Source: Hamadaea tsunoensis DSM 44101 | Lineage (GTDB): Bacteria; Actinomycetota; Actinomycetes; Mycobacteriales; Micromonosporaceae | DNA: 64,000 nt | Assembly: GCF_000428945.1 (NCBI RefSeq) | Contig: NZ_AUAX01000006.1 | Span: 62,001 to 126,000 of the forward strand | Direction of reading: 5' to 3' | Part shown: piece by piece, positions 1-64,000 of the stretch | Position numbering within the stretch: the stretch's first letter is position 1 | Layout of the letters: each line of letters opens with the position of its first letter | The notes under the pieces: model-generated | The model's database searches: none | Seen by the model: the letters and a program-made list of their open reading frames with translations, nothing else | Told to the model about the DNA's origin: nothing | Position numbers and translations under genes: made by a program

Positions 1-1171
1 GGTCCTTGTCGCAGTCGGCACTCGTATCCGGCGCACCGTACGCGATCCCGAAGTTGTCGTGCTTGAGCATGGCTTCGGCCTGGTCCTTCGTCATCCCGAC
101 GACCCGCGGCACGTCCACCTTGGTCGGCTGGTTGAGCAGGATCAGGCCGGCGGCGACGGCGACCACGGCCAGCACGCCGAGGAACGACAGGACGGCGATG
201 GCGGCCCCGGAGGTCCGCTTCCGCTTGCCGTTGCCGACCCGGGCGCCGTTGCGGTTGCCGTTCGTACGCGGTGCCGCCGTCATCGGCACCGTCTCCTCCT
301 CGCGCAGCACCGGGGTGGCCAGGACCGGCCGGCCGGAGGCGGCGCGCAGGAGGTCGGCGCGCATCTCGGCGGCCGACTGGTAACGGTTGGCGGGGTTCTT
401 GGCGAGCGCCTTGAGCACGATCGCGTCGATGTCCGGCGTGACGTCGCGGTTGCTGGTCGACGGCGGCCGCGGATCCTCCCGCACGTGCTGGTACGCCACC
501 GCCACCGGCGAGTCGCCGACGAACGGCGGGTGCCCGCAGAGCAGCTCGAACAGCACGCAGCCGGCCGCGTAGACGTCGGAACGGGCGTCCACCGCCTCGC
601 CCCGGGCCTGCTCCGGCGACAGGTACTGGGCGGTGCCGATGACCGCCGAGGTCTGCGTCATCGTGGTCGCGCCGCTGGCCAGGGCCCGCGCGATGCCGAA
701 GTCCATCACCTTGACCTGGCCGTTGGGCGTCAGCATGACGTTGCCCGGCTTGATGTCGCGGTGGATGATGCCGTGCCGGTGGCTGAACTCGAGGGCGGCG
801 CAGATGTCGGCGGTGATCTCCAGCGCGCGGCGCGGCATGAGCCGGCCCTCGGCGGCGAGCACCTCCTTCAGCGTGCGCCCCGCCACGAACTCCATGACGA
901 TGTAGGGCAGGACCTCGTTGGTGGCCCCGCGCTCCTCGCCGGTGTCGTAGACGGCGACGATCGCCGGATGATTCAGCGCGGCGGCATTCTGCGCCTCGCG
1001 GCGGAACCGCATCTGGAAGGTGTTGTCCCGGGCCAGGTCGGTACGCAGCATCTTGATCGCGACATCGCGCCCCAGGCGCAGATCGCGCCCGCGGTGCACC
1101 TCGGCCATGCCGCCGTAGCCGAGCAGCTCGCCGACCTGGTATCTGCCACCCAGCAGCCGGGCCTGCGTCAT
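1..1171 (-). CDS. pknB: Ser/Thr protein kinase PknB, C-terminus cut by window edge
   Basis: Membrane Ser/Thr kinase of the actinobacterial growth and division locus. Its extracellular PASTA domains sense muropeptides or lipid II, and its kinase domain phosphorylates cell-wall enzymes and FHA partners (family knowledge). The reverse strand translates to a kinase domain over roughly the first 270 residues: glycine loop GYGGMAEV, catalytic HRDIKPGN, DFG motif and the APE-equivalent SPEQ. A basic juxtamembrane stretch, one TM helix (AIAVLSFLGVLAVVAVAA) and the start of the first PASTA domain (VDVPRVVGMTKDQAEAML) follow. The frame runs off the left edge without a stop, so the remaining PASTA repeats are outside. 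The ATG shares four bases with the pknA stop (ATGA), which indicates translational coupling. Confidence 0.95.
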   Translation of the reverse strand, partial: MTQARLLGGRYQVGELLGYGGMAEVHRGRDLRLGRDVAIKMLRTDLARDNTFQMRFRREAQNAAALNHPAIVAVYDTGEERGATNEVLPYIVMEFVAGRTLKEVLAAEGRLMPRRALEITADICAALEFSHRHGIIHRDIKPGNVMLTPNGQVKVMDFGIARALASGATTMTQTSAVIGTAQYLSPEQARGEAVDARSDVYAAGCVLFELLCGHPPFVGDSPVAVAYQHVREDPRPPSTSNRDVTPDIDAIVLKALAKNPANRYQSAAEMRADLLRAASGRPVLATPVLREEETVPMTAAPRTNGNRNGARVGNGKRKRTSGAAIAVLSFLGVLAVVAVAAGLILLNQPTKVDVPRVVGMTKDQAEAMLKHDNFGIAYGAPDTSADCDKD

Positions 1172-2532
1172 CTCGTCCGTCGTCCTTCGGTCGTCGGCTC
1201 CGGGCTCGTCGCCCGGAACTCCGTCAGCTTTACCCGGGCCGAGTCAGCTTGCCAAATCCCCGCCGGTCTTGTCACGTTCTGGGGCGCGTCGATGTGACCG
1301 GAACCACCCCAGACCGAATTTCGCGTCACGCTGTACCCGATGTACCCCGCACACGCAACAATGGCCGCCATAGCCACAAAAACCAGCAAAATCATCCAAA
1401 AGGTACGCCATGCCCCGCCCGTAGGTTGCACGGCGGTCTTCGTTTCCGTGGCGCGTACGGGGGTGGGGCCGGGTACGCCGACACCGCCTCCGCTGGACGG
1501 ACCCGGTTGCCCGCTGACCTGCGCCGGTACGCGATTCGGCAACCCGCCGCCGTTGGGCGCCCCGACATGCGACAAGGGCGGAGCGCCCTTCTGGGCCGGA
1601 GTCGGCGTCGGATTGCCGGTGGCCACGGACGCGCGGCCGGGCGACACGGGCGCCGGCGAGTACGGCATCGGCGAGACCGGCGAACCGACCGGCGCCCGGC
1701 CGGACTGGTCGCCGCTCAGCACCGCCGCCGCCTGCCGGGCCGCCGCGCCGAAGATGGCCGCGCTCGGCCACCGGGCACCGGGGTCCTTGGCCATCGCCCG
1801 CTCGACGATCGCCCGCACGGCCGGCGGAACATCGGGCGGGAGCGGGGCCGGGGCGAGGCGTACGTGCTTCATCGCGATCTCGATGGGGTTGTCCCCCTCG
1901 AACGGCCGCCGCCCCGACAGGCACTGGTACGCGACCACGCCCAGCGAGTAGACGTCGGAAGCGGCCGTCGCGGTCTGGCCGGACGCCTGCTCGGGCGCCA
2001 GGTAGGAAGCCGTGCCGAGCACCGCTCCGGCCGCCGTCAACTGGGCCGCGACCGCGGAGCGGGCGATGCCGAAGTCGGTGAGCACGAGCGTGCCGTTCGC
2101 GCGTACCAGAAGATTGCCGGGCTTCACGTCGCGGTGGACGATGCCCTTGGTGTGCGCGGCCTGCAGCGCCTCGGCGGCCTGCGCGATGAGCGCCATGGTC
2201 CGGGCGGGGGTGAGCCGACCGACGCGGGAGAGCGTACGCGACAGTGCGTCGCCCTCGACGTACTCCATGACCAGGTACGCGACCTGCTGGTCGCTGCCGT
2301 AGTCGTAGATGTCCACGACGCCCGGGTGGTTGATCGTGGCCATCGTGCGCGCCTCCTGGCGGAAGCGCTCCGAGAATCCCGCCTCCTCCAGGAGGGCGGG
2401 CAGCAGAATCTTGATCGCGACGGTGCGGCCGAGTGTTTCGTCGGTTCCGCGCCACACGTCTCCCATGCCGCCCGTGGCGATGCGCTCGTCGAGGCGGTAC
2501 CGCCCCGACAGCAGCGTGCCTGGGGACACCAT
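1168..2532 (-). CDS. pknA: Ser/Thr protein kinase PknA
   Basis: Second Ser/Thr kinase of the locus, about 454 residues. The N-terminal kinase domain (about 10-270) shows the P-loop IATGGMGDV, the lysine in VAIKI near residue 41, catalytic IVHRDVKPGN, TDFG, and GTASYLAPEQ in the activation segment. A Pro/Gly/Ser-rich linker leads to one TM helix (FWMILLVFVAMAAIVACAGYI) and a short outside tail without PASTA repeats, as in mycobacterial PknA. I chose the ATG at 2532 because GGGGAGG lies 6 nt upstream. A GTG one codon earlier (2535) sits too close to that site. The start overlaps the pbpA stop (TGATG) and the stop overlaps the pknB start. Confidence 0.96.
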   Translation of the reverse strand: MVSPGTLLSGRYRLDERIATGGMGDVWRGTDETLGRTVAIKILLPALLEEAGFSERFRQEARTMATINHPGVVDIYDYGSDQQVAYLVMEYVEGDALSRTLSRVGRLTPARTMALIAQAAEALQAAHTKGIVHRDVKPGNLLVRANGTLVLTDFGIARSAVAAQLTAAGAVLGTASYLAPEQASGQTATAASDVYSLGVVAYQCLSGRRPFEGDNPIEIAMKHVRLAPAPLPPDVPPAVRAIVERAMAKDPGARWPSAAIFGAAARQAAAVLSGDQSGRAPVGSPVSPMPYSPAPVSPGRASVATGNPTPTPAQKGAPPLSHVGAPNGGGLPNRVPAQVSGQPGPSSGGGVGVPGPTPVRATETKTAVQPTGGAWRTFWMILLVFVAMAAIVACAGYIGYSVTRNSVWGGSGHIDAPQNVTRPAGIWQADSARVKLTEFRATSPEPTTEGRRTR

Positions 2533-4034
2533 CACTTACCTCCCCGGTCAGTGATGACGGCCTTCATGACCAGCCCGCCGATCCGCGCAGCCTCGCTGCT
2601 GCCGCCGGATCCCGCGTTCGCGAGGAACACGGCCACCGCGGCGACCGGCTTGCCGTCCTTCATGGCGTAGCCGATGAACCAGCCGTGATCTTTCTGGCCG
2701 TCGCCGTTCTGCGAGGTGCCCGTCTTGCCGCCGACCTGGTAGCCGTCGATCTGAGCCTTCTTGCCCGTGCCGTTCTGCACGACGCTGACCATCATCGCCT
2801 GAAGGTTGCGGGCGACGCTGTCGGAACATGACACCCGCAGCTGCTTCGGTGTGGCCTTGTAGTAGTTCGTCGTCAGGTCCGGCCCGAGAAGCTGTTCGAC
2901 GACGTAGGGCCGCATCTGCCGGCCGTCGTTGGCCACCGTGGCGGCGATCATCGCGCCCTGCAACGGGGTCATCGCGACGTCGGCCTGTCCGATAGCGGAC
3001 TGGGCGATCACCGGGTTGTCCGGGCCGCTGGCCGTCGTCAAGGTGCCCACCTGGCTCGCCGCCACCGGCAGGCCGCCGTCGGCGTCCGGCTTGCCGATCC
3101 GCAGGGAATCGTCGCCGAAGCCGAACGCCGACGCGGTGTCGGTGAGCGCCTGCGGGCCGAGCGTCACGCCCAGCTGGGCGAACCCGGTGTTGCAGGACTC
3201 GGTGAGCGCCTCGATGAGGGTCACCTGGCTCTCCGGGCAGATCGAGTCGGCCGCGTTGTGGATCGCGTGCGTCGTACCCGGGGCCGTGTAGCTCGGTCCG
3301 GCCGGGATCGACGTGTTGATCGTGTAGCCCCGCTCCAGCGCCGCCGCCGAGTCGATCACCTTGAAGGTCGAACCCGGCGGATACCGCTCGCTGATCGCCC
3401 GGTTCAGCAGCGGCTGCGTCGGGTCGTTCGCCAGCTTGTCGTACGCGTCGGCCGCCGCACCCGTGTCGTGGCTTGTCAGCGTGTTCGGGTCATAGCTCGG
3501 GATCGAGACCATCGTCTTGATCGCGCCCGTGGTCGGGTCCAGCGCGACGACGGCCCCCACCTTGGCGTCGTTGTTGTTGTTCACCAGCAGCTTGTACGCG
3601 AGTTCCTGCGCGCTCGGCGAGAGCGTGGTGACCACGTTGCCGCCCGGCGTCTTCTGGTTGGACCAGAGATCGCGCAGCCGGTCGGCGAACAGCTGGTCGC
3701 TGGTGCCCGCGAGGAACTCGTTCTCCAGGTACTCCACGCCGGTCGGCGCCCCGTTGACCGGCTTGTAGCCGATGAGGTGCGCGTACGCCTGCTTGTAGGG
3801 GTACTGCCGGAGGTACTTCAGATTGTCGTCGGTGGGGATCGACTGGCCGACCGCCTTGCCGCCGGCCTGGATCACGCCGCGCTGCCGGTCGTACTCGGCG
3901 ACCTGCTTACGCCCGTTGTACTGGCTGGTGCGGTAGTCGTTGGCCCGCTGCCACTGCACGAAGTTGAGATTCGCGAAGAGCAGGCCGAACAGGACCATCG
4001 CGACCACGCCGACACGGCGTAGCGGGGCGTTCAC
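2532..4034 (-). CDS. pbpA: Class B penicillin-binding protein (transpeptidase) PbpA
   Basis: Peptidoglycan transpeptidase that works with the SEDS protein encoded just upstream. About 500 residues: an N-terminal membrane anchor (VGVVAMVLFGLLFANL), a PBP dimerization region, then the transpeptidase domain with all three active-site motifs: STFK (in YPPGSTFKVI), SCN (in TESCNTG) and KTGTS (in GGKTGTSQ). The length matches mycobacterial PbpA. The GTG start overlaps the rodA stop (GTGA) and has AAGGAG five bases upstream. The position between rodA and pknA is the conserved actinobacterial order and suggests co-regulation with the kinases. No catalytic residue is missing. Confidence 0.96.
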   Translation of the reverse strand: MNAPLRRVGVVAMVLFGLLFANLNFVQWQRANDYRTSQYNGRKQVAEYDRQRGVIQAGGKAVGQSIPTDDNLKYLRQYPYKQAYAHLIGYKPVNGAPTGVEYLENEFLAGTSDQLFADRLRDLWSNQKTPGGNVVTTLSPSAQELAYKLLVNNNNDAKVGAVVALDPTTGAIKTMVSIPSYDPNTLTSHDTGAAADAYDKLANDPTQPLLNRAISERYPPGSTFKVIDSAAALERGYTINTSIPAGPSYTAPGTTHAIHNAADSICPESQVTLIEALTESCNTGFAQLGVTLGPQALTDTASAFGFGDDSLRIGKPDADGGLPVAASQVGTLTTASGPDNPVIAQSAIGQADVAMTPLQGAMIAATVANDGRQMRPYVVEQLLGPDLTTNYYKATPKQLRVSCSDSVARNLQAMMVSVVQNGTGKKAQIDGYQVGGKTGTSQNGDGQKDHGWFIGYAMKDGKPVAAVAVFLANAGSGGSSEAARIGGLVMKAVITDRGGK

Positions 4035-5824
4035 GAGTTCTCCTTCGGTGCGGGCGCGTTGACGTCGATCTTCTCCGTGGGCGGGGCCTCGCCGCCCAGA
4101 GCCTCGTCGTCGAGGGCGCTGTCGTCGGGGCCGCTGTCGTGGTCGTCATCGTCTGAGACGTCGGCGGCGGCCACATCGTTGCCGGGGGTTCGGACCGTCG
4201 GCTGTTCGGCCGTCGGGTTCAGCGGCTGCGGCCCGACCGGCTGGGTCGGCCCGGCCGGCACGTCCGGCGCTGGCGGCACGCTCGGCCCGGCCGGGGCCGC
4301 GGCTGCGGGACGGTTCGGCGGGGCGGGCCGAACGCTTCCGGCCGGGACCGCCGCCGTGCCGACGGGCGGGCGCGCGGGCGGGGCCGCTGCGACCGGCGGG
4401 CGGATCATCCCGCCGGGCGCGCCGAGCGGAGCCCGGGCGTTGTCCGATATCCGCAGCAGGATCGCGATCAGCAGCCAGTTGGCCATGAGCGACGAGCCGC
4501 CCGCGGACAGGAACGGCGTCGTCTGCCCGGTCAGCGGGATCAGCCTGCTCACGCCGCCGACGATGACGAACACCTGCAAACCCAGGGTGAACGCCAGGCC
4601 GCCGGCGAGCAGCTTGCCGAAGGAGTCGCGTACGCCGAGCGCGGCCCGGATCCCCCGCACGACGATGAGCAGGTACAACACCAGGAGCGCGGTCAGGCCG
4701 AACAGCCCGATCTCCTCGCCCATGCCGGCGAAGATGAAGTCGTTGCGCACCTCGGGTACCTGGCTCGGCGAACCCGCGCCCGGGCCGGTGCCGAACAGGC
4801 CGCCGGTGCCCAGCCCGAGCAGCGACTGCACGAGCTGGTAGCCCTCGTTGTAGGCCCGATCGCCGGAGAAGGGGTCGAGCCAGATGTTCGCCCGGTCGTA
4901 GAAGTTCGCGAACGGCCCGCCGATCGCCCCGCCCAGCACGTACGCCAGCACGGCGCCGCCGAAGAACAGCACCAGACCGATGATCAGCCAGCTGACGCGC
5001 TCGGTCGCGATGTAGACCATCACGATGAACATGCCGAAGTAGAGCAGCGCGGTGCCGAGGTCCTTCTCGAAGATGAGGACGAGCAGGCTCAGCAGCCAGA
5101 CCACGAGCACCGGGCCGAGGTCCCGGCCGCGCGGGAAGTCGATGCCGAGCACCCGGCGGCTGGCCAGGGCCAGAACTTCGCGTTTGCGTACCAGGTAGTA
5201 GGCGAAGAAAGAGGCGAGCATGAGCTTCGCGAACTCACCCGGCTGGATCGAGAACGAGCCGAACTTGATCCACAGCTTGGCCTCGTTGACCTCCGAGAAC
5301 CGCGCCGGCAGCACCGCGGGCAGCATCATCAGGATGATGCCGACGAAGCCGAGGGTCCAGGCGTACCGGGAGATGGTCCGGTGGTCGCGCAGGAACCAGA
5401 GCAGCGCGGCGGCCAGCCCCACCGCGATCGCGGTCCAGAGCAGCTGCTTGCCGCCCTCGCCGGACAGGATCGGGTAGTCCGCCCGGTCGCCCGCCTTCGC
5501 CTTGCCCAGGTCGAGCCGGCGAAGGAAGGTCACGCCCAGTCCGTTCAGGGTCGCGACCGCGGGCAGGATGACCGGATCGGCGTACGCGGCGCGCAGCCGC
5601 ACGACCATGTGCATCGCGAGGTAGACGACCGCGAGGATGCCGGCCGGCACCCAGAAGTCCGGGGTGACCTGGTCCAGCAGGTTGGCCTCGACGGCGGCGA
5701 GATAGCCCGCGACGACGAGCATGCCCAGCAGGAGCAGGATCAGCTCCGTACGCCGAGCGCGACGCGCCCGCTTGCCCACCGCCGGGGAGGCGACGGCGGG
5801 CGGGGAGACGGCGGCAACGGTCAC
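4031..5824 (-). CDS. rodA: SEDS peptidoglycan glycosyltransferase RodA/FtsW
   Basis: Integral membrane peptidoglycan polymerase of the SEDS family, partner of PbpA. About 597 residues with roughly ten to twelve TM helices, beginning TELILLLLGMLVVAGYLAAV. Family signatures include IQPGEFAKLMLASFFAYYLV, FEKDLGTALLYFGMF, NDFIFAGMGEEIGLFG and LTGQTTPFLSAGGSSLMANW. The last ~150 residues form an Ala/Pro-rich, then Asp/Glu-rich cytoplasmic tail, longer than in most family members and a plausible kinase target (inference). The frame stays open far upstream, but conservation begins near the GTG at 5824, 20 bp after the pstP stop. Upstream in-frame sequence overlaps pstP and is rejected. Confidence 0.93.
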   Translation of the reverse strand: MTVAAVSPPAVASPAVGKRARRARRTELILLLLGMLVVAGYLAAVEANLLDQVTPDFWVPAGILAVVYLAMHMVVRLRAAYADPVILPAVATLNGLGVTFLRRLDLGKAKAGDRADYPILSGEGGKQLLWTAIAVGLAAALLWFLRDHRTISRYAWTLGFVGIILMMLPAVLPARFSEVNEAKLWIKFGSFSIQPGEFAKLMLASFFAYYLVRKREVLALASRRVLGIDFPRGRDLGPVLVVWLLSLLVLIFEKDLGTALLYFGMFIVMVYIATERVSWLIIGLVLFFGGAVLAYVLGGAIGGPFANFYDRANIWLDPFSGDRAYNEGYQLVQSLLGLGTGGLFGTGPGAGSPSQVPEVRNDFIFAGMGEEIGLFGLTALLVLYLLIVVRGIRAALGVRDSFGKLLAGGLAFTLGLQVFVIVGGVSRLIPLTGQTTPFLSAGGSSLMANWLLIAILLRISDNARAPLGAPGGMIRPPVAAAPPARPPVGTAAVPAGSVRPAPPNRPAAAAPAGPSVPPAPDVPAGPTQPVGPQPLNPTAEQPTVRTPGNDVAAADVSDDDDHDSGPDDSALDDEALGGEAPPTEKIDVNAPAPKENS

Positions 5825-5844
5825 GGCACTCTCACGATCGGGGT

Positions 5845-7200
5845 CTAGGACCGGCAGGGCGCCGGACTCACGGCGGTATCGGAGGGCGCGGCCGAGGCGC
5901 TGGGCAGGCCGCTGGGGGTGACCGCGGTGGAGGCGCTCGGCGAGGCGGACGGCACGGCCGACGGCGTGCATTCCGGCAGCAGGTTCGTGTTCGTCGGGCT
6001 GTCCTCGGTCAGGCCGGCCAGGATCTGACGGGCGTCGGTCTGCGTGGCCGCCACGATCCCCTTGCGGACACGCTCCTGCGCGACGGGGGTGAGCTCGTCG
6101 GACTTGAGCGTGCTGCGCAGGTCCACCTGGGAGAGGTCCACCCCGGCGATCGAGCCGGGTACGCCGCGGAACACGGCCACGTACCCGTCGTCGGTGAGGC
6201 CCACGTAGTACTGCGACTGGGTGTAGTGCCAGCCGGCCCAGAGCAGGCCGCCGAGGATTCCGAGGAGGACCACGAGCAGCCCCGCCGTACGCCACGGGTG
6301 CCGTTTGGGCCGGGCGTCGTCCTCGGGCTGGCTGGGCGGTTCGGGGGTGGCCGGACGCGGAGCGGCGCCGGCCGTGAGCGAGGCGGCCCGGGCCGCCGGG
6401 GTCGACTCCGAGGCGGTGGCCTGAGACATTCCCCGGTCGCGGGCGGCCGCGCCGCCGACCACCGGTACGTCCTCGACGATGTCCTCGTCGTGGGCGTCCG
6501 CGATGATCACCGTGATGTTGTCCGGACCGCCGCCGCGCAGCGCGAGGGCGATGAGCCGGTCGACGCACTGCGACGGGTCGACGTACTCGCGCAGGGTCTC
6601 GCCGATCGTGTCCGCGCTGACCACGCCGGACAGGCCGTCCGAGCAGATCAGGTAGCGGTCGGCCGCCTTGACCTCGCGGACGGAGTACTCCGGCTCGACG
6701 TCACGGCCGTCCATCGCGCGGGTGAGCAGCGAGCGTTGGGGGTGACTGCTCGCCTCCTCCGCCGAGATCCGGCCCTCGTCGACGAGCATCTGCACGTAGG
6801 TGTCGTCCTTGGTGATCTGCGTGAAGTCCCCGTCGCGCAGCATGTACGCGCGGGAGTCGCCGATGTGGACCAGGCCGACCTTGGAACCTGAGAAGAGCAT
6901 CGCGGTGAGCGTCGTGCCCATCCCCTCCAGGTGGGGATTGGCGTCGACCGTGTCGCGAAGCTGCTGGTTGGCGGCGTCCACGGCCCCCCGGAGGGCGTCG
7001 ACCAGGGCATCGCCCGGTACGTCCTCGTCCAGGGGGGCCATCGCACCGATGACAATGTTGCTCGCGACGTCACCGGCGGCCATGCCGCCCATGCCGTCGG
7101 CGACGGCGAGCAGCCGCGGCCCGGCGTAGACGGAGTCCTGGTTCCCGTCTCGGATGAGGCCGCGGTCACTGCGGGCCGCGTAGCGCAGGGTGAGGGTCAT
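5845..7200 (-). CDS. pstP: PP2C-family Ser/Thr protein phosphatase PstP
   Basis: Metal-dependent phosphatase that reverses PknA/PknB phosphorylation. The N-terminal ~240 residues are a PP2C domain with RDGNQDS, VADGMGG, GTTLTAMLF, HIGDSRAYMLRDG, CSDGLSGVV and GPDNITVI, carrying the metal-binding aspartates. A charged, Pro-rich linker is followed by one TM helix (GLLVVLLGILGGLLWAGW) and an extracytoplasmic region with a Ser/Pro-rich end. The ATG overlaps the fhaB stop (ATGA). The size (451 residues) and topology fit actinobacterial PstP. Confidence 0.96.
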   Translation of the reverse strand: MTLTLRYAARSDRGLIRDGNQDSVYAGPRLLAVADGMGGMAAGDVASNIVIGAMAPLDEDVPGDALVDALRGAVDAANQQLRDTVDANPHLEGMGTTLTAMLFSGSKVGLVHIGDSRAYMLRDGDFTQITKDDTYVQMLVDEGRISAEEASSHPQRSLLTRAMDGRDVEPEYSVREVKAADRYLICSDGLSGVVSADTIGETLREYVDPSQCVDRLIALALRGGGPDNITVIIADAHDEDIVEDVPVVGGAAARDRGMSQATASESTPAARAASLTAGAAPRPATPEPPSQPEDDARPKRHPWRTAGLLVVLLGILGGLLWAGWHYTQSQYYVGLTDDGYVAVFRGVPGSIAGVDLSQVDLRSTLKSDELTPVAQERVRKGIVAATQTDARQILAGLTEDSPTNTNLLPECTPSAVPSASPSASTAVTPSGLPSASAAPSDTAVSPAPCRS

Positions 7201-7682
7201 GGTCGCAACTCAAGGGCAGTGCGGCCGATTCTGATCGGCACGCCGAGGGGTACGGGGGTAGGGCCGCTCACTTTCGTGCGGTCCAGGTAGGTGCCGTTCG
7301 TCGAACCGAGGTCCTCGATATACCACTGTCCGTTGCGCGGCACCAGCCGGGCGTGCCGGGCCGACGCGTAGTCGTCGGTGATGACCAGGGTCGAGTCCTC
7401 CGCCCGACCGATTGTTATCTGGGCTTCGCCCAGCGTCAGCCGGGTACCCGCGAGGGCGCCGGCCGTCACCACCAACTGGTGCGCGGCGCGGCCCTTCTTG
7501 ACCTTCGCCGGGCGCGACTGTCCCGCCGCCGCCGCACCCACCCCGCGGGGCGCGGCGACGAGCCGGGACGCGCGGGCCCCGGCGAAGAGGTCCCGGCGGA
7601 TGACGCCGACCACCGTGAACACGAAGATCCACAGAAGGACGAGAAACCCGAACCGGGCGGCGGCGAGAACGAATTCCGGCAC
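7197..7682 (-). CDS. fhaB: FHA-domain membrane-anchored protein FhaB (FipA-like)
   Basis: 161-residue protein with one N-terminal TM helix (FGFLVLLWIFVFTVVGVI), a short basic linker and a C-terminal FHA domain that binds phosphothreonine. FHA signatures are IGRAEDSTLVI, SARHARL and LGSTNGTYLD. In relatives it recruits phosphorylated division proteins (family knowledge). The GTG start at 7682 lies five bases after the fhaA stop and has no obvious Shine-Dalgarno, so coupling with fhaA is likely. Its stop overlaps the pstP start. Confidence 0.93.
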   Translation of the reverse strand: MPEFVLAAARFGFLVLLWIFVFTVVGVIRRDLFAGARASRLVAAPRGVGAAAAGQSRPAKVKKGRAAHQLVVTAGALAGTRLTLGEAQITIGRAEDSTLVITDDYASARHARLVPRNGQWYIEDLGSTNGTYLDRTKVSGPTPVPLGVPIRIGRTALELRP

Positions 7683-7687
7683 GGCCG

Positions 7688-8437
7688 CTAACCGTCCACG
7701 CGGAAGGTCAGCGTGGTGGTCCCGATCTGGATCATGTCACCAGGGTTCAGCGCGACCGCGGAGATGCGCTGGCCGTTGACCATGGTTCCGTTCGTGGAAC
7801 CGAGGTCGGTCAGCACCACCTGGCCGCCGTCGAAGTCGAGGCGCGCGTGCCGCCGCGAGATGCCCACGTCGGGCAGTCGCAGATTGGCCTGGTCGCCCCG
7901 GCCGATCACGGTCGAGCCGATGGCCAGCGGATAGGTACGCCCGTCGGCCGAGACCAGCCGGACGTTGCGCTGCCCGCCGCCACCGGCGGGCGGCCCGTAG
8001 CCGCCAGGCTGTTCGTACGCCGGGTACGCGGGCGGCGGAGCGTCGTAGCCGCCTCCCGGCTCGGCTCCCGTGAAGACTTCGGCCGTCACCCGGAACATTC
8101 CGGTGTCGAGGCCGTCCCCCCGCTCGATCTCCACGATCACGTCGCCGTAGACCGTCCAGGCCTGCTCGCCGATGAACTCCGCCTGCGACTGGGCCAGCTC
8201 CTGGGCCAGTGCGGCGGCGTACGGCGCCAGACGACTGTGGTCGTAGGGCGAGAGATCGATCACATAGCGGTTGGGCACCAGCGTGCGACCGCCCGCAAGG
8301 ATCGCCTTGTGGGCTTCGGCCTCCCGCTGCATGGCGTTCAGGATCTCCACCGGGTGGACGACCCCCTTGAACACCTTCGCGAAGGCGCCTTCCACCAGGC
8401 CTTCCAGCCTCTTCTCAAAGCGTTGCAGCACGCTCAC
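7688..8437 (-). CDS. fhaA: FhaA: DUF3662 plus FHA domain
   Basis: 249-residue cytoplasmic adaptor. Residues ~1-120 are the DUF3662 (FhaA N-terminal) domain, starting VLQRFEKRLEGLVEGAFAKV. A Gly/Pro/Tyr-rich linker follows (about 130-160). The C-terminal FHA domain has VIGRGDQANLRL, SRRHARL and LGSTNGTMVNG. In relatives FhaA binds phosphorylated MviN and controls peptidoglycan synthesis at the poles (family knowledge). The GTG start at 8437 has GAGGAGGA five bases upstream. It is the first gene of the seven-gene growth and division operon, so the promoter should lie in 8438-8663. Confidence 0.95.
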   Translation of the reverse strand: MSVLQRFEKRLEGLVEGAFAKVFKGVVHPVEILNAMQREAEAHKAILAGGRTLVPNRYVIDLSPYDHSRLAPYAAALAQELAQSQAEFIGEQAWTVYGDVIVEIERGDGLDTGMFRVTAEVFTGAEPGGGYDAPPPAYPAYEQPGGYGPPAGGGGQRNVRLVSADGRTYPLAIGSTVIGRGDQANLRLPDVGISRRHARLDFDGGQVVLTDLGSTNGTMVNGQRISAVALNPGDMIQIGTTTLTFRVDG

Positions 8438-8663
8438 CGGTCCTCCTCGGGTTCCGAGGACATGATGCTATCGGTCCTCCGCCCGTCACGTCTGCGCCCC
8501 GATGGGCACGAGCACCTCGACCCGCCCGGATGCGGCCCCCTCGCCGGGGTCGTGCTAGTCTTCTGTCCGCGCCGCCAGGCGGGCTGACCGGGAGATTCCG
8601 GATCAGTATCCGATTGGCGGTGATAGCAGGACATAGCGTAAGCTGTGCCGGCTATTCACTTCT

Positions 8664-8749
8664 GGGGAAGTGGCGGAATGGCAGACGCGCACGGTTCAGG
8701 TCCGTGTGCCCGAAAGGGCGTGAGGGTTCAACTCCCTCCTTCCCCACCA
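8664..8749 (+). tRNA. tRNA-Leu (CAG)
   Basis: Full cloverleaf with a long variable arm, as expected for tRNA-Leu. Acceptor GGGGAAG pairs with CTTCCCC, the anticodon stem CACGG/CCGTG encloses the loop TTCAGGT (anticodon CAG), and the T arm contains GGTTCAACTCC. The 3' CCA is encoded (8747-8749). It is divergent from fhaA and followed by a strong hairpin. Confidence 0.97.
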
Positions 8750-8753
8750 TAGC

Positions 8754-8792
8754 GAGGCCGCCGAACAAGTGTTCGGCGGCCTCGATCTTTTC
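8754..8792 (+). terminator. Hairpin terminator after tRNA-Leu
   Basis: Perfect 14-bp stem (GAGGCCGCCGAACA with its complement, 8754-8767/8770-8783) with a tiny loop, followed by GATCTTTT. It starts five bases after the tRNA CCA end. Confidence 0.85.
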
Positions 8793-8924
8793 CTACGGCG
8801 TGTCGGTCCTCCCGAGGCCCCCCAGCGCGTGGACGAGCATCTGGAGGAACTTGCCGGAGCAGCCCGCGCGGCTATGCTGTCCGGTGTCCCCCAGCCGAAA
8901 AGAAGCAGGCCAGGAGTTCTCACG

Positions 8925-9995
8925 GTGAGTGTCGCGCTAGTTACCGGTTCGGCCGGGCTGATCGGATCCGAGGCCGCCCGCCACTTCGCCAAACTGGGCC
9001 TGCAGGTCGTGGGCATCGACAACGACATGCGCAAGTACTTCTTCGGCGAGGACGGCTCGACCGCCTGGAGCCTGGTCCGGCTGACCAGCGAGCTCGGCGA
9101 CGCGTACACGCACTATGACGTGGACATCCGCGACCGGGAGATGCTCCAGAAGATCTTCGAGCGGTACGGCTCCGACATCTCGCTCGTGATCCACACCGCC
9201 GCGCAGCCCAGCCACGACTGGGCCGCCAAGGAGCCGTTCACCGACTTCGACGTCAACGCCGTCGGCACGGTCAACATGCTGGAGTTCACCCGCCAGCACT
9301 GCCCGGAGGCGGCCTTCATCTTCACCTCGACCAACAAGGTGTACGGCGACACGCCCAACCGCCTTCCCCTGGTCGAGCAGGAGACGCGCTGGGAGATCGA
9401 CCCGTCGCACCCGTTCGCGGACGGCATCACCGAGGAGATGTCGATCGACGGCAGCCTCCACTCGATCTTCGGCGTGTCGAAGGTGGCGGCCGATGTCGCC
9501 GTGCAGGAGTACGGCCGCTACTTCGGGATGAAGACGGCCTGCTTCCGCGGCGGTACGCTCACCGGCCCCGCCCACTCCGCCGCCGAGCTGCACGGGTTCC
9601 TCGCGTACCTGATGCGCTGCGTGATGGAGGGCCGGACCTACAACCTGTACGGCTACAAGGGCAAGATGGTCCGCGACGCGATCCACTCGCACGACGTGCT
9701 GACCGCGTTCGAGGCGTTCTTCCGGGCCCCCCGCAGCGGCGAGGTCTACAACCTGGGCGGCGGCCGCTTCTCGAACTGCTCGCACATCGAGGCCTTCGCG
9801 ATCGCGCAGGAGATCACCGGCCACGAGGCGCAGATCAATTACGTCGAGCAGGCGCGTATCGGCGACCACCAGTGGTACATCAGCGACATGGGCCGCTTCT
9901 CGCGGCACTACCCGGACTGGCGGATGACCTACGACGTCCCGGCCATCCTGCGCGAGATCTACGAGGCCAACGTGGGCAAGTGGACGCACCAGTGA
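8925..9995 (+). CDS. NAD-dependent epimerase/dehydratase, CDP-paratose 2-epimerase-like
   Basis: Extended short-chain dehydrogenase/reductase of about 356 residues, probably acting on a nucleotide sugar. It has the NAD-binding motif [10 protein letters not shown] at the N-terminus, INVxGTxN-type [19 protein letters not shown] as in the TyvE branch, and a substrate region with [14 protein letters not shown]. The usual active-site YxxxK is read as FGVSK here (Phe in place of Tyr). The GTG at 8925 has AGGAG eight bases upstream; the frame is open further back, but that sequence is the tRNA terminator. Its stop overlaps the next gene (GTGA), so the two are coupled in a surface polysaccharide or glycoconjugate pathway (inference). 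The substrate is not known. Confidence 0.88.
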
Positions 9996-10789
9996 CCAAG
10001 CGCAGCGTGCTCGGCGTCCTCGTCGACGCCACGACCTACGCGGACGCGACCGGCCGCATCATCGACGCCGCCGAGAGCGGCCGGCCGTTCGCCGTCACCG
10101 CCCTCGCCGTACACGGCGTGATGGAAGGCGTACACGACAAGGCGCTGGGCGCGCGGCTGAACAGCTTCGACCTGGTGACCCCGGACGGCCAGCCCGTACG
10201 CTGGGCGCTCAACCTGCTGTACGGCGCCGGGCTCGACGACCGGGTCTACGGCCCGACGCTGACGCTGAAGGTGCTGGAGCGGGCGGCGGCGACCGGTCTG
10301 CCGATCTACCTCTACGGCTCCACGCAGCCGACGCTGGACCGGCTGGTGCCGGCGCTGCGGACGATGTTCCCCGACATCAAGATCGCCGGGGTCGAGGCGT
10401 CGAAGTTCCGAGCCGTCGAGCCGGGCGAGGCCGAGCGGATCGCCGAGCGGATCACGGCCTCCGGCGCGCGGATCGTGCTCGTCGGCCTGGGCTGCCCGCG
10501 GCAGGAGATCTTCACCCACGCGCTGCGGGAGCACCTGAGCATGCCGCTGCTGGCGGTCGGGGCCGCGTTCGACTACCACGCGGGCGGGCTGCGCAAGCCG
10601 CCGCCGTGGATGCAGCGCGCCGGCCTGGAGTGGCTGTGGCGGCTGGGCCTGGAGCCGAAGCGGCTCTGGAAGCGCTACCTGCTGCTCAACCCCGAGTACC
10701 TGGCCCGCCTCGCCGCCCAGAAGGTACGCGTCTGGAAAGCCGCGCCGCCGCAGCCGAGCCGGGACGCGCCGGCGACGTTCCCGGTCTGA
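9992..10789 (+). CDS. WecG/TagA/CpsF family glycosyltransferase
   Basis: 265-residue glycosyltransferase of the WecB/TagA/CpsF family, which transfers a sugar (such as an N-acetylmannosamine-type residue) from a nucleotide donor to a lipid-linked acceptor. Hallmarks are [10 protein letters not shown] (acidic substrate loop), [21 protein letters not shown] and [11 protein letters not shown], then [13 protein letters not shown] and the basic [10 protein letters not shown] tail typical of membrane association. Starting with GTG inside the epimerase stop (GTGA) and lacking its own Shine-Dalgarno, it appears translationally coupled to that gene. Confidence 0.93.
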
Positions 10790-10820
10790 GCTTCCGGCAG
10801 GTCTTCTCCGAGCAGGCGAA

Positions 10821-10850
10821 GGTGCGCCCCGGACGGGTCCGGGGCGCACC
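10821..10850. terminator. Bidirectional hairpin between convergent genes
   Basis: Perfect 14-bp stem (GGTGCGCCCCGGAC and its complement) with a GG loop, placed between the stops of the wecG-like gene (+) and the small minus-strand gene. There is no clear U-tract, which is common in high-GC actinobacteria. Confidence 0.75.
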
Positions 10851-10861
10851 GCGCACTCCGC

Positions 10862-11191
10862 CTACTTGACGTAGATCAGTTCGAGGATGGCGCGGGTCGC
10901 CTCGAACCAGCGGTTGAGCCACTCCGGCGACGGGGCGGCTCCCTTCGGCGGCAGCTCCATGAGCAGTCCGCGCAGCAACGGGTGGTCCGCCAGCCCGGGC
11001 TCCGTCAGCCAGCTCGCCGGCGGGTACACCGGCTCGGTCAGGCCGTCGAAGGTGAGCGCGACGCTGGACTTCACGCTGTCGGATTCCGGACTGGCGTGCG
11101 TACTTTGAGTAGGCGCCGAGGCGTACCCCGGCAGCGGGCTGACGAAGCGCTCCGCGTTCGCAGCGCCGGCGTTCTCCTGGCTGATGGTCAT
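10862..11191 (-). CDS. Hypothetical 109-residue protein
   Basis: Not recognised. A Ser/Ala-rich N-terminal half (including GYASAPTQSTHASPESDSV) leads to a more ordered C-terminal half with PEWLNRWFEATRAILELIYVK, probably an amphipathic helix. No signal peptide or TM segment is visible. The ATG at 11191 has AGGAGGGG eight bases upstream, which supports a real gene. It is divergent from the next gene with ~190 bp between them. No function can be assigned. Confidence 0.65.
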   Translation of the reverse strand: MTISQENAGAANAERFVSPLPGYASAPTQSTHASPESDSVKSSVALTFDGLTEPVYPPASWLTEPGLADHPLLRGLLMELPPKGAAPSPEWLNRWFEATRAILELIYVK

Positions 11192-11384
11192 CGCCTGATC
11201 CCCTCCTGTCGGGAGGCCAGCCGCGCGCCGCGGGGGAGAAATCCCTGTTCACGCGGCGGGTCTTCGAGGCAACGGCCGCACTGTCTGATACAACGAGGCG
11301 GATGAGGCCGAGCGACGGTCTTCCCCGCAACCGCGCTCGCCGTCCCACTTTTCGGACCACCTTCGAACATGTGCGGGAGTTGAC

Positions 11385-12125
11385 GTGGCGGATCCGCGCT
11401 TTGCGCCGGCTGAGCGGTGCCACTCGGCGGAATGCCGCCACTGCGCCACGGACTCGCCGGCCACCCCGTCGTTGTGGCGGTACGCCCCCAACGTCCCCGC
11501 CGCGCGTACCGGGGAGGACGCGGTGCGGTCGCGGGCTCGGGCCGAGCTGGACGAGGTCTCCGACGACGAGGCCTGGCTCTGGCGGCTGGTCGAGGAGGCC
11601 GACCGGGCCGTCGAAGGCGCTCCCGCCGTGCCGGATCCCGCCCTGCTCGCCGCGGCCGAGCAAGCGCTCGTGCAGGCCATGGCCTTCGAGGAACGCATCC
11701 AGCTGCAGATCCGCACGGCGCAGCGGTTGCTCTCCCGCGCCTCGTCCTGGCTGCGGCCGGCGTACCGGGCGGCGGTCGCCCGCCAGCTCCGCCGGGACCG
11801 GGCCACCGCCGTCATGGCCGCCGTCCAGCGAGGACGGGCCGCCGACACGGTCGACCGGCTCCGCTCGACGGCCGCCGCCCGCGCGGCGTACCTGGGCGAG
11901 CACAAGGTCACCTTGGCCGCGGGCCGTAACGCCCGCCGCGAGCTGCTGGGCATCATCGACGACCTGATCGAGGGGTACGCCGGACTCGCCCACCCGCCGG
12001 CCTGGTTCCGTTTCGGCCTCGGTACGCCCGGCGGGAACCCCGACTGGCTGCGGACCGCCCGGGAGACGGTGGCCGCGCGCCGGCGTACCACGATGGACGC
12101 TCAAGCGACCCGGGTGCCGGACTGA
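11385..12125 (+). CDS. Hypothetical helical protein with N-terminal cysteine cluster
   Basis: About 246 residues, not recognised. The N-terminus has a compact Cys/His group (CHSAECRHC) that could bind a metal. The rest is strongly alpha-helical and rich in Ala, Arg and Glu (for example AMAFEERIQLQIRTAQRLLS and ELLGIIDDLIEGYAGLAHPP). No TM segment is seen. The GTG at 11385 has GGGAG five bases upstream. Long open frames also exist on the opposite strand, but they lack a ribosome binding site and plausible composition. Confidence 0.6.
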   Translation: MADPRFAPAERCHSAECRHCATDSPATPSLWRYAPNVPAARTGEDAVRSRARAELDEVSDDEAWLWRLVEEADRAVEGAPAVPDPALLAAAEQALVQAMAFEERIQLQIRTAQRLLSRASSWLRPAYRAAVARQLRRDRATAVMAAVQRGRAADTVDRLRSTAAARAAYLGEHKVTLAAGRNARRELLGIIDDLIEGYAGLAHPPAWFRFGLGTPGGNPDWLRTARETVAARRRTTMDAQATRVPD

Positions 12126-12223
12126 CGTACAGCCGCCCCCTGGCGCCGGTACGCGACTTCCTCCGCTCGGCGTGCGGAGTCGGTCGGGCCCGGGCCAAGG
12201 GGCGGCTCGCCGGTACGCGCCGC

Positions 12224-12580
12224 TCAGCCGGCGGCGACCGCCGGCGTCCGGTGCACGGCTGCCCGCGGTCGCACGGGGCGCGCGGGTCGATCCTGGAGGT
12301 TCGCGCGGCTGGTGGCCGCGCCGGATGAGGCCTGCTGGGCCGCGACGCCCGGACCGGCCGGTGCGTTCTGCCTCACCATGCGCAGGCCACCGGCCCGCAC
12401 GAAGATCGACCGGCGCTCGACGGCGTCGCCGGCTGCGTTGAGCTGGTATCCGTCCAGCCACAGCCAGCCGTCGTAGGTGGGCCAGTCATGCACGCGGATG
12501 ACCCGGAAGAAGATGGATGTCGCGAACTGGACGCTCGCGTCACGGGTGACATGGAGGATGTCGCCGGCTCTCGGTGTCAC
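12224..12580 (-). CDS. Hypothetical small protein with beta-rich core
   Basis: Not recognised by function. The core (AGDILHVTRDASVQFATSIF, then FRVIRVHDWPTYDGWLWLDG and RRSIFVRAGGLRMVR) reads like a compact beta domain. The last ~45 residues are Ala/Arg/Pro-rich and probably disordered. I chose the GTG at 12580 because GGGAGGG lies four to five bases upstream. An open frame continues to 12715 but has no ribosome binding site. It precedes the divergent xre-DUF397 pair, a frequent setting for small accessory genes in actinomycetes. Confidence 0.55.
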   Translation of the reverse strand: MTPRAGDILHVTRDASVQFATSIFFRVIRVHDWPTYDGWLWLDGYQLNAAGDAVERRSIFVRAGGLRMVRQNAPAGPGVAAQQASSGAATSRANLQDRPARPVRPRAAVHRTPAVAAG

Positions 12581-12941
12581 TGTCCCTCCCGGAATCCTCA
12601 TACGGTGTGAGTCGTTGATGAAGTAATGGTCTTCGCAGACTGATGCCAGGGATCCACTCATCAGACGCATCCCGCACCAACGATGATCACGATGGGTGTC
12701 CGATTTCCCACTCACTGTGCAGCATCAGGAAGATCAATGCAAGTTGCACGCCGAGATTGTCACTTAGGCGTGACGGCGCAGAAATCCGCCATCCTCAGGT
12801 GATCGACCGGTCGGACGCCATGTGCGCGTTCGGACAGTTGAAGTGCGGTTTCATTCGGGGCAGACTCCGGACAATGGGGAGGTTGTCCCTGATCCAGGGC
12901 GTACTTGACGCCGACACCGATCATCGTCGCGGAGGTGCGCC
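12581..12941. other. Intergenic region between divergent genes
   Basis: About 360 bp that must hold the promoters of the small minus-strand gene and of the xre gene. It is less GC-rich than its surroundings. I see no confident gene, terminator or repeat in it. Confidence 0.5.
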
Positions 12942-13823
12942 GTGACCATCGCCCGAAAGAGCCCGACGGTACGCCGTCGCCGGCTCGGAGCTGAGCTGCG
13001 CGATCGACGGGAGAGAGCCGGGCTCTCCCTCGAGGCCGTGGCCGAACGGCTGGAATGTTCCCAGTCGAAGATCAGCCGAATCGAAACCGGTCATACATCT
13101 GTCAATGTCCGCGACGTCCGCGACCTGCTGACGATCTTCGGCGCCGCGGAGGCGGAGATTCTCGAACTGACGGACCTCGCTCGCGATGCCCGCCAGAAGG
13201 CTTGGTGGCACCCGTACAGCCAGGTTCTGTCCAGCGCCTACGTCGGGCTGGAAGCCGAGGCGAGTCGCGTACGCACCTATGAGCAGCAGGTTGTTCCGGG
13301 GCTGCTGCAAACAGAGGCGTACGCGCGAGCCATGATGGGTACGCTGCCCCGCCAGAACGAGGACGAAATCTCCCGGCGCATCCGTGTCCGCATGAAGCGG
13401 CAATCGTTGCTGGACGAAGGAGAATCGTTTGAACTATGGGTGGTGCTCGATGAGTCGGCTGTGAGCCGTCCGGTCGGCGGCGACGAGGTCATGCGCAAAC
13501 AGATCGAGCGGCTGCTGTCGGCGGCCGAGCGACCGAACGTGACCATTCAGCTGCTGCCGTTCGAGATCGGCGCACATGCCGGTATGGACGGAACTTTTGC
13601 CATCCTCGACTTTCCCGAGCCCGGCGATCAGTCGGTGGTGTTCGCGGAGAACGCGACCGGGGGACTGTTCATCGAGAAACGGGATGAGCTGGCAAGATAT
13701 CTGACCCTCTTCGAGAACATCCACCGGACGGCACTCGGACCGGAGCAGTCCGCCGCCCGGCTTCGGAAGTTAGTGGAGGAGCCACTGTGGAGATCACGTC
13801 AAAGGGGTACCACCTCGACATGA
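12942..13823 (+). CDS. XRE-family regulator with DUF5753 domain (Scr1/WhiJ type)
   Basis: 293 residues. Residues ~12-70 are an XRE helix-turn-helix (LGAELRDRRERAGLSLEAVA, then SQSKISRIETGH). The rest is DUF5753, with VPGLLQTEAYARAM, VLDESAVSRPVGG, IQLLPFEIGAHAGMDGTFAI and a PLWRSR end. Such proteins pair with a DUF397 partner and act like antitoxins or developmental repressors in actinomycetes (family knowledge). The GTG at 12942 has GGAGG six bases upstream. The gene overlaps the next by 37 bp. Confidence 0.92.
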   Translation: MTIARKSPTVRRRRLGAELRDRRERAGLSLEAVAERLECSQSKISRIETGHTSVNVRDVRDLLTIFGAAEAEILELTDLARDARQKAWWHPYSQVLSSAYVGLEAEASRVRTYEQQVVPGLLQTEAYARAMMGTLPRQNEDEISRRIRVRMKRQSLLDEGESFELWVVLDESAVSRPVGGDEVMRKQIERLLSAAERPNVTIQLLPFEIGAHAGMDGTFAILDFPEPGDQSVVFAENATGGLFIEKRDELARYLTLFENIHRTALGPEQSAARLRKLVEEPLWRSRQRGTTST

Positions 13824-14011
13824 GTCAGGCGGTCTGGCGCAAGAGCACCCGCTCCAGCCCCAGCTGCGACAACTGCGTCGAGGTCGCTTTCGTGGGCGGG
13901 GCCATCGCGGTCCGGGACTCGAAGAACCCGTCCGCCGGCTTCCTGGTGTTCACGCCCGACGAGTGGGACGCGTTCGTCGACGGCACCAAGGACGGCGAGT
14001 TCGACCTGTAA
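13787..14011 (+). CDS. DUF397 protein, partner of the XRE regulator
   Basis: 74-residue DUF397 protein with the family core AVWRKSTRS, CDNCVEVAFVGGAIAVRDSK, and FTPDEWDAFV near the end. It overlaps the upstream xre gene. The GTG at 13787 has GGAGGAG five bases upstream and is preferred. A later ATG at 13820 would form an ATGA overlap with the xre stop but lacks a Shine-Dalgarno. In Streptomyces such proteins antagonise their XRE partner and can be toxic when unbalanced (family knowledge). Confidence 0.9.
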   Translation: MEITSKGYHLDMSQAVWRKSTRSSPSCDNCVEVAFVGGAIAVRDSKNPSAGFLVFTPDEWDAFVDGTKDGEFDL

Positions 14012-14028
14012 CACCCGCCATATCCGAC

Positions 14029-14068
14029 GAACGGGGGTCGCGGCCGTCACCAGCCGCGGCCCCCGTTC
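14029..14068. terminator. Bidirectional hairpin between convergent genes
   Basis: 16-bp stem (GAACGGGGGTCGCGGC with its complement, one G-T pair) and an 8-nt loop between the DUF397 gene and the convergent ligase gene. Confidence 0.8.
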
Positions 14069-14077
14069 GCGTACGGG

Positions 14078-15553
14078 TCAGGCGACGGGCCAGGTGTGCA
14101 CGGGCTGGTTGGTGTGCGACAGCTCGATGTACTGGACCAGCATCTCGCGCAGCGCCTGGTCCCTCGTCGCGCCCCGGCGCTCGGCCGCCCGGACGAATTC
14201 GATCTGCCACGTGGCGCCGGTACGCCCGGTCAGGCAGCGCTGCTCGATGATGCCGAGCAGGTGGTTGCTGACGGCGGCGTCGACGCCGAACCCGTCCAGC
14301 CCTTCGGCCGCGTTGGCGAGCAGCACGTCGAGCAGGAGGTCGGTGGCGCGTACCTCGCCGATGCGGGGCCAGGAGACGGGTGCCGCGATCCCCCGCCGGG
14401 CCGCCGCGTGGAAGTTGTCCTCGGCCGCGCTGAAGCTCAGCTGTGTCCAGATGGGACGATCCTGCTCGGCGAAGTGGCGTACGAGGCCGTAGTAGAGGGC
14501 CGCGTTGGCCATCATGTCCACGATGGTCGGTCCGGCCGGCATGACCCGGTTCTCCACCCGCAGGTGCGGCCGCCCGTTCATCACGTCGTAGACCGGCCGG
14601 TTCCACCGGTAGACGGTCCCGTTGTGCAGGCGCAACTCGCCGAGGTGCGGTACGCCGCCGGAATGCAGCACCTGCAGCGGCTCCTCCTCGTCGCAGATGG
14701 GCAGCAGCGCCGGAAAATAGCGTACGTTCTCCTCGAAAAGGTCGAAGATGGACGTGATCCAGCGCTCGCCGAACCAGACCCGCGGGCGTACGCCCTGGGC
14801 CCGCAGCTCGTCCGGCCGCGTATCGGTGGCCTGCTTGAACAGCGCGATCCGGGTCTCGTGCCAGAGCTGGTGGCCGAACAGGAACGGCGAGTTGGCGCCC
14901 ACCGCGAGTTGCAGTGCCGAGATCGCCTGCGCCGCGTTCCAGTAGTTAGCGAACGACTCCGGCGACACCTGGAGGTGGAACTGCACGCTCGTGCAGGCGG
15001 CCTCGGGCGCGATCGACTCGGTCTGCAGCTTCAGGTGGTCGGTACCGCGGATGTCGAGGCTGATGTACTCGCCGCGGGCGTTGAGGATCTGCTCGTTGAG
15101 GACGCGGTAGCGCGGATTGACCGACAGGTTGTCGAGGATCGCGTGCTCGGTCGTCAGGGTGGGCAGGATGCCGATGAGGACGAGGGAAGCGTCGTGCTCG
15201 GCCGCCTTGTCGTCAGTCCGCGCCAGGCTCGCCAGCAGCTGCTTCTCGTACGCGACGAACCCGTCGGCGCCGATCAGCCGCGGCGGCACGTTGAGTTCGA
15301 GGTTGTACTGGCCGAGTTCCGACTGGTAGTACGGGTCGGCGAGGGTGTCCAGGATGTCGGCGTTGCGCATGGCCGGCTGGTAATCCCGGTCGACCAGGTT
15401 TATCTCTATCTCCAGACCGGTCGTCGGGGCGTCCGCGTCGAAGCCGAAGTCGTCCAGCATCAGCGCGAACGTGTCCAGGCAGCGGCGTACCTTCTGCCGG
15501 TAGCGCATCCTGTCCGCACTGGTGAACGCCGACTCCGAGACGTCCTTGCCCAT
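14078..15553 (-). CDS. GCS2-type carboxylate-amine ligase (glutamate-cysteine ligase family)
   Basis: 491 residues of the GCS2 family, ATP-dependent enzymes that join an amino acid to a carboxylate such as glutamate. Visible blocks are LEIEINLVDRDYQP near residue 47 (acidic metal-binding start), LNVPPRL, ILPTLTTEHA, SVQFHLQVSP, GANSPFLFGHQLWHETR and GRPHLRVENRVMPAGPT. In actinobacteria, relatives are called glutamate-cysteine ligase or EgtA-like, but there is no mycothiol or ergothioneine gene nearby and the substrate is not settled. The ATG at 15553 is preceded by GGGGAGGGG. It stands as a single gene facing the xre pair. Confidence 0.8.
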   Translation of the reverse strand: MGKDVSESAFTSADRMRYRQKVRRCLDTFALMLDDFGFDADAPTTGLEIEINLVDRDYQPAMRNADILDTLADPYYQSELGQYNLELNVPPRLIGADGFVAYEKQLLASLARTDDKAAEHDASLVLIGILPTLTTEHAILDNLSVNPRYRVLNEQILNARGEYISLDIRGTDHLKLQTESIAPEAACTSVQFHLQVSPESFANYWNAAQAISALQLAVGANSPFLFGHQLWHETRIALFKQATDTRPDELRAQGVRPRVWFGERWITSIFDLFEENVRYFPALLPICDEEEPLQVLHSGGVPHLGELRLHNGTVYRWNRPVYDVMNGRPHLRVENRVMPAGPTIVDMMANAALYYGLVRHFAEQDRPIWTQLSFSAAEDNFHAAARRGIAAPVSWPRIGEVRATDLLLDVLLANAAEGLDGFGVDAAVSNHLLGIIEQRCLTGRTGATWQIEFVRAAERRGATRDQALREMLVQYIELSHTNQPVHTWPVA

Positions 15554-16051
15554 CAGGTCCCCTCCCCGGGATCTCAGCGCGGTCGGGTTTCCCCGCGACG
15601 CGACGGCCTGCGCCGATCGCGTGAGTATGCCTCTGGGTAACCGATCCGTCGCGTTGAGCTTCCACCTTACGGCGCACGGACTTCCGTGGCATCGGGTGCT
15701 AGGACCATTGGCCCCTTTCCGGCCCGCGTACGCGACCGCCGATCAGCCGGGGCCAGCGATATCCGGGACATGGGGCGGGACAGGCAGAAACGGCGGCAGA
15801 ACCGGTCCACCGCATCAGTGGACCGGCAATTATCCGAACAAAAAGGACAGACGGCGAAGAACAGCGTTGGTAGCGTTTCCCGCATACCGGTCTCGCGGGG
15901 GCGACACCAGGGGGGTCGGTATGGCGCGTCGATGCCGGGGCTTACCAGGGCACCCGCGGCGGGCGTCATACCGGGCGTTCCGTGTGCGGGCGGGGCGGGA
16001 TCGCATCCCGGACCCGCCCGCGCCGGATGCGCTGCCGAACCGCAGAACCGT
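15554..16051. other. Intergenic region with an inverted repeat
   Basis: About 500 bp without a gene I can support. It holds the promoter of the ligase gene. At 15802-15826 a perfect 9-bp inverted repeat (CCGGTCCAC / GTGGACCGG, 7-nt loop) could act as a terminator for the membrane protein gene that ends at 16052. Open frames through it have poor composition and no ribosome binding sites. Confidence 0.5.
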
Positions 16052-17245
16052 CTAGCCGCGCTTCGGGCGCCGCTTCCCCGATCCTCCGGCCGCCGGCTCC
16101 TCGGCCCGCGGCTCGTCAGGCGACGCGTCCACCGCGACCGACGTGACGACATCGGTGACCTCGGTCCGCACCTTCACCTCCGGCTCGCGCGGCGCGCGCG
16201 GCGCCGGCCGGCTCTTGCGCGGCCGCGGCACGACCGGCTGGGCCTGCGGCGGCGTGACCGGCTCGATGGCTCCGAACGGGTCGCCCACCGGCTGCGGCTC
16301 GATCTCCACCGGCACCCACGCGGTCGGCGGCTCCTCGTCGCGGCGTACGCGGCCGAAGACGAGCGCGGCCACGATCGAACCGAGGACGCCCGCCACCACC
16401 GTGTAGGGCGCGACCAGCAACGCCGACAGCTGCTCCACCGGCGCGCCGCCCAGCCGCGGGGCCGCGAGGACCATGGCCACCGCGAGCAGCAGCGGACCCG
16501 CCGCGCCCGACAGCGCGACCGCGACCCGCGCCTCGCCCCGGCGCGCGGCCGGAACCGCCGCCAGCAGGCCGATGACGAACGCCGCCGCCAACGTCAGCGC
16601 CATGCCCGGCAGGTAGATCGCGTGCCACCACGACTCGCCCGGCATCGCCAGCGCGCTCAACTCGCCGTCCGCGCTCGCGCGGCCCAGGCCCGCGAACCGC
16701 CACACGCCCAGCTGCGTCGGCACCAGCCCGGTTCCCCCGGCCACCGAGTCCAGCACGGTCACGACCGCCACGAGCCACCACCAGACACCCGTCGCGATCA
16801 GGTTCGCGGCCATGGAACGCGCCGCGAGCGCCAGAATCGCGAAGAGCAGTCCCACGAGTACGCCGACCGCGGCGTACCAGCCGACGATCCAGGCCGGCGC
16901 GAAGGTGGCCGCCGTGGACACCTGCCGGGCCGGCAACGCGGTCAGCGGGACGACCGCGCCCGCGCCGACGGCCGCCGCGCACGCGACCACCGCCCGCCAG
17001 AGTCCCCGTGCCCAGCCGCTCTCGACCTCACCGGGTCCCGTGCGCCGGCGTACCAGCACGGCGCCGAAGACGACGGCCAGGGCCGCCACCCACAGCGTCC
17101 AGGCCAGTGCCGCGGCCCAGCCGCTCGGATCGCCCAGCCAGCCGATGATGCCCAGGCCGTAGCCGATGCCGAGCTGCGCGGCTCCGGTGGCGGCGGCCAC
17201 GCCGATCGCCTGTGCGACCGATCCCGCCCAGCCTCGTGCCGACAT
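16052..17245 (-). CDS. Polytopic membrane protein of unknown function
   Basis: 397 residues with about seven hydrophobic helices in the first ~280 residues (for example AWTLWVAALAVVFGAVLV and WIVGWYAAVGVLVGLLFAI). The ~110-residue tail is Pro/Arg/Glu-rich, charged and probably cytoplasmic. The pattern occurs in uncharacterised streptomycete and Micromonosporaceae membrane proteins, but no enzymatic motif is seen. The ATG at 17245 has GGGAG about seven bases upstream. It is divergent from the PASTA-type gene. Confidence 0.8.
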   Translation of the reverse strand: MSARGWAGSVAQAIGVAAATGAAQLGIGYGLGIIGWLGDPSGWAAALAWTLWVAALAVVFGAVLVRRRTGPGEVESGWARGLWRAVVACAAAVGAGAVVPLTALPARQVSTAATFAPAWIVGWYAAVGVLVGLLFAILALAARSMAANLIATGVWWWLVAVVTVLDSVAGGTGLVPTQLGVWRFAGLGRASADGELSALAMPGESWWHAIYLPGMALTLAAAFVIGLLAAVPAARRGEARVAVALSGAAGPLLLAVAMVLAAPRLGGAPVEQLSALLVAPYTVVAGVLGSIVAALVFGRVRRDEEPPTAWVPVEIEPQPVGDPFGAIEPVTPPQAQPVVPRPRKSRPAPRAPREPEVKVRTEVTDVVTSVAVDASPDEPRAEEPAAGGSGKRRPKRG

Positions 17246-17427
17246 GTCAAGCTCCCGTCCGCGCGTACTCCCCCGGTCCTGCGTTCCGGGGCAGAGTATC
17301 GCCGATGCCGGAGGTCCGCGCGAGGTGTCAACTTGGCGTCAGTTCCGCCCGGCCGTGTGTGACGGGTCGCGGCGGGGTTGCACACTCACAGTCGCGTACC
17401 CGGACCGGACAGGAGAACTGAGGAACG

Positions 17428-18099
17428 ATGACCGACCCCTGGGAGACCAAAGTGGACAGCGCGCCGCCGCGGCAGGGGATCAACCCCGCGATGATCGCAG
17501 CGATCGCCACCTCGGTCGCCGTGCTCGCGATCATCGGCGCCACCGGCGGCTACCTGCTGGCCTCGGCCGATCCGAAGAGTACGCCGTCCGCCTCCGTCAC
17601 GTCGCCGGCGGCCGGACCGTCCACGGCGGACTCCCCGTCGCCGGACGCGAGCCCGAGTGCCGAGGTCAGCGCGGCGCCTTCGGCCTCGGCCGGATCGCCC
17701 GCACCCGTCGTCGACGCGCCGCTGCCGCCCGGCGCCGGGCAGGACTTCCGCGCCTACTTCACGCAGCTGCGCGGTCTGAAGCTCGGCGTGGTCGCGTACT
17801 TCGACGAGAGCGCCTCGGGCGGGCAGGTCACGCGGACGGACCCGCCGGCCGGGACGTTGGTGCACAACGGCGTGACGGTCAAGGTCTACGTGGCCGGCCC
17901 GCCGATCGTGACGGACGTGCCGAACCTCGCCGGCAGCCCGTGCGGCTCGATCCACGGCCCCCTCTATGACAACGGCCTCACCGTCAAGTACGCGACCGGC
18001 AAGACGGGCCAGGTCGTCCGGCAGGATCCCCAGCCCGGAACCGGTACCGCGCACTGGAACGATGAGGTGACCGTGTACTGCGCGGTCGCCCGGCGCTGA
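17428..18099 (+). CDS. Single-pass membrane protein with PASTA domains
   Basis: 223 residues: a short cytoplasmic N-terminus, one TM helix (AMIAAIATSVAVLAIIGATG), a Ser/Pro/Ala-rich spacer (about 50-105), then two PASTA-like modules. The second begins IVTDVPNLAGSPCGSIHGPL, and a C-terminal cysteine (VYCAVARR) may pair with the one in SPCG. PASTA modules bind cell-wall fragments in kinases and PBPs (family knowledge). Here no kinase is attached, so it may be a co-sensor for the PknB circuit (inference). An AGGAAC site lies just upstream of the ATG. Confidence 0.82.
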   Translation: MTDPWETKVDSAPPRQGINPAMIAAIATSVAVLAIIGATGGYLLASADPKSTPSASVTSPAAGPSTADSPSPDASPSAEVSAAPSASAGSPAPVVDAPLPPGAGQDFRAYFTQLRGLKLGVVAYFDESASGGQVTRTDPPAGTLVHNGVTVKVYVAGPPIVTDVPNLAGSPCGSIHGPLYDNGLTVKYATGKTGQVVRQDPQPGTGTAHWNDEVTVYCAVARR

Positions 18100-18153
18100 G
18101 CCCGGGGCGGCGCGGCGCGACCGCCGGAATGATCGGTGTGATAGGACGGGACC

Positions 18154-19083
18154 ATGTCGGACCAGACGCCTCAGCCCGATGACCCGAACGTCCCCACCGA
18201 GAAGATGCCGTCCCTGCCGCCCGACGGCGGTCCCGATGCGGACGCTGACACCGGTGCTGGTGGCGCTCCAGGTGCGGGTGGCGACGCGGACGCGACGAGC
18301 GCCGGCGGCGAGGGTCGGCCGGACGCGGAACCGACCCAGGCCATGCCGGCGGTCGACGACGCGGACGATCGGACCCAGGTCGTGCCGCCGGCCGGTGCCG
18401 CCGATCCGACGCAGGCGTTGCCGCCCGTCGAGACCGGTGCCGCGGGCGAGCCGACGACCGTGCTGCCGGGCGCCGCGGGCTGGAGCGACGACGCCACCCG
18501 CGTGAGCCTTCCGGAGGACGCCTGGACCGGCCGTGCCGAGGTACGCCCGGCCGGACCCGGCGAGGAGCCCGCCGGCGAGGAGTGGGCCGAGGACGAATCC
18601 GGCCGGCGCTGGTGGCTGCCGCTGGTCATCGGCATCATCGGCGTGCTCGTGGTGATCGCGATCATCCTGGCGATCGTGCTGGTCCGGCGGAACTCCGACG
18701 AGACGCCGTCGCCGGTGGTGTCGACCCCGGCCGCCGCCTCCTCCGCGCCCGCGAGCCCGTCGCCGCAGCCGAGCCCCAGCCCGAGCCCGCTGCCGAGTTC
18801 GGCCGGCCCGACGTCGGTGACCGTAGTGGTCCCCAACCTGGTCGGGCACAGCCTCGCCGACGCCACGAGCCAGCTCACCACGCTGGGTCTCACGTGGACG
18901 ATCGACTACCAGGACTCGACCCAGCAGCCGGACGGATACGTGCTGGCCACGTCGCCGACCGCCGACAGCGTGATGTCGCCGGGCCAGTCGGTGCGCCTCA
19001 TCGTCGCCCGCGCGCCGCAGCCGTCGAGCCCGGCGCCCTCCCCCGCGTCGTCGAGCGCCGCACCGTCGGTGGCCGCCAGCTAG
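18154..19083 (+). CDS. Single-pass membrane protein with one PASTA domain
   Basis: 309 residues. The cytoplasmic N-terminal ~150 residues are acidic and low-complexity, with repeated TQ(A/V)-type motifs (EPTQAMPAVDD, DRTQVVPPAG, DPTQALPPVE, EPTTVLPGA) that look like threonine phosphorylation or FHA-binding sites. One TM helix (LPLVIGIIGVLVVIAIILAI), a Pro/Ser linker and a PASTA domain (VVVPNLVGHSLADATSQL) follow. It is tandem with another PASTA protein, so a PknB/PstP-regulated pair is plausible (inference). Its TAG stop shares the CTAG palindrome with the stop of the convergent gene. Confidence 0.83.
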   Translation: MSDQTPQPDDPNVPTEKMPSLPPDGGPDADADTGAGGAPGAGGDADATSAGGEGRPDAEPTQAMPAVDDADDRTQVVPPAGAADPTQALPPVETGAAGEPTTVLPGAAGWSDDATRVSLPEDAWTGRAEVRPAGPGEEPAGEEWAEDESGRRWWLPLVIGIIGVLVVIAIILAIVLVRRNSDETPSPVVSTPAAASSAPASPSPQPSPSPSPLPSSAGPTSVTVVVPNLVGHSLADATSQLTTLGLTWTIDYQDSTQQPDGYVLATSPTADSVMSPGQSVRLIVARAPQPSSPAPSPASSSAAPSVAAS

Positions 19084-21539
19084 CGCCCGTCGACGAGCGC
19101 CCGCTCGCGGTCGGTGAGGACGATGCCGGCCCGCTCGGTCAACGCGTACAGGCGGTCCAGGGCGGCTTGCCGGTCGGTTTCGTGGTCGGCGGCGGCCACC
19201 ATGCCGACGAGGCACTGCACAACGTCACGGACGTCGTGCCCGCCCGCGTACGCGTCGGCGGCCGTGGCGTACCAGGAGAAGGCGAGCATGCGCTGGCCGC
19301 GGGCGAGGGCGGTCGCGGCCTCGACCACCGCGCAGGACGCGTCCTCGTCCCCCGCGGGGCCGGGCGTCGACGCGCGCAGCTCGACCAGGATCTTGTCGGC
19401 TTCGGCGGGTTCCCCGGCCTCGGCCCTGGCCAGCGCGACGGTCGTGAGTACGCGCCGCCGGTGGCTCGGGTCGCCCAGTTCGCCGAGCAGGTCGAGGGCC
19501 TGCGTGCCGACGACGACGGCCTCGGTGAACTGGCCGGCGAGACGCAGCACCTCGGCGAGGTTGATCCGGCCGACGACGCGCAGCCGCAGGTCGCCGCTGC
19601 GGGCGGTGAGCCGGTCGACGTCGGCGAGCCGGCGCTGGGCGGCGGCGAGGTCGCCGGTGCGGATGTCGTGCCAGGTGAGATTGGACTGCGCGATCGTCAT
19701 GTCGCGGACGCGGCCGGTGCGGCCGGCCAGGACGAGCACCTCCTGGCCCTGCTCACGCGCGGCGTCGTAGTCCCCGATGCTCATGCACAGCGCGAACAGG
19801 ACGGTCCGGGCGGTGATCTCGCCGGTGATGCTGCCCTTCTCGCGGAACAGCCGGACGGACTCGCGGGCCGACGGCAGTTCCCGGGGCCCCGCACCGTGCT
19901 CGTTGGCCAGCTGCGCCACCCCGAGCAGCGCCCAGGCCCGGATCACCGGATCGGCGTCGAGCGTACGCGGGTCGTCGAGCAGCCGCCGCAGCCATGTCCG
20001 GCCCTGCACATCCCGGCCGCGGAAACGCCACCACCGCGGCAGTTTCGAGGCGAGGCAGAGGGCCGTGTGCGGATCGTCGGTCGCCGCGTGCGCGAGTGCG
20101 GACCAGAGGTTGCCGGCGACGTCGTCCAGCCGGGCGACCGCGGCCGTCAGCTGGGGCCCGCTGAGCATCGGTGCGGTACGCGCCGCGTACCGGGCGAACA
20201 CGACCGCGTGCCGGCGCCGCGCCCGGGTCAGTTCGCCGGCCGCCTCCGCCTGCTCGATCGCGTACTCCCGGACGGAGTCGAGGACGACGAACCGGGCGGC
20301 GCCCTGGCCGCGTACGGTGACGAGGCCCAGGTCGGTCAGGCGGTCGAGGAGCACCACGACGTCCGGCGTCACCTCGGCCAGCAGGTCCTCGGCCAGCTCG
20401 ATCGACCACCGGTGCGTGAAGGTGGCCAGGTAGCGCAGCGCCTGCCGGTGGATCGGGGTCAGCAGCCGGTAGCTGGCCGTCACCGCCGTACGCACAGCCT
20501 CCGCGGCGTCCACCACCGATCCGACGTCGCCGAACCGGGCCAGCATCTCGCTCGGGTCGAGCACCCTGCCCCGGGCCGCGGCCAGCTCGATCGCCAGCGG
20601 GAGGCCGGCGAGCCGGCGTACCAGGTCGACGACGGCACCCACCTCGGCGTCGGTGGGCAGCCGTCCGCTGTGGCGGATCCAGCGGTCGAGGAAGAGGGCG
20701 CTGGCCGCGTACCGCTGCAGGTCGCCGACGGTCGTGGCCGATTCGGGCGGCAGGGCGAGCGGCGCGACCGGCCACACCTGCTCCCCCGGCAGCCCGATGG
20801 GTGCCCGCCCGGCGGCGAGGACGCGCAGCTCCGGGGCGAGTACGCGCAACCGCGCCAGCACGGCGGCGGTCGCGGCCCGGGAGCGGTCCACGGAGTCCAC
20901 GAGGAGCATCGCCGGCGCCCGGAACGCCTCGGCCAGCTGGTCCGGGGTGGCCACGCCGGCGACCGCGCACACGCTGTCGAGCAGGGCGGACTCGGTGTCG
21001 TCGGGGGCCACCTTCACGCCGACCGCGCCGCCGGGCAGCACCAGCCGGATCCGGTCGGCGGCCGCCAGGGCCAGCACGGACTTTCCGGCACCGGCCAGGC
21101 CGACGAGACACGTGACGCCCGGCGTCCGCCGCAGGTGCTCGATCAGCGCTTCGAGGTCGGCGTCGCGGCCGAGGAGCGTACCCGCGCCGGGGAGTGTCCG
21201 CGGCTCGGCGATGAGGACCGGCGGCTGCGTACGCCCGCGCGCGACGGCCACGAAGACCGTGAACTCGCGTCCGCGCAGGCCGAGGGCCTGACCGAGCAGC
21301 TCCACCGTGGACCGCTGCGGGCGTACCGACCGGCCGGCCTCCAGGTCGCGCACGGTACGCACGCCGACCTCCGCCAGCGCGGCCAGTTCGGCCTGGGTGA
21401 GGCCGGCCGCGAGACGGTGGCCGCGCAGCAGCGCACCGAAACCGTCCGCAGCGGACGGTTCCCGCGATTCCGAATCGGGCCCCACGGCCACGAAGAGTAA
21501 CCAGCAGTTGATCCCGTAGATAGGTCGCTGTCGGCCCAT
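19080..21539 (-). CDS. XRE-type regulator with NTPase and TPR-like domains
   Basis: About 819 residues of the AfsR/NB-ARC-like signal-transduction ATPase class. An XRE helix-turn-helix lies at about residues 33-95 (LLRGHRLAAGLTQAELAALA, TVRDLEAG). An NTPase domain follows, with Walker A GLAGAGKSVL, Walker B-like AMLLVDSVD, and a winged-helix region (LTDLGLVTVRGQGAARFVVL). A long helical repeat part ends the protein. The start is uncertain: the ATG at 21539 lacks a Shine-Dalgarno, and GTGs at 21491 and 21485 are alternatives. The gene follows an MMPL transporter by 54 bp on the same strand and may regulate it. Confidence 0.85.
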   Translation of the reverse strand: MGRQRPIYGINCWLLFVAVGPDSESREPSAADGFGALLRGHRLAAGLTQAELAALAEVGVRTVRDLEAGRSVRPQRSTVELLGQALGLRGREFTVFVAVARGRTQPPVLIAEPRTLPGAGTLLGRDADLEALIEHLRRTPGVTCLVGLAGAGKSVLALAAADRIRLVLPGGAVGVKVAPDDTESALLDSVCAVAGVATPDQLAEAFRAPAMLLVDSVDRSRAATAAVLARLRVLAPELRVLAAGRAPIGLPGEQVWPVAPLALPPESATTVGDLQRYAASALFLDRWIRHSGRLPTDAEVGAVVDLVRRLAGLPLAIELAAARGRVLDPSEMLARFGDVGSVVDAAEAVRTAVTASYRLLTPIHRQALRYLATFTHRWSIELAEDLLAEVTPDVVVLLDRLTDLGLVTVRGQGAARFVVLDSVREYAIEQAEAAGELTRARRRHAVVFARYAARTAPMLSGPQLTAAVARLDDVAGNLWSALAHAATDDPHTALCLASKLPRWWRFRGRDVQGRTWLRRLLDDPRTLDADPVIRAWALLGVAQLANEHGAGPRELPSARESVRLFREKGSITGEITARTVLFALCMSIGDYDAAREQGQEVLVLAGRTGRVRDMTIAQSNLTWHDIRTGDLAAAQRRLADVDRLTARSGDLRLRVVGRINLAEVLRLAGQFTEAVVVGTQALDLLGELGDPSHRRRVLTTVALARAEAGEPAEADKILVELRASTPGPAGDEDASCAVVEAATALARGQRMLAFSWYATAADAYAGGHDVRDVVQCLVGMVAAADHETDRQAALDRLYALTERAGIVLTDRERALVDGR

Positions 21540-21593
21540 TGACCTGTGGTCGAACGGTATTCCGACACAAACGTCCCCGGCTGTCCGACCCTG

Positions 21594-23654
21594 TTACGGC
21601 TCCGTGATCTTTGTAACATCGATGGACGCGCTCCCATCGCCTGCCGGGGACGGTCGGGGCACCCGTCCGGCGGGCCGGCCCGGACGCCCGCCCGGCCACC
21701 AGTTCCAGCGGCCGAGCAACTCCATCGAGGCCGGCAGGAGGAGTCCGCGTACGACGGTCACGTCGAGGAAGATGGCGACCGCCATGCCGACGCCGATCTC
21801 GCGTACCGAGACCAGCCGGCCGGCCACGAAACCGAGGAACACGACGATGAGCCCCGTCGCCGCCCACGTCACCACCGGCCCGATACGCGCGACGCCACGG
21901 CGTACCGCCTCGGTGGTGGCAGCGCCGGCCCGGTGCTCCTCGGTGATCCGGGCGAGGAGGAAGACCTCGTAGTCGGTGGACAGCCCGAAGATGAACACGA
22001 ACAGCAGCACGGGCGTGGTCAGGTCGAGACGCCCGCCGAACACCGCCGCCAGTACGCCGAGCGAGGCGGCCAGCGTCAGCAGGTTGAGCAGCACCGCCTT
22101 GACCGGGATCACGACGGATCGGGTCAGGGCGAACAGCAGCGCCCCGGCGGCGGCGAGCAGGATCAGGAAGGCGTACGGGAGGCGCTCGCGTACGGAGTCC
22201 TGGTAGTCGACGAGTTCCGCGGCCGGGCCGCCGACCAGGGCCGGATGCGGCGCGGGTACGCCTCGAACGGTCCGGACCAGGGCGGTCGCGCCCTCGGCTG
22301 TCGCCGGCCGCAGATCCACGACGGTAGCGCCGGCCGGGGTGCCGAACCTCAGCTGGAGCTGGGCGACACCGGGCAGCCGGTTCAGGTGGTCGAGATAGTC
22401 CCGCATCCGCTCGCCGGCGGCGTCGCCGTCGAGCACCACCGTCACCGGGTCGGGATGCTCCCGCTGGAACAGCCGGAAGTACGCCTCGTACGCCTGCCGG
22501 CTCTCCGCGGACGCCGGCAGCGCGCGTACATCCGAATTGCCGAGGGCGACCGAGGCGAAGGGCGCGGCGAGCAGCAGGAGCCCGGCCACCGCGGCGAGCG
22601 CGACGGTTCCGGCGTTGCGCTGGGCGACGCCGGTCAGCCGGCCGAGGACGCCGCCCGTGACGGCGGGGGCCTTCGGCGTGATCCGGCGGCCGAGGACGGC
22701 GATCAGGGCGGGGCTCAGGGTGAGCGCCACTGCGGTCGAGACCACGACCACGACGAGCCCGCCGAGCGCCATCGCGGCCAGCAGCGGCTGGGAGAAGGTG
22801 GCGAGCCCGGCCATGGCCGCGGCGACGATGCCGCCGGAGATGAGCACCGCTCTCCCGGCCGTGCGGACGGCGGTCGCCAGAGCCTCGACGCGATCTCGTC
22901 CGAGGGAGAGCTCCTCGCGGTATCGCCAGAGCAGGACGAGCGCGTAGTCGACGGCGAGGCCGAGGCCGAGCAGCGTGACGATGTTGACCGTGAAGTCGCT
23001 GACCGCCGTCACCCGGGCGAGCCCGGTCAGCACGAGCAGCGTGGTGGTGACCGCCGCCGCGGCCGCCGCCAGGGGCACCACGGCACCCCAGCGCAGCAGC
23101 GCGATCAGGAGGATCGCGAGGGCGACCAGAGCGATGCCCTCCCCCAGCGCCGCATCGGCCACGGCCTGGTCGGTGAACGCCTTCTCCGCCAGTGGCTGGC
23201 CGCCCACCAGCACGTTCGTCGCCTTGATCTTGTGCAGCTCGGCGGCCACCGCGGCCACGTCGGCGTCGGAGGATCCGGTCCGCAGCTCGACGCGTACGAG
23301 GATGCTGGCGTTGTCGTCGCCGATGCCGCTGTTGGCCGCGCCGGTGTAGGGGTCGCCGACCTCCTTGACCGCCGGCCACTGCCGCAGATCCGCGGCCACG
23401 TCCGAGACCGTCTGCACGATCGCCGGGTCGTACACCTGGATGCCCCGCACGACGGCGAAGACCGTCGGCCCCTCCGGGATCAGCTCCTGCAGCCGCTGGC
23501 CGGCCCGCATGGACTCGGCCGAACCCGCGAGCTGGTGGACGGTCTGCGCCTGGCTGTAGACGCCACCGCCGAGAACACCGCCCGCGAGTGTGAGCAGCGT
23601 CCACACGACGATGACCGGCCAGCGATGCCGGCGTACAGGCGAGGGGGGCACCAC
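21594..23654 (-). CDS. MMPL-family (RND superfamily) transporter
   Basis: About 686 residues. One TM helix at the N-terminus (WPVIVVWTLLTLAGGVLGGG) precedes a first periplasmic domain. A helical bundle follows (GIALVALAILLIALLRW, VNIVTLLGLGLAVDYALVLL with the family's conserved Asp-Tyr). The same layout repeats in the second half (LLFVFIFGLSTDYEVFLLAR). MMPL proteins export lipids or drugs using the proton gradient. This is the short actinobacterial type, without the mycobacterial loop extensions. The start is GTG at 23654 or 23651. The next gene is an XRE/NTPase regulator. Confidence 0.93.
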   Translation of the reverse strand: MVPPSPVRRHRWPVIVVWTLLTLAGGVLGGGVYSQAQTVHQLAGSAESMRAGQRLQELIPEGPTVFAVVRGIQVYDPAIVQTVSDVAADLRQWPAVKEVGDPYTGAANSGIGDDNASILVRVELRTGSSDADVAAVAAELHKIKATNVLVGGQPLAEKAFTDQAVADAALGEGIALVALAILLIALLRWGAVVPLAAAAAAVTTTLLVLTGLARVTAVSDFTVNIVTLLGLGLAVDYALVLLWRYREELSLGRDRVEALATAVRTAGRAVLISGGIVAAAMAGLATFSQPLLAAMALGGLVVVVVSTAVALTLSPALIAVLGRRITPKAPAVTGGVLGRLTGVAQRNAGTVALAAVAGLLLLAAPFASVALGNSDVRALPASAESRQAYEAYFRLFQREHPDPVTVVLDGDAAGERMRDYLDHLNRLPGVAQLQLRFGTPAGATVVDLRPATAEGATALVRTVRGVPAPHPALVGGPAAELVDYQDSVRERLPYAFLILLAAAGALLFALTRSVVIPVKAVLLNLLTLAASLGVLAAVFGGRLDLTTPVLLFVFIFGLSTDYEVFLLARITEEHRAGAATTEAVRRGVARIGPVVTWAATGLIVVFLGFVAGRLVSVREIGVGMAVAIFLDVTVVRGLLLPASMELLGRWNWWPGGRPGRPAGRVPRPSPAGDGSASIDVTKITEP

Positions 23655-23694
23655 GGCATGGTAATGCCCCCGGCTGATCCTCGATATGAGCTGG

Positions 23695-24843
23695 TCAGGC
23701 CGCGATGCCCAGGTTCCGGGCGATCACCATCTTCTGGATCTCGGTCGTCCCCTCGCCGATCTCCAGGATCTTCGCGTCGCGGTAGAACCGGCCCACGGGG
23801 AACTCGTTCATGAACCCGTACCCGCCGTGGACCTGCGTCGCCTTCCGCGCGTTGTCCATCGCCGCCTCGCCCGCCTGCAGCTTCGCCACGGCGGCGGGCA
23901 CGCGTACGTTCTCGCCCGCGACCAGGCGCGCGGCCGCGTCCCGCCAGGCCAGCCGCGCGGTCCGGGCGGCCACCTCCATCTCCGCGATCATGAACTGGAT
24001 CGCCTGGTACGCGGCGATCGGCGAGCCGAACGCTTCGCGCTGCCGGGCGTACGCGGCCGACTCGTCGACGCAGCCCTGGGCCAGCCCGGTCGCGAGGGCG
24101 GCGATGGCGATCCGGCCCTCGTCGAGGATCTCCAGGAACTGGCGGAAGCCGTTGCCCCGCTCGCCGAGCAGGTTGGCCGCCGGGACCCGGACGTCGGTGA
24201 ACGACAGCTCGTGCGTGTCCGAAGCGCACCAGCCGACCTTGTCGTAGCCGGGCGCGACCACCAGGCCCGGCGTACCCGACGGGACGATGATCGTGGAGAT
24301 CTCGTCCGGTCCCGTCATCGCCGTGATCGTGATGAGAGCGGTGATCTCAGTACCGGAGTTGGTGATGAAGGCTTTGCTCCCGTTGATGATCCACTCGGAA
24401 CCGTCGTCGCTCAGTCGGGCCGTCGTACGCGTACCGCCGGCGTCCGATCCCGCACCGGGCTCGGTCAGGCCGAACGCGCCCAGGCGACGGCCGGCGGCCA
24501 GGTCGGGCAGCCAGCGGGCCTTCTGTTCGGGCGTACCGAACTTGTGGATCGGCATCGCGCCGAGCGAGATCGCCGCCTCCAGCGTGATCGCCACCGACGA
24601 GTCGACCCGGGCCAGCTCCTCGATCGCGATGCAGTGCGCGAGATAGTCACCGCCCATGCCGCCGTACTCCTCGGGCAGGGCCAGGCCGAACAGCCCCATC
24701 GAGCCCATCTGCGCGACGATCTCGTAGGGGAACTCGTGGCGGGCGTAGAAGTCCCCGATCACCGGCGCGATCTTGTCGCGGGCGAACGCGGCGACGGTCT
24801 CGCGCAGGTCGGCGAGCTCGTCGGTGAGGCCGAAGTGGTCCAT
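23695..24843 (-). CDS. Acyl-CoA dehydrogenase (isovaleryl/branched-chain type likely)
   Basis: 382-residue flavoenzyme that introduces an alpha,beta double bond in acyl-CoA. It shows LPEEYGGMGGDYLAH, FGLTEPGAGSDAGG (flavin binding), VHGGYGFMNEFPVGRFYRDA and EGTTEIQKMVIARN. Next to a carboxyltransferase, HMG-CoA lyase and biotin carboxylase, it probably oxidises isovaleryl-CoA or another branched acyl-CoA (FadE19/LiuA-like; inference). The catalytic base assignment needs an alignment. The ATG at 24843 has AGGAG five to six bases upstream and lies eight bases after the accD stop, so the two genes form an operon. Confidence 0.93.
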   Translation of the reverse strand: MDHFGLTDELADLRETVAAFARDKIAPVIGDFYARHEFPYEIVAQMGSMGLFGLALPEEYGGMGGDYLAHCIAIEELARVDSSVAITLEAAISLGAMPIHKFGTPEQKARWLPDLAAGRRLGAFGLTEPGAGSDAGGTRTTARLSDDGSEWIINGSKAFITNSGTEITALITITAMTGPDEISTIIVPSGTPGLVVAPGYDKVGWCASDTHELSFTDVRVPAANLLGERGNGFRQFLEILDEGRIAIAALATGLAQGCVDESAAYARQREAFGSPIAAYQAIQFMIAEMEVAARTARLAWRDAAARLVAGENVRVPAAVAKLQAGEAAMDNARKATQVHGGYGFMNEFPVGRFYRDAKILEIGEGTTEIQKMVIARNLGIAA

Positions 24844-24851
24844 CAGTTCTC

Positions 24852-26363
24852 CTAGACGGGCGTGACGCCGTGGCGGCGACGCGAGAAGGAACGATCCTTG
24901 GTACGCGCGGCGGCCAGCCGGCGTACCAGCTCCCCGCGCAGGTCCTCGGGCTCGACGACGGTGTCCACGACCAGCTCGCTGGCCAGCCGCAGCAGATCGA
25001 TGTCCGTCTCGTACTCGGCCCGCTTGGCGGCCACGAACTCCGCCCGTTCGGTCTCGTCGGCGATCGCGGCGATCTTGTTCGCGTACACGGCGTTGACCGC
25101 GGCCTCGGCGCCCATCACCGCGATCTTGGCGGTGGGCAGCGCGATCGTGGCGTCCGGGTCGAACCCGGGACCGGCCATCGCATAGAGCCCGGCCCCGTAC
25201 GCCTTCCGGACGACCACGCAGAACTTGGGCACGGTCGCCTCGCTGATCGCGCTGATCATCTTCGCGCCGTGCCGGATGATGCCCTGCCGCTCGACGGCCG
25301 TTCCGACCATGAAGCCGGGCACGTCGGCCAGAAAGACCAGCGGAACGTTGAACGCGTCGCAGAGCTGGACGAAGCGGGTGGCCTTGTCGGCGGAGTCGAC
25401 GAACAGCACGCCGCCCTTGTGCATCGAGTTGTTCCCGACCACACCGACGACCTGGCCGTCGAGCCGGGCGAACCCGATGGTCAGCTCCTTCGCCCAGCGC
25501 TCGTGGATCTCGAAGAACGTGCCCTCGTCGAACAGGCGCTTCACCAGCTGCCGCATGTCGAAGGCGCGCCGCTCGCTGTCCGGGATCAGCTGAGCCAGAC
25601 CGCCCCGGGCGGCCTTCGGCTCGACAGCGGGCGGCGCGCCGGTCCAGTTCGATGGCAGGTACGACAGGTGCCTGCGGACGACCTCGAGCGCGGCGTCCTC
25701 GTCGGCGCACAGGAAATGCCCGACCCCGGACACCTCGCAGTGCACCCGGGCACCGCCCATCTCCTCCAGCGTCGTCTTCTCGCCGGTCACCATCTGGACC
25801 ATGCGGTCCGAGCCGAGATACATCGAGGCGTTGCCGTCGACCATCGCCACGACGTCGCAGAAGGCCGGGATGTACGCGCCACCGGCCGCGGACGGCCCGA
25901 ACAGCGCACAGACCTGCGGAATCGAGCCGGAAGCGCGTACCTGGGTGTGGAAGATCTTGCCGGCGCCGCGGCGGCCGGGGAACAGGTCGACCTGGTCGGT
26001 GATCCGGGCGCCGGCCGAGTCCACGAGATACACCATCGGGACGCCGGTGTCGTAGGCCCGCTCGATGATCCGAATGATCTTCTCGACCGTACGCGCGCCC
26101 CAGCTGCCGGCCTTGACGGTCGAGTCGTTGGCCATCAGGCAGACGGGCCGGCCGTCGATCTCGGCGGTCCCGGTGACGACCCCGTCGGCGGGAAGCCCGT
26201 CGGCCTGCGCGTTCGCGTACGCACCGTCCTCGACGAACGTACCGTTGTCGACCAGACGGGCGATCCGCTCACGGGCGAAGAGCTTGCCCTTGGCGGCGTT
26301 GGCCTCGTGGTAGCGGGCAGCCCCACCGGCCTCGACGCGCGCCTTGACCTCGTCCCAGCCCAC
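24852..26363 (-). CDS. Acyl-CoA carboxylase carboxyltransferase (beta) subunit, AccD1-like
   Basis: 503-residue carboxyltransferase that moves the carboxyl group from biotin to an acyl-CoA. It shows YLVDSAGARITDQVDLFPGR, the oxyanion GPSAAGGAYIPA, VTGEKTTLEEMGGA, and in the second half VGVVGNNSMHKGGVLFVDSA and FLADVPGFMVGTAVE. Context with an acyl-CoA dehydrogenase and mvaB suggests 3-methylcrotonyl-CoA (leucine breakdown). The GTG start at 26363 has a G-rich element just upstream, and two TetR-type palindromes begin 11 bp before the start codon, so the promoter is directly repressed (inference). Confidence 0.93.
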   Translation of the reverse strand: MGWDEVKARVEAGGAARYHEANAAKGKLFARERIARLVDNGTFVEDGAYANAQADGLPADGVVTGTAEIDGRPVCLMANDSTVKAGSWGARTVEKIIRIIERAYDTGVPMVYLVDSAGARITDQVDLFPGRRGAGKIFHTQVRASGSIPQVCALFGPSAAGGAYIPAFCDVVAMVDGNASMYLGSDRMVQMVTGEKTTLEEMGGARVHCEVSGVGHFLCADEDAALEVVRRHLSYLPSNWTGAPPAVEPKAARGGLAQLIPDSERRAFDMRQLVKRLFDEGTFFEIHERWAKELTIGFARLDGQVVGVVGNNSMHKGGVLFVDSADKATRFVQLCDAFNVPLVFLADVPGFMVGTAVERQGIIRHGAKMISAISEATVPKFCVVVRKAYGAGLYAMAGPGFDPDATIALPTAKIAVMGAEAAVNAVYANKIAAIADETERAEFVAAKRAEYETDIDLLRLASELVVDTVVEPEDLRGELVRRLAAARTKDRSFSRRRHGVTPV

Positions 26364-26373
26364 CCAGTCCCCC

Positions 26374-26401
26374 TAACGACCGTTAACCTAAACGCTCGTT
26401 A
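26374..26401. promoter_or_regulatory. Tandem TetR-type operators before accD1
   Basis: Two copies of the AACGnnCGTT palindrome: TAACGACCGTTA (26374-26385) and AAACGCTCGTTA (26390-26401), centred 16 bp apart. They begin 10 bases upstream of the accD1 GTG. The same motif recurs before mvaB, the biotin carboxylase gene and tetR. Confidence 0.8.
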
Positions 26402-26650
26402 GGCTACCTCATTTGGGGTTGGGGGAAACACCCGTGGGGGTGAAGTCCCCCGAACGCGACCCATGCAAGCGCAATCCGGCGCGACTACCTCCCCCACCAC
26501 GGACCCTGGCCACGCGAGGAGGAAGCCGGAACCCGCGACGCCCGGCGGCGCACAAGATCCGCGACGAAGTCGAGGATCTCTGAAGCCGACGGGCGTTGCA
26601 CTAGGGGTTCCGAGCGCCCGACGAGCCCATCAGCAACCTTTCCAGCGCCC

Positions 26651-26713
26651 ACCCGGGGAATCTCCACCCGGGGAATCTCCACCGGGGGAATCTCCACCGG
26701 GGGAATCTCCACC
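26651..26713. repeat. 15-bp tandem repeat, 4.2 copies
   Basis: Units of ACC(C/G)GGGGAATCTCC: the first two read ACCCGGGGAATCTCC, the last two ACCGGGGGAATCTCC, then ACC. It lies in the ~440-bp stretch between accD1 and the chaplin-like gene. On the minus strand a short open frame (26485-26727) would turn it into a VEIPP/VEIPR pentapeptide repeat, but I cannot support that frame as a gene. Confidence 0.9.
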
Positions 26714-26716
26714 AGC

Positions 26717-26747
26717 GAGGCCGGCACCCCGAAAGAGTGCCGGCCTC
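26717..26747 (-). terminator. Hairpin downstream of the chaplin-like gene
   Basis: Perfect 11-bp stem GAGGCCGGCAC/GTGCCGGCCTC with a 9-nt loop, 53 bp past the chaplin-like stop and directly next to the tandem repeat. The U-tract is poor in both directions (ATTTAT on the plus side). Confidence 0.65.
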
Positions 26748-26799
26748 ATTTATGTAGACGCCGTCCCTCACGTGTGGGCGCGGCGGGAAGGAAGATCCG

Positions 26800-28065
26800 T
26801 CAGCAGGTGAGCGTGGCGGTGGCGCCGCCGGTGCTGGACGCGGTGGCCGGGCCGCCGAGGGCGGCGACGGCGTTGCCCGAGATGTCGACGGGCGCCTGGA
26901 CCGGCACGAGAGCCTGGGTGCCGTTCAGTACGCCGAAGTTCGCCCCGCTGTGCAGGTCGCACGAGCTGGTGGTCGGGGCGAAGTGACGGTCGGTGGCAGC
27001 GCTGCCCGTCAGATCGCCGCCGCCCAGCAGGTCGCCGCCGAGGAGGCCGTCGCCGAGCAGGTTGCCGGTGACGCCGCCGAGGTCGGTGAGACCGGCCAGG
27101 CCGCCGACCAGCGGCAGACCCTCGCCCTTCGCGTGGTGCTTCTGCGCGTGGGGCTTGCCGTCGTGGTTCTTCTTGACGTGCTGGTTCTTGTGGGCGTGCT
27201 GGTTCTGGTGGCCGTGCTTCCTGCCGTGCTGGGCGTTCTTGTCGCCATACGGCTGCGGCGTCGGCCACGGCGCCGGGGCGGGCTCGCCGATGGTCGCGTC
27301 CGAGCCGCCCTGGCAGTGCGCCTCGGCCGTACCCAGGATGCCGATGGCGTTGCCGCACACGTTGATCGGGATCTGCAGGATCGGCAGGAGCTGCGTACCG
27401 TTGCCGAGGCCGACGTTCAGGCCGGTCGACGCGGACGGCAGGCCGTCTTCGCCCAGGGTCGCGTGCGCGCCGCCGGTGCAGCTCGCGGTGGCCGAGCCGA
27501 GCAGCCCGATCGCGTTGCCGCACAGGTCGATCGGGATCTGGATCGGGGCGACGGCCTGCGTACCGTTCAGGACGCCGACGTTGTGCGATGTGTCGTACTG
27601 CGCGGCCTCGGTACGCATCTTGTCCGGGTGTACGTCGTACGGCCGGGGCGTCGGGTGGTGTGCCGGCGTGTGGGTCGCCCAGGAGCCGCCCGTGCACCAC
27701 GCCGACGCGGTCCCGAGGATGCCGACGCCGTTGCCGCAGGCGTCGATCGGGGCCTGCAGCAGCGCGCGCAGCTGGGTGCCGTTGAGCAGGCCGAAGTTCT
27801 GGGTGCTGGTCAGGTCGCCGTCGACGCCGTTGTCGGTCGCCCAGGCGCCACCGGTGCATCCCGCGTACGCGGTGCCGAGCAGCGAGACGGCGTTGCCGCA
27901 CACGTCCACCGGCGCCTGGATCTTGGCGTCGACCTGCGTACCGTTGCCGATGCCGGCGTTACCCGAGGTCGTGTCGGCGGCCGCGTGGGCGGCACCGGCG
28001 CCGGCGATCAGGAATCCGGCCGACAGCATGCCGACCTTGAAGGACTTTCGAGCCCACGAGTTCAT
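26800..28065 (-). CDS. Secreted multi-repeat chaplin-like surface protein
   Basis: 421 residues. A signal peptide (SFKVGMLSAGFLIAGAGAAHAA, first ~29 residues) precedes five copies of a ~42-residue module. The module consensus is N(F/V)GxxNGTQ, six to eight residues, P(I/V)D(V/L)CGNAxxxLGxA, then C(T/Q)GGxxAT. Modules lie at about 35-77, 90-131, 162-203, 217-258 and 375-421. The CGN block resembles Streptomyces chaplins, which coat aerial surfaces. Copies 1-4 keep two cysteines each; copy 5 has lost both (DISGN and SSTGG). Between copies 4 and 5 lies a His/Lys/Asn-rich linker (HGRKHGHQNQHAHKNQH). No sortase motif is seen. The ATG at 28065 begins the signal peptide; an open frame upstream is not supported. 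Confidence 0.85.
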   Translation of the reverse strand: MNSWARKSFKVGMLSAGFLIAGAGAAHAAADTTSGNAGIGNGTQVDAKIQAPVDVCGNAVSLLGTAYAGCTGGAWATDNGVDGDLTSTQNFGLLNGTQLRALLQAPIDACGNGVGILGTASAWCTGGSWATHTPAHHPTPRPYDVHPDKMRTEAAQYDTSHNVGVLNGTQAVAPIQIPIDLCGNAIGLLGSATASCTGGAHATLGEDGLPSASTGLNVGLGNGTQLLPILQIPINVCGNAIGILGTAEAHCQGGSDATIGEPAPAPWPTPQPYGDKNAQHGRKHGHQNQHAHKNQHVKKNHDGKPHAQKHHAKGEGLPLVGGLAGLTDLGGVTGNLLGDGLLGGDLLGGGDLTGSAATDRHFAPTTSSCDLHSGANFGVLNGTQALVPVQAPVDISGNAVAALGGPATASSTGGATATLTC

Positions 28066-28231
28066 GGTGGAGATTGCCTTTCGGAGATTCAGACCGGGGG
28101 GTCTGAGGTGCAGTGATGTGCCGTGCAGTGCCCAGGAGCGAAAGTGCTGGGCGGCCACGGGCGCACGCCGGCGTCCCGGCGCGGCTCGCGGGAACGAGAC
28201 CGCAACAGGTGCGGAGATGTGCAGAGATCGC

Positions 28232-29026
28232 TCAGTCGGGTGAGCTGGTGGGGCGCGGCGCGTCGAACCGCCGCAACGCGCTGTCCGCCGCCCGGCGCAA
28301 GCCCCGCGCCAGCGTCAGGACCAGCACCGAACTCGCGCCCAGGGCCGCGGTGGGCGCGCCGGATCCGCGGTTCTCACCGCCCGTCGGCGTCATACCGTTC
28401 GGGCATTCCGCCATCAGGGGAATACGCCGAGGGTCGCCGTCCGACCGGTGCGGTGGCGCGAGATGGGGAGTGTCCATCGGGCTGACGGACTCGTCCACGG
28501 TGTTCTCGCGTACAAGGGAAAGATGGTGGAGTGGGCGGACGCCGACCGGGAGCGCGGTGAGCGCGGGACCGGCGACGGCGTCGATCGCATGCGCGGCCGG
28601 CGCGACGACCTCGGCGGTGACGCTGCCCGCGAGGGGCTCGGCGGCGGTGATCGCCGGGCGGGCCAGGGGCGCGGCGACCGTCGTGATCGGACGGACGAGC
28701 GGCCGGACCACGGCCTGGACGGTGTCCAGCAGGGGCTGGGTGACCGCCGGAAGGAGGCCGGGCCGGGGATCCGGTTCTGGCGGAGTCTGTCCGATGAGGA
28801 CGGTGTCGAGCTGTTCGACCACGGGCCGCAGCCCGACGGCGGCGGTGAGATCGGCGGGCAGCAGGCTACCGAGCAGGCCCTGGGCGGTGTCGTGCTGGGC
28901 CGGTGCGATCGGGGCGTCGGCGTGTGCGGCCGCTCCGCCGAGGAACCAGGCCGCGGCGGCGAACCCGGCCACGGCGACCACGCGCAGTGCTGCGCGCCTG
29001 GCCTTGCCGTTCCGGTTCGCGGTCAT
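28232..29026 (-). CDS. Secreted protein of unknown function next to the chaplin-like gene
   Basis: 264 residues with a signal peptide (RRAALRVVAVAGFAAAAWFL, cleavage likely after AAAHA). An Ala/Pro/Val-rich middle part follows with repeated VRPLVRPITTVAAPLARP-like segments. Near the C-terminus a weakly hydrophobic stretch (AALGASSVLVLTLARGL) precedes a basic end, so it may be membrane- or wall-anchored. The ATG at 29026 has AAGGG about five bases upstream. It lies 167 bp before the chaplin-like gene on the same strand and may be co-transcribed with it. I do not recognise the family with certainty. Confidence 0.72.
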   Translation of the reverse strand: MTANRNGKARRAALRVVAVAGFAAAAWFLGGAAAHADAPIAPAQHDTAQGLLGSLLPADLTAAVGLRPVVEQLDTVLIGQTPPEPDPRPGLLPAVTQPLLDTVQAVVRPLVRPITTVAAPLARPAITAAEPLAGSVTAEVVAPAAHAIDAVAGPALTALPVGVRPLHHLSLVRENTVDESVSPMDTPHLAPPHRSDGDPRRIPLMAECPNGMTPTGGENRGSGAPTAALGASSVLVLTLARGLRRAADSALRRFDAPRPTSSPD

Positions 29027-29107
29027 GATCGCCCTTCAAGCGGGTGGCTGAACTCCGCTCTGGACAACGACTCCCGGAAAGGCCGGACACGTGGCTAAAG
29101 CTAAAAA

Positions 29108-29998
29108 TCAAGCAATTGTCCGATATCGGGGACCCGCCCGGAGCACCCCGCTCGGCAGCTCACGCCCGACGATCCGCTGCGCCAATTCGGCCGCCTCGAC
29201 GAGTCTGTCGAGGTCGATGCCGGTCTCGTAACCCATGTCCGCGAGCATGTGCACGACCTCCTCGGTCGCCACGTTCCCGGTCGCACCGGGGGCGTACGGG
29301 CAGCCGCCCAGACCGCCGACGCTCGCGTCGAACTGGGTCACGCCGAGTTCCAGCGCCGTGAGGATGTTCGCCAGGCCGGTACCCCTGGTGTTGTGGAAAT
29401 GGCAGAGCAGCGGCCGCTCCCGGGCGACCCGGGTCAGCACGTCGCGTACGCGCCGCGGGGTGGCCATGCCGGTCGTGTCGCCGAAGGACACCTTGTCGAC
29501 GCCCATCCCGATCGCCCGCTCGACGATGCCGGCGACGCGACCCGGATCGACGTCACCCTCATAAGGGCAGCCGAAACTGGTGGCGATGATCAGTTCGGCC
29601 GAGGCCCCGCCCGCGTGCAGCAACTCGATCAGGGCCGGCAGCTCCGCCAGGGACTCTTCGGTCGAGCGGTTGATGTTCTTGCGGTTGTGCGTATCCGAGG
29701 CGGACACGACCACCTCGACCTCGGTGAAACCGGCGGCCAGGGCGCGCTCGGCTCCGCGTACGTTCGGGACGAGCGCGCTGTAGCGGACGTCGGGATCGCG
29801 CGCGATCTTCGCCCACACCTCGTCGGCGTCGGCCATCTGCGGGATCGCCTTCGGATGCACGAAGCTGACCGCCTCGATCCGGCGTACGCCGGTCGCGCTC
29901 AGGGCGTCGATCAGTTCCACCTTGGCGGCCGCCGGGACGGGTGCTTCGTTCTGCAGCCCGTCCCGGGGGCCGACCTCACGGATCGAGATGGTCGTCAT
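29108..29998 (-). CDS. mvaB: Hydroxymethylglutaryl-CoA lyase
   Basis: 296-residue TIM-barrel lyase that splits HMG-CoA to acetoacetate and acetyl-CoA, the last step of leucine breakdown. It shows VGPRDGLQNE at the start (catalytic Arg and metal-binding Asp), FGDTTGMA, CHFHNTRG (metal-binding His pair) and the lyase signature GGLGGCPYAPGATGNVATE with the active-site cysteine. The ATG at 29998 has no clear Shine-Dalgarno, and an operator palindrome begins 12 bases upstream. The transcript may therefore be leaderless or nearly so (inference). Confidence 0.95.
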   Translation of the reverse strand: MTTISIREVGPRDGLQNEAPVPAAAKVELIDALSATGVRRIEAVSFVHPKAIPQMADADEVWAKIARDPDVRYSALVPNVRGAERALAAGFTEVEVVVSASDTHNRKNINRSTEESLAELPALIELLHAGGASAELIIATSFGCPYEGDVDPGRVAGIVERAIGMGVDKVSFGDTTGMATPRRVRDVLTRVARERPLLCHFHNTRGTGLANILTALELGVTQFDASVGGLGGCPYAPGATGNVATEEVVHMLADMGYETGIDLDRLVEAAELAQRIVGRELPSGVLRAGPRYRTIA

Positions 29999-30009
29999 GC
30001 CGTCGAGCT

Positions 30010-30021
30010 TAACGCTCGTTC
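30010..30021. promoter_or_regulatory. TetR-type operator before mvaB
   Basis: TAACGCTCGTTC matches the AACGnnCGTT palindrome seen before accD1 and tetR, and sits the same short distance (about 11 bp) from its start codon as the accD1 site. Confidence 0.75.
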
Positions 30022-30065
30022 ACCTCCATCTCCACCCACTCCTGCTCACTCCCCCGCTTCGCCCC

Positions 30066-30146
30066 CAAGATCGGGTTTGGATCAGGGAACTCACCCGAAT
30101 CTTGGACCATGATTACGTGCGAACCCCTGATCCAAACCCGATCTTG
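30066..30146. repeat. Perfect 22-bp inverted repeat element
   Basis: Arms at 30066-30087 and 30125-30146 are perfect reverse complements (left arm begins CAAGATCGGGTTTGG), separated by 37 bp. The spacer holds a partial extra copy of the arm end (CCCGAATCTTGG). It sits between the biotin carboxylase stop and mvaB. It could be a terminator, or a member of a dispersed intergenic repeat family (REP/MITE-like). No second copy is visible in this window. Confidence 0.85.
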
Positions 30147-30171
30147 AGCGGCGCGGGAACGGTGAGGGCGG

Positions 30172-31521
<1,350 letters not shown>

Positions 31522-31567
31522 CTTTCGCACGTTATCGGGTCGGCCGGACGCGCGCGACGGCGGGCCT

Positions 31568-31579
31568 GAACGATCGCTC
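31568..31579. promoter_or_regulatory. Operator-like palindrome before the biotin carboxylase gene
   Basis: GAACGATCGCTC (core AACGATCGCT, one mismatch to AACGnnCGTT) lies within a longer imperfect palindrome CCTGAACGATCGCTCAGG, in the 142-bp gap between tetR and the biotin carboxylase start. Confidence 0.55.
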
Positions 31580-31663
31580 AGGAAATCGGCCTCCCCCCGT
31601 GCTGAGGTGCGATTTCCTTCAGGTTCGATCAGGGCTTCGGTGAGGGCTTCGATCAGGCTTCGG

Positions 31664-32290
31664 TCAGGCAAGGAGCGCGCTGAGGGTCGCCTCACGCAGG
31701 AGGGCCGCCCTGCGCTGCCGGTCCACCTCGCCGCCGAGGAACGGCGTCGAGTTCATCAGGCCGAACACGGCGTGCGCCAGAACACGGGCCTCCCCGTCGC
31801 TCAGTCCGGACCGCAGAGCGGTGAGTACGCCGACCCACTCCTCCACGTAGCGTCGCTGCAGCCGGCGGATCTCCCGGCGGGGCTCCTCGGGCAGCCGGTC
31901 GAGTTCGTGCAAGTGCAGGGCGATCACCGCCGGGTTGGCCAGCGCGAATTCGACGTGGAAGTCGACCAGCGCCTCCAGCGCGGCCCGCGGATCGTCCTTG
32001 TGCGCCTCGGCCCGCTCCCGTCCGCCCGAGAGCAGGCCCTCGCTGACGGGATTGAGCGCGGCCACGAGCATGGCGTCCTTGCCCGCGAAGTGGTGGTACA
32101 GAGCGGGCCCTGTGACGCCGGCTTCCTTGCCGATGTCATCCATGGACACGCCGTGGTAGCCGCGCGTCGCGAACAGTCCGACCGCGATCTCGAGGATCTC
32201 GTCGCGCCGGCTGCGCTTGCGAGGCTTGCCCGAGGCTTCGGAAGTCCGGTCAGCTCGCACGCGGGGGGTGCCTACCTGCTCGATTGTCAC
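31664..32290 (-). CDS. TetR-family repressor of the acyl-CoA cluster
   Basis: 208 residues. The N-terminal helix-turn-helix (RRDEILEIAVGLFATRGYHG, then VSMDDIGKEAGVTGPALYHH) is classic TetR. The C-terminal helical domain (ALEALVDFHVEFALANPAVI) should bind an acyl-CoA or CoA intermediate (family knowledge from LiuR/BkaR-type regulators). It is co-directional with and upstream of the biotin carboxylase gene. A palindrome of the regulon type overlaps its own promoter region, suggesting autoregulation. The start is a GTG at 32290. Confidence 0.93.
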   Translation of the reverse strand: MTIEQVGTPRVRADRTSEASGKPRKRSRRDEILEIAVGLFATRGYHGVSMDDIGKEAGVTGPALYHHFAGKDAMLVAALNPVSEGLLSGGRERAEAHKDDPRAALEALVDFHVEFALANPAVIALHLHELDRLPEEPRREIRRLQRRYVEEWVGVLTALRSGLSDGEARVLAHAVFGLMNSTPFLGGEVDRQRRAALLREATLSALLA

Positions 32291-32324
32291 GCGCTTAGCC
32301 TACTCGCCAGTCAACCAAGAACCT

Positions 32325-32336
32325 TAACGCCCGTTT
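32325..32336. promoter_or_regulatory. TetR-type operator before tetR
   Basis: TAACGCCCGTTT lies 35 bp upstream of the tetR start and overlaps the stop codon region of the upstream TPR-like gene, so the tetR promoter is embedded in that gene's end. Confidence 0.7.
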
Positions 32337-35202
32337 AGTTACTTTCGGGTAGATCGTACGTTTTGCGCACGTCGGCGGCTTTCTGATGTTCGCCCTGCGC
32401 ATCGAAGGCGCGGGCGAGCCACCACGCCGCTTCCTGCCGGGCCCGATGATCCCGGGGCAGGCCTTCGAGCACGTGCACGAGAACCCGCTCGCCGCGCTCG
32501 GGATCACCCGAGGCCACCAGCACCTCGCCGTACCGCAGCTCGGCCAGGGCCGCCTCCTCGTACGCCGAGATCGAACGGAACAGGTCCGGGGCACGTTCGC
32601 TGCGCAGCAGGGCACCGGCGTAGTCCCCGTGGTCCGACAGCACGTACGCCGCGTCGTAGCAAGCCATCGCGTGTTCCCAGACGACGCCCGGTTCCTTGTC
32701 CGGGTCGGCCCCGGTGACGAGCGCCTCGACCTCCCGGATCGCCTGCGCCGACCCCTCGGCGTCCCGGGCGTAGTGCAGGGCGAGGATGCGCCGGCGCAGT
32801 GCCCTGGCCGTCGCCGGGAGATCGTCGGCTGCTCCGTAACCGGCGGCGGCCTCGGCGTACTTGCCGGCGGCCTCCCGGTCACGGTCCATCCGGTAGAGCA
32901 CCTCCGCCATCCGCTCGGTCAGGTCGGCCCGGCGGCGGGAGTCGTCATAACCGTTGCGGCTGCCAGTCAGTGCTTCGAGCTGGGCCAGCGCCGCACCGGG
33001 CTCCCCCATCTCGTCGTAGACGCGGGCCAGCAGGTCGCGGCACTCGTCGGCCATGAACAGCTCGTCGGTGCCCTCGCGGGCGTCGGCCATGCGGCTGAAC
33101 CAGGCCAGCGCCTCCTCCGCGACCTCGGCGGCCTCCCGGATACGGCCCGTGGTCGCGAGCGCCACCGCCAGCCGATGCCGGGTGTACGCGGCCGCACGGT
33201 CCTCGCCCTCGGCGGCCATGATGCAGACGTGCTCGACGATGTCGTCGATCACCTCGCCGGCCCGGTCGGTGTTCACCAGCATGAACGCCGCGTTCGCCCG
33301 GGAGTTGCGGCGCAGTTCGGGGTCGACCGAGCTCGCGGCGGCCTCCTCGAACGAGGCCAGCGCCGCCTTGTGGTCGCCGGCGCCGGCGATGAGGTTGGCG
33401 TACATGACCAGGGCGGAGCCCAGCTGGTCGTTCGGGCTGTACGGCCGGAGCAGCTCGATCGCGGCCCGGACCGCCTCGACGGTCTCCGGGATCCGGTCGA
33501 GCCGGTGCAGCAGGCCCGCCCGCAGCATCAGCGCCTGGGCCCGGCGGCGGGGCGGCGCCTCCCCCGGCTCCGCGTCGGCCCGTTCGAGGGCTTCGAGCGC
33601 GCTGCTCTCGTCCCCGGTCATCGCCCGCAGGTACGCGACGCGCAGCATCGTCGTGCGCCGCTGGTTCGGATCGGTGGACTCGGTCATCAGCGCCTCGGCC
33701 GCCGCGAGCCCCTCGTCGAGGTCGGCGGGGTCGGACCGGAGCTCCAGCCGGGCCATCGCGAGCTGGATCCGGGCCGCGAGGGCGAGTTCGAGCGCGCCGG
33801 CCTCCACGAAGGCGTCGACGGCCGCCGCGAACTCGCGCTCCGCGGTCGCGGTGTCCTGCCGGTCGGCCTGGTACGCGCGCAGCCGGGCCAGCCGGCCGCG
33901 GTGGACCGGAGTGTCACCGCCGTCCGGGAACCCGGCGATGATCCGGGCGCCGAGGGCCTTGGCCCGCTCCTCCTCGTCGGCCTGGTACCACGCCTCGGCC
34001 AGATCGAGCTGCTGATCGAGGCTGAAGGTGACCGGCACGGCCGACAGATCGGGTTCTTCGGCGGCCGGGGCGACGGAGGGCGGTGCGACCCGCTGCCGGT
34101 AGGCGGCCGTGATCGACAACGGCAGGTACCCGACCAGCGGCTCGGCCGTCAGCTTGGCGGCGATCCGCTCGCTCTGGTACGCGTTGCCGTTGCGCTCGTC
34201 GAAGCGCGCCGCGATGGCGGTCGCCCGCGCGGCCAGCCGGTCGGCGAGTTCCCCCACGGTGGCCGGGCCCTGCCGGGTGCGTACCGCGAGGTCGGCCCGG
34301 CCCGCGGCGACGAGGCGGCGCAGCACGAGGGCGGCCGCCGAGGCGAACTCCATCTCGGACTTGGGTGTCGGCGGCCGGTCGAGCCAGGCGAGGTGGCGCT
34401 CGATCAGTTCGAGCCCGCGCATCTCGTTGCCGGACAGCCCGCAGAACTCGACGTGCTCGGCGACCGAGCCGAGGTCGGCGGGGTTGTTCTGGAACGCCCG
34501 GTACGCCCGCCGGTGCGCGTCCCGGGCCTGGTCGAGCCGGCCGGATCGCAGGTACGGGATCATCAGCGCGGTCAGGATCGAGTGCGGCTGCTCGGCGCAG
34601 CTCAGCCGGCCGGCCAGCGCGGGTTCGGCCAGCGCGATCGCATCCTCGTAACGTTCCCGCCACACCAGGTGGTACGCCTTCGACGTCGGGTCGCAGCCGG
34701 CGCAGTCGGAGTTCTCGTCGCGCGGGGCGCTGTCCCATTGCCGGTACCAGTGGTCGGCCAGCTCGACGTCGCCCACGTGCGACGCGATCGTGTGCCGGTA
34801 CGCGTACACGGCGTGCAGGCTGTGCCCGCCGGACCGGTAGCGCCGTTCCATGTCGTCGAGGACGGCGTGCGTACGCTCCAACGGCACTTCGGGGAACCGG
34901 GCCATCGACGAGATGACGTACTTGAAGTACCAGAGCAGCAGGCGTTCGTCCTCGGCGGTACGCCCGGACGGGTCGGCGTCGTAGTCGGCCAGGCACCGGG
35001 CGAACGTCACGAACGCCTTGGCCGGCTCGCCGCCCCGGTGGAACGCGTTGGTCGCGGCCATCCGCGCGGCGAAGGCGACGTCCGGATCACCGAGCGCCTC
35101 GGCCTGCCGCAGCGCACCCTCCGCGAGTGCGATCTGGGCCGGCCCGTCCGGCGCCTCCCAGACCTGGTGCAGGAGTTCCCGCACCTCCTTGGCCGTCGTC
35201 AT
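32335..35202 (-). CDS. Large TPR-like repeat protein coupled to an HSP90-family gene
   Basis: 955 residues, almost entirely helical, built of TPR-like ~34-residue helix pairs (for example PAQIALAEGALRQAEALGDP, DHKAALASFEEAAASS and ALAELRYGEVLVASGDPERG). No signal peptide, TM segment or catalytic motif is visible. A Cys pair (SDCAGCDP) lies near residue 168. The ATG overlaps the stop of the HSP90-like gene (ATGA), so the two are translated together. TPR domains are known co-chaperone modules for eukaryotic HSP90, so this may be a dedicated partner (inference). The family is uncharacterised as far as I know. Confidence 0.85.
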   Translation of the reverse strand: MTTAKEVRELLHQVWEAPDGPAQIALAEGALRQAEALGDPDVAFAARMAATNAFHRGGEPAKAFVTFARCLADYDADPSGRTAEDERLLLWYFKYVISSMARFPEVPLERTHAVLDDMERRYRSGGHSLHAVYAYRHTIASHVGDVELADHWYRQWDSAPRDENSDCAGCDPTSKAYHLVWRERYEDAIALAEPALAGRLSCAEQPHSILTALMIPYLRSGRLDQARDAHRRAYRAFQNNPADLGSVAEHVEFCGLSGNEMRGLELIERHLAWLDRPPTPKSEMEFASAAALVLRRLVAAGRADLAVRTRQGPATVGELADRLAARATAIAARFDERNGNAYQSERIAAKLTAEPLVGYLPLSITAAYRQRVAPPSVAPAAEEPDLSAVPVTFSLDQQLDLAEAWYQADEEERAKALGARIIAGFPDGGDTPVHRGRLARLRAYQADRQDTATAEREFAAAVDAFVEAGALELALAARIQLAMARLELRSDPADLDEGLAAAEALMTESTDPNQRRTTMLRVAYLRAMTGDESSALEALERADAEPGEAPPRRRAQALMLRAGLLHRLDRIPETVEAVRAAIELLRPYSPNDQLGSALVMYANLIAGAGDHKAALASFEEAAASSVDPELRRNSRANAAFMLVNTDRAGEVIDDIVEHVCIMAAEGEDRAAAYTRHRLAVALATTGRIREAAEVAEEALAWFSRMADAREGTDELFMADECRDLLARVYDEMGEPGAALAQLEALTGSRNGYDDSRRRADLTERMAEVLYRMDRDREAAGKYAEAAAGYGAADDLPATARALRRRILALHYARDAEGSAQAIREVEALVTGADPDKEPGVVWEHAMACYDAAYVLSDHGDYAGALLRSERAPDLFRSISAYEEAALAELRYGEVLVASGDPERGERVLVHVLEGLPRDHRARQEAAWWLARAFDAQGEHQKAADVRKTYDLPESN

Positions 35203-37043
35203 CGGTCCTCCCCAGGATCTTCCCGCACCGTACCCTCATCCGCCGGGTCCGGCGCCGCGGCCTCCGCCGGTCCGGTCTCCGGCTCGGTGAAGCCCGGGAC
35301 CGCCTGCTGCAGCAGCCCGAAGAAGGAGCGGTTGAGCAGGGCCGAGTCCGCCGGCCGCAGAGGATGGTGGCCGAGCAGCAGCGCCTGGCCGTACAGCGCC
35401 TCGACCGCCAGGCGCATCAGCTCGTCGCTGCCGAGCGCGGCGATCCGGCGTACCAGCGGATTGCGGTGATTGAGGACGAGCTGGGGGCGCGTCGCCGCCT
35501 CGGCCCGCTCGAAGGCCGCGAGGACCCCGGCCCACACGTCGTCGACCACTTGCTGCGTCTCGCGCAGCCGGCGCTGGAACGAGGCTTCGCGGTCGACCAG
35601 GTAGAGGGCCGCGAGGCCCGGCGGGTCGTACGCGCGCACGACGACCTCGCAGCCGAGGGCGTCGAGACCGCGCTGGGCGACCGACACGAAATGCCGCAGG
35701 GCGAGCTCGGTGGCCGGGTCGAGGGTGTCGAAACGGGTGGACAGGTCGCTCGGGTCGAGCCGGTCGACCAGGATCTCGGGGTGCAGCAGCGGCAACCGCT
35801 CGATGATCTCGGCGTCGTAGGTGTAGCCCGCGTTGACGATGGCCAGGTCCTGGGCCGCCGCCACCGCGGCGAGCTGCCGGAACTCGTCGATCGAGGCGCA
35901 GTAGCGCACGGTCCCGAAGCGCTCGCGGAACTCGGCGAGCGGCATCTGCCCCATGTTCGTCTCCATCGGCCACCACTCGTCGACCAGGCGCAGCATCTCC
36001 TCGTCGTGCAGGGCCAGCGTCTTCACGCCCAGGTGGTGGATGCTCAGGAACTGCTGCAGCCGGTAGGGCTCGCGCCGCGCGAGGTTCACCAGCCACCCCC
36101 GCAGCTGATCGCCCAGCTCCTCGCGGACCGATTCGAGCAGGCCGTCCTCGTAGAGCGCCTCACGCCCGGCGGTCGGCCGCAGCTCGGAGGTGTCGATCAG
36201 ACACCGCGCGAAGAACGCCCACTCGGGCAGCAGCCCTTCCGCACCCTCGGCGAGCAGCATGCGCTTGAGGTAGACCCGGTGGCCGGCGCGCGCCGCCGGG
36301 TTCGCCGCCCGCGGCATCACGAAAGCCACGCCGGTCAGGCCCGCCTGCGGAACCTTCAGCTCGATCACGTCGAAAGGCGTGAACCCGAAGGTCTTCTCCG
36401 CGTACGCGATGAGCGCTCCGCGCCCGGCGATCCACGGCGGTGTGTCGACGGTCACCGGTTCGCCGTCGACCCGGATCGGGAACGGGAGCATCTCGCCGAA
36501 GATCCGGGCGAGGTCGGTGACGCGCTCCCCGTCCAGCCAGTCGTACGCGTCCGGTCGCGGGGTCAGCGTGACGGTGGTGCCGGTCTCCGACCGGGCCGGC
36601 CCGGGCTCGACGGTGTAACGGCCGTCGGAGTAGCCGGTCCAGTAGACGGTCGGCGCGTCGCCGCTGCGGGTCTGCACGCGGATCTCGTCGGCGACCAGGA
36701 AGCACGACAGCAGGCCGATGCCGAACTGCCCGAGGAATTCCTGCCGGGAGAAGCCGAGCTCGTCGCGCTTGCCGCTGCGCCCGATGGTGGCGAGCAGCTC
36801 GTGCACCTGCGCCTCGGTCAGCCCGATCCCCGTGTCGTGTACACGCAGCGTCCCGTCCGCGGTCTGCTTCGGCGTCTCGATCCAGATCGACGCGGGCGCG
36901 TGAGGTTGCCCCTCGCGACGTGCGGTGATCGCGTCCACCGAGTTCTGCAGCAGCTCGCGGATGTAGACGCGCGGGCTCGCGTACAGGTGGTGGCTGAGCA
37001 GATCCACGATGCCGCGCAGGTCGACCTGGAAGGAATGGCTCAC
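35199..37043 (-). CDS. HSP90-family protein (HtpG-like)
   Basis: About 614 residues. The GHKL ATPase domain is intact: helix with ELLQNSVDAI (catalytic Glu and Mg-binding Asn), DTGIGLT, GQFGIGLLSCF and TTVTLTP. A middle domain (YLKRMLLAEGAEGLLPEWAF with the LIDTSELRPTAGREAL segment) and a C-terminal domain follow, ending in an acidic tail. It is close to HtpG but divergent, a branch annotated in actinobacteria as HSP90 family protein. The GTG at 37043 (VSHSFQVDLRG) is chosen by homology of the N-terminus. It is coupled by ATGA to the TPR-like gene downstream. Confidence 0.92.
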   Translation of the reverse strand: MSHSFQVDLRGIVDLLSHHLYASPRVYIRELLQNSVDAITARREGQPHAPASIWIETPKQTADGTLRVHDTGIGLTEAQVHELLATIGRSGKRDELGFSRQEFLGQFGIGLLSCFLVADEIRVQTRSGDAPTVYWTGYSDGRYTVEPGPARSETGTTVTLTPRPDAYDWLDGERVTDLARIFGEMLPFPIRVDGEPVTVDTPPWIAGRGALIAYAEKTFGFTPFDVIELKVPQAGLTGVAFVMPRAANPAARAGHRVYLKRMLLAEGAEGLLPEWAFFARCLIDTSELRPTAGREALYEDGLLESVREELGDQLRGWLVNLARREPYRLQQFLSIHHLGVKTLALHDEEMLRLVDEWWPMETNMGQMPLAEFRERFGTVRYCASIDEFRQLAAVAAAQDLAIVNAGYTYDAEIIERLPLLHPEILVDRLDPSDLSTRFDTLDPATELALRHFVSVAQRGLDALGCEVVVRAYDPPGLAALYLVDREASFQRRLRETQQVVDDVWAGVLAAFERAEAATRPQLVLNHRNPLVRRIAALGSDELMRLAVEALYGQALLLGHHPLRPADSALLNRSFFGLLQQAVPGFTEPETGPAEAAAPDPADEGTVREDPGEDR

Positions 37044-37157
37044 GCTCGGAGGGTACCGACGAGCAAGGACATTCGCGCACCCGCGTAATGCGGTTGTGGA
37101 TGGCGCATTCCCGTCAGTCACGGCCCGCTTACAGGGCAGCACCGAGAGGAGTTGCCG

Positions 37158-37925
37158 TCAGGAATTCACCGGTCCGGGGACCGGTCGCTTCGCCTCCAGG
37201 TGATCGCCCGAGGACCGTCCGGTGAGCCGCCGCTTGATCCACGGCGCGAGGTGCGTACCGGCCCAGTGGATGTCGTTCACCCGGGCCCGGGCCCAGGACG
37301 GGCGGTGCCAATCCGGCACGTCCCACCAGCCCTCCGGCACCGGTACGCCGAGCGCGGTCAGCACGTGCGCCGCCACCCGGTGATGCCCGTACGCCGACAT
37401 GTGCAGCCGGTCGACACTCCACATCGCCGGACTGGCGTACGCGTCGTCGTCCCACAGGTCGACCAGCCGGCACCCCTGCTCGACGGCGATCCGGCCGACG
37501 GCGTCGTTGAGGTAGGTCACCCGCGGCGCGATGAGCTTGCCCCCCGGCAGCCGGTCGACGAGGTTGGCGAAGCGGAACACGAGAACGTCGGCGCCGTCGC
37601 CGCGCAGCCGCCGCACGGACTCCTCGAAGCGGGCCATGAGGGTCGGCGGATCGCAGTTCTTGCGGAGCACGTCGTTCCCGCCGGCCGCGAAGCTGATCAG
37701 ATCCGGTTTCATCGCCAGAGCGGGTTCGAGCTGCTCGGCGACGATCGCGTCGTAGAGCCGGCCGCGGATGGCGAGGTTGGCGTACTCGAAGTGGTCCACC
37801 TGGGCGGCGAGGACGCTCGCGGTCAGGTCGGCCCAGCCACGGAAGACGCCGTCGGCGCGCGGGTCGGGATCGTCGAGCCCCTCGGTGAAGCTGTCTCCCA
37901 GGGCGACGTAGCGCTGCCAGGCCAT
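37158..37925 (-). CDS. SGNH/GDSL-family hydrolase
   Basis: 255-residue cytoplasmic esterase or lipase-like protein. The SGNH blocks are clear: ALGDSFTEGL (nucleophile Ser), AIRGRLYD (Gly), AAGGNDVLR (Asn) and SVDRLHMSAYGHHRVA (catalytic Asp-x-x-His). There is no signal peptide. The ATG at 37925 has GAGGAG nine bases upstream. It is divergent from the FrnE-like gene with ~108 bp in between. The substrate is unknown. Confidence 0.93.
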   Translation of the reverse strand: MAWQRYVALGDSFTEGLDDPDPRADGVFRGWADLTASVLAAQVDHFEYANLAIRGRLYDAIVAEQLEPALAMKPDLISFAAGGNDVLRKNCDPPTLMARFEESVRRLRGDGADVLVFRFANLVDRLPGGKLIAPRVTYLNDAVGRIAVEQGCRLVDLWDDDAYASPAMWSVDRLHMSAYGHHRVAAHVLTALGVPVPEGWWDVPDWHRPSWARARVNDIHWAGTHLAPWIKRRLTGRSSGDHLEAKRPVPGPVNS

Positions 37926-38033
37926 CCGTGCACACTCCTCGCGGACATGAGTGACGTGCCGGTCGTTAGTACCGGAAAGTAGTTTGTCCCACACCGGGGA
38001 ATCGGCGCGTACGCCGGGTGGTTGGAGTGTGGC

Positions 38034-38738
38034 GTGGATATCGAGATCTTCTCCGACGTCGTGTGCCCGTGGTGCTGGATCGGCGAGCGGAAGCTGATGC
38101 AGGCCGTCGAGGGCTTCACCGCCGACACCGGCGAACCGGTGAACGTGCGCTGGCGCGCGTTCCAGCTGGACCCGACGGCGACCTCGGAGGGCCAGCCGCT
38201 CGTCGAGTGGCTGGGCAAGCGCTACGGCGGAGAGGACACCGCGCGCCGCATGTTCGGCCAGGTGACCTCGGTCGGCGCGGAGGTCGGCCTGGAGATGAAC
38301 TTCGAGCGGGCGATCAGCGCGAACACGCTGGAGGCGCACCGGCTCATCTGGTGGGCCCGTTCGACCGGCGCGAACCAGCGCGACATGGTGGAGGCCCTGC
38401 ACAAGGCTCACTTCACCGAGGGCCTGGACATCGGCTCGACCGACGTACTGGTGGACGTCGCCGCCTCGATCGGCCACGATCCCGTCGCGGTACGCGAGTT
38501 CCTCGACTCCCCCGGCGGTCTCGGCGAGGTCGACCGGGAACTGGAGACCGGCCGCGAGCTGGGCATCACCGGCGTACCGAGCTTCATCTTCGCAGCCAAG
38601 TACATGATCAGCGGCGCGCAGGACGCGTCGGCGGTCCGCCAGGTCCTCGACGAGGTCCTCCAGCGCGAAGGCCGCTCCCCGCTGACGGTGCTGACCCCGC
38701 AGGGTGCGGTCTGCACCGACGAGAGCTGCGAGATCTAG
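38034..38738 (+). CDS. DsbA-family oxidoreductase, FrnE-like
   Basis: 234 residues with a thioredoxin fold and a helical insertion. The active site CPWCWIG is near residue 11, and the cis-proline loop is GVPSFIFAAKY. FrnE-type proteins are cytoplasmic and act as disulfide isomerases or in polyketide biosynthesis (family knowledge). A second Cys pair lies at the C-terminus (VCTDESCEI), matching the zinc or redox pair of FrnE. The GTG at 38034 has GGAG six bases upstream. Confidence 0.93.
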   Translation: MDIEIFSDVVCPWCWIGERKLMQAVEGFTADTGEPVNVRWRAFQLDPTATSEGQPLVEWLGKRYGGEDTARRMFGQVTSVGAEVGLEMNFERAISANTLEAHRLIWWARSTGANQRDMVEALHKAHFTEGLDIGSTDVLVDVAASIGHDPVAVREFLDSPGGLGEVDRELETGRELGITGVPSFIFAAKYMISGAQDASAVRQVLDEVLQREGRSPLTVLTPQGAVCTDESCEI

Positions 38739-38762
38739 CCTTATAGGCTACTTAGTCATCTA

Positions 38763-38778
38763 TGTTTCACGTGAAACG
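38763..38778. other. parS centromere site for ParB
   Basis: TGTTTCACGTGAAACG contains the full 14-bp actinobacterial/B. subtilis-type core GTTTCACGTGAAAC and matches the 16-bp consensus at 15 positions. It lies in an intergenic gap ~23 kb from oriC, where origin-proximal parS sites are expected. An 8-bp flanking inverted repeat (CATCTATG / CATAGATG) surrounds it. Confidence 0.93.
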
Positions 38779-38804
38779 ACATAGATGATCTTCTACTAAA
38801 TATG

Positions 38805-38845
38805 CATGTGGACGGCCACCCCTGATACGGGTGGCCGTCCACATG
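38805..38845. terminator. Strong hairpin between convergent genes
   Basis: Perfect 17-bp stem CATGTGGACGGCCACCC with its complement and a 7-nt loop (CTGATAC), between the FrnE-like gene (+) and the small membrane protein gene (-). Confidence 0.88.
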
Positions 38846-38874
38846 TCTCGTATTCGCCCTGGGGCTTGACCGGT

Positions 38875-39075
38875 TCAGGCGGCCGGAGGCTGCCTGTCGT
38901 TCCGATCGAGCGGCTTGAACAGGACCTTCATGGCCCACAACGCACCGACCACCACACCGCCGATGGCGGCGTAGGGCCCGATGTGGTCGTAGCCCAGGAC
39001 GGCGAGGATCGCTACCGACGCACCGAAGAGGATCGAGATCCCGACCAGGATCCGCGAGACGATCTGTGACTGCAT
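38875..39075 (-). CDS. Small two-helix membrane protein
   Basis: 66 residues with two predicted TM helices (ILVGISILFGASVAILAVLG and AAIGGVVVGALWAMKVLF) and a charged end (KPLDRNDRQPPAA). No function is known. The ATG at 39075 begins right before the first helix. The frame is open back to an ATG at 39225 that overlaps the sigma factor stop (ATGA). The extra 50 residues start MTDVDTVRLLLRDLAQES, like companions of SigE-family sigma factors, then turn into Arg-rich low-complexity sequence. I prefer the short form but cannot exclude the long one. Confidence 0.6.
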   Translation of the reverse strand: MQSQIVSRILVGISILFGASVAILAVLGYDHIGPYAAIGGVVVGALWAMKVLFKPLDRNDRQPPAA

Positions 39076-39221
39076 GACGGTCACTGTGCCATGTGTACGC
39101 CGCTGCGGGAACCCGCCTTGTCCGCGGCCGTTTCGGGTGAAGGGACGGGCCCGCCGGATGGTGGGACGCGTCGATTCCTGGGCCAGATCTCTCAACAGCA
39201 GTCGGACGGTGTCGACATCCG

Positions 39222-39782
39222 TCACTTCGCCGAGCCGATCATCAAACCCTCGAGTTCAGGCGCGATCTCGCGCAGCCGGGCCAGCGCCTTCGACGTCTGC
39301 GACTTGATCGTGCCGACGCTGACTCCCAGCGACTCGGCCGCCTCGACTTCGCTGCGGTCCTCGAAGAAGCGCAGCACCAGCACGGCGCGCTGCTTCGCAG
39401 TGAGCCGCAGGAGCGCCGCCCGCATCGTGATCCGCAGCGTGATCTGGCCCGAATCCTCGACGAGCCGGCTGCGCTGGCGGTCGGGCAGGTCGCCGGGCAG
39501 CACCTCGGCCACCTTGCGCCGCCGCCACCAGCTCACCTGCAGGTGGTACATGGTCTTGCGGGTGTACGCCTCGGCATTGGAGCTCTCGGCGAGCCGGTCC
39601 CAGGAGGAGTGCGTCCGGGCGAGCGCGGACTGCACGAGGTCCTCGGCCAACTGGTGATCGCCGGTCAGCAGGTACGCCGCCCGCATCAGGGAAGGCTTAC
39701 GCGCCCGGACGAACGCGTCGAACTCGGCGAGGTTACCGGCGCGGAGGTCACGCGCGATCGGTGCGTCGGCCAGCTGGGTCAC
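39222..39782 (-). CDS. RNA polymerase sigma factor, SigE family (ECF)
   Basis: 186-residue ECF sigma factor of the actinobacterial SigE (SigE70) subfamily. Region 2 is FDAFVRARKPSLMRAAYLLT followed by AEDLVQSALARTHSSWDRL. Region 4 is LTAKQRAVLVLRFFEDRSEV, then VSVGTIKSQTSKALARLREI. These factors usually have an adjacent anti-sigma or membrane partner. The only candidate here is the following open frame, which overlaps by ATGA but lacks a recognisable anti-sigma domain. The start is a GTG at 39782 with a weak Shine-Dalgarno. Confidence 0.93.
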   Translation of the reverse strand: MTQLADAPIARDLRAGNLAEFDAFVRARKPSLMRAAYLLTGDHQLAEDLVQSALARTHSSWDRLAESSNAEAYTRKTMYHLQVSWWRRRKVAEVLPGDLPDRQRSRLVEDSGQITLRITMRAALLRLTAKQRAVLVLRFFEDRSEVEAAESLGVSVGTIKSQTSKALARLREIAPELEGLMIGSAK

Positions 39783-39892
39783 GGCTCTCAGACCTTCCCG
39801 GGAGGGTTACCGGTGCTTTCATCCTGGGAGACGCGGGGCCCCCTGTCGAGGTTGCCGCCGGGCCGCATTTTCTTCCGACACTGGCACCACCG

Positions 39893-40585
39893 TCAGCCCA
39901 GCGCCGCCGCTTCGTCGAGAACCACCTGGAACGGCCCGGTGAGCGGGTCGATGACGCAGTAGTGGCCTTCGCCGGGGAGGCGTACGAATCGGATGTCGGG
40001 GTGGCTGTCCCGGTAGGACTCGGCCACCTCGATCGGTACCGTCTCGTCCGCCGACCCGTGGACGATCGTCACCGGTCGCCGCGGCGCGAGCAGCCGAGGA
40101 TCGAACCCGGCCGGGTCGTGGTCGCCGAGGAATGCGGCCACCGCGTTGCCGCTCAGCCCCAGCGCGCTCGCCCGGGCCAGGTCGGCGACGGGGGCGAGGG
40201 CGACGACTCCGCGTACGTGCTGCGGCGCGGTGGCGGCCGCGTGGAGCGCGAGATGTCCGCCGGCGGAGTGTCCGAGCAGCACGACCTCGCCGCCGACGGC
40301 GGACAGCGCGGCGCGTACGTCCTCGACGGTGGCACCGGGGTCGCCCGGGATACGCCGGAACTCCACCGTGATCGCCGTCCAGCCGGCCGCCTGCATCGCG
40401 TTGGCCATCGGATACAGGTGCACCCGGTCGTACGCCGGCCGCCAGAATCCGCCGTGCAGCAGCACGGCGGTCCGTTCGGCGGCTCCGGGGAAAACATCGA
40501 ACACCTGGTCGGGGTGGCCGCCATAGGCGACCGTCCGCGTCGGAGCCTCCGCCGCGCGACTCAGTACCGACTCGTCCTCGGGCAT
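39893..40585 (-). CDS. Alpha/beta hydrolase (kynurenine formamidase/esterase-like)
   Basis: 230 residues of the alpha/beta-hydrolase fold. It has an HGG oxyanion loop (VLLHGGFWRPA), the nucleophile elbow GHSAGGH, a C-terminal acid in VHGSADETVP and the catalytic His in PGEGHY. The HGGFW start and GHSAGG resemble arylformamidase/kynurenine formamidase, but no tryptophan pathway gene is adjacent. No signal peptide is visible, so it should be cytoplasmic. The ATG is at 40585, and the upstream gap contains DnaA boxes. Confidence 0.9.
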   Translation of the reverse strand: MPEDESVLSRAAEAPTRTVAYGGHPDQVFDVFPGAAERTAVLLHGGFWRPAYDRVHLYPMANAMQAAGWTAITVEFRRIPGDPGATVEDVRAALSAVGGEVVLLGHSAGGHLALHAAATAPQHVRGVVALAPVADLARASALGLSGNAVAAFLGDHDPAGFDPRLLAPRRPVTIVHGSADETVPIEVAESYRDSHPDIRFVRLPGEGHYCVIDPLTGPFQVVLDEAAALG

Positions 40586-40622
40586 GGTGCTCCCTCCGTG
40601 GCTGATCTTCTCCGACGGCAGG

Positions 40623-40665
40623 TTATCCCCAGGTGGTTATCCACATCCCTGTGGATAACCACCTG
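40623..40665. terminator. Hairpin terminator built from two DnaA boxes
   Basis: A perfect 16-bp stem (CAGGTGGTTATCCACA, 40630-40645, with its complement 40650-40665, loop TCCC) directly follows the stop of the large secreted protein gene. Each arm contains a perfect TTATCCACA DnaA box. A third near-perfect box, TTATCCCCA, lies at 40623-40631. Confidence 0.85.
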
Positions 40666-40674
40666 ATCACCAGG

Positions 40675-43248
40675 TCACCGGGTCACGGTCGGCAGCGGCA
40701 GCACGGCGGTCGTCCAGGCCGTGCCGTTCCAATGCGCCGCGTACCCCTGGGTGTGGTAGCCGTCGCTCGTCCCACCAACCGCCCAGACGTTGTTCCCGCC
40801 GATGGCGGCCACGGAGTTCAGCGCGGTGTACGTGCCCTTCCGCGGTACGGCCAGAGTGCTCCACGCGCTGCCGTTCCAGTGCTCGGCGACGGCCTGGAAC
40901 TGGCCGAACTGGCCCGAACCCTCAGGTATCGCCGCGCCGACCGCCCACACGTCGGTCGGCCCGGTGCCCGCGACGCCACGCAGGTCCAGATCAGAACCGG
41001 CGGCGGCCAGACTCACCTTCTGCCATGCGCCATCCGTCCAGTGGAACGCCGTCGTACCCTCTTCGCCGACCACCCAGCCGTCGGTGGCGCTGGTCATCGT
41101 CACGCCGAACAGCCAGGGCGGCGTACCGGCGCTCTCCGCGGGCACGGGCAGCACGGCGTCGCGGCCCAGCACCGTCACGACGTAGGCGCCGTTGTCCGCC
41201 TCGCCGATCGCGACCACTCCGCCCTGATGATCCGCGGCCACGGACTCGTAGTGGCTGATCGAGTCCGGCACGTCGACCTGAGTCCAGGTGGAACCGTTCC
41301 AGTGCAGGACCAGGCCGTCGTCCTGCGTGCCGGTCCGCTCGGAGCCGACCGCCCAGACGTCGTCGGGTCCGAGCGCGACCAGTCCCCTGATCCCGGTGTT
41401 GTAGGTGCTGCCGCCCAAGGGTGCGGCCGACAGGTGCCAGGCGGTGCCGTCCCAGTGCTCGATCAGCACGTTGTTGACGTACGTAGTACCGATGATCGTC
41501 TGGTAGTTGCCCGCGGCCCAGACGTCCGACGGTCCGGCGACGGCCACCGCGGCCACTCGGGTCGCCAGGGCTCCCGCCGGTTCCGGCAGCAGGCTCGCCG
41601 ACCACGAAGTACCGTTCCAGTAGTTCACCGTGGCCCAGTCGCGGGTCGACCGGACGCCGAACTTGCTGATCGAGCTGGCCCACAGATGTCCCGCGCCGTC
41701 GGCGGCCACCGCGTTGCCATACCCGTCGACGGCATTCTGGCTCAGGTGGGCCGACGGCGAGGAGTCTCCGACGAAGTAGCCGGACACGTCGACGAGCACA
41801 CCGGTGTAGCCGGCGCTGTTGTAGATCTTCGTGGCCCCGTCCGGACCGAGCCGTCCGATCACGAGGTTCGCGACGTTGGCGTTCGACGGAAAGTTCACGT
41901 CCGAGGCGGTCGGCCGAGACTTGTCCGAGGGGAAGGCCGTCAGGAATCCGGGGCTCCCGGCGATCGCCGTCAGCGTGGCGATCACGCCCGTGGGCGGCGT
42001 GATGTCCAGCGCCGTCGGAATCAGATCGTTCCCGGCGACGGTGACCGTGGCGGTCTGGCCCGGCAGCAGCATCGACTGCGGCCCGCCGGCCGTCCGCAGG
42101 TCCGCGACCCGGGTCGGGGTCACGCCGACGAAGTACGCGCCGCCGGCGGCCGGGTCCGAGCCGTCCCCGAACCAGCCGGTGACATCCGCGACGAGCGGCG
42201 TACGCCCGGCGAGGTTGTAAAGGCTGATCTTGCCGTCGACCCCCACCGGGACGATGACGCGGTTGGCGACGATCTGGCCCGCCGCGAAGTTGAGGGTGGA
42301 GGCGAGCGGCCGGTTGTCCGCCTTGGGATAGGCGGTGACGAAGCCCGCCGCGGTGGAACCCGCCACGGTGAGGTTGAGGACGACCGCGCCCACACCCATC
42401 GTCGGTACGCCGCCGGCCCCGGTCACCTTCAGGTCGATGGTGGCACCCGCCCCTGGCGTGGAGGCACCGAGCCCGCTGCGGGTGTCCATCAGCCGGGCCG
42501 GAGTCAGACCGTGGAACAGTTCCCCTTGGGAAGAGGTGTCGGCGGTGCTGAACCAGCCGTCGGCGTCGACCACGAGCTGCGCCGCGCCCAACGAGTACAG
42601 CGTGACGGCACCGTCGGCGCCGACCGGCACCACGACCAGGCCGGCGACGGTCTGCCCCTTGAGATAGTTCAGGTTGGACGCTTCCGGCCGCGTCGTCTGG
42701 CTCGGGTACGCGGTCACGAAGCCGGCCCGATTCGACCCCGTCACGGTCACGTTCAAAACGACCGATCCCACTCCGCTCGACGGAATGCCGTGCGCCCCGG
42801 TGATCGGAACGGTAATCGAGTTCGTCGGCCCCGTCGACGGCACCCCGGTACGCGTATCCGCGATGCGTACAGGCGGAATCGCGTGCAGCGACCCACCGAG
42901 CGGCTTGAGCGTGACCGGGGCGAGCGCGTCCGTGGCGGCCGAACTCGCGGCGCCCGCGAGACTCGCGACCCGGACCGTGTACGCGGTCCCCAACGGCACG
43001 TGCGGCAGCACGGCGCGCTCAGTGCCGACAGGCACGTCCACGCTGGTCGTAGCCGGTGAGGTCGTGACCCGGTAGCCGGTCACGCCGGTACGGTCGACCG
43101 GCGGTGCCCAGGTGACGGCGAGGTTCATGGCTTCCTGCGCGGCCCACACCTGGCCGGGCCCGGCGGGCGCGGCGGCAGCGGGCTGTGGCGCAACGAAGAA
43201 CGCCGCCACGCAGGCGGCAACGACTGTGGTGATGAGATGACGACGCAC
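40675..43248 (-). CDS. Large secreted repeat protein: FN3-like, three DTRTG repeats, beta-propeller
   Basis: 857 residues. Signal peptide (HLITTVVAACVAAFFVAPQP then AAAA), then a fibronectin III-like domain (about 30-120). Three ~115-130-residue repeats follow, each opening with (P)xRxADTRTG-like motifs (PVRIADTRTG, PARLMDTRSG, PTRVADLRTAGG) and closing with a GxxxLxVDxxGWF-like strand. The C-terminal half has six WNG(T/S)xW motifs (NYWNGTSW, EHWDGTAW, LHWNGSTW and so on) alternating with DVWAVG, the pattern of a beta-propeller. Family knowledge suggests an extracellular adhesin or carbohydrate-binding role; no enzyme motif is seen. The GTG at 43248 with GGGGGAA upstream is the likely start. 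Confidence 0.88.
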   Translation of the reverse strand: MRRHLITTVVAACVAAFFVAPQPAAAAPAGPGQVWAAQEAMNLAVTWAPPVDRTGVTGYRVTTSPATTSVDVPVGTERAVLPHVPLGTAYTVRVASLAGAASSAATDALAPVTLKPLGGSLHAIPPVRIADTRTGVPSTGPTNSITVPITGAHGIPSSGVGSVVLNVTVTGSNRAGFVTAYPSQTTRPEASNLNYLKGQTVAGLVVVPVGADGAVTLYSLGAAQLVVDADGWFSTADTSSQGELFHGLTPARLMDTRSGLGASTPGAGATIDLKVTGAGGVPTMGVGAVVLNLTVAGSTAAGFVTAYPKADNRPLASTLNFAAGQIVANRVIVPVGVDGKISLYNLAGRTPLVADVTGWFGDGSDPAAGGAYFVGVTPTRVADLRTAGGPQSMLLPGQTATVTVAGNDLIPTALDITPPTGVIATLTAIAGSPGFLTAFPSDKSRPTASDVNFPSNANVANLVIGRLGPDGATKIYNSAGYTGVLVDVSGYFVGDSSPSAHLSQNAVDGYGNAVAADGAGHLWASSISKFGVRSTRDWATVNYWNGTSWSASLLPEPAGALATRVAAVAVAGPSDVWAAGNYQTIIGTTYVNNVLIEHWDGTAWHLSAAPLGGSTYNTGIRGLVALGPDDVWAVGSERTGTQDDGLVLHWNGSTWTQVDVPDSISHYESVAADHQGGVVAIGEADNGAYVVTVLGRDAVLPVPAESAGTPPWLFGVTMTSATDGWVVGEEGTTAFHWTDGAWQKVSLAAAGSDLDLRGVAGTGPTDVWAVGAAIPEGSGQFGQFQAVAEHWNGSAWSTLAVPRKGTYTALNSVAAIGGNNVWAVGGTSDGYHTQGYAAHWNGTAWTTAVLPLPTVTR

Positions 43249-43448
43249 GACTTCCCCCGTCCGAGCGATCAGCCTTCTCAAGAAACATCGAGGACGGCGA
43301 ACGCGCCATAGCCCGGTCGATCTTTCGTGAAAGCCATTCGGATGAAGGGGCGAGGCGCCGGAGCCGCTCACCTCTGCGGCTGACAGCCTGCGGGCGTGCG
43401 CGGCGAGACCGGTCAGGAAGACCGGAATGGTGCAGCCACGGTGTGGTG

Positions 43449-43491
43449 GTGGAGCCTAGGAGAATCGAACTCCTAACCCCCGCCTTGCAAA
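43449..43491. repeat. Distal attachment site (attL) of the tRNA-Ala island
   Basis: Perfect 43-bp copy of the 3' part of tRNA-Ala (anticodon to the discriminator base, plus one base), identical to 50583-50625. The rest of a tRNA is absent, so it is the duplicated end left by integration. Confidence 0.93.
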
Positions 43492-43670
43492 TGATGATCG
43501 CCTCCGGTCGCCATGATCGCTCGGCGTCCTCGGGTACCTGGCACTGGGTCGCCGTTGTCGTCCGCTGTCGTCAGTCGCGGGCGCTCGGCGACCCTCTTGC
43601 CGAGTTTTCGCCGAGTCCCTCGCCCTACTATCGCTGAGTTATGGCACGCTGGGTCCAGCCCGTCACATTG

Positions 43671-43994
43671 TCAGTCCCCTTCGAACGCTATCGATGCGTC
43701 CGGCATCGTGGCGCACGCCTCAGCCAGAGTCCGCAGCCTCTCTAGGCCACGGCGCTCCGGCCCCTGCCGCGCGGATGGCAACAGCCTCTCAATCTCGGCG
43801 AGAAGCTGCGGCATATCGGACGGCATGAACTGCACTTCGCCGTAGGGATCGACACGACTAAGCAGGGGCAAGCCGGGGTCTTCCCTCCCTAGCAGTCGAT
43901 CGAAGTCGCCTGCCGCGTCAAACGTCCCGCCAGCGGGGTCGGGCAGCCCGATCAGCTGCTTCCCCGCCTGCCATAGAGACGCCTGCACATTCAT
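43671..43994 (-). CDS. Hypothetical protein in the island (about 107 residues)
   Basis: Not recognised. Acidic and soluble, with SRVDPYGEVQFMPSDMPQLL followed by a helical part (EIERLLPSA, RLRTLAEACATMPDASIAFE). The core around VDPYG...F is seen in small actinobacterial proteins of unknown role, some near toxin loci (memory, not checked). The ATG at 43994 is preferred; the frame is open 14 codons further back. It is the first gene inside the distal attachment site and runs outwards. Confidence 0.6.
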   Translation of the reverse strand: MNVQASLWQAGKQLIGLPDPAGGTFDAAGDFDRLLGREDPGLPLLSRVDPYGEVQFMPSDMPQLLAEIERLLPSARQGPERRGLERLRTLAEACATMPDASIAFEGD

Positions 43995-44201
43995 GCCCTG
44001 ATGATCTCGTGATGCGTCGCCAGCTAGACATCGCATCTTCAGGTTGGAAGTGCGCTCGCAATGATTCCACTTGTCCGTTATGCCGTGCAGTGCGCCGACT
44101 CTGGCGACCTTTCGCGACCGCTCAAGCCCGCATGCGGAACGCCTGAATGGCCCGTGAATGGCCCGGCCGGGGCTGGGCGACGACCCAGGTACGCTCTCAC
44201 C

Positions 44202-44393
44202 GTGGAAGAGGCGTTTCCAGACTTGCCTGGCTGGATCTTCTATACCGATGAACTCTCTGCCGGGGCTTACCGCGTCGGCGGAATGGACCGGTCTGGTCGC
44301 AGGGTCGATGTGACCGGGAGTGATCCAGAAGGGCTACTTGAGGACTGCCGACGTTGGGCCGCACGAGTCGCGTCCGATGATGGCGAGCGGTGA
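44202..44393 (+). CDS. Small hypothetical protein in the island
   Basis: 63 residues from a GTG at 44202 (EEAFPDLPGWIFYTDELSAG, then TGSDPEGLLEDCRRWAARVA). It has the look of a small family common in actinobacteria without a known function. No clear Shine-Dalgarno lies upstream, so the start is a guess. It ends two bases before the next candidate start. Confidence 0.5.
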   Translation: MEEAFPDLPGWIFYTDELSAGAYRVGGMDRSGRRVDVTGSDPEGLLEDCRRWAARVASDDGER

Positions 44394-44394
44394 G

Positions 44395-44997
44395 ATGCAT
44401 CGAGGTGGGTCTCGCGTGAGGGTTCTCAATCTTGGATTGGCGGCCCTGCGGACCGTACAGGCACTCGACTACCCGAAGTACCTGGCGGCGACATGGGTAA
44501 TGGCTACCGAGATGGGCCGCCTGTACGGCGACCGAAATCGCGCCGACGGTCGAGACCTGTCTCAAAGATCGTTATCCGTGCTACGAGCAGCGATCGACGC
44601 ACCGATCCATGAAGTCCAGGCTACGGCGCGCGATCTTTTCTTCGAGTGGCTTGACCTGATGGGCATCGAGTACGAGCCGGAGGATCCGGACGACGTCAGC
44701 GAGGTTGACGTGGACGTGGAGCCTGGCGTGCTGAACCTATGGTTCACCATCCGTGACGTCATGGCAGAACTAGCAGCCGAGGCTCCGCCGTACAGCGGCA
44801 TCAGCCGCCTAACCCTCGCCGTCGAGATGTTCGAGGAAACGGACTCGGACAGGGGCGTCATCGTTATCAACACCTGGGAAGTCACCGAAGACAGCTTCAC
44901 GGCAACCACCCTCGCTAAGTTCCACACCGTCGCTGAACTGGTCCAGCAGGGCAATCTAGCGCCAGAGGCTGTGAGAGCCGAAGCGTTTGGCTGGTAA
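44395..44997 (+). CDS. Hypothetical acidic protein in the island
   Basis: About 200 residues, not recognised. The N-terminal half is helical (LGLAALRTVQALDYPKYLAA and AIDAPIHEVQATARDLFFEW). A very acidic segment follows (YEPEDPDDVSEVDVDVEPG), then a mixed alpha/beta end. No signal peptide or TM segment. The start could be 44395 (ATG) or 44416 (GTG), as neither has a strong ribosome binding site. It lies just after the 63-residue gene, probably in the same transcript. Confidence 0.6.
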   Translation: MHRGGSRVRVLNLGLAALRTVQALDYPKYLAATWVMATEMGRLYGDRNRADGRDLSQRSLSVLRAAIDAPIHEVQATARDLFFEWLDLMGIEYEPEDPDDVSEVDVDVEPGVLNLWFTIRDVMAELAAEAPPYSGISRLTLAVEMFEETDSDRGVIVINTWEVTEDSFTATTLAKFHTVAELVQQGNLAPEAVRAEAFGW

Positions 44998-45191
44998 CCC
45001 AACGCTGTCGTCGGTTTGAGTTCGACCGGCCACCCATCCGGACCCTGAACCTACGGATTCCTGGCCGAGCGGTCGATCATGGCTCCGGACCTGACCGTGA
45101 GGGTTCTGGCGGCCTCCGGCGTCCGTGCCTGGTTGCTGGCGTTGCTGTACTTCGCTGCTGTACTGCAAGCATGCCGGACTAGGTTGTTGCC

Positions 45192-45827
45192 GTGGCAAAT
45201 GATGACGTCATGATCAGGCTCACCAAGAATCAAGCTCTGGTCTTGTCGCTCTGGCTCGAACGGGTCGAGGGGAACGAGGTCTTCAAGCGTCTGGTTGATG
45301 ATCGCGCTGTGTGGTCAGCTCTGCTTCGCATCGAAGGCACACTGGACAAGTCTCTGGCGGAGCCGTTCCATCCAGACTACGTTGCGCTGCTCGAAGCAGC
45401 ACGCGACCAACTGCTGGAGGAACTGGGCGACTTTGGGCTACCAGAGGAGACCCACGTGGAAGCGGTTCACGAAGACTGCGCGTTGATCCTTGACAAGATC
45501 GAATTTCTTCTTGTGGTGAACCGGATCGCCGTCGGTGTCGATCAGGTCGAGCCGCTCTTGGATGACCTGCTCAACCGGATTCACCACAGGCCGCACTGCT
45601 GGCCCGTGGTGAGCCAGCGGCTGGAAGCGCTACTGGAAGCCATCGACTACAACAACGTCGTCATCATCGGGTACTGCATGCATGAGCTGCGATGGGAGCA
45701 GATCCGCAGCAAGACGGTCGAGCTGAAGGCGGCAGCCGGCCCCGACCAAGTGCTCCTGTACCACCGCGTACTGGAGTCCTTCCAAGACGACTGGCCTGAA
45801 CGAGACCTCTATGAACGCTTCGAGTGA
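45192..45827 (+). CDS. Hypothetical protein in the island
   Basis: About 211 residues, soluble and acidic, not recognised. The N-terminal part (MIRLTKNQALVLSLWLERVE) is helical, and the C-terminal part includes NNVVIIGYCMHELRWEQIRS. Two subdomains of about 75 and 120 residues are suggested by a charged break after DQLLEELGDF. The start is the GTG at 45192, or the ATG at 45210 right before IRLTKNQ. Confidence 0.6.
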   Translation: MANDDVMIRLTKNQALVLSLWLERVEGNEVFKRLVDDRAVWSALLRIEGTLDKSLAEPFHPDYVALLEAARDQLLEELGDFGLPEETHVEAVHEDCALILDKIEFLLVVNRIAVGVDQVEPLLDDLLNRIHHRPHCWPVVSQRLEALLEAIDYNNVVIIGYCMHELRWEQIRSKTVELKAAAGPDQVLLYHRVLESFQDDWPERDLYERFE

Positions 45828-46163
45828 TGCTTTACGCGTTGCCGGACGGCGGCGGGTCACTCTCCCAGCCCCCGGTCTGCCCACCCATGCCGGTGCTCTG
45901 AGCGGGGAATACCGTCAGCTTGGGAAAAGTCGTCGTGATCATCGGATATGCCTGTTCACGCAGGTCACCTAGCCAGAGAAGCGTCCGCTCATGACCGTTC
46001 GCGACCGGTCGTGGACTGACCTTCTGGCCCGTGGCTGGCCCGTAGCCGCGCGGAAACCGCTAGCTGCCACGCCGAGCTCACCGCATCATGAGTCTCGGCT
46101 GGCAGTTCAACTGCGGCCTGCGAGGTCTACGGCAGTCTTCGCCCGGAGATGGGGATCTTAGAG
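45828..46163. other. Intergenic stretch inside the island
   Basis: About 335 bp between two plus-strand genes. No gene, strong hairpin or tandem repeat is apparent to me. Confidence 0.4.
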
Positions 46164-46529
46164 ATGAGCGGCCAAGTCGCGTTCATGCAGCAACTCGTGG
46201 CAGCGTTCCCCGAGCTACAGGACCTTTACGAAGCCGAGGTCGAGAACAACGGCGAGGTTCTGGCTCACGTGATCTTCGGTATCGGCGGTGGCATCACCGA
46301 CGAAGTCGTGTCGGCCTACATCGAGGACTCACCGGAGGGGCTGGACTGGCGGAGGTTCCTAGCGTTCCTCGACAAGCACGTCGGCCAGGGCGACAAGGAA
46401 GTTAACGTGGTGATCGGGACGAGCTTCCTTTGGAGGCTCCCCTGGCCGACAGAGCCCGGCTACGGGCTGGTGGACGAGCTTCCCCCACGCCTCCACGAGA
46501 TGTGGTCGCGCATACGCCCATCCGGCTAG
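46164..46529 (+). CDS. Hypothetical protein in the island, immunity-like appearance
   Basis: About 121 residues: VAFMQQLVAAFPELQDLYEA, then NNGEVLAHVIFG and NVVIGTSFLWRLPWPTEPGY. Small acidic proteins with this layout often accompany polymorphic toxins as immunity proteins (family impression only). There is no toxin gene next to it. The ATG at 46164 is preferred; an ATG at 46149 has GGAG directly touching it, too close to work. Confidence 0.6.
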   Translation: MSGQVAFMQQLVAAFPELQDLYEAEVENNGEVLAHVIFGIGGGITDEVVSAYIEDSPEGLDWRRFLAFLDKHVGQGDKEVNVVIGTSFLWRLPWPTEPGYGLVDELPPRLHEMWSRIRPSG

Positions 46530-47166
46530 ACCGACCGCCAGGGAGCAGACCCGGCGGCGTCAATCACGCCTTGACACCCGTACGCGCCGGGGACCCACTC
46601 GGCTGTCCCATCGCTGTCGGCCCGCACACCGTGGACACGGGTTCTGGTTGGCCGGCAAGGTGGAGCGCCCCACCGGACGAACGACCTTGCCGGCCAACCA
46701 GGTTCCGTGTCGGCTCGCCCCGGGTCGGCAGTGACGGGACCAGTCCCACCGAGCATGACCACTCTCCCGACTCGCAGCGCACCACGGTCGCCACCCTCCT
46801 GTTGCCGAGCGCCCCTGCCAGGGGCATGCTCTTCGGCTCTGTCGTCCTGGACGGGGGTCCGGTCATCGGGCGGAGGATCGGTCCGCAGTCTCTGGGTTTG
46901 TCGCCGAGCTGCACCGTGCACGCCAGCCGCCGGGCCGGTCGCCGTTGCCGAAGGCACAAGGCGATCCGTGCCCGAGCGAGCAGGCGTGCGCGCCGCGCTT
47001 GCGCGGCGCCTTGATCCCCAAGAGACAAAATCGGCAAACTACTTTGAGCCCTGAACCGCTTCAGCCTGGCTGTCCTTGAGGTCGAGGGGCATATATGCGG
47101 TGCACGCCGTTGATCGTAAGCGGCCGGGTCATGGCGCGTACTGAGTGGCACCGCTAAGTTGTCTCT
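46530..47166. other. Large non-coding stretch with strong inverted repeats
   Basis: About 640 bp without a gene I can support. It contains the 18-bp inverted repeat at 46644-46701 and, near 46985-47010, a short GC-rich palindrome (GCGCCGCGC TTGC GCGGCGC). Long open frames on the minus strand have Arg-rich, unstructured products and no ribosome binding site. Confidence 0.5.
46644..46701. repeat. 18-bp perfect inverted repeat
   Basis: Arms CTGGTTGGCCGGCAAGGT (46644-46661) and its exact complement (46684-46701), spacer 22 nt. It could fold into a stable hairpin. It lies in the island's non-coding stretch. Confidence 0.85.
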
Positions 47167-47985
47167 ATGGCCCTTCGCCAACGCTCAAAGCACGGGTGGG
47201 GATCTCAGCGCGTTGTACGGCGATCGCGATCATTTGTCGCTGCCGCGATCGGTATGCTCGCACTCTTGCTATCTAATCTAGTCTGGGATGTGGCATCCAT
47301 CGCAAGAAGTAAGACCACCTATATTCTTCTCGACGCTAATACTACTTCGACCCTCATCATCGCGATCAGTGGCGCGGTTATAGCCCGAACGCAATACGCG
47401 CGAACTATTCGACCGTACGTCGCAGGGAGGTTTTCACGCTACGCTCCGCCAAGAGGTAACGTGGTTGCAGCGGAAGGTGAGCCATCGGTTGGCAGCTTCT
47501 ACACTTACAATGCTGGTTCCAGCACCTGCATTGTTCAAGATCTCAGTTACCAATTTCGCCTGGCCTCTTGTGCGCTATCTGGCGGGCTGTCCCATGACGA
47601 AAGCAGCTGGCAACCTAGAAGAACCCTGGTCAGCGCATTGCGTGCTGCTGGGCTACGAGAAGACCGAGACTACTTTGTTGCCCGGATAGGTTCTGCACCG
47701 CTACCTCCCATTGTGAATCCTTTAGAAGGGCTACATCTCCTCACATTAAATTGGCGAACGATCGCTTGCATTGAGAGTTTGTCGATTCGCATTACAGTGA
47801 CCGACATCATTGGCGATACTCACGAGCGAGTCTTCAACGACTTCTTCATGCCAGCACATCTAATCGAGGTCCAAGAATACGAGAATGCTCGGCGATTGGC
47901 GGCCGACGCGACCCCGGAAGAGGAGGTCGAGGTTGAGAGCTTCGAGGATTCATCGCTCGGTCGACCGGTGTCGTCGGAGACCTGA
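47167..47985 (+). CDS. Island membrane protein, low GC
   Basis: 272 residues, not recognised. Two TM helices near the N-terminus (AAAIGMLALLLSNLVWDVA and STLIIAISGAVIA), then a soluble domain of ~190 residues with mixed strands and helices, ending in an acidic tail (EEEVEVESFEDSS). Codon use is markedly AT-richer than the chromosome (many TCT, CTA, ATT, AAT), which indicates recent transfer from a lower-GC source. The ATG is at 47167; no Shine-Dalgarno stands out. Confidence 0.7.
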   Translation: MALRQRSKHGWGSQRVVRRSRSFVAAAIGMLALLLSNLVWDVASIARSKTTYILLDANTTSTLIIAISGAVIARTQYARTIRPYVAGRFSRYAPPRGNVVAAEGEPSVGSFYTYNAGSSTCIVQDLSYQFRLASCALSGGLSHDESSWQPRRTLVSALRAAGLREDRDYFVARIGSAPLPPIVNPLEGLHLLTLNWRTIACIESLSIRITVTDIIGDTHERVFNDFFMPAHLIEVQEYENARRLAADATPEEEVEVESFEDSSLGRPVSSET

Positions 47986-48139
47986 GACGGCTTAGGGGAG
48001 TTGATGCTTAGAACACCGGCGCCATGAATATTGAGCCGCACAGGCGTTGACGGTTGCATATCGTGAGCTCGTGAACACGTCGTACGCATACGCTCACCCG
48101 GAGAATGGACGTGTCGCCGCCAGGGTGCAAAATGACGGT

Positions 48140-48367
48140 GTGACGAGTGCGCCGAACCCTTCCGCCGAGTGGTGGACGACTACCGATGTGGCGGCGTACC
48201 TCGGTGTGCAGGTGTCAACGGTCGCGAACTATCGCCGTAGGGAGCAGATGCCGCAGCCAGCGCAGACGATCGGCCGAACGCACGTGTGGCGGCCTCAGCA
48301 GATCATCGAGTGGCACGAGAAGCGTCCTCGGCCCGGCGTCGGGGGCCGGAAGTCAGCTCAGGCTTGA
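48140..48367 (+). CDS. Excisionase-like helix-turn-helix protein
   Basis: About 75 residues with a MerR/Xis-type winged helix (WWTTTDVAAYLGVQVSTVAN, then YRRREQMPQPAQTIGRTHVW and PQQIIEWHEKRP). In actinobacterial integrative elements such proteins are Xis and lie near int. Here int is decayed. The start is GTG at 48140; the open frame extends upstream but is low in conserved features. It overlaps the convergent XRE gene by 10 bp. Confidence 0.75.
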   Translation: MTSAPNPSAEWWTTTDVAAYLGVQVSTVANYRRREQMPQPAQTIGRTHVWRPQQIIEWHEKRPRPGVGGRKSAQA

Positions 48368-49623
48368 TCAGCTGATCCAGCGGCGAGTGACCGGACGTCG
48401 TCGAGGAAGGACTTGGCCTCGGGCTGGTCCTTGTACTGGTCGCGTAGGAGAGAGGTCAGCTCCGAGGAGACCATTAGAAGCGACGGCAGCGACTTTCGGT
48501 CGCCAGTGAGAGCCTTGCGGCCCAACGAAACTGCGCGTTCCAGATCTCCGGCCCGGCCGGCCACGACCGCGAGGGTAAGGCGAGCCTCCGAGATTCGCAT
48601 CGGCTTGCGCTCGATGCCGTTCGGATCGGTCGAAGCCCGGATGACTTCGCGTGCGTACAGGCTCGCCCGTCCGTCCTCGCCGACGAGGCGGTAGCCATCC
48701 ATGGCGTAGAAGTCGAACTTCGCCGGATCAACGACGAAGTGGTTGTCGAGATCGTCGGGATACGGCAGCGTCTCAAGCACCTCGCGACCCTCTTCGAGCG
48801 CAAGCTCCACCTGGCGACGATCGCCGATGCGCGCCCAAGCCTTCGCCTTCTGTGCCGCGAGTTGCACGGCGACGCTCCGGCCTGGCGCGATGAGGATGCC
48901 AGTGTCAGCGGCGGCGATCACGCCGCGAAGGTCACCTTGAGTCAACGCGTACCAGGCTCGCATCTCGTGAGCCCAGCCCTGGATGTCGAGGTTCCCCGCC
49001 TCCTGGCCGAGCGATAGGGCGGCCTTGCGGGTGCCCTCGGCCTGGTGACGTTGACCCATGTCGTACTCGACGCAGCCCAGCAACAGGGCAACCCATCCGG
49101 CAAGCGACAAGATCTCCTCGTGCTGCGCCAAGGTGAGGCGCCGATCCAGAAGGCCCGTGATCCGTCGGAGCCACGCCTGGCCCTCGACGAGTAGCTGGCC
49201 GGATGGCATGTAGGGGTACTCGCAACACAGTCGGTCGGCGGTGATGCGAAGTGCGTCAAGCGTGGCCTGCGAAACGTCGGACGCCCGGACACGCGAGAGT
49301 AGTTCCAGGGTGTCCATGCCGGTGCCGTGGAGGAGTTCGTCATCCCCGCTGCGGTGACTCGGGCGAGGGAAGATGGCGGCGGTGACGGTGCCGAACGTCT
49401 TCGCGATCAACGACTTGTAAAAGTCGTCGGGTTCGGAGTCGCCTGCCTCCCAACGTTTCCAGTTGCGCGCGAGGCTTGCAGCCTCGGGCAACGGCTTCTC
49501 TGAATGAGCCTGTAGTGCCCGTACTGCATCGCTCTGCGACCATCGCCGTGTCTGGCGCTCAGCGCGAATCCGCTGAGCCCACGCGGGCCGGTCATCGTCG
49601 CGTACCAGCTCGTCCTCCTCCAT
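48358..49623 (-). CDS. XRE-type regulator with TPR-like sensor domain
   Basis: 421 residues. An N-terminal helix-turn-helix (RIRAERQTRRWSQSDAVRAL, LARNWKRWEAGDSEP) is followed by a helical, TPR-like C-terminal region (ILSLAGWVALLLGCVEYDMG and WYALTQGDLRGVIAAADTGI). This is a widespread actinobacterial family of unknown signal. It starts at ATG 49623, three bases before the point where the integrase fragment begins on the other strand, and may repress the element. Confidence 0.85.
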   Translation of the reverse strand: MEEDELVRDDDRPAWAQRIRAERQTRRWSQSDAVRALQAHSEKPLPEAASLARNWKRWEAGDSEPDDFYKSLIAKTFGTVTAAIFPRPSHRSGDDELLHGTGMDTLELLSRVRASDVSQATLDALRITADRLCCEYPYMPSGQLLVEGQAWLRRITGLLDRRLTLAQHEEILSLAGWVALLLGCVEYDMGQRHQAEGTRKAALSLGQEAGNLDIQGWAHEMRAWYALTQGDLRGVIAAADTGILIAPGRSVAVQLAAQKAKAWARIGDRRQVELALEEGREVLETLPYPDDLDNHFVVDPAKFDFYAMDGYRLVGEDGRASLYAREVIRASTDPNGIERKPMRISEARLTLAVVAGRAGDLERAVSLGRKALTGDRKSLPSLLMVSSELTSLLRDQYKDQPEAKSFLDDVRSLAAGSADQA

Positions 49624-49625
49624 GA

Positions 49626-50610
49626 GCCCAGTATCGACTCGGGCATGAGCTGTCCCCCGCGACGGTCCGCAAGGCGCACAGCGTCATGACTCGGATCATG
49701 ACGGCTGCCGTCCGCTCGCGTCTGATCGCCGCGAACCCGTGCGAAGGCGTCAAGGTGACCGGCGGCGCGTCCAGTACGGCGACCGCCATCGCCCGGGACG
49801 TCTTCCTGGGCCAGCTTCTTCCGGCAGTGCCACCGACTCACCGGCCGCTCGTGGCAACGGCAGGCGGAACCGGACTGCGCTGGGGCGAGCTGGCGGGCCT
49901 GCCTTGGCGGTCCGTAGACCTCGACGCGGCGACCCTTCGGGTGTCGCAGGTGGCGGTCGAGACCGCCGAGGAAATCTCGATCAAGCCGTATCCGAAGAGC
50001 CGGGCGGGAGTTCGCACCGTTCCGCTCCCGGCCTTCGTGGTCACCGCGCTGCGCAGCCTCCTGGTGGATCGGGACGAGCCGTCGCCGGCCGAACTGGTCT
50101 TCACCACCACCAACGGCACGGCCTACCGTCGGTCCAACTTCCGGCGTCAAGTCTGGCGACCGCTGCTCGTCCGGGCGGGCCTGCTCGGACGGATCGTGGA
50201 GAGCGGCGCTCACCAGCATGTTGCGCACTGGCCGGACGCTGAGGGGCACCGAGTGGTCGGCGGAGTTCCGCACCGAGCGGGAAGCAGTCACGCTCATCGC
50301 CCAGAAGGCGGCGGGCGGCCTGCGCTTCCACGATCTCCGGCACTCGTACGCCACGTGGCTCGTGCTCGATGGTCTGCCCGTCAACGTCGTGCAGCGGATC
50401 ATGGGGCATGAGAAGGCGACCACGACGCTCAACCTCTACACGCACGCTCCGACTGACTACGACCGGCGCGTGCGGGAGACGTTCGGGCCTGCCGCCGAGG
50501 AAATGCCGAGTTTTGATCAATCCGATGGAAGGTCGTCAACTAACAAGATCGCTGACGATGCCTCCGACCAGGACGGAGAGGAGTGGAGCCTAGGAGAATC
50601 GAACTCCTAA
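49626..50610 (+). pseudogene. Tyrosine integrase, N-terminus missing and frameshifted
   Basis: Coding sequence for the catalytic half of a phage-type integrase. The readable part begins SPATVRKAHSVMTRIM and has GTGLRWGELAGL (Arg I), HDLRHSYATW (His-x-x-Arg) and IMGHEKATTTLNLYTH with the catalytic Tyr. The N-terminal arm-binding and most of the core-binding domain are absent, because the frame is closed by a TGA just before the XRE gene. Inside, one extra G in the run at 50243-50246 shifts the frame: removing it joins DAEG to TEWSAEF as expected. The stop (50608-50610) lies within attR. Confidence 0.88.
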
Positions 50611-50625
50611 CCCCCGCCTTGCAAA
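50583..50625. repeat. tRNA-proximal attachment site (attR)
   Basis: 43 bp, identical to 43449-43491, covering the 3' half of tRNA-Ala plus one flanking base. It is shared by the integrase 3' end. Confidence 0.93.
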
Positions 50626-50656
50626 GGCGGTGCTCTGCCAATTGAGCTAAGGCCCC
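50584..50656 (-). tRNA. tRNA-Ala (TGC)
   Basis: 73 nt on the minus strand: acceptor GGGGCCT/AGGCTCC, D arm AGCTCAATTGGCAGAGC, anticodon loop TTTGCAA with TGC, and T arm AGGAGTTCGATTCTCCT. CCA is not encoded. It is the integration target of the island and remains intact because the duplicated sequence restores it. Confidence 0.97.
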
Positions 50657-50713
50657 GACGCTGTGACCATTTCTACCACAGCGGTGCGGTACGCGGCCGG
50701 GGCCGCGATCCGC

Positions 50714-50842
50714 CTAGCGGAGGTCAGGCGCCGTCGTGGCCTCGTGCCAGAGGGCGCGCTCGTCGTTGGCGTCCTTGACCTTCTTGGCGATGAACACCGC
50801 GGCGCCGACGACCGTTGCGACGATCAGAAGCTTCTTCCACAT
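50714..50842 (-). CDS. DLW-39 family small protein
   Basis: A 42-residue protein: an N-terminal hydrophobic helix (KKLLIVATVVGAAVFIAKKV) and the tail DERALWHEATTAPDLR. A protein of this size and composition between tRNA-Ile and tRNA-Ala downstream of gyrA is the conserved DLW-39 family of actinobacteria (family knowledge); its role is unknown. The ATG at 50842 has GAGG and AGGTGG six to nine bases upstream. Confidence 0.85.
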   Translation of the reverse strand: MWKKLLIVATVVGAAVFIAKKVKDANDERALWHEATTAPDLR

Positions 50843-50895
50843 GATGTGGCCACCTCAAGCGCTCTGCGAGACTCGCTCGTCTGATGGGGTGAGAG

Positions 50896-50969
50896 TGGGG
50901 CTAGCTGGAATCGAACCAGCGACCTCAGAGTTATCAGCTCTGCGCTCTAACCGACTGAGCTATAGCCCC
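50896..50969 (-). tRNA. tRNA-Ile (GAT)
   Basis: 74 nt: acceptor GGGGCTA/TAGCCCC, anticodon loop CTGATAA with GAT, T arm CTGGTTCGATTCCAG. CCA is not encoded. It is in the usual actinobacterial position downstream of gyrA/DUF3566. Confidence 0.97.
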
Positions 50970-51083
50970 TCAGCGACAACGAACCTTACCGCACCCGGTC
51001 TGCCCTTCCCAAATCGGTATGCCGCTCGCCACGCCGACGAATCTCGGGCGAGGCCTACCGGCAGGGCGGCACCTGCGAAAACA

Positions 51084-51118
51084 CTTCGGGCGCCGGTCAC
51101 ACCGACCGGCGCCCGAAG
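51084..51118 (-). terminator. Hairpin after the DUF3566 gene
   Basis: Perfect 15-bp stem CTTCGGGCGCCGGTC with its complement, 5-nt loop, 15 bp past the stop of the DUF3566 gene. It probably ends the gyrB-gyrA-DUF3566 transcript. Confidence 0.85.
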
Positions 51119-51132
51119 CGGGAGAACGTGCG

Positions 51133-51945
51133 TCAGTCGCGCTCGGCGAGCGTGACCTCGATGCCGCCGACCAGGTCCGCGCAGACGTTGTAGATGAACG
51201 CCCCAAGGGTCGCCAGCGCCGTGAAGAGCAGGACGTTGACCGCGCCGATGAGGGCGGACGTCCCGATCACCCCACCAGCAGTGATCTTGAATGCGCTCGC
51301 GGACTGCGTACCGCCGCTGGAGTTGACCAGATCGCCGAGGCTGCTGTTGATCGAGTCGAAGACGCCCATCGCGTTCAACGCCAGGTACAGCACCGACGTC
51401 GCCACGATCACGACGAGGAACAGCACCAGCGAGACGGCGAAGGAGAACTTCATCGCCGACCACGGGTCGATCCGCTTGATCGCCAGACGTGCCCGGCGGG
51501 GACCCCGCGAAGCCGCCGCGCTGACGTTCGACCGCGCCGTACGAACGGCCTCGGTCACCCGGGCGGCGCCGAGCTGGCCGGCCGCCTGAACGGACTTCAG
51601 CGGCGTACGCCCGACGGAGACGGATCCCTTCGCCGGCGCGGCGGCCGCGGAGGGTCGCTCGGCCGGCGGGGTCATGCCCGGCGGTCTCGTGAACGTGGAC
51701 GTATTGCTCATCGCGTCGGCCTTCGCCGGCTCCGCGGCCGGAGCCGGGGTCGGGGCCTTGACTTCGTCGCGCGCCTCAGCGGGGGCGTCGGCGTTGGCGT
51801 CTCCGTTCGAGGCGGGGCTGTCCGCGGGGACTGTAGCGCGACCGACGGCCGAACGATTGGCAGACGCAGTGCTCTCCGCGTCGCCATCTTCGACCGGATT
51901 CGCCGAGGCCCCCGCGGCTCCCGACATCGCTTGTGTCTCCGTCAT
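51133..51945 (-). CDS. DUF3566 membrane protein (Rv0007-like)
   Basis: 270 residues. The first ~150 are Ala/Asp/Pro-rich and disordered, followed by a basic stretch (RGPRRARLAIKRIDPWSAMK). The DUF3566 domain has two TM helices (FSFAVSLVLFLVVIVATSVL and VLLFTALATLGAFIYNVCAD) with the family motif RIDPWSAMK. The gene follows gyrA in most actinobacteria, and its function is not known. Start ATG 51945, three bases after the gyrA stop, so they are co-transcribed. Confidence 0.93.
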   Translation of the reverse strand: MTETQAMSGAAGASANPVEDGDAESTASANRSAVGRATVPADSPASNGDANADAPAEARDEVKAPTPAPAAEPAKADAMSNTSTFTRPPGMTPPAERPSAAAAPAKGSVSVGRTPLKSVQAAGQLGAARVTEAVRTARSNVSAAASRGPRRARLAIKRIDPWSAMKFSFAVSLVLFLVVIVATSVLYLALNAMGVFDSINSSLGDLVNSSGGTQSASAFKITAGGVIGTSALIGAVNVLLFTALATLGAFIYNVCADLVGGIEVTLAERD

Positions 51946-51948
51946 GCA

Positions 51949-54462
51949 CTAGTCCTGTTCGTCCGGTTCGTCGGCATTGCGAGCAATAGCGACGATACTT
52001 ACGCCCTCTGGCAGGTCCATGAGCTTCACACCCATTGTGTTCCGATCGCGCGTCCGCCGTACAGGCTTCACCGGAGTTCGGATAACTCCACCGTTGCTCG
52101 TAATGGCGAAGAGTTCGTCTTCCGGGCTGATAACGACCGCACCGACCAGACCGCCACGGCGTTCCGTGATCTTAGCGGTGAGAACTCCCTTGCCGCCGCG
52201 GCCCTGTACAGGATATTCGTCGATCGGCGTTCGTTTGGCGAACCCGCCGCCTGTGGCCACGAGAACGTCCACATTCATGCCGTCCCGGACGACTTCCATG
52301 GCCAGAAGCTCGTCACCTTCGGTGAACCGCATGCCGATGACGCCCGAGGTGGCCCGGCCCATCGGGCGCAGCGCCTCGTCCGTCGCGTTGAACCGGATCG
52401 CCTGCGCGTGCTTGCTGACGAGCAGCAGATCGTCCTCGGCCGCCAGCAGGGCCGCGCCGACCAGTTCGTCGTCGTCCTTCAGGTTGATCGCGATGATGCC
52501 GCCCGACCGGTTCGAGTCGAACTCCGCCAGTGACGTCTTCTTGACGAGCCCGTCGCGCGTGGCCAGCACCAGGTACGGCGCGACCCCGTAGTTCGCGATC
52601 TCGATGACCTGGGCGATCTGCTCGTCCGGCTGGAACGCGAGCAGGTTCGCCACGTGCTGGCCCTTCGCGACCCGGCTCGCCTCCGGCAACTCGTACGCCT
52701 TCGCGCGGTAGACCCGGCCCTTGTTGGTGAAGAACAGGATCCAGTCGTGCGTCGAGCAGACGAAGAAGTGGCTGACGATGTCGTCCTGCCGCAGACTCGC
52801 GCCGGAGACGCCCTTTCCGCCACGTTTCTGGGAGCGATAGAGGTCCGCCTTCGTACGCTTGGCGTACCCGGTCCGGGTGATGGTGACGACGACGTCCTCG
52901 CGGGCGATGAGGTCTTCCATGGAGACTTCACCGTCGAACGGGACGATCTTCGTACGCCGCTCGTCACCCCACTTGTTGGTGATCTCGGTGAGCTCCTCGG
53001 AGATGATCTGCCGCTGCCGCTCCGGCTTGGCCAGGATGTCCTTGAGGTCGGCGATCTCGATCTCGATCTTCGCCAGCTCGTCGATGATCTTCTGGCGCTC
53101 CAGGGCGGCCAGGCGGCGCAGCTGCATGTCGAGGATCGCGGTCGCCTGGATCTCGTCGATGTCCAGCAGCGCGATGAGGCCGTTGCGGGCCTCCTCGACC
53201 GTGGGCGACCGGCGGATGAGGGCGATGACCTCGTCCAGCATGTCGAGCGCCTTGACCAGACCGCGCAGGATGTGCGCGCGCTCCTCGGCCTTGCGCAGCC
53301 GGAACGCCGTCCGGCGCTGGATCACCAGGATCTGGTGCGCCACGTAGTGCCGCAGGAACTGGGCGAGGTTGAGCGTCCGCGGTACGCCGTCGACCAGCGC
53401 CAGCATGTTGGCGCCGAACGTCTCCTGCAGCTGCGTGTGCTTGTAGAGGTTGTTCAGCACGACCTTGGCGACCGCGTCCCGCTTGAGGACGAGGATGAGC
53501 CGCAGGCCCGTACGCCCGGAGGACTCGTCGCGGATGTCGGCGATGCCGGCGAGCTTGCCCTCCTTGATCAGTTCGGCGATGCGCTCGGCGAGGTTGTCCG
53601 GGTTGACCTGGTACGGCAGCTCGGTGACGACCAGGCACGGCCGGCCGCGCTTGTCCTCCTCGACGTCGACGACGGCGCGCATCCGGATGGACCCGCGACC
53701 GGTCCGGTACGCCTCCTCGATCGGCGTGAGGCCGACGATGAGTCCGTAGGTCGGGAAGTCCGGGCCCTTGACGATGTCGATCAGCGCGTCGAGCGTGGTC
53801 GGCTCGTCGGCCTCCGGGTTGGCCAGGCACCACTGGACGGCGGCGGAGATCTCCCGCAGGTTGTGCGGCGGGATCTTGGTGGCCATGCCGACCGCGATGC
53901 CTTCGGAGCCGTTCACCAGCAGGTTCGGGAAGCGCGCCGGCAGGATCGTCGGCTCGGTGGTCCGGTTGTCGTAGTTCGGGATCATGTCGACGGTGTCCTC
54001 GTCGATGTCCCGGAGCAGCTCCATGGCCAGCGGGTAGAGGCGCGCCTCGGTGTAACGCATGGCCGCCGCGGGGTCGTTGCCCGGCGAACCGAAGTTGCCG
54101 TTGCCGTCGATCAGCGGGTAGCGCAGCGACCACGGCTGGCCCATGCGGACCAGGGTGTCGTAGATGGCCGAGTCGCCGTGCGGGTGGAACTGGCCCATCA
54201 CGTCACCGACGACACGGGAGCACTTCACGTAGCCGCGGTCGGGCCGGTAGCCCGAGTCGTACATCGCGTACAGGATCTTGCGGTGTACGGGCTTGAGGCC
54301 GTCACGGACGTCGGGCAGCGCTCGGCTCGTGATGACGCTCATCGCGTAGTCGAGGAAGGAGCGCTGCATCTCGACCTCGAGCCCGACGGGCTCGACGCGG
54401 CCGCGAGCGTCGGTGATCTCTTCGGCGCCCTCGGCGCCCTCTTCGAACGGAGTCTCAGTCAC
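51949..54462 (-). CDS. gyrA: DNA gyrase subunit A
   Basis: 837 residues. The N-terminal breakage-reunion domain has [20 protein letters not shown], the quinolone pocket [15 protein letters not shown] (Ser after GD, the wild-type form) and AMRYTEARL with the active-site tyrosine around residue 130. The C-terminal pinwheel contains the GyrA box QKRGGKGV, with related blades ending [11 protein letters not shown] start at 54462. With gyrB it introduces negative supercoils into DNA. Confidence 0.98.
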
Positions 54463-54516
54463 TTCTGCGATGTCCTTGAGAAATAGTCAGACCAGCGAGT
54501 CGGTGGGAAGACCTGA

Positions 54517-54544
54517 CCGTGCCGGGCCTTCCGGCCCGGCACGG
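54517..54544. terminator. Hairpin between gyrB and gyrA
   Basis: Perfect 12-bp stem CCGTGCCGGGCC with its complement and a TTCC loop, just after the gyrB stop. It may attenuate or process the gyrB-gyrA transcript rather than end it fully. Confidence 0.7.
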
Positions 54545-54552
54545 TGTGTGGA

Positions 54553-56490
<1,938 letters not shown>

Positions 56491-56890
56491 GCTCGTCCTT
56501 CCGTCAGTGCTTGCCAGTCTTCGCCGGCGGGGTTCTCCGGGACGCTCCGTCCCGACCGGGGGGCCACACCGCGCATCACCCCGGCGGAGCCGTCGTCGGC
56601 GAGAACGCTCCACCGCCTCGGCAATCTTACTGGGTACCCCCGACACTTCGCTTGCGCGGCACCCCGGTACGGCGACTGAATGCCCACGCGCGGGTATCTG
56701 ACAGCCTCGTAGCGGGCCGAACACGCCCGTCCGCAACTCCCCCCACGCGCCCCCGGTCCTGACCGAGACCACCGCCGTGCCCACGTGCCCGCGGCGTCGG
56801 CCACCCAAACGGAAGCCTCCAGCGGGATAGCGGAGTGTCGGCCCCATGTCGTAGGTTGCCACCGCGACACCGAGACTGGAGGGACAGAAG
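56491..56890. other. Divergent promoter region of gyrB
   Basis: About 400 bp with promoters for gyrB (-) and the hypothetical gene at 56891 (+). I see no gene, strong repeat or clear operator in it. Confidence 0.5.
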
Positions 56891-57445
56891 ATGGGGCTGG
56901 ACAACGTCGCCGTGCAGTGGCCGGCGACCGGCCGGTTCTATGATCCGGTCGCACCGGCGGAGTTCGTCGACTTCGCCGAGATCGCCGACACCCCGTCGAC
57001 GGCGGCACCCACCGCCGCGCTCGCCGGACACATCGCGCGCACCGGTTCGGTGCGGGGGACGGCGTACACGGAACTCGTCGATCTGCTGCTCGGCCTCACC
57101 GGTGTGCTTTACGCCACTGAGGCCTCGGCCGAGGACGAAGACCCGGTGATCGACCCCGACACCTGCGCGTGGATCGCGGGCGGTCTGGAGAAGTTCGTCA
57201 CGGGACATGCCGACTTCGGCCCCACCGTCACCTTCGAGACGGTCGCCGACGTCCTGCGCAAGGCCCTCGCCGACGGCCGCCTGGCCGAGCAGCAGCTCAA
57301 GTGGCTGGAAGGCCGGCTCGACTCGCTGCGCGACGAGGACGGCGGGGCGCCCCAGTGGAGCTTCCCGCTGTCCGAGCTCGCCGTCCTGGCCAGCTTCTAC
57401 CGCCGCTGCGCCGACCGCGGGTTCGCCGTCTACGCCGAATTCTGA
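56891..57445 (+). CDS. Hypothetical protein between gyrB and recF clusters
   Basis: 184 residues, acidic and soluble, not recognised. The N-terminus reads [20 protein letters not shown], and a helical C-terminal part includes [20 protein letters not shown]. No TM or signal is seen. GGAGGG lies about eight bases upstream of the ATG, which supports expression. It runs against the replication direction, unlike its neighbours, and faces the DUF721 gene. Confidence 0.75.
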
Positions 57446-57460
57446 GGTTCCGGCCCCGGC

Positions 57461-58006
57461 TCAGCCATAGGTGTCGCCGGGGCCGGAACCGCGTACCCGG
57501 CGGGGGCCGCGGTTCCATGACGGTGCCGCGGGGCCGTGGATGCGTACGCGCACGACGACGTTGTGACCGACCTCGGCCGCGATCCGCCGGATGATCTCCG
57601 CCGCGATCGCCCGCAGCTGCGTCGCCCACGCCGTCGACTCCGCCTCGACCGTGAGCTCCTTCTCCTCCAGCTTCACCGGCCGGCAGTGGCCCGCGATGTC
57701 CGGTCCCACGACCTTCTCCCAGGCGCCGAAAACCGTGGCCTCGGCCGCGGGCTTCGCCCAGTTCCGCTGCTGGATCAGCTTGGCCAGCACGTCCCCGAAG
57801 AGCGCCGGGTCACGCGGGTCGGGCCCCGGGCCGCTGTAACCGCGCGGTCGTCCCCCGCTCTTCTTCTCCGCCGTACGCCGAGTCTCGACCCGTTTCGCAC
57901 GAGCCGCGTCGAGTACGGCCCGGGCGAGTTCGGGACCTTTCTTGTCACCGCTCTTGTCTTGACCTGCTTTGCCGGTGTTCTCTGCGGCGGGTTGCTCACT
58001 GCTCAC
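57461..58006 (-). CDS. DUF721 / DciA-like protein
   Basis: 181 residues. A disordered, charged N-terminus precedes the DUF721 core: [20 protein letters not shown], then [20 protein letters not shown] and [18 protein letters not shown]. DciA proteins load or support the replicative helicase in bacteria without DnaC/DnaI (family knowledge). The GTG at 58006 has GGAGG six bases upstream, and the start overlaps the recF stop by 11 bp, so the pair is co-translated. Confidence 0.9.
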
Positions 58007-59102
58007 GGACGACCTCCCCGGGCCGGACGGTGTATCGGATGCCGGAGAGCCTGGTAGGAACATCAGCCTCGACAGCGCAGGTGATGAGGACCTGGGCGGC
58101 GTCGGCGATCAGCGTCGCCAGCCGCTCCCGCCGACCGGTGTCCAGTTCGGCGAACACGTCGTCGAGGACCAGCACGGGTTCGATGCCGTCGGCCCGCAGC
58201 AACTCGTACGCGGCCAGCCGCAGCGCGAGGGCGAACGACCACGATTCGCCGTGGCTCGCGTACCCCTTGACGGGTAGTGGTCCGAGGGTGAGGGCGAGTT
58301 CGTCCCGGTGCGGGCCGACCAGCGTGACGCCGCGCTCGACCTCCTGAGGCCGGGAGGCGCGCAATGCGGCGAGCACGGCGTCGGCGGTGGGCTCGGGGAC
58401 CGTCGCCTGGTACGCGATGGCGGCCGCCCCCTCCCCCGCGGACACCGCGTCGTACGCCTTGGACAGGTGCGGGGCGAGCGCATCGACGAGGGCGAGCCGG
58501 GCGGCGAGCAGGACGGCGCCGTGCTCGGCGAGGTGCTGGTCCCAGACTTCGAGAGTGGACAGATCACCGGCGGTCTTCGTCACGCGCTTGGTGAGATACG
58601 ACGACCGCAGCAGAGCGTTCCGCTGCTTCAGTACGCGTTCGTAGTCCGACCGCACGGCGGCGAACCGCGGCTGCCGGAGGACGAGGAGATCGTCGAGGTA
58701 CCGTCGGCGTTCGGCGGGGTCGCCCCGGACCAGGGAGAGGTCCTCGGGTGCGAACAGCACCAAGCGGAGCGCACCGAGAATGTCGCGGGCCCGGCGTACG
58801 GGCGCACGGCCCAGGCGGGCCCGATTGGCGCGGCCGGGCACGATCTCCAGCTCGACCAGCAGTTCCCGCGACTCGTGCACGATCGCGCAGCGGATCACCG
58901 CACTGCCGGCACCGGCCCGCACGAGCGGGGCGTCCGTGGCGACCCGGTGGCTGCCGAGCGTGGCCACGTAGCCGAGCGCCTCGATGAGATTCGTCTTGCC
59001 GACGCCGTTCGGGCCGACGAGGACGTTCGGTCCCGGCTGGAGGTCGACGCCCACGCGCGCGTACGAGCGGACGTCGACGAGTTCCAGCCGGCGGACGTAC
59101 AT
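57996..59102 (-). CDS. recF: DNA replication and repair protein RecF
   Basis: 368-residue SMC-like ATPase that helps RecA load at gaps. Walker A is [10 protein letters not shown] near residue 30, the signature region is [20 protein letters not shown], and Walker B is [13 protein letters not shown]. The ATG at 59102 begins with the typical [14 protein letters not shown]. It lies 12 bp from gnd and overlaps the DciA-like gene, in the standard actinobacterial order. Confidence 0.97.
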
Positions 59103-59114
59103 CGACTTCTTCGT

Positions 59115-59987
59115 CTACTTCTTGGTCACGGCGTGGCCGCCGAACTGGTTGCGCAGCGCGGCGATCGCCTTCATCGCCGGCGAGTCGTCCTGGCGGGACG
59201 CGAACCGGGCGAACAGCGACGCGGCGATCACATGCATCGGCACCGCGAGGCGGATCGCCTCCTCGACCGTCCACCGGCCCTCGCCGGTGTCCTCGGCGTA
59301 GCCCTTGAGCTGGTCGAGGTGCGGATCGGCGGTGAGCGCGTTGTCCATCAGATCGAGCAGCCAGGACTGGACGACCGAGCCCTTGCGCCAGGACCGGAAA
59401 ACCTCGGGCACGTTCGTGACGAACTCGGACTTCTCCAGCAGCTCGAAGCCCTCCGCGTACGCGTGCATCAGCCCGTACTCGATGCCGTTGTGCACCATCT
59501 TGGCGTAGTGGCCGGCGCCGACCGGACCGGCGTGCACGAAGCCGAACTCGCCCTCGGGCTTGAGCGCCTCGAAGATCGGCATGAGCTTCTGTACGTCCTC
59601 TTCGGAGCCGCCGACCATGAGGGCGTAGCCGTTCTGCTTGCCCCACACGCCGCCGGAGACGCCGACATCGAGGTAGCCGATGTCGTTCTTGGCGAGGCGC
59701 TCGGCCCGCGGGCCGTCGTCGGTGAACCGCGAGTTGCCGCCGTCGATCACGACGTCGCCCGGGCTCAGCAGAGTACCGAGCTGGTCCACGATCGCCTCGG
59801 TGACGCCGGCCGGCACCATCGACCAGATCGCTCGCGGCGCCTGCAACTTGGCGACCAGGTCCTCCAGGCTCGACGCGTCGGAGAGATCCGGGTTGGTGTC
59901 GAAGCCGATGACCTCATGCCCGGCGGCCCGCAGCCGCTCGCGCATGTTGCCGCCCATCTTGCCGAGGCCGATGAGTCCGAGTTGCAT
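59115..59987 (-). CDS. gnd: 6-phosphogluconate dehydrogenase (decarboxylating), short type
   Basis: 290-residue enzyme of the short, probably NAD-dependent, Gnd type: GLIGLGKMGGNM at the start, DGGNSRFTDD, DVGVSGGVWGKQNGYALMVG and KMVHNGIEYGLMHAYAEGFE. It oxidises 6-phosphogluconate to ribulose-5-phosphate. The ATG at 59987 is preferred over a GTG at 59993, because GGGAG is spaced five bases from the ATG. Its place between dnaN and recF is a known actinobacterial arrangement (also in Streptomyces). Confidence 0.95.
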   Translation of the reverse strand: MQLGLIGLGKMGGNMRERLRAAGHEVIGFDTNPDLSDASSLEDLVAKLQAPRAIWSMVPAGVTEAIVDQLGTLLSPGDVVIDGGNSRFTDDGPRAERLAKNDIGYLDVGVSGGVWGKQNGYALMVGGSEEDVQKLMPIFEALKPEGEFGFVHAGPVGAGHYAKMVHNGIEYGLMHAYAEGFELLEKSEFVTNVPEVFRSWRKGSVVQSWLLDLMDNALTADPHLDQLKGYAEDTGEGRWTVEEAIRLAVPMHVIAASLFARFASRQDDSPAMKAIAALRNQFGGHAVTKK

Positions 59988-60073
59988 GCTCACTCCCAGT
60001 CGAGAAGTCGCTGGTGCCGCCGGAGGCGGGCACGACGGTCTTCGGCGTGCCCGGTGCGGCCTTCACCGTCAGG

Positions 60074-61207
60074 CTAACGCCCCACCCTGATCGGCATGAT
60101 CAGATAGCGGTAACCCGGCACGGCCTCGCCGTCGTCGCCGCACGGCATCAGCACGGCCGGCTTGAACGAGTCCGTGAAGCCGAACAGGGCCGTCGCCGAG
60201 CCGAGCGCGCCCAGCCCGTCAATGAGGTACTGCGGGTTGAACGCGATGGTCAGCGCGTCACCGGTGAAGGCTGCCTCGAGCGCCTCGCTCGCGCGCGCCT
60301 CCTCGGTGCCGCCGGCCTCGACCACGAGGCCGTCCTCGCCGAACGTCAGCCGGATCGGGGTGGCCTTCTCGGCGACGAGCGACACGCGCTTGACGACCTC
60401 GACGAGCGCACTCACCGGTACGCGCGCCTCGGCGTTGAACGACGCCGGGAACAGCGACCGCACCGGCGGGTAGGACTGGCCGTCGAGCAGCCGGCTCGTG
60501 GTGCGCCGGGGACCGCCGGCGAAACCGATCATGCCTTCGCCGGCGCCGGCCGTGGCGAGCGCGATGGTGACCTCGCCACCGAGCGGGCCCATCGTCTTCG
60601 CGGTGTCGGCGAGCGTCCGCGCCGGAACGAGCGCGGTGGTGTCGACGTCCTCGTCCGCCGGGGACCACGTGATCTCCCGGACGGCCAGCCGGTACCGGTC
60701 GGTCGCGAGCAGCGCCAGGGTCGAGCCGTTCAACTCCAGGCGTACGCCGGTCATCATCGGCAGCGTCTCGTCGCGGCCGGCGGCGATCGCGACCTGCGCG
60801 ACGGCCGAGGCGAAGGTCGCGGCGTCGACGGTGCCGGCGCTCTGCGGCAGGTCCGGCAGGGTCGGGTAGTCCTCGACGGGCATCGTCGGCAGGGTGAACC
60901 GCGCGCTGCCGCAGACCAGTTCGAGGTGGGAACCGACGGCGGCGATCTCGACCGGCTTGGCCGGGAGAGCCTTGGTGATCTCGGCGAGCAGGCGGCCGGA
61001 GACCAGCGCGGCGCCGTCGGCGTCCGCCTGCACCTCGACGTCGACCTGGCTGGACACCTCGTAGTCGAAACCGGAGACGTGCAGGCGGCCGTCGGCCACG
61101 CGCAGCATCACGCCGGCGAGCACCGGCACGGACGGCCGGCTGGGCAGACTCTTCGCGGTCCAGGCGACCGCGTCGGCGAGCGCGTCGCGCTCCACACGGA
61201 ACTTCAT
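60074..61207 (-). CDS. dnaN: DNA polymerase III beta subunit (sliding clamp)
   Basis: 377 residues with the three-domain clamp fold: MKFRVERDALADAVAWTAKS, FDYEVSSQVDVEV, FTLPTMPVEDYPTLP (domain 2), GVRLELNGSTLALLATDRYRL (19-22 residue block cut here), NPQYLIDGLGAL and YLIMPIRVGR at the end. It tethers DNA polymerase to DNA. The ATG at 61207 has GAGGAGGG about seven bases upstream. The upstream gap is oriC. Confidence 0.97.
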   Translation of the reverse strand: MKFRVERDALADAVAWTAKSLPSRPSVPVLAGVMLRVADGRLHVSGFDYEVSSQVDVEVQADADGAALVSGRLLAEITKALPAKPVEIAAVGSHLELVCGSARFTLPTMPVEDYPTLPDLPQSAGTVDAATFASAVAQVAIAAGRDETLPMMTGVRLELNGSTLALLATDRYRLAVREITWSPADEDVDTTALVPARTLADTAKTMGPLGGEVTIALATAGAGEGMIGFAGGPRRTTSRLLDGQSYPPVRSLFPASFNAEARVPVSALVEVVKRVSLVAEKATPIRLTFGEDGLVVEAGGTEEARASEALEAAFTGDALTIAFNPQYLIDGLGALGSATALFGFTDSFKPAVLMPCGDDGEAVPGYRYLIMPIRVGR

Positions 61208-61409
61208 GCCAGGCCCTCCTCAGGAGGTGTTTCGGCGTCGGCGGACGGGGGGAACTTCTTCTGGACTATCGACCCTAGCGCCGAGGTGTGACGGCCTGCG
61301 CCCGGGCGGTTCGTTCATCGGCGGCCCGACGCAACGGACCCTTGCGAGTTTCGCCTTGGCCACGATAGGGCCTCCGGTGCTTCGGCGCCCGAGGGGGTGC
61401 GGCCCGGCG

Positions 61410-61990
61410 GCAGCTTGATCATCCACACCGCGAAGATTTGTTTTTTCTCTTCTTAGAGAGATAACCCGTCGTAATAGTAGGGCCTGTGGAAACTGGGGAT
61501 AACTAACGTTTTCCCAGCTCACGGCCACTTAATCGCCGTGGATAGACGGTGGATGAAGCGGTGGATAACTCGGCCGTTCATCCACAGGCCGTTCGTTGTG
61601 CACATTGTGTCCGCGGCTACCCACAAGCTATCCACAGGATATCCACCGGGTTTTCCCCCACCTGTGGGTTCAGCCGGAACCCTTTGCCCACAAGGTTATC
61701 CACTGCACTTCCCCGACTGTGCACAGATCTTGGACCGTTGTCCACATCGAATCCACAGGGGAAATTTTTCGTCCACAGTTGTCCACAGCGAATCCACATA
61801 CGTTATCCACGATCTGGGGATAACCCCGTCCCGGTTGCACCTTTTCCCCACCTAGGTTGTGGATAGCCTGTGTACAAACCTGGGGATACTCGCGTGACCT
61901 GCGGCGTACCGGAGTGGACAGTGCGCGGCCCGGCCGGTCGGTGCGTGCACAGGCGTATACACAGAGCTGGGTTTCCACAACCGGATGTAG
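61410..61990. other. Chromosomal replication origin (oriC)
   Basis: The gap between dnaN and dnaA holds a dense set of DnaA boxes. Exact TTGTCCACA lies at 61738-61746 and 61779-61787. One-mismatch boxes include 61419, 61494, 61560, 61578, 61596, 61628, 61684, 61696, 61803, 61815, 61858 and 61869. Others (GAATCCACA, TCGTCCACA) lie at 61749, 61769 and 61790. An AT-rich tract at about 61428-61480 (with a T run) is a candidate unwinding element. The layout matches actinobacterial oriC. Confidence 0.95.
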
Positions 61991-62057
61991 AGAAACGTCA
62001 CGCGGGCCTCCGTGGGAAACCCGCGTGTCCGGTGCGGCGAAGGGTGTGGACGAGCCG

Positions 62058-63806
62058 TCAGGGCGTCTGCTTGATGCGGTTCGTCAGCTCGGCGATCTGG
62101 TTGTACAGCGACCGCCGCTCCGCCATCTGCTGGCGGATCTTCCGCTCCGCGTGCATCACCGTCGTGTGGTCACGGCCGCCGAACGCCGAGCCGATCCGGG
62201 GCAGCGACATCGCCGTCAGCTCCCGGCACAGGTACATGGCCACCTGACGGGCGTTGACGAGTACGCGTGACCGCGAGTGCCCGCGCAGGTCCTCCAGGCT
62301 CACCCCGAAGTAGTCGGCCGTGGACACCATGATCTGGTCGGCCGTGATCTCGGGGGCGGTGCCGTCCGGGATGAAGTCGCGCAGGACTTCCTCGGCGATC
62401 TGCAGGCTCACCGGCGACCGCGACAGGGACGCGTACGCGGTGACCCGGATCAGCGCGCCCTCCAGTTCCCGGATCGAGTTCGAGATCCGGGACGCGACGA
62501 ACTCCAGCACCTCCGGCGGGGCGAACAGCCGGTCCTGGGCCGCCTTCTTCTGGAGGATCGCGATGCGGGTCTCCAGGTCGGGCGGCTGGATGTCGGCGAG
62601 CAGGCCCCATTCGAACCGCGTACGCAGCCGGTCCTCCAAAGTGGCCAGCTGCTTCGGCGAGCGGTCGGAGGTGATGACGATCTGCTTGTTCGCGTTGTGC
62701 AGGGTGTTGAAGGTGTGGAAGAACTCCTCCTGCGTACGCTCCCGGTTCTCGAGGAACTGGATGTCGTCGATCAGCAGGATGTCCACGTCCCGATAGCGGC
62801 GCTGGAACGCGCTCTGCTTGTCGTCGCGCAGGGAGTTGATGAAGTCGTTGGTGAACTCCTCCGTCGAGACGTAGCGCACGCCGCGGGCGTTGCCCAGCTG
62901 TTGCGCGTAGTGCCCGATGGCGTGCAGGAGATGCGTCTTGCCCAGACCCGAACCGCCGTAGATGAACAGCGGGTTGTACGCCTTCGCCGGCGACTCGGCC
63001 ACCGCGACGGCGGCCGCGTGGGCGAACCGGTTCGAGGAGCCGATGACGAAAGTCTCGAACATGTACTTCGGGTTGAGCTTGTTGCCGCCCTCCGGCGCCG
63101 GCTGGCGGCCGGTCGGATTGTGCGGCCCGACCCGCTGCTCGCCCGCGGGCGTGTACGCCTGCTGCCCGAAGTTCTGCTGGCCGAACGTCTGCTGCCCGAA
63201 GTTCTGCTGGCCGTAGCCCTGCTGCGGGAAGTTCTGGGGTGCCACACCCGGCGGCACCATGCCCATCGGCGACGTGGGCGAGCCGAGCCGGCCCGGTCCG
63301 CTCTCCGGTGCGCCGTCGTCCTGCGGCTCGCGGTGCGGCGGCTGCGCCGGAACCCCGAAGAGCGCGTCCTCGTCGTCGGCCGGCGGCGCCATCGCCACGA
63401 TCGGATAGGCCCCCGACGCGTACGCGACGTGCGCGGGCGCTTCCGGCGCGGGATCCTCCACGGGTACGCCGGCCGGGGCAGGCGGAAGCAGTCCGGTTCC
63501 CGGCGACGGGGTGCCGCCGTAGCCGACCTGATAGGGCGTCCGGGCCGCGCCGTCCTCGGGCGGGCGCACGGTCACGGCGACCTGGATGGGCCGGCCGAGG
63601 TTGCGCGAGAGGGCGTCGGTGATCGCCGGGCGCATCCGGGTCTCGATGAAATCCCGGGTGAAGGCGTCGGGCACGGACAGCAGCGCGGTGTCTTCGACGA
63701 TCGCACGCAGCCGCGTCAGCTGCAGGTACGCCCGCTGCTGCGCCGAGATGATCTGGTCCGCCAGGTCGTTGACCGCGTTCAGCCAGACCGCGTCGAGGTC
63801 ACCCAC
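62058..63806 (-). CDS. dnaA: Chromosomal replication initiator protein DnaA
   Basis: About 582 residues. Domain I ([20 protein letters not shown]...) is followed by a long Pro/Gln-rich linker (domain II) that includes [16 protein letters not shown]-like repeats. The AAA+ domain has Walker [12 protein letters not shown] and Walker [11 protein letters not shown], and domain IV binds boxes with [18 protein letters not shown] start at 63806 ([11 protein letters not shown]) is preferred; GTG 63815 is an alternative. A DnaA box lies upstream, suggesting autoregulation. Confidence 0.97.
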
Positions 63807-63877
63807 GTCTCTCACCCCCCACCTTCCCGCCCCCGGTTTGCCGGATACGCGCGATCGCGCGACGGCATCCGAATAAG

Positions 63878-63886
63878 TTATCCACA
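63878..63886. promoter_or_regulatory. DnaA box upstream of dnaA
   Basis: Perfect TTATCCACA in the dnaA promoter region, 72 bp before the chosen start codon. It is a likely site for DnaA autorepression. Confidence 0.8.
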
Positions 63887-64000
63887 ACCCTGTGTACGCG
63901 TTGCCCCGGGGATGGCGCGTCACACAGAGTGGGCGGCGCAGCGCCGATTGTGCCGTGACCGTCCCAGGAGAGTCCCAGCAGGATAACGAGGCAACGCCCG

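Follow-up and report, generated by a model that had tools for sequence, protein, structure and literature searches.

An HSP90-family ATPase and a TPR-type solenoid protein encoded as a conserved bacterial gene pair: a candidate dedicated chaperone unit

A gene for an HSP90-family ATPase and a gene for a 955-residue TPR-type solenoid protein form a translationally coupled pair that has been kept together across two bacterial phyla. The pair was analyzed in Hamadaea tsunoensis DSM 44101, in a 64,000-nucleotide stretch of DNA (hereafter the window), and a homologue of the conserved N-terminal part of the solenoid protein (the N-domain) was found to be encoded directly downstream of 131 of the 133 distinct HSP90s retrieved from the NF010683-type family. 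The pair is a strong candidate for a type of HSP90 partner, dedicated to its chaperone, that has been considered absent from bacteria. We favor, with moderate confidence, the reading that the two genes constitute a dedicated and self-contained chaperone unit, in which the TPR protein serves as an obligate co-chaperone or client adaptor of the HSP90.

Organization of the gene pair

The following features were identified, with positions counted from the first nucleotide of the window.

35199-37043, minus strand: HSP90-family ATPase/chaperone gene (NCBIfam NF010683 / PRK14083), 614 aa, GTG start, open frame, 806 bits
36459-37043, minus strand: GHKL-type ATPase domain at the N terminus, spanning about residues 1-195, with E30, N34, D70, G72, G74, GQFGIG at 105-110, and T156
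36162-36164, minus strand: R294, which corresponds to the catalytic arginine of the middle domain, alignment column invariant in 25 of 25 sequences
37050-37055, minus strand: putative -10 element TACCCT (TANNNT), 6 nt before the HSP90 GTG, with a presumed promoter role
35207-35213, minus strand: GGGGAGG ribosome-binding sequence of the TPR gene, within the HSP90 coding sequence, 4 nt before the ATG
35199-35202, minus strand: ATGA stop/start overlap of the HSP90 and TPR genes, four shared bases
32335-35202, minus strand: gene of the TPR-type solenoid partner, 955 aa, ATG start, open frame, predicted fold
34153-35202, minus strand: well-conserved N-domain (residues 1-350 of the partner), common to Bacillota partners and YbjN-associated proteins
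34687-34710, minus strand: SDCAGCDP motif at residues 165-172, within the N-domain (consensus SDCxGCDP)
34186-34203, minus strand: FDERNG motif, residues 334-339 of the N-domain (consensus FDxRNG, invariant in the alignment; FDARNEN in Listeria)
34021-34092, minus strand: variable linker joining the two solenoids in the model, about residues 371-394, with pLDDT below 50 at 371-382
32353-34020, minus strand: C-terminal superhelix of TPRs, variable, roughly residues 395-950, lacking in Bacillota partners

An HSP90 gene overlapping by ATGA with a 955-residue gene had been predicted from the sequence of the window, and both frames proved to be open on the minus strand, at the coordinates given with the prediction. 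The chosen start codons are supported, since relatives start at the same residues. The 4-base overlap was also the most common junction between HSP90 and partner among the homologous loci, and in most cases the two genes overlapped or lay a few bases apart.

The TANNNT element 6 nt 5' of the HSP90 start was recurrent across Micromonosporaceae, which suggests, at the level of sequence, a promoter of its own and a leaderless transcript for the HSP90 gene. Additionally, the sequence CGGTACC occurred upstream of 29 of 80 related HSP90s, compared with 1.2 in shuffled sequences, a recurrence that is only suggestive because the sequences compared are related. The idea of a heat-shock operator was rejected: even when three mismatches were tolerated, the window contained neither a HAIR (HspR) nor a CIRCE (HrcA) match.

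The HSP90 belongs to a lineage separate from HtpG

The window HSP90 matched the NF010683 model with 806.2 bits over residues 1-584 (cut-off 455) and is a member of that family, whereas it scored 165.8 bits against the canonical HtpG model NF003555, below the cut-off of 371. Pfam identified HATPase domains only. The three-domain fold of HSP90 was recovered from a predicted structure (pLDDT 73.6, with low confidence in the lid region), for which Foldseek returned full-length matches of the N, M, and C domains to TRAP1 and HtpG (E ~1e-28). The alignment showed conservation of the ATP-binding and catalytic residues E30, N34, D70, G72, G74, G105, G108, G110, T156, and R294, which we take to be equivalent to E33, N37, D79, the glycine-rich lid, T171, and R380 of the yeast protein. 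Judged by these residues, the protein is an intact HSP90-type ATPase, as originally predicted, and its fold family suggests that it is dimeric.

A canonical HtpG is also encoded in the same genome (L196, 632 aa, 769 bits). The two proteins share the three-domain architecture and the catalytic residues, but HtpG belongs to a separate clade. The HTPG2 protein of Streptomyces coelicolor (NP_625688.1) is probably another NF010683 member, given its length of 615 aa and its taxon. The HSP90 itself is already known, because S. coelicolor was recorded as having two htpG genes in 2006 (PMC1525184) and an NCBIfam entry exists. However, NF010683/PRK14083 is a family without a described function, and its NCBIfam description omits the near-constant TPR partner.

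The partner is predicted to be a two-solenoid TPR protein

By sequence, the partner gave only a weak match to Pfam TPR_12, and a PDB sequence search with it yielded nothing convincing. An AlphaFold2 model built from 26 sequences had a mean pLDDT of 90.6 and consisted of two all-helical solenoids (residues 1-350 and 395-950), with the TPR scaffolds Ski3, Ctr9, Pins, and OGT as the best Foldseek matches. The helical, TPR-like nature proposed for this protein is thus upheld by the model, which predicts two TPR-type solenoids with high confidence. A clamp-type domain of three TPRs did not stand out in the fold search.

Among relatives, residues 1-350 were much better conserved than the remainder. 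Most members kept a set of three cysteines, made up of the two in the CxxC of the SDCAGCDP motif and C202. A zinc site formed by C167, C170, C202, and C254 was considered and is unproven: the cysteines are absent in the Murinocardiopsis and Nocardia partners, and C254 is not kept in Listeria.

The two genes are inherited together

The HSP90s counted above were those with more than 300 bits to the HSP90 profile, and they were retrieved by HSP90 similarity alone or from genome samples. Scanning the contigs of GTDB for the HSP90 only provided 80 loci from about 20 genera, the genome samples added more, and homologues were identified by protein alignments. One of the two exceptions is an HSP90 at the end of a contig (L200). 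The other is the HSP90 of genome G007 (36% identity), where a 360-aa homologue of the N-domain is encoded some 4 kb downstream, with another gene in between. Adjacency across the actinobacteria had been set beforehand as a check on the prediction, and it was found to be strictly conserved, even in Bacillota; the prediction thereby passed the test named for refuting it, the lack of a conserved neighborhood.

A similar picture was obtained from two samples of genomes drawn regardless of the pair. Every HSP90 hit had the partner beside it, both in the class sample of 148 genomes (16 of 16) and in the phylum sample of 296 genomes (12 of 12). Conversely, an HSP90 was found beside 16 of the 18 N-domains in the class sample, the remaining two being those of genomes G006 and G210. 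The distribution of the pair was patchy, with 14 of the 148 class genomes containing it.

The pairing is far from chance, as the same partner lies directly downstream of nearly all HSP90s retrieved from the family; the loci are not independent samples, however, since a few families contributed most of them. Stronger evidence of linkage than the counts of loci is provided by paralogues that co-segregate. Genome G063 holds two divergent paralogous pairs, each of which segregates as a unit: copy a is separated from its counterpart in genome G200 by distances of 0.07 for the HSP90 and 0.19 for the N-domain, compared with 0.55 and 1.02, respectively, between copies a and b of the same genome. Over 111 pairs, the distances of the two proteins were correlated in a mirror-tree comparison (r = 0.92).

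Partners consisting of the N-domain were found in Bacillota, where the evidence comprises a handful of records. Paenibacillus (L190) encodes an HSP90 and a 353-aa partner with the same 4-base overlap, while in Listeria (L188) two N-domain proteins, 324 and 320 aa long, are encoded after the HSP90. From the neighboring fri gene and the label lmo0937, we infer that the Listeria genes are lmo0942-lmo0940; in 2019, lmo0941 was still described as having an unknown function (PMC6901971). As the Bacillota partners contain the N-domain only, this domain appears to be the core of the partner and the C-terminal solenoid an actinobacterial addition.

Distant HSP90 branches with TPR neighbors

A distant HSP90 branch with a TPR neighbor of its own (764-783 aa) was found in Pseudomonas, Xanthomonas, and one member of the Micromonosporaceae (G010), at L192 4881-9122, L195 6001-10224, and L147 3808-8254. 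Between Pseudomonas and G010, the HSP90s were 53% identical and the TPR partners 34% identical. The Pseudomonas and Xanthomonas loci resemble the window pair in gene order, an 'ATP-binding protein' being followed by a TPR protein of 764-774 aa with cysteine pairs, but their HSP90 is only about 31% identical and scores 293 bits, under the NF010683 cut-off. The Pseudomonas genes are presumably PA1068-PA1069 on the PAO1 map. A homology of the N-domain with this type of TPR partner was unsupported (hhalign probability 0.1%), although both have a CxxC before a helical pair, and a relative of the partner in Nonomuraea has no HSP90 upstream.

Another locus was observed on the Pseudanabaena plasmid ABRG53a (L189 4213-9795), which encodes an 877-aa HSP90-like protein whose C-terminal part weakly matches the TIR domain of CAP12/Pycsar. 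A 232-aa protein resembling this C-terminus and a TPR gene are encoded downstream, and a ThsB-type TIR gene lies upstream. It is possible that this locus represents a signaling or defense branch of HSP90.

Proposed mechanism and alternative explanations

A working partnership of the HSP90 and the solenoid protein is suggested because the genes are obligate, coupled, and co-inherited. In the proposed mechanism, the HSP90, as a second lineage apart from HtpG, would act as a dimeric, ATP-driven clamp. The N-domain of the partner, which is predicted as a TPR-like solenoid and carries both the CxxC and the FDxRNG motif, would most likely dock on it and is the natural docking element, as it is both conserved and sufficient in Bacillota. 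The C-terminal TPR superhelix may select or hold client proteins, an adaptor role to which its variability points. Translational coupling and the strong internal ribosome-binding site would favor balanced production of the two proteins. Physical binding, the binding domain, and the adaptor role are all what we infer rather than observe. The distant HSP90 branch with a TPR neighbor of its own, and the lack of any other neighbor common to several families, are in keeping with this mechanism. Four points weigh against it: the coupling of the genes fits a client relation as well, the N-domain can exist without an HSP90, the two genes are some 4 kb apart in G007, and the pair is patchy.

The main rival explanation, which we consider rather unlikely, reverses the roles: the TPR protein would be an obligate client and the HSP90 its private foldase or stabilizer, leaving the solenoid as the true effector, for example a scaffold or a signaling adaptor. 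The same coupling and co-inheritance would be expected. Occurrences of the N-domain outside the pair also bear on this explanation. In G006 (L145 7532-9609), the N-domain is fused to YbjN (PF10722), with a second YbjN gene just upstream and no HSP90, and on an Actinomyces oris plasmid (L193 4319-9036) it likewise occurs with YbjN (PF10722) and no HSP90. These N-domains are homologous to that of the window and contain the CxxC and FDxRNG motifs, but YbjN is fused or adjoining in place of the HSP90. Since the YbjN family has a secretion-chaperone fold (PMC5398634), the N-domain may seem to need some chaperone, as a client would; nevertheless, YbjN as an alternative partner fits the co-chaperone and client readings alike. 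In G210 (L175 5802-10441), an IS110-family transposase takes the place of the HSP90 beside an orphan N-domain/TPR gene. The persistence of this gene speaks against an obligate client, although it is probably a relic of the pair. Two further observations argue against a client: the conserved motifs cluster in the N-domain while the rest drifts, as expected for a docking surface, and the N-domain-only partner of Bacillota is a small protein that should not need an HSP90 of its own.

A defense module had also been suggested originally. As a conflict or phage-defense system, it would have the HSP90 ATPase for its switch and the TPR protein for its sensor, and the results made it improbable. The patchy distribution would suit such a module, as would the TIR-like C-terminus and the ThsB-type TIR and TPR neighbors of the distant HSP90 on the cyanobacterial plasmid, and conflict systems are known to include YbjN-type chaperones (PMC9503650). 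However, the only PADLOC match was a weak one of 20 bits between the ATPase region of the HSP90 and TmtA, the TPR protein matched no PADLOC family, and no effector gene accompanies the pair. In two streptomycete-type genomes, the pair sits between recG-like and fakA-like genes; the flanks examined there were mostly housekeeping genes, and PADLOC gave only generic helicase and HTH matches for 10 flanking genes. Across Micromonosporaceae, the position of the pair is constant, next to metabolic genes, as in the window. No mobile or defense signature of the pair and no location in a defense island were found in the loci examined.

At one of the loci, the flank of the pair includes a gene for an RNA 2'-phosphotransferase (Tpt1/KptA; L179 10844-11482). 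Elsewhere in the window, a secreted-looking 452-aa protein (26800-28158, minus strand) contains about five chaplin-like repeats by eye (GNGTQ...CGNA...G.A...C.GG).

The constant position in Micromonosporaceae raises the question of a chaperone for one local pathway, in which the pair would mature the biotin carboxylase and acyl-CoA catabolic enzymes encoded downstream. In this family, a TetR gene comes after the pair in eight genera and a biotin carboxylase gene in nine. The TetR gene of the window lies 44 bp downstream of the TPR gene on the same strand (SACE_7040-like, 222.6 bits, under the cut-off of 250), and the biotin carboxylase gene comes next; the two genes together occupy 30172-32290. 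This synteny was confined to Micromonosporaceae; outside the family, the pair is kept in unrelated neighborhoods, which renders such a function still less probable than defense. The earlier statement that the pair stands alone consequently applies outside Micromonosporaceae but not within, and besides the pair itself no neighbor was common across families.

Lastly, a coincidental or selfish linkage, by chance or joint transfer and with no functional contact, would agree with the occurrence of the pair on large plasmids as well, but it is very improbable in view of the near-absolute coupling in two phyla, the overlaps kept despite great divergence, and the co-segregating paralogues.

Comparison with known HSP90 systems

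The absence of an identified obligate co-chaperone for HtpG in bacteria was stated in 2013 (PMC3708813), and bacteria were noted in 2021 to be without orthologues of Hop, Aha1, and p23 (PMC8082187). A search of open-licence full texts found no paper on the HSP90-TPR pairing described here. The pairing supplies a partner and a name for a family whose sole annotation is 'HSP90 family protein', and likewise for hypothetical proteins like lmo0941. A near-inseparable gene pair in two phyla makes the question of a bacterial co-chaperone experimentally simple.

The pair had been likened to the eukaryotic TPR co-chaperones of HSP90. These, among them Hop, FKBP51/52, PP5, and XAP2, are TPR solenoid partners too, by analogy only. 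Eukaryotic systems use a C-terminal MEEVD, whereas the C-terminal tails of about 100 homologues of the window HSP90 were variable (e.g., DPGEDR, PEGED, and RAVPG) and never ended in MEEVD. Docking of a TPR clamp on MEEVD was therefore rejected as a conserved mechanism, and the likeness does not extend to this feature. The partners differ as well: that of the window is a long two-solenoid protein whose fold matches scaffold TPR proteins and not the clamp domains of the eukaryotic co-chaperones. Any docking of the partner on the HSP90, as far as the sequences indicate, would have evolved apart from the eukaryotic system.

We tentatively propose, with somewhat less than even confidence, that bacteria have obligate TPR-type HSP90 co-chaperones that are independent of the eukaryotic MEEVD/TPR system and have arisen at least twice, once as the NF010683 and N-domain pair of Actinomycetota and Bacillota and once as the pair of the Pseudomonas/Xanthomonas type. 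The gene pair would reveal whether the cooperation of TPR proteins with HSP90 arose more than once.
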